A stretch of 15,421 nt of DNA from an uncultured Amaricoccus sp. (GTDB lineage: Bacteria > Pseudomonadota > Alphaproteobacteria > Rhodobacterales > Rhodobacteraceae), in contig NZ_CALLYO010000115.1 in NCBI RefSeq assembly GCF_937858865.1, forward strand, positions 1 through 15,421, read 5' to 3'. Every line of letters starts with the position of its first letter. Position 1 is the first letter of the stretch. The translations under genes and the position numbers were made by a program. Shown piece by piece: positions 1 to 15,421 of the stretch. The notes beneath the pieces were generated by a model. The model did not search any database and was not told the origin of the DNA. It was given only the letters and a program-made list of their open reading frames with translations.

Positions 1-24
1 GGCGGGCGGCCGGGGCCGCCCGCC
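1..24 (-). terminator. GC-rich hairpin downstream of the transglutaminase-like gene
   Basis: Bases 1-11 (GGCGGGCGGCC) and 14-24 are perfect reverse complements around a GG centre. The practical structure is a 9-10 bp stem with a 4-6 nt loop. It lies 8 nt beyond the stop codon of the minus-strand gene, where a terminator would be. Any U-tract would fall left of base 1, outside the window, so intrinsic termination cannot be confirmed. Confidence 0.5.
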
Positions 25-31
25 GCGGGGG

Positions 32-1111
32 TCAGGCTTCGGCGACGGTGATGCCGTAGCGGAAGGTGTCGGGGTCGAGGCAGTCGAGCAGCATGCCGGC
101 GACCTCGGCCTGCGGGTACATCAGGAAGGCGACCTGGTGCGCCGAGCCGGGCAGCGTCAGGTCGTGGGCGTCGTTGTAGGGCATCCAGTTGCCCTCCCAG
201 GCGCCGAAGAGCTTTTCGCGCGCGGCGACGACGACGGGGCTGTCGAGGGCGTTGTCGCCCGGCGGCTCCTCGAGCACCACCTTGCGCACGTCGGCGGGAT
301 CGACCGGGGTCCAGCCGGTCTCGGCCAGGTAGACCTCGGCCCGGCAGTGCTGCGCCTTGGTGATCGTCTCGTTCTTCGCCCCGAGGCTGGCGTAGCCGAA
401 GGCCGAGGGCGCGACGCGGATGCCGTAGAGGTCGCGCGCCGGGAGGCCCGAGGCGCGGGCCAGCGCCACGAAGAGCGCGTTGAGGTCGGCGCACTTGCCG
501 CCGAGGTTGCCCGAGGCGAGCATGCTCGCCACGTCGCCGATGCCGCAGCCGCGCACCGCCGCGACGCGCTCGGTATTCTCCACCACCCAGTCGTAGATCG
601 CCCGCGCCTTGGCCCCGTCGCTCTCGGCCCCGGCGGTGATCCGGGCGGCGGTCTCGGCGACGATGCCGTCGGTCGGCAGCAGGTCGGTCGGCGCCAGGTA
701 GAGCTGACGCTCAGCCTCGCCGAGCGGCAGGGCGGTGCCCTTGCCCGCCCGGTCGCGCGAGCGGAAGCGGCTCGTCACCTCGATGAGGGGCGGCTCGTCG
801 CCGGCGAAGGTCGCGCGCAGCATCCGCGCGCCGTAGCGCGGGTCGGTGACGACCTCGGCGGTGGCGGCGTTCCCGGTCCAGGCGTCGTCCTCGGGCTGGA
901 CCCAGTCGTCCTGCGCGATCGACGGCAGCGGCACCCAGGCCTGCGCCCCGCCCGTCCCGGCGGCGAGGTCGAGCCGGGTGGTGACGGTGAAGGTCCGCCA
1001 CGGCCCCGGCTGCGGGTCGAAGACCGGCGCGGCGCGCAGGAGCCCGGGTGCGGCGAAGGCCGCCGCGGCCGTGGCCGCGGCGCTCGCCATGAAGTCACGT
1101 CGGCTGATCAT
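32..1111 (-). CDS. Tat-exported transglutaminase-like (papain-fold) protein
   Basis: This 359-residue protein starts with a twin-arginine signal (SRRDFM, residues 3-8), then an Ala-rich hydrophobic stretch and a likely cleavage near LRAAP (residues 25-29), so it should be exported folded to the periplasm. The C-terminal half looks like a transglutaminase-like domain. A probable triad is Cys207 (GGKCADLN), His255 (AQHCRAEV) and Asp271 (PVDPADV). Members of this superfamily act as proteases, amidases or transglutaminases, so the substrate is unknown. An AGGGAGG ribosome site lies 9 nt before the ATG. The start overlaps the end of the tlpA-like gene by 17 nt, which suggests co-expression. Several extra cysteines (189, 256, 343) could make it a client of the neighbouring thioredoxin; that is inference. 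Confidence 0.8.
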   Translation of the reverse strand: MISRRDFMASAAATAAAAFAAPGLLRAAPVFDPQPGPWRTFTVTTRLDLAAGTGGAQAWVPLPSIAQDDWVQPEDDAWTGNAATAEVVTDPRYGARMLRATFAGDEPPLIEVTSRFRSRDRAGKGTALPLGEAERQLYLAPTDLLPTDGIVAETAARITAGAESDGAKARAIYDWVVENTERVAAVRGCGIGDVASMLASGNLGGKCADLNALFVALARASGLPARDLYGIRVAPSAFGYASLGAKNETITKAQHCRAEVYLAETGWTPVDPADVRKVVLEEPPGDNALDSPVVVAAREKLFGAWEGNWMPYNDAHDLTLPGSAHQVAFLMYPQAEVAGMLLDCLDPDTFRYGITVAEA

Positions 1112-1673
1112 CGGCTTTTTCCTCCCTGTTTCCGATAAGCTCGTCGAGCCGCGCGGCGACGGCGGGCGCGTCCCAGCCGAGATCGCCCTCCACGAAGCCC
1201 ACGATCCGCTGCTCCCCGTCGAGGACGAAGCTCGACGGCAGCGCCACGACGCCCCAGCCGCGCGTCACCTTGCGGTCCGGGTCGAGGACGACGGGGAAGC
1301 CGACCGGGTGCGCCTCGAGGAAGCGGGCGACGCGCGCCTCGACCTCGCCGACGTCGATGGCGAGGACGGCGATCCGGCCGGCGGCGGCCATCCGGTCGAG
1401 CGCGCCGAGCTCCTCGACGCAGGGCGCGCACCAGGTGGCGAAGAAATGGATGACGAGGGGCCGCCCGGCGAAGTCGCCCGGCCCGAGGCTGCCGCCGCCG
1501 ACCGCGCTCAGGGTGAAGGCGGGGCCGGCCGGGCCGGTCGGCTCGCGCAGCTCGGCGGCGTTCGCGCCGGCGGCGAGCAGGACGAAAAGTGCCGCGAAGG
1601 CTTCGGCCAGCCGGGAGGGATGAAGGACGCCCCGAGCCTCGGGAGCCGCGTCGAATGCCACGGCCCGCATCAT
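1095..1673 (-). CDS. TlpA/ResA-type exported thiol-disulfide oxidoreductase
   Basis: This 192-residue protein has an N-terminal hydrophobic segment (about residues 23-40, ending AGANAAE) that is a signal peptide or membrane anchor. A thioredoxin-like domain follows, with the redox motif WCAPC (Trp81, Cys82, Cys85) and a probable cis-proline in VALPSSFVLD (Pro146). Both are typical of TlpA/ResA/CcmG-like proteins that reduce disulfides in the periplasm, for example in cytochrome c or metalloprotein maturation. The n-region before the hydrophobic segment is long (about 22 residues) and no Shine-Dalgarno precedes the ATG at 1673 or the ATG at 1670, so the true start is uncertain. It is divergent from selD and overlaps the downstream transglutaminase-like gene by 17 nt. 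Its client protein is not evident from the sequence. Confidence 0.82.
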   Translation of the reverse strand: MMRAVAFDAAPEARGVLHPSRLAEAFAALFVLLAAGANAAELREPTGPAGPAFTLSAVGGGSLGPGDFAGRPLVIHFFATWCAPCVEELGALDRMAAAGRIAVLAIDVGEVEARVARFLEAHPVGFPVVLDPDRKVTRGWGVVALPSSFVLDGEQRIVGFVEGDLGWDAPAVAARLDELIGNREEKADDQPT

Positions 1674-1692
1674 GGCCGAGGGCGCTTCGGCC

Positions 1693-1714
1693 TGTCAACG
1701 TCGTGCTGTTGACA
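1693..1714. promoter_or_regulatory. Perfect inverted repeat with opposed TTGACA boxes between tlpA-like gene and selD
   Basis: TGTCAAC (1693-1699) and GTTGACA (1708-1714) are exact reverse complements separated by 8 nt. The right arm gives a consensus -35 box TTGACA (1709-1714) for selD. A weak -10 candidate GATGCT (1733-1738) follows at 18-nt spacing, and the selD ribosome site begins at 1751. The left arm gives TTGACA on the minus strand, but its expected -10 would fall on the tlpA start codon. The symmetry would also suit a dimeric regulator. Confidence 0.4.
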
Positions 1715-1763
1715 ATCTCGGAGGCCCCCGCCGATGCTGGGGCGAGGGCCGAGGAGAGCTGGC

Positions 1764-2822
1764 ATGGCGGACGTGGTCGCGGAGGAACCGAGGCTGACCA
1801 GCCTCGCGCATGGCGGCGGCTGCGGCTGCAAGCTGGCGCCGGCGGTGCTGCAGGACCTGCTGTCGGGCCAGCCGCGAACGGCCGCCTTCTCGCAGCTCCT
1901 CGTCGGCACCGAGACCGGCGACGACGCGGCGGTCTGGCAGATCGACGCGGCGACCTGCCTCGTCGCGACGACCGACTTCTTCATGCCGATGGTCGACGAT
2001 CCGCGCGACTTCGGCCGCATCGCGGCGACGAACGCGCTCTCGGACGTCTACGCCATGGGCGGGCGGCCGGTGCTGGCGCTGGCGGTGCTCGGCATGCCGA
2101 TCGACAGGCTGCCGGCGGCGACGATCCGGGCGATCCTCGAGGGCGGGGCGGAGGTCTGCGCCGCGGCGGGGATCCCGGTCGCGGGCGGGCATTCGATCGA
2201 TGCGCCGGAGCCGATCTACGGCCTCGTCGCCATCGGCCTCTGCCGGCCGGAGGAGGTGCGGCGCAACGCCGGGGCGCGGCCGGGGGACGCGCTGATCCTC
2301 ACCAAGGCGATCGGGGTCGGCATCTATTCGGCGGCGATCAAGAAGCAGGCGCTGCCGGCGGCGGGCTATGCCGAGTTCATCGCCTCGACGACGCAGCTCA
2401 ACCGCATCGGGGGCGAACTCGGCCGGGATCCGGCGGTGCATGCCGTCACCGACGTCACCGGCTTCGGCCTGCTCGGGCACGCGCTCGAGATGGCGCGGGC
2501 GTCGGCGGCGACGCTGGTGATCGAGGATGCGGCCGTGCCGCTCTTCGACGCCGCCGAGGCGCTGGCGCGGCAGGGCCGGGTCACCGGCGCCTCGGGGCGC
2601 AACTGGGCGAGCTACGGGCAGGCGGTGGCGCTGCCCGGCGGGATGCCGGACTGGCGGCGGCAGATCCTGACCGATCCGCAGACCTCCGGCGGGCTGCTCA
2701 TCGCCTGCGACCCGGCGCAGGCGGACGACCTGCTCGGCGAGATCCGCGCGGCGGGCTTCGCCAGCGCGCGCCTTATCGGCCGGGTCGAGGCCGGCGCGGC
2801 GGGGGTGCGCGTGGAGGGCTGA
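1764..2822 (+). CDS. selD: Selenide, water dikinase (selenophosphate synthetase)
   Basis: SelD makes selenophosphate from selenide and ATP, the selenium donor for Sec-tRNA synthesis. The 352-residue length matches E. coli SelD (347). The N-terminal active-site loop reads [11 protein letters not shown], with Cys20, Cys22 and Lys23 aligning with E. coli Cys17, Cys19 and Lys20, so this is the cysteine form and not a selenoprotein. Family blocks [51 protein letters not shown] and [11 protein letters not shown] are all present. The ATG at 1764 is chosen because GAGGAGAG (1751-1758) sits 5 nt upstream; an in-frame ATG at 1734 would only add ten residues without homology. It is read in the same direction as the fdn operon but separated from it by 272 bp. 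Confidence 0.97.
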
Positions 2823-3094
2823 GCCCCGTCCGTGTCCCGTCCGTCGACCCGCGGGAGCGAGGAAAATGCTGCGCAGCAAAAGTGCAGCAATCCGCGAGCC
2901 GCGGAGGCGCTCGGACGGCCGCCGGACAGGGGGGCCCGGCCGGCTTTCCGCCACCCGTGCCGGGGGAATTCCGGCACTTTCGGGCGATCCTGCCATAATC
3001 GGTATCGAGGAAGTTGATTCCCAAACCTGTTTGACCTAGGCTTGTTTGCAGACGTCGGAAAACCGACCCAGCGAAGCTTGCCAGGGAGGAGCTC
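2823..3094 (+). promoter_or_regulatory. Regulatory gap between selD and fdnG
   Basis: No gene is seen in these 272 bases, but there is structure. TGCTGCGCAGCA (2867-2878) is a perfect palindrome. GCAGCAA occurs at 2873-2879 and again at 2884-2890, exactly 11 bp apart, as expected for adjacent activator half-sites. GTGCCGG (2957-2963) and CCGGCAC (2971-2977) form an inverted repeat followed by TTT, which could terminate selD or bind a protein. CATAAT (2994-2999) resembles a -10 box but lacks a good -35. GTCGG-AAAA-CCGAC (3054-3067) is a small hairpin in the likely leader of fdnG. The fdnG ribosome site AGGGAGGAG spans 3083-3091. Confidence 0.5.
3014..3042 (+). promoter_or_regulatory. Candidate sigma-70-type promoter for fdnG
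   Basis: TTGATT (3014-3019) and TAGGCT (3037-3042) have the correct 17-nt spacing. They match the consensus boxes at 4 of 6 and 3 of 6 positions in an otherwise GC-rich region. A start near 3049 would leave a leader of about 46 nt carrying the small GTCGG/CCGAC hairpin and a strong ribosome site. I found no convincing sigma-54 (GG-N10-GC) or full FNR site (TTGAT-N4-ATCAA). Confidence 0.3.
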
Positions 3095-6000
3095 ATGAAC
3101 ATTGACCTCACGCGTCGGGCGTTCCTAGGGGGGGCCGGCGCGGGTGTGGCAGCGACGACGCTCGGAGCGTTCGGCTTCGACGGAGTCGAGGCGGCGCACG
3201 CCGCCGCCGTGAAGGCCTTCCGCCTGGCCAAGACCGTCGAGGCGCGCAGCAGCTGCCCCTACTGTGCGGTCTGCTGCGGGATGATGATCTACTCGGCCGA
3301 GAGCAAGAGCGAGCCGGGCAAGATGGAGGTCGTCCACATCGAGGGCGACGCCGACAATCCGGTCAACCGCGGCACGCTCTGCCCGAAGGGCGCGGCGGCG
3401 ATCGACTACATCCGCTCGCCGAAGCGGGTGAAGGCGCCGATGTACCGCAAGCCCGGCGCGAGCGAGTTCGAGGAAGTCAGCTGGGACTTCGCGATGGAGC
3501 GCATCGCGCGGCTGATGAAGGACGACCGCGACGCCAACTTCGTCGAGACCAACAACGACGGCGTCACCGTCAACCGCTGGTCGTCGATGGGCTTCCTCTC
3601 GGGGAGCTCGGTCACCAACGAGACGGGCTGGCTGACCTTCAAGGTCGCCCGCGGTCTCGGGATGCTGCAGATCGAGAACCAGGCGAGGATTTGACACGGA
3701 CCGACGGTGTCCAGTTTGGGCCCATCATTCGGTCGCGGTGCAATGACGAACAGCTGGACGGACATCGGTAACACCGATCTCGTCTGGATCATGGGCGGGA
3801 ATGCGGCGGAAGCGCATCCCTGCGGCTTCAAGTGGGTCACCGAGGCGAAGCACAACAACGGTGCCAAGCTCATGGTGGTCGACCCGCGCTTCAACCGGTC
3901 GGCCGCGGTCGCGGACCATTATGCGCCGATCCGGGCGGGCAGCGACATCGCCTTCCTCTCGGGCGTGGTCAACTACCTGCTCAGCAACGACAAGATCCAC
4001 CACGAGTACGTGCGCAACTACACCAACGCGGCGTTCATCGTGCGCGACGACTTCGAGTTCGACGCCGAGGAGGGGCTCTTCTCCGGCTACGACGAGTCGA
4101 AGCGGAGCTACGACCGCGGCTCGTGGGAATACGTGATCGGACCGGACGGCTTCGCCGAGCGGGACATGACGCTGCAGCATCCGCGCTGCGTCTTCCAGCT
4201 GATGAAGAAGCATTTCGAGCCCTATACGCCGGAGATGGTGGAGCGGGTCAGCGGCACGCCGAAGGACAAGTTCCTGAAGGTCGCCGAATGGGTCGCCGAG
4301 ACCGCCAACGGCGAGAAGGCGATGACGATCATGTACGCCCTCGGCTGGACGCAGCATTCGAGCGGGGCGCAGAACATCCGCACCGCGGCGATGATCCAGC
4401 TGCTCTGCGGCAACATCGGCGTCCCGGGCGGCGGGGTGAACGCGCTGCGCGGCCACTCCAACGTGCAGGGCATCACCGACGTGGGCACGCTCACGGCGTC
4501 GATCCCGGGCTATCTGGCGCTGCCGCGCGACAGCGAGCCGACGCTCGCCTCGCATCTCGCCAGCCGGACCTTCACGCCGCTCCTGCCGAACCAGACCAGC
4601 TACTGGCAGAACTACCCGCGCTTCTACGTCAGCTTCCTGAAGAGCTACTTCGGGGCGAAGGCGACGCCGGAGAACGAGTTCGGCTACCAGTGGCTGCCCA
4701 AGCTCGACCAGGCGTATGACGCGCTGAAGATGTTCGACGTCATGCACCAGGGCAAGACGACGGGCCTGCTCTGCCAGGGCTTCAACCCGCTGATGTCGAT
4801 CGCCTACTCGGGCAAGAGCGTCGCGGCGCTGTCCAAGCTGAAGTTCCTGGTCAGCATGGACCCGATCGAGACCGACACGGTGCGCTTCTGGGAGAACCAC
4901 GGCGAGTACAACGACGTCGACACGGCGTCGATCCAGACCGAGGTCTTCATGCTGCCGGTGACGTCCTTCGCCGAGGAGCACGGGAGCCTCACCAACTCCA
5001 GCCGCTGCATCCAGTGGAAGTGGCAGGCGGCCGATCCGGTGGGCCAGTCGCGCACCGACATCGAGATCCTGAGCGACCTCTTCAGCCGCATCCGCGCGCT
5101 CTACGAGCAGGAGGGGGGCAGCGGGGTCGAGCCGCTGATGGCGATCGACTGGAGCTATGCCGATCCGGCGCATCCGGATCCGGACGAGCTGCTGCGGGAG
5201 CTCAACGGCAAGGCGCTCGCCGACGTGAAGGACGCCGAGGGCAACGTCGTCCGCCGCGCCGGCGAGATGCTCGCCTCGTTCGGCGAGATGCGCGACGACG
5301 GCTCGACCGACGGCTCGATGTGGATCTACACCGGCGTCTACGGGCCGAAGGGCAACTTCGCCATGCGCCGCGAGAACACCGATCCGTCGGGGCTCGGGGT
5401 CTATGGCGAGTGGGGCTTCTCCTGGCCGGCCAACCGCCGCATCCAGTACAACCGCGCTTCGGCCGATCCGCAGGGCAAGCCCTGGAGCGAGCGGAAGAAG
5501 TACATGTACTGGGACGGCACCCGCTGGTCGGGCCCGGACATCCCGGACTATGTGCCGACCATCCCGCCGGAGCGGGCGACCGGCCCCTTCATCATGAACG
5601 CGGAGGGGGTCTCGCGCCTCTGGGTCCGCGGCCTGATGACGGACGGTCCGTTCCCGGTCCACTACGAGCCCTTCGAGTCGCCGGTGACCAACCCGATCTT
5701 CCCCAAGGTCAGGGGCAACCCGGTGTCGCGGGTGTTCAACAACGACATGGAGATCTTCGGCACCGCCGAGGAGTTCCCGATCGTCGCGACCACCTACCGG
5801 CTCACCGAGCATTTCCACTACTGGACGAAGAGCGTGCACATCAACGCGGTGCTGCAGCCCGAGTTCTTCGTGGAGATGTCCGAGCAGCTGGCGAAGGAGA
5901 AGGGCATCCAGCTCGGCCAGATGGTCCGGGTCTGGTCGAACCGCGGCGAGGTGAAGGGGAGGGCGATGGTGACCAAGCGGATGATCCCGCTCACCATCGA

Positions 6001-6175
6001 CGGCAAGACCGTCCACCAGGTCGGGCTGCCGCTCAACTTCGGCTTCATCGGTCTGACCAAGAAGGCGTCTCCGATCAACTCGCTGACGCCGCCGGTGGGC
6101 GACGCCAACGCGATGACGCCGGAGTTCAAGGCCTTCCTGGTCGATATCGAGCCCATCGCCGGGCCGGTGGCGTGA
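3095..6175 (+). CDS. fdnG: Selenocysteine-containing formate dehydrogenase-N alpha subunit (UGA at 3692-3694 read as Sec)
   Basis: This is the catalytic subunit of respiratory formate dehydrogenase, oxidising formate to CO2 at a Mo/W-bis-PGD centre on the periplasmic side. Read through the internal UGA it has 1026 residues, against 1015 for E. coli FdnG. It begins with a Tat signal (TRRAFLGG, residues 6-13). The [4Fe-4S] motif is Cys54, Cys57, Cys61 and Cys96 (CPYCAVCC ... CPKGA), with one extra cysteine, Cys60. Residue 200 is Sec in [23 protein letters not shown], matching the E. coli segment around U196. [26 protein letters not shown] and the molybdopterin-dinucleotide-binding C-terminus follow. 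Without Sec the frame would give a 199-residue stub and a headless 826-codon remainder, so gene callers will probably split it. AGGGAGGAG precedes the ATG. It heads the fdnGHI operon. Confidence 0.96.
3692..3734 (+). promoter_or_regulatory. Bacterial SECIS element of fdnG with its UGA-Sec codon
   Basis: The UGA (3692-3694) is followed by exactly 11 nt and then an apical hairpin, the same spacing as E. coli fdhF. GG (3706-3707) pairs with CC (3722-3723), U3708 is bulged, GUCC (3709-3712) pairs with GGGC (3718-3721, one G-U pair), and the loop is AGUUU (3713-3717). A lower stem pairs 3699-3704 with 3729-3734 (6 bp). A bulged U and a G-U in the loop are the features SelB recognises; the E. coli fdnG loop is AGUCU. 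Pairings were made by hand. Confidence 0.9.
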
Positions 6176-6188
6176 GGAGGAGGTAGAG

Positions 6189-7133
6189 ATGTTCCCACCG
6201 ATTCCGAACCCCAGCACCGAGCCCGTCGCACCGACGTTCGGCGAGGCCGATCTCTGGCGGCGCTCGGCCTCGACGATCGAGCGTCCGGCCGAGCGGCAGA
6301 CCGAGGTGGCCAAGCTCATCGACGTCTCGAAGTGCATCGGCTGCAAGGCCTGCCAGGCGGCCTGCCTCGAATGGAACGAGCTGACCGAGGAGATCGGCAG
6401 CAACGTCGGGGTGATGACCAACCCGCCGGACCTGACCGAGAACAGCTACACGCTGATGCGCTTCACCGAGTGGGAGAACCCCGAGAGCGGCAACCTCGAG
6501 TGGCTGATCCGCAAGGACGGCTGCATGCACTGCGAGGATCCGGGCTGCCTGAAGGCCTGCCCGGCGCCGGGGGCGATCGTGCAGTATTCGAACGGCATCG
6601 TCGATTTCGTGCACGAGAACTGCATCGGCTGCGGCTACTGCGTGAAGGGCTGCCCGTTCAACATCCCGCGGCTCTCGAACGTGCGCGACCGCAAGGCCTA
6701 CAAGTGCACGCTCTGCGTCGACCGCGTCGCGGTCGGCCAGGGGCCGGCCTGTGCCAAGGCCTGCCCGACCCAGGCCATCGTCTTCGGCACCAAGGACGAG
6801 ATGAAGGAGTGGGCCGCCGGGCGGATCGAGGACCTGAAGGCGCGCGGCTTCGCCAACGCCGGGCTCTACGACCCGCCGGGGGTGGGGGGCACGCACGTCA
6901 TGTACGTGCTGCAGCATGCCGACCGGCCGGAGCTCTATGCCGGGCTGCCGAGGGATCCGCGGATCAGCCCGGTGGTCGAGGCCTGGAAGGGCGTGACCAA
7001 GTACGCCGGGCTCACCGCGATCGGCGCCTTCGCCGCCATCGGCTTCCTGCATCATCTCGTGACCGGCGCGAACCGGGTCAGCGAGCATGACGAGGAAGCC
7101 GCGCGGCGGCTGACGGAAAGGGGGGAGAAATGA
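6189..7133 (+). CDS. fdnH: Formate dehydrogenase-N beta subunit, four [4Fe-4S] ferredoxin-type protein
   Basis: FdnH carries electrons from the alpha subunit to the cytochrome b subunit. The 314 residues contain sixteen cysteines in four clusters: 49/52/55/59 ([11 protein letters not shown]), 112/115/120/124 (CMHCEDPGC), 145/148/151/155 ([11 protein letters not shown]) and 173/176/188/192. Near the C-terminus a single hydrophobic helix (about residues 271-290, [20 protein letters not shown]) anchors it in the membrane, as in E. coli FdnH (294 residues). It lacks its own signal peptide, which fits export together with FdnG by the Tat route. The start is fixed by GGAGGAGG (6176-6183), 5 nt upstream and 13 nt after fdnG. 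Its end overlaps fdnI by the ATGA motif. Confidence 0.96.
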
Positions 7134-7834
7134 GCGCGGATCGTCCCCGCGACGTCGCGCGCGGCGACGCGGTGCATCCGGGCAACCCGGTGATCGTCGA
7201 CCGCTACACCGTGCCGGCGCGCATGAACCACTGGCTGACCGCCATCTGCCTCGTGCTCCTGGCGCTCTCCGGGCTCGCGCTCTTCCACCCGAGCCTCTTC
7301 TTCCTGACCGGCCTCTTCGGCGGCGGGCAGATGACGCGGTTCCTCCATCCCTGGATCGGGGTGGTGATGTTCGTGAGCTTCGCGGGTCTCTTCCTGCGCT
7401 TCTGGCGGCTCAATTTCTTCGACCGCGGCGACAGCGCCTGGCTCGGCAAGCCGGGCGAGGTGCTCGCGGGCAAGGAGGAGAAGCTGCCGGAGGTCGGCAA
7501 GTACAATGCCGGGCAGAAGCTCTACTTCTGGCTGATGTCGATCACCATCCTCGTCCTGTTCCTGAGCGGCATCGTGACCTGGCAGCAGTACTTCGGCGAC
7601 CGGTTCACGGTGGACCAGAAGCGGGCGGCGGTGCTGGTGCACGCGCTGGCGGCGATCGTCGCCATCTGCCTCTGGATCGTGCACGTCTATGCGGCGATCT
7701 GGGTGCGGGGCACGATCAACGCGATGACCCGCGGCAAGGTGACCGGCGGCTGGGCCTGGCGCCACCATCGCCGCTGGCTGCGCGAGGTGGTCACCGGCAA
7801 GACGCTGCCGCCGACGACCGCGCCCGAGAAGTAG
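7130..7834 (+). CDS. fdnI: Formate dehydrogenase-N gamma subunit, di-heme cytochrome b
   Basis: This 234-residue membrane protein has four hydrophobic helices (about 36-57, 71-92, 130-150 and 166-190). It binds two b hemes and reduces quinone. His34 (RMNHW), His73 (FLHPW), Asn126 (KYNAGQK), His171 (LVHAL) and His185 (WIVHVYAA) all sit exactly 16 residues later than E. coli FdnI His18, His57, Asn110, His155 and His169, the heme ligands and quinone-site residues. The offset reflects a longer hydrophilic N-terminus. The ATG overlaps the fdnH stop (ATGA), with GGGGGAG just upstream. A strong hairpin follows 13 nt after the stop codon. Confidence 0.95.
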
Positions 7835-7847
7835 CGCGAGAGAAACC

Positions 7848-7871
7848 GGCGCGCCGGTCCGCCGGCGCGCC
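7848..7871 (+). terminator. Perfect 10-bp GC hairpin between fdnI and fdhE
   Basis: GGCGCGCCGG (7848-7857) and CCGGCGCGCC (7862-7871) are exact complements around a TCCG loop, 13 nt after the fdnI stop. No T-tract follows (the next bases are CGTCCAATT), so it is not a standard intrinsic terminator. It could attenuate transcription or protect the 3' end of a processed fdnGHI message, lowering expression of the maturation genes relative to the structural genes. Confidence 0.5.
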
Positions 7872-7925
7872 CGTCCAATTCGAAGGCCGGCACACCACGT
7901 GGCCCGTGCGGTTCGTGAGGATTGA

Positions 7926-8843
7926 ATGAGCAAGCCAGTTCTGCCGGAAGCCGATCCGTCCGCCATCGGCGTCATCCCGAAGCCGCCCTTCGCCCGGCTG
8001 CCCGACCCGGACGCGATCTTCCGCCGCCGGGCGGCGCGCTACCGCAAGCTGGCGGACGGCCACGAGCTGGCGCCCTTCCTCCGCTTTCTCGCCGGGCTCG
8101 CCGAGGCGCAGCATGCGGCCGGCGAGGGGCTCGATCCGCCGGCGATGCCGGCGCCCGAGGCGCTCGAGCGCGCCCATCGCCACGCCATGCCGCCGCTCGA
8201 CCGGGCGGGCTTCGTGCCCGGTCCCGAGACCATGGTGCTGATCGACCGGCTGCTCGCGGCGCTCGACGGGCTCGAGATGCCACCGAACGCCCGCGCCGCC
8301 GTCGAGCGGGTGAAGGGCGCCGGCGAGGCCGAGCGGGGCGAGATGATCGCCAACGTGCTCGGGGACGCCGTTCCGTTCGAGGCGGTGGCCGAGCACGCGC
8401 TGGTCGCGGCGGCGATGCAGGTGCATTTCGCCCGGGCCGCCGCCGCGCTCGATGCCGGGCGGCTGCAGGCGGTGGGCGACGGCGTCTGCCCGGCCTGCGG
8501 CGGGCCGCCGTCGGCGAGCCTGGTCGTCGGCTGGACGCGCAACCCAGGGACGCGCTTCTGCTCCTGCTCGACCTGCGGCACGCTCTGGAACTACGTGCGC
8601 GCCAAGTGCACGCTCTGCGGCTCGACCGCGAAGGTCTCCTTCCGCGAGATCGACGGGGCCGGGGGCCTCGTCAAGGCCGAGGTCTGCGAGACCTGCCACG
8701 GCTACGTGAAGGTGCTCTACCAGGAGCGGGAGCCGGAGCTCGACCCGATCGCCGACGACGTGGCGACGCTCGGGCTCGATCTCCTGGTCAAGGAGCTCGG
8801 CTTCCGCCGCGGCGCGGTCAACCCCTTCCTCATCGGCTACTGA
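7926..8843 (+). CDS. fdhE: Formate dehydrogenase accessory protein FdhE
   Basis: FdhE is a cytoplasmic protein needed for active respiratory formate dehydrogenases; it interacts with the catalytic subunit before Tat export. The 305 residues fit the family (E. coli FdhE 309). The C-terminal half carries four CxxC metal-binding pairs: Cys188/191 (CPACGG), Cys214/217 (CSTCGTLW), Cys228/231 (CTLCGS) and Cys254/257 (CETCHGY), plus Cys212. The N-terminal half is helical and lacks a signal peptide. The ATG at 7926 follows TGAGGAT (7916-7922). It begins 91 nt after fdnI and its stop overlaps the selA start in a TGATG, so it opens the second, tightly coupled part of the operon. Confidence 0.95.
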
Positions 8844-10201
8844 TGGGGGCGGACGGCTCCGCGCTGCGCCGGCTCCCGGCCGTCGACCGCGTGTTGCGCA
8901 CGCCGGAGGCGGAGGCCGCCGTCGCGCGCCACGGACGCAGCCAGACGGTCAAGGCTGTGCGCCTGGCGCTGGCGGAGGCGCGGGCGACCGGGGGCGAGGG
9001 CGCGACGCCGGCGGCGATCGCCGCGGCGGCGGGGCTCAGGCTCGAGGCGGCGCGGCGGCCGAAGGTGCGGCCGGTCTTCAACCTGACCGGCACCATCCTG
9101 CACACCAACCTCGGCCGCGCGCTGCTCGCCGAGGAGGCGGTCGAGGCCGCCGTCACTGCCATGCGGCAGGCGCTCGCGCTCGAATACGATCTCGGCGGCG
9201 GGCGGCGCGGCGAGCGGGACGGGGTGCTGCGCGAGCTGCTCTGCGAGCTGACCGGCGCCGAGGACGCCACCGTCGTCAACAACAATGCCGCCGCGGTGCT
9301 CCTCGCGCTCAACACGCTGGCCGAGGGGCGGGAGGCGATCGTGTCGCGGGGCGAGCTGATCGAGATCGGCGGCGCCTTCCGCATGCCGGAGATCATGGCC
9401 CGCGCCGGCAGCCGGCTGGTCGAGGTCGGCACCACCAACCGCACGCACCAGAAGGACTATCGCGGCGCGATCGGGCCGGAGACCGGGGTGATCCTCAAGG
9501 TCCACACATCGAACTACCGCATAGAGGGCTTCGTCGCCGAGGTGCCGGCGCGGGTGCTCGCCGGGATCGCCGGCGCGGCGGGGGTGCCGCTCGTCAACGA
9601 CCTCGGCTCGGGCAGCCTGGTCGATCTCTCGGGCTTCGGGCTCGCCCGCGAGCCGACCGTGGCCGAGGCGGTGGCCGAGGGGGCCGATCTCGTCACCTTC
9701 TCGGGCGACAAGCTGCTCGGCGGGCCGCAGGCCGGCTTCATCGTCGGCCGGGCGGCGCTGATCGCGCGGATCAACCGCAACCCGATGAAGCGGGCGATGC
9801 GGCTCGACAAGATCCGCCTCGCCGCGCTCGAGGCGACGCTGCGCCTCTACCTCGATCCCGACCGCCTGGTGGCGCGGCTGCCGACGCTGCGCCTCATCGC
9901 CCGGCCGAAGGAGGAGATCGCCACCCTGGCGCGGGAACTCGCGCCGGCGGTGGCGGCGGCCCTCGGGGTCGAGGCGGCGGTCGTCGACTGCGCGAGCCAG
10001 GTCGGCTCGGGGGCGCTGCCGCTCGAGGAGATCGCGAGCGCGGGGCTGGCGCTCCGCGGCGCTGCGCCGGATGCGCTCGCCGCGCGTCTCCGGGCGCTGC
10101 CGGTGCCGGTGATCGGGCGCATCGCCGACGGGGCGCTGCTGCTCGACCTCCGCTGTCTCGAGGACCCGCGGGGGTTCCTCGCGAACCTCGCCGCGCCATG
10201 A
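8843..10201 (+). CDS. selA: L-seryl-tRNA(Sec) selenium transferase
   Basis: SelA is a PLP enzyme that converts Ser-tRNA-Sec to Sec-tRNA-Sec using selenophosphate from SelD. The 452 residues compare with 463 in E. coli. The PLP lysine is Lys290 in [13 protein letters not shown] (E. coli Lys295). Other family blocks are [52 protein letters not shown] and VNDLGSGSL. The start is the ATG in the TGATG shared with the fdhE stop. No separate ribosome site is visible, which suggests coupling to fdhE translation. The same frame stays open upstream across fdhE as far as 7922, but that extension has no family similarity and lies inside fdhE. Its end overlaps the Sel1-repeat gene by ATGA. Confidence 0.96.
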
Positions 10202-10983
10202 GCTGGATCAGCCGGCTGCGCGGGGAAAGGCCGCCCGAGGACCCGATGGCAGCCGCCGACGCGGCGGCAGCCAGGGGCGACTACGCGGCGGCGCTCGCCA
10301 TCTGGGGGCCGCTGGCGCATGCCGGGAACGCCCGGGCGCAGAACAACGTCGGCGCCTGCTTCGCCGGCGGGCTCGGGGTCGGGCGCGACCCGGCGCTGGC
10401 GGTGAAGTGGCTGACGCTCGCCGCCGAGGCCGGGGACGCGGCCGGGCGGCGCAATCTCGCGCACGCCTACTTCCGGGGCGATGGCGTGCCGGAGGATCCG
10501 TGGCGCGCCGCGGCGCTCTACCGCCAGGCGGCCGAGGCGGGCGACGCCGAGGCCGAGGACATGCTGAGCTGGATGCTGCTCGAGGGGGAGATCGTGCCGC
10601 CCGACCCGGGCGAGGCGCGCCGCCTGGCCGAGGCGGCCGCCGCCCAGGGCAACGCGCCGGCGATGACCCGGCTCGGCATGATCCATCACAATGCGCTCGG
10701 GGTGCCGCGCGATCCGGCCGCTGCCGCCCGCTGGTGGGCGAAGGCCGCGGCGCTCGGCGAGGCGGACGCCCAGGCGATGCTGGGGGCGGCGCTGCACATG
10801 GGCCAGGGCGTGCCGCGCGACCGCTATGCCGGCTTCGTCTGGCTGCTGCGCGCCCACGCCGGCGGCAGCGAGCTCGCCTATCCCTTCCTGCGCGCCGCCG
10901 AGGACGCGCTCGCCCCGGAGGAGGCCGGCCGCGCCCGCCGCGAGGCCGACGCGCCGCTCCCGCTGCCGGAGCCCGCGCGATGA
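10198..10983 (+). CDS. Sel1-like repeat (SLR/TPR) protein between selA and selB
   Basis: This 261-residue protein has no signal peptide and is probably cytoplasmic. From about residue 30 to 210 it contains five regular 36-residue Sel1-like repeats, each ending in a G-V-x-x-D-P type turn: LGVGRDP, DGVPEDP, EIVPPDP, LGVPRDP, QGVPRDR. A sixth repeat is degenerate. Such repeats form a curved helical scaffold for protein binding; the name Sel1 is unrelated to selenium. It overlaps selA by ATGA and its TGA overlaps the selB start in ATGATGA-like fashion (selB ATG at 10980), so it should be made together with SelA and SelB. An adaptor for SelA, SelB or FDH maturation is a reasonable inference, but the sequence names no partner. 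Confidence 0.88.
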
Positions 10984-13013
10984 TCGTGGGGACCGCCGGC
11001 CATATCGACCACGGCAAGACGAGCCTGGTGCGGGCGCTGACCGGCACCGATACCGACCGGCTCAAGGAGGAGAAGGCGCGCGGCATCACGCTCGATCTCG
11101 GCTTCGCCTACATGCCGGCGACGGACGGGGCGGTGATCGGCTTCGTCGACGTGCCGGGCCACGAGCGGCTCATCCACAACATGCTCGCCGGCGCGAGCGG
11201 CATCGACTTCGCGCTCGTCGTCGTCGCCGCCGACGACGGGGTGATGCCGCAGACCCGCGAGCATCTGGCGATCCTCGACCTGCTCGGCCTCGATCGCGGC
11301 CTGGTCGCGCTGACCAAGATCGACGCCGCCGACCCGGACCGCATCGCGGCGGCGCGGAACGGCATCGCCAATGCGCTTCTCGGCACCGGCCTCGAGGGGG
11401 CGGAGATCGTTCCCGTCTCCTCGGTGACCGGGGAGGGCGTCGAGACGCTGCGCGCGCGGCTGCTCCGCGCCGACCGGGGCGTGCTCGCCAAGCCGGCCGA
11501 GGCGCCCTTCCGGCTCGCCGTCGATCGCGCCTTCACGCTGCCGGGCTCGGGCACCATCGTCACCGGGACCGTCCTGTCGGGCCATGTGGCGGCGGGCGAC
11601 CGGCTGCGCGCCAGCCCCTCCGGGCTCGAGGTGCGGGTGCGCGGCCTGCATGCGCAGAACCGCAGGGCCGAGCGCGGCGGCCCGGGCGACCGCTGCGCGC
11701 TCAACCTCGTCGGCGAGGGCGTTGGCAAGGACACGCTCCGCCGCGGCGACGTGATCCTCGCGCCCGGCCTGCACGCGCCGACCGACCGGGTCGACGTGCG
11801 CCTGCGCCTGCTGGCGTCGGAGGCGCGTCCGGTCGGCCAGTGGCTGCCCGTCCACCTCCACCACGGTTCGGCCGAGGTGACGGCGCGCGTCGTCCTCCTC
11901 GGCGACCCGATCGCGCCCGGCACGGAGGGGTTCGCCCAGCTCGTCCTCGACCGGCCGATCGCCGCGCTGGCCGGCGACCGCTTCGTCATTCGCGACACCA
12001 GCGCCCAGCGGACCCTCGGCGGCGGGCGGCTGCTCGATCTCCGCGCCCCCGCCCGCCGGCGCCGTGGCCCGGAGCGGCTGGCGCAGCTCGAGGCGCTGGC
12101 GCTGCCCGACCCGGCGGCCGCCCTCGCGACGCTGCTCTCCCGCCCGCCCTGGCAGGTCGACGCCGAGGCCTTCGCCCGCGACCACGGCCTCGGGCCCGAG
12201 GCGCTCGCCGGGCTCGTCCGCGTCGGGGGCGTGGCGCTCTCGGAGGAGACGGCCGGGCGGCTGGTGCGCGACCTCCTCGCCGCGCTGGCCGACTTCCACG
12301 CCGGGAACCCCGACCTCGCCGGGATCGGCATGGAGCGGCTGCGCGGCGGCCTCGACCCGCGCCTGCCGGCGCCGGCCTTCCGCACGCTGCTGCAGGGGCT
12401 GGCCCGCGAGGGAAGGATCGCGCTCGACGGCGCCTGGGTGCGCCTCGCCGGGCACGAGGCGCGGCTCGCGCCGGTCGACGAGGAGCTCTGGGACCAGGTC
12501 GCGCCGCTGCTCGGCGGCGAGGCGCGCTTCCGCCCGCCGCGGGTGCGCGACATCGCCGGCCTCCTCGACGAGCCGGAGGAGGAGATCCGCCGGCTGCTGA
12601 AGCTGCTCGCCCGCATGGGCCGGCTGCACGAGATCGCCCACGACCATTTCTTCCTGCGCGACGTGGTGGGCGAGATGGCCGGGATCGCCGCCGGGCTCGA
12701 TGCCGCGCACGGCCTCTTCAGCGCGGCTGAGTTCCGCGACCGGCTGGACAACGGCCGCAAGGTCGCCATCCTGATCCTCGAGTTCTTCGACCGCCACGGC
12801 GTGACGCTGCGCCGGGGCGACCTCCGCCGCGTCAATCCGCGGCGGCTCGACCTCTTTCCGCGCGAGGCCGGCGGCGACGCCGCGCCCGCGCAGCCTGGAG
12901 GAGAATCGTCCCCGGTGGGGCGGCCGGACTTCAAATCCGGTTGGGGCCGTGAGACGGTCCCGGGTGGGTTCGACTCCCACTCTCTTCCGCCAGTTCGCCG
13001 GGGGAGCGCATGA
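10980..13013 (+). CDS. selB: Selenocysteine-specific translation elongation factor, frame running through selC
   Basis: SelB binds GTP, Sec-tRNA-Sec and the SECIS hairpin and delivers Sec to UGA. The open frame gives 677 residues against 614 in E. coli. GTPase motifs are GHIDHGKT (7-14), RGIT (34-37), DVPGH (57-61) and TKID (112-115). EF-Tu-like domains 2 and 3 follow, then winged-helix repeats that bind SECIS RNA, ending in [20 protein letters not shown] and DLFPRE (about residue 629), where E. coli SelB ends. There is no stop there. Ten residues later the frame enters the tRNA-Sec gene and reads it as codons 640-671, then six more residues to a TGA that overlaps the next ATG. Whether the 48-residue tail is made is unknown. 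The start overlaps the Sel1-repeat stop. Confidence 0.95.
12897..12992 (+). tRNA. selC: tRNA-Sec (anticodon UCA)
   Basis: This 96-nt tRNA folds as bacterial tRNA-Sec. It has an 8-bp acceptor stem (GGAGGAGA with TCTCTTCC, one G-U pair), a 6-bp D stem (CGTCCC/GGGGCG) with a CGGT loop, and a 5-bp anticodon stem (CCGGA/TCCGG) with loop CTTCAAA and anticodon TCA at 12931-12933. The long variable arm has an 8-bp stem (GGGGCCGT/ACGGTCCC) with a GAG loop. The T arm is GTGGG-TTCGACT-CCCAC, the discriminator is G and CCA is encoded. Much of it matches E. coli selC base for base. It lies entirely inside the selB reading frame, and no separate promoter or T-run terminator is visible beside it, so it is probably cut from the operon transcript. 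Confidence 0.97.
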
Positions 13014-13468
13014 CCGAGACCGCAATCGCGAGCTACATCGAGACGCTGGCCACCACCGCGCGGGCGGCGAGCACCGCCGAGCAGGACTTCCAGAAGGAAG
13101 CCGCCCGGCGCGCCGCCCAGCTGCGCGAGGCGCGCGCCTTCGCCTGGCGGCGGCTGAATCTCGTGCGCGCCACGGCATCGGCGGTGCGCGGCGCCGAGGG
13201 GCCGGAGGCGGTGGCGGAGGCCGGGCGCGAGACGCTCTTCCGCGAGAGCGGGCTCGGCCGCGCCGCCGAGGCCAACCGGGAGGTGGCCGAGCGCTTCGTC
13301 GCGGTGGCCGAGGCGGTGGCCGCCGCCGGCGGCGACGACCCCGACCCCGCGGCCGATCCCGCGGCGGCGCTCGCCGCCTTCGAGGCCTGGTATGCGGCGG
13401 CGCGCGGGGGGCCCTTCCTGGCGCTGATGGAGCGCGAAGTGGTGGAGCTGCCGCTTGTCGAGGTCTGA
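13010..13468 (+). CDS. Small helical protein of unknown function, first gene after selC
   Basis: I do not recognise this 152-residue protein. It has no cysteine, no signal peptide and no membrane segment, and is rich in Ala, Glu and Arg. Residues about 1-60 look like a long amphipathic helix or coiled coil ([20 protein letters not shown]), followed by further helices. An acidic Pro/Asp linker ([20 protein letters not shown]) near residue 110 precedes a short tail ending in ELPLVEV. The ATG overlaps the selB TGA (ATGA) and has GGGGGAG (13000-13006) just upstream, so it can be translated even from an mRNA cut at the 3' end of selC 17 nt away. Codon bias matches its neighbours. It leads a five-gene group with lipoyl and DsrE-like proteins. 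Confidence 0.82.
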
Positions 13469-13850
13469 CCCCGGGGAGGCCGTGACCTTCGACGCCTGGA
13501 TCGCCGCGGAATTCGGCGGGCGGGGGCCGTTCACGCTGCTGGTCGTCGTGGTGGCGATCGGGGGGCTCAGCATCACGCCGATCCGCTCGAGCTGGTTCCA
13601 CGTCATCGGCACCGACCTCGAGTGGGCCGACGTCGCGCGCCTGCTCGACGGCGGCGGGCCGGAGTGGGACGCGGCCGTCTTCGCGCCGCGCGCGGACGCG
13701 GCGGGCGGGCCGCTCGGCGAGGCGGCGGCGCGGATCGCGGTCAAGGACCTGGGGGAGGAGATCCTGGCCGACCGGACGGTGCTGAATCGCGAGCATTTCT
13801 TCGACCGCAAGGGGCGGCGGATGAAGGTGGAGGAGGTGCCGGCCCAGTGA
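13455..13850 (+). CDS. Protein of unknown function, second gene of the post-selC cassette
   Basis: I do not recognise this protein. Its start is uncertain. A TTG at 13455 has GGTGGAG 7 nt upstream and gives 131 residues. A GTG at 13482 has GGGGAGG only 2 nt upstream and gives 122 residues beginning [12 protein letters not shown]. Residues 24-45 (counting from TTG) include a hydrophobic run, [15 protein letters not shown], directly followed by [17 protein letters not shown]; this could be a pair of beta strands or one short membrane segment. The C-terminal part is charged ([19 protein letters not shown]) and has no cysteine. It ends in GTGA, overlapping the lipoate-ligase-like gene, so it is firmly part of the same operon. 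Confidence 0.78.
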
Positions 13851-14500
13851 CGGCGTCCGTGACCCCAGCCGCCCGGCTGCGCGTGCTCGACACCGGCCTC
13901 GCCGACGCGCGGAGGAACGTGGCGCTGAGCGCGGCGCTGATCGAGGCGCACGGGCGCGGCGAGGTGCCGGATACGCTGCGGCTGCACCGGTACGAGAAAT
14001 GCGTGCTGATCGGGCGCAGCCAGGAGGTGGCGGCGGCGGTCGACCCCGAGGCCTGCCGGCGGCGCGGGGCGGCGATCGTCCGGCGGGTGAGCGGCGGCGG
14101 CGCGGTGGCGATGGCGCCGGGGATCCTCGCCTGGGACCTGGTGGCGGCGCGCGGGCGCTGGGGCTCGCTCGACGAGGCGGCGGCGGGGATCGGCGGAGGG
14201 GTGGCGGCGGCGCTGCGGGAGCTCGGCTTCGCGGCGGAGTTCCGCGCGCCGGGCGAGGTGGCGGTCGGGGGCCGCAAGGTCGCGGGCTTCGGCGGGGCCT
14301 TCGAGGGGCCGAGCCTGCTGCATCAGGGGAGCCTGCTGGTCGAGGCCGACACGGCGGAGATGGCGGAGCTGCTCGGGCTGCCGCCGCTGCCGGTGGCGAC
14401 GCTGGCCGAGCTCGGGCCGCTGCCGGAGGCGGGGGCGCTGGCCGGCGCGCTGGCGGCGGCGATCGCCGGGGCGCTGGGGGCGGAGGTGGTGGCCGGATGA
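13847..14500 (+). CDS. Lipoate-protein ligase A family protein
   Basis: This 217-residue protein belongs to the biotinyl/lipoyl ligase fold. Diagnostic blocks are RRVSGGGAV (residues 79-87, the lipoyl-adenylate loop, RRxSGGGAV in LplA) and [11 protein letters not shown] (143-152, with the family lysine at 144), followed by LHQGSLLVE (158-166). LplA attaches lipoate to a lysine of carrier domains; the obvious local client is the GcvH-like protein two genes on. It lacks the long C-terminal accessory domain of E. coli LplA (338 residues) and so resembles the short ligases dedicated to LbpA-type carriers. The GTG at 13847 is chosen because it overlaps the previous stop (GTGA), with AGGAGG at 13831-13836; a second GTG lies 12 nt further on. 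Confidence 0.88.
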
Positions 14501-14874
14501 GCCGGCGGCTCATGATCGTGCTGGTCAATACCGACCCGCGCAACCCGGAGGAGCTGGGGGCGCCCTTCTATCATGCGGCGGTGGCGGCGGCGATGGACTA
14601 TGAGGTGGACGTGGTCTGCGCGGCGACGGCGGGGAAGCTGATGGTGAAGGGCGTGGCGGAGGGGCTGCACGTGAAGCCGGGGCATCCGATGACGGTGCTC
14701 GACTGGATCCGGGAGGCGCATGGCGCGGGGGCGCGCTTCTGGGCCTGTCCGGCGAACCTCGATCTCTTCGAGGTGCGGGAGGCGGATCTGATCCCGGAGT
14801 GCGGCGGGCTGATGGGGGCGGCGACGATGATCCAGGGGATCATGGACGACGACTGCCGGGTGCTGAGCTACTGA
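14497..14874 (+). CDS. DsrE-like family protein, possible sulfur (or selenium) carrier
   Basis: The 125 residues show the alternating strand and helix pattern of the DsrE/TusD fold: [47 protein letters not shown]. Proteins of this fold commonly carry persulfide sulfur on a cysteine. Cysteines here include those in WACPANL (about residue 86), PECGG and DDDCRV, and the first is in the position expected for the reactive loop. The glycine-rich end [10 protein letters not shown] is typical of the wider family. The start overlaps the ligase stop (ATGA) and the stop overlaps the lipoyl-carrier start (TGATG). DsrE-type proteins accompany lipoate-binding proteins in sulfur-oxidation loci; a role in sulfur or selenium transfer here is inference. 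Confidence 0.78.
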
Positions 14875-15317
14875 TGGCGACGGTTCGCGGGTGCCGGTTT
14901 CCGGAGGATCGGTTCTACGACGTGCCGCATCACGTCTGGTACCTGCCGCTCGGCGACGGGCTGGTGCGGGCGGGGATGACGCCGGTCGGGGTGGCGCTGG
15001 CGCGGGAGGTGCTGATCTTCACCCCGAAGCGGGTCGGCCGGCCGGTCGAGGCGGGGCGGGCGATGGCGACGGTCGAGAGCGCGAAGTGGGTGGGCTCGGT
15101 GCGGGCCGGCTTCGCGGCGCGGGTCGAGGCGGTGAACGAGGCGCTGGCGCGAGGGGCGGCGGTGGTCAACCGCGACTGCTACGGCGAGGGCTGGCTGCTG
15201 GTGCTGCGGCCGGCGGCGGAGGATTGGCAGGGGGCGCTGACCCCCGGAGCCGAGGTGGAGCGGGTCTATGCCGACTGGATGGAGCGGGAGGGATTCGAGG
15301 GGTGCGAAACGCGGTGA
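14874..15317 (+). CDS. GcvH-like lipoyl-carrier protein (LbpA-like)
   Basis: This 147-residue protein resembles glycine-cleavage H protein along its length. The lipoyl-lysine motif is TVESAKWVG, with Lys71 as the modification site. It is followed by AGFAARVEAVNEAL and VNRDCYGEGWLLVL, which match the H-protein APVSGEIVEVN and VN-x-x-PYGEGW regions. No glycine-cleavage partner (gcvT, gcvP) is nearby, while a dedicated ligase and a DsrE-like protein are. This pattern is known for LbpA, the lipoate-binding protein of the sHdr sulfur-oxidation pathway. Cysteines at 7, 102 and 144 are not part of the core motif. It starts in the TGATG shared with the DsrE-like stop and is the last gene of the operon. 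Confidence 0.88.
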   Translation: MATVRGCRFPEDRFYDVPHHVWYLPLGDGLVRAGMTPVGVALAREVLIFTPKRVGRPVEAGRAMATVESAKWVGSVRAGFAARVEAVNEALARGAAVVNRDCYGEGWLLVLRPAAEDWQGALTPGAEVERVYADWMEREGFEGCETR

Positions 15318-15332
15318 ATCGCGATTTCGCAC
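15302..15332 (+). terminator. Hairpin across the stop codon of the lipoyl-carrier gene
   Basis: GTGCGAAA (15302-15309) pairs with TTTCGCAC (15325-15332). Inside it CGCG (15310-15313) pairs with CGCG (15320-15323), leaving A24 of the interval bulged and a GTGAAT loop that holds the TGA stop. TTTCGC (15325-15330) can instead pair with GCGAAA (15333-15338). No T-run follows, so this may be a Rho-assisted end, an mRNA 3' stabiliser or a protein-binding site, not a classical terminator. Confidence 0.4.
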
Positions 15333-15421
15333 GCGAAACTATACTTAAGTCATTGAGATAACTGCATTTCGTCGGGTTAAAACTTCGTGAAGCGCGGGCG
15401 GCGGTCAGACGATGCCGCCGC
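15333..15421. other. Non-coding end of the window, locally AT-rich
   Basis: No gene is recognised here. Bases 15336-15390 are clearly richer in A+T than the rest of the window. TTGAGA (15353-15358) and TTAAAA (15377-15382) at 18-nt spacing are a weak plus-strand promoter candidate for whatever lies beyond. From 15391 the sequence turns GC-rich again and could be coding on either strand, but too little is visible to say. Confidence 0.4.

Follow-up and report, generated by a model that had tools for sequence, protein, structure and literature searches.

tRNA-Sec genes (selC) nested in the selB coding sequence were reported in 2021 from Rhizobiales, Rhodobacterales, Rhodospirillales and Caulobacterales (PMC8124441). 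The nested genes are mostly 96 or 93 nt long, lie in phase with selB and begin with the codon GGA, and nested tRNAs of 95 nt were reported too; the selB stop codon overlaps the next start codon in many members, not in all (PMC8124441). The same study described lineages that have lost the overlap, an extension of SelB that was kept after loss of the tRNA in S. meliloti and some Roseomonas, partial selB-selC overlaps in Gammaproteobacteria and Nitrospirae, and a separate promoter that was proposed for the reversed selC of Shewanella (PMC8124441). According to its proposal, processing of the tRNA turns the selB mRNA into a nonstop message, which makes SelB and tRNA-Sec alternative products, and excision of the tRNA was hypothesized to lower SelB (PMC8124441). 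Two reviews, of 2022 (PMC9312934) and 2026 (PMC13188914), restate the arrangement and the idea in similar terms, and PMC12685816 is one more paper bearing the title. No experimental test of the cut-or-translate model was found in the literature searched, most subscription papers being outside its reach. The locus described here is a further member of the nested kind published in 2021, and the either/or model put forward for it in the initial annotation is the published hypothesis of Mukai 2021, not a new one.

The nested tRNA-Sec gene and its cluster

The window, meaning the whole stretch of 15,421 nucleotides that was analysed, contains the following features.

3689..3747, plus strand: SECIS_3 element, covering the TGA (3692-3694) that interrupts a molybdopterin oxidoreductase ORF in frame (Rfam, 74.7 bits)
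7926..8843, plus strand: fdhE, formate dehydrogenase accessory protein (Pfam)
10198..10983, plus strand: Sel1-repeat protein, its stop overlapping the selB start (Pfam)
10980..13013, plus strand: selB ORF with C-terminal extension, 677 codons (TIGR00475; Pfam domains)
12858..12896, plus strand: linker, codons 627-639, 3' of the conserved RLDLF end of SelB; in nested relatives its length and sequence vary and its phase is constant
12897..12992, plus strand: selC, a 96-nt tRNA-Sec gene that encodes its CCA and is read in phase as selB codons 640-671 (ARAGORN, Rfam)
12993..13013, plus strand: six-codon tail (codons 672-677) and the selB TGA stop (ORF reading)
13010..13468, plus strand: next ORF, 152 aa, its start overlapping the selB stop as ATGA (ORF list)

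The 677 codons of selB run from the ATG at 10980 to the TGA at 13011-13013. selC starts at selB codon 640, since (12897-10980)/3 = 639, and its length equals 32 codons; six further codons (V R R G S A) lead to the TGA, which sits in the ATGA at 13010-13013 shared with the ATG of the next ORF. The initial annotation had described exactly this layout, and both its coordinates and its frame hold, so that the nesting of tRNA-Sec in selB is confirmed as a true and correctly described feature. The tRNA-Sec (96 nt, phase 0, first codon GGA; GGAGGAGA) was identified by ARAGORN with the anticodon TCA at 12896-12992, with one extra 5' base, and by the Rfam tRNA-Sec model (RF01852) at 12897-12988, where it scores 80.8 bits against a gathering score of 47 with the full model covered. 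It has eight acceptor pairs, a TCA anticodon (UCA in the RNA) and a score above the gathering cut-off, and its CCA is encoded in the DNA at 12990-12992. Among the six tRNA-Sec matches listed for the window's genome, a MAG that is 92.6% complete, it is the only one over the family cut-off.

The window SelB matches TIGR00475 with 407 bits over residues 1-617 and has the Pfam GTPase, beta-barrel and winged-helix domains; the SelB family models (TIGR00475, PF09107) stop at residue 617. Similarity to E. coli SelB had been said to end near residue 629. The end found here lies slightly before that point: the alignment to the SelB of PDB entry 5lzb, which we take to be the E. coli protein, ends at residue 616.

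Elsewhere in the cluster, Molybdop_Fe4S4 matches the part of the molybdopterin oxidoreductase ORF that lies 5' of its TGA, and this TGA-interrupted ORF is the likely local user of tRNA-Sec. The order fdhE-selA-tetratricopeptide gene directly 5' of selB is annotated in three related loci (L139, L140 and L149), and the SelA-like ORF of the window is named solely from that gene order. No Pfam or NCBIfam match at E 0.001 was found for the ORF at 13010-13468.

Phase of the nested tRNA among relatives

Relatives were collected by genome searches with SelB without its extension as the query. A SelB match was present in 54 of 385 genomes of the class sample, 33 of 390 of the order sample and 5 of 11 of the genus sample, and in 20 of 43 genomes from the order of G277 and 3 of 5 from the order of G246; these samples overlap, the window's genome and some others recurring. 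Further loci were taken from genome contigs (28) and from plasmids (14 of the 129 records matched). A usable SelB match was present in 135 of the 146 loci (L007-L152), the 11 loci L103-L113 having been dropped as distant GTPases. The tRNA-Sec is nested in selB in 22 of these 135 loci, follows the selB stop in 53, contains the stop in 2 and is antisense in 2, and the end of SelB is missing in 3; no tRNA-Sec was found downstream in the remaining 53, where the sequence behind selB ranges from none (L138) or about 450 bases (L020, L129) to about 4000, and some of which may be cut early. A sense tRNA-Sec thus stands behind selB in 77 loci, 22 of them nested.

A quick tree with long branches was made from 119 of 132 SelB rows (13 with less than 330 bits or a start after query residue 30 were dropped). 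All 22 nested SelBs fall within one clade of 59 rows (SH-aLRT 97), whose remaining rows are 15 SelBs with a stop no more than 100 nt upstream of the tRNA and 22 others. At least 11 changes of the nested state are needed on this tree, 7 of these being forced by starred branches. Within the window's genus, two of the five SelB-bearing genomes are nested (L007, L116), the selB of L062 stops 17 nt before the tRNA, and no tRNA-Sec was found behind selB in L114 and L115. The initial annotation had held that relatives with a stop codon before selC would make the overlap incidental. Such relatives exist (the 15 of the 59 clade SelBs, and L062 in the genus), and the nested arrangement is therefore dispensable; the description of the overlap as incidental fits poorly, because the phase in nested loci appears not to be random, as set out below.

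Several loci are of interest in their own right. The selB stop lies directly before the tRNA-Sec, with a gap of 0 in L064, L091 and L092, 1 in L008 and L063, and 2 in L070; in these six loci RNase P would leave a message ending at or just behind the stop. Two different SelB genes are present in some genomes: that of L116 (G771) holds a second, non-nested SelB (L117), L064 is accompanied by G653:C16, and G786, G789 and G801 are further cases. The selB of L144 (Sinorhizobium chiapasense) runs in frame into a degraded tRNA-Sec-like stretch at its end, and ARAGORN recognizes a tRNA-Sec 2 kb downstream; this resembles the pSymA case of Mukai 2021 (PMC8124441). Among the fetched plasmid records with a gene table, the selB CDS is absent from the table in both that hold a nested pair (L139 and L142; NZ_CP091852.1, NZ_CP104969.1) and present in the three with a non-nested selB (L140, L149 and L152); the tables are incomplete and omit pseudogenes. 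An annotation pipeline may treat a tRNA-overlapping selB as faulty, and annotators should be warned that such genes may be dropped or cut.

An open frame through the tRNA was rejected as evidence, tRNA-Sec being mostly open in all three phases. The 18 non-nested tRNA-Sec genes of the clade are open in the selB phase in 16 cases and in the other two phases in 18 and 14, and the nested tRNAs are open also in phase 1 (22/22) and phase 2 (21/22). Openness in nested loci (22/22) is thus little different from that in non-nested loci (16/18; Fisher p = 0.20). All 22 nested loci have a 96-nt tRNA in phase 0, whereas the phases of the 18 non-nested clade loci are spread 5/7/6 (Fisher p = 7e-7, relatedness ignored). 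Of the two measures, phase is the more telling.

The nested linkers behind the conserved DLF motif have eight lengths, which require at least nine changes on the SelB tree, and no nested locus in another phase was found among the 22. Since a phase-0 linker is a multiple of three by construction, the informative point is the absence of the other phases, and in 18 and 9 of the 22 nested loci the tRNA would remain passable in the other two frames. Were the phase free, phase 0 would be expected in about 45% of nested loci, and nine independent changes would give a probability of 7e-4. From these comparisons the phase appears non-random where the nested arrangement exists, and pure accident is unlikely. 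The nested 95-nt tRNAs of Mukai, which enter in phase and must exit in another, are a counter-case to the phase rule (PMC8124441).

The protein-level survey used SelB lacking its tail as the query, and an earlier protein search with the tail in the query was left out of the phase count because such a query favours phase-0 tails. Of 8000 scored candidates, 4901 proteins matched the tail-less query at E <= 1e-150, and the best 120, which are nearest to the window by core sequence and so belong to the nested clade by choice, were analysed. The phase-0 tRNA-encoded peptide is present in 117 of these best 120 of 4901 proteins, one of them (P0121) degraded; the other three (P0010, P0011 and P0021) show none of the patterns of phase 0, 1 or 2. 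There are 14 different linker lengths in the best 120 proteins, and they require at least 46 changes on the FastTree tree of these proteins, the figure of 46 being approximate.

Differences at the three codon positions were counted in eight close nested pairs, with L146 used twice, one pair each dropped from the linker and the tail for unequal length, and the pair L086/L101 kept in the totals, although its unbiased core (51/47/52) is probably out of register. The counts are 23/29/36 for the linker, 22/18/22 for the tail and 103/86/272 for the core. Selection on the linker or tail peptide was rejected, codon-position bias not being clear in the eight close pairs. Linker and tail differences lack the clear bias of the SelB core, and therefore the residues of both seem unconstrained and the peptide free to vary. 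Selection seems to act on the passage of ribosomes through the tRNA and not on the peptide, in part perhaps because the next ORF is reached that way.

A function of the tRNA-encoded peptide as a C-terminal part of SelB is very improbable. In its favour, the phase-0 peptide hardly varies, an extension is kept without the tRNA in S. meliloti and some Roseomonas (PMC8124441), and extensions past residue 617 with no tRNA-Sec found occur in L150 (37 residues) and L140 (27 residues). The constancy, however, follows from conservation of the tRNA, nested and non-nested tRNAs show broadly the same pattern of variability by codon position, and linker and tail look unconstrained.

Plain overlap without consequence, in which the selB stop was lost, the tRNA is open by chance and transcripts are cut after translation, would accord with the mostly open tRNA-Sec genes (16/18 of the non-nested ones in the clade), with the repeated loss of nesting, also within the genus, and with the lack of clear codon-position bias in linker and tail. 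It is strained by the phase result, as a free phase predicts about 45% phase 0 and the linker-length changes (at least 9 in the loci, at least 46 in the best 120 proteins) yielded no case of another phase, and we regard it as improbable.

Fates of the selB transcript and the next ORF

Because phase is conserved despite changes in linker length, the comparison suggests that ribosomes go through the tRNA sequence in the selB message. This passage is the part of the either/or model, itself already in Mukai 2021, that gains from the sequence comparison; we infer that the tRNA-Sec is also cut from the selB transcript. On balance we lean towards a reading in which selC is the last part of the selB CDS and is expressed from the selB transcript, with two fates open to each transcript. 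In the first, the tRNA part would fold and RNase P would cut at 12896/12897, a tRNA-Sec being gained and the selB message losing its stop. In the second, ribosomes would read on, unfold the tRNA and finish SelB with its 38-residue tail; the ribosome would then stop at the ATGA, from where the next ORF could start. The cut message would presumably be rescued, and the two fates might balance SelB against its tRNA.

The two-fate reading is favoured by an intact tRNA that is the only match over the cut-off among the six listed in the genome, by the single phase kept in 22 of 22 nested loci while linker length changes, by the absence of a sigma-70-like promoter from 9900-13600, and by the published model (PMC8124441). 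Against it stand the 11 or more changes of the nested state, with two of five nested in the genus; the six relatives with selC 0-2 nt behind the selB stop, which indicate that co-transcription works without stop loss; and the nested 95-nt tRNAs and lineages without overlap described by Mukai (PMC8124441). More tentatively, the nested tRNA may be a working mRNA/tRNA switch, in which selection keeps the one-phase crossing, each transcript gives either the tRNA or a completed SelB together with the next protein, and competition between ribosome and RNase P sets the ratio. Loss of the overlap in relatives, including some of the window's genus, counts against such a switch being needed. A real switch would let one RNA fix the ratio of a tRNA to its carrier factor without any regulator, and with the phase test the published hypothesis can be challenged more easily.

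selC might instead have its own promoter inside selB, which would make tRNA supply independent of the selB message. Mukai proposes a separate promoter for the reversed selC of Shewanella (PMC8124441). The sigma-70-like scan, which covers that one promoter type and is weak here, found no promoter-like site in 9900-13600, and since the linker varies freely in both sequence and length, there is no conserved site immediately 5' of the tRNA; an internal promoter is decidedly improbable.

A further explanation is translational coupling, in which passage through the tRNA is needed for ribosomes to arrive at the ATGA and start the next ORF, the balance of SelB and tRNA being a by-product. Homologues of the window's next ORF (ORF1) stand behind selB in 8 of the 22 nested loci, window included, in 0 of the 15 loci with a near stop and in 0 of the 22 other clade members (nested 8/22 versus non-nested 0/37, Fisher p = 1.4e-4, relatedness ignored). 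In 7 of the 22 nested loci an ORF of more than 100 codons has its start (ATG, GTG or TTG) in overlap with the selB stop, and a C-terminal Arg is present in 87 of 144 proteins, as CGA-TGA would give. Yet 10 of the 22 nested loci, with no ORF1 or ORF2 homologue and no start of an ORF of at least 100 codons found near the stop, still keep the phase. ORF1 is also found behind 2 of the 60 SelBs outside the clade (L015, L123) and ORF2 behind the clade members L008, L140 and L149, all five non-nested. As the whole account coupling is somewhat unlikely; as part of the reason for the kept frame it is plausible from gene order.

The predicted fold of 12851-12901 has base pairs between the SelB codons CCUCU and GGAGG of the tRNA 5' strand. 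Masking by such pairing was rejected as a group trait: in the folding set of 40 clade loci, mean upstream pairing is 0.12 for the 22 nested loci and 0.11 with shuffled upstream codons, although some single loci, L007, L101 and L142 among them, lie above the mean of their own shuffles. An alpha tmRNA was not found in the window's MAG (G000). This is probably an assembly gap, because all 10 other genomes of the genus set of 11 have a tmRNA match (a partial one in one genome). The SmpB gene is present in the window's genome, and tmRNA rescue of the cut selB message is possible.

Comparison with known systems

Autoregulation of SelB in E. coli relies on SelB itself together with a SECIS-like element of the selB message, not on tRNA excision. 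As cited in PMC8124441, it has in common with the proposal for nested selBC that the amount of SelB is limited. The partly overlapping selB-selC pairs of Dyella/Luteibacter and Nitrospirae resemble the window in that the tRNA-Sec starts inside selB, and differ in that the selB stop lies inside the tRNA (PMC8124441); L048 and L135 are of that type. In the mitochondrial genome of Armadillidium, as summarized in PMC8124441, cox1 contains a tRNA-Lys, likewise a whole tRNA in direct orientation within a CDS, for which alternative expression was hypothesized as for selBC, although the genome is a compact mitochondrial one and the genes are unrelated.

The closest likeness is to the nested selBC of Alphaproteobacteria (Azorhizobium caulinodans and others; PMC8124441), in which a whole 96-nt tRNA-Sec lies in the selB frame in sense orientation. 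The window SelB groups with nested SelBs of Rhizobiales in the 59-row clade (SH-aLRT 97, quick tree), which besides L007 has 21 nested rows, including Mesorhizobium, Phyllobacterium and Sinorhizobium. As in Mukai's members, the extension starts with Gly (GGA), its tRNA part ends at the CCA codon, the stop overlaps the next start, and Sel1-like and formate dehydrogenase genes are in the cluster (PMC8124441). The same cut-or-translate model (section 2.6 and the legend of Fig. 7 in PMC8124441) is proposed for the window. The window differs in coming from a further species, and the phase test and tree counts are new here, no such test being present in the text and figure legends of PMC8124441.
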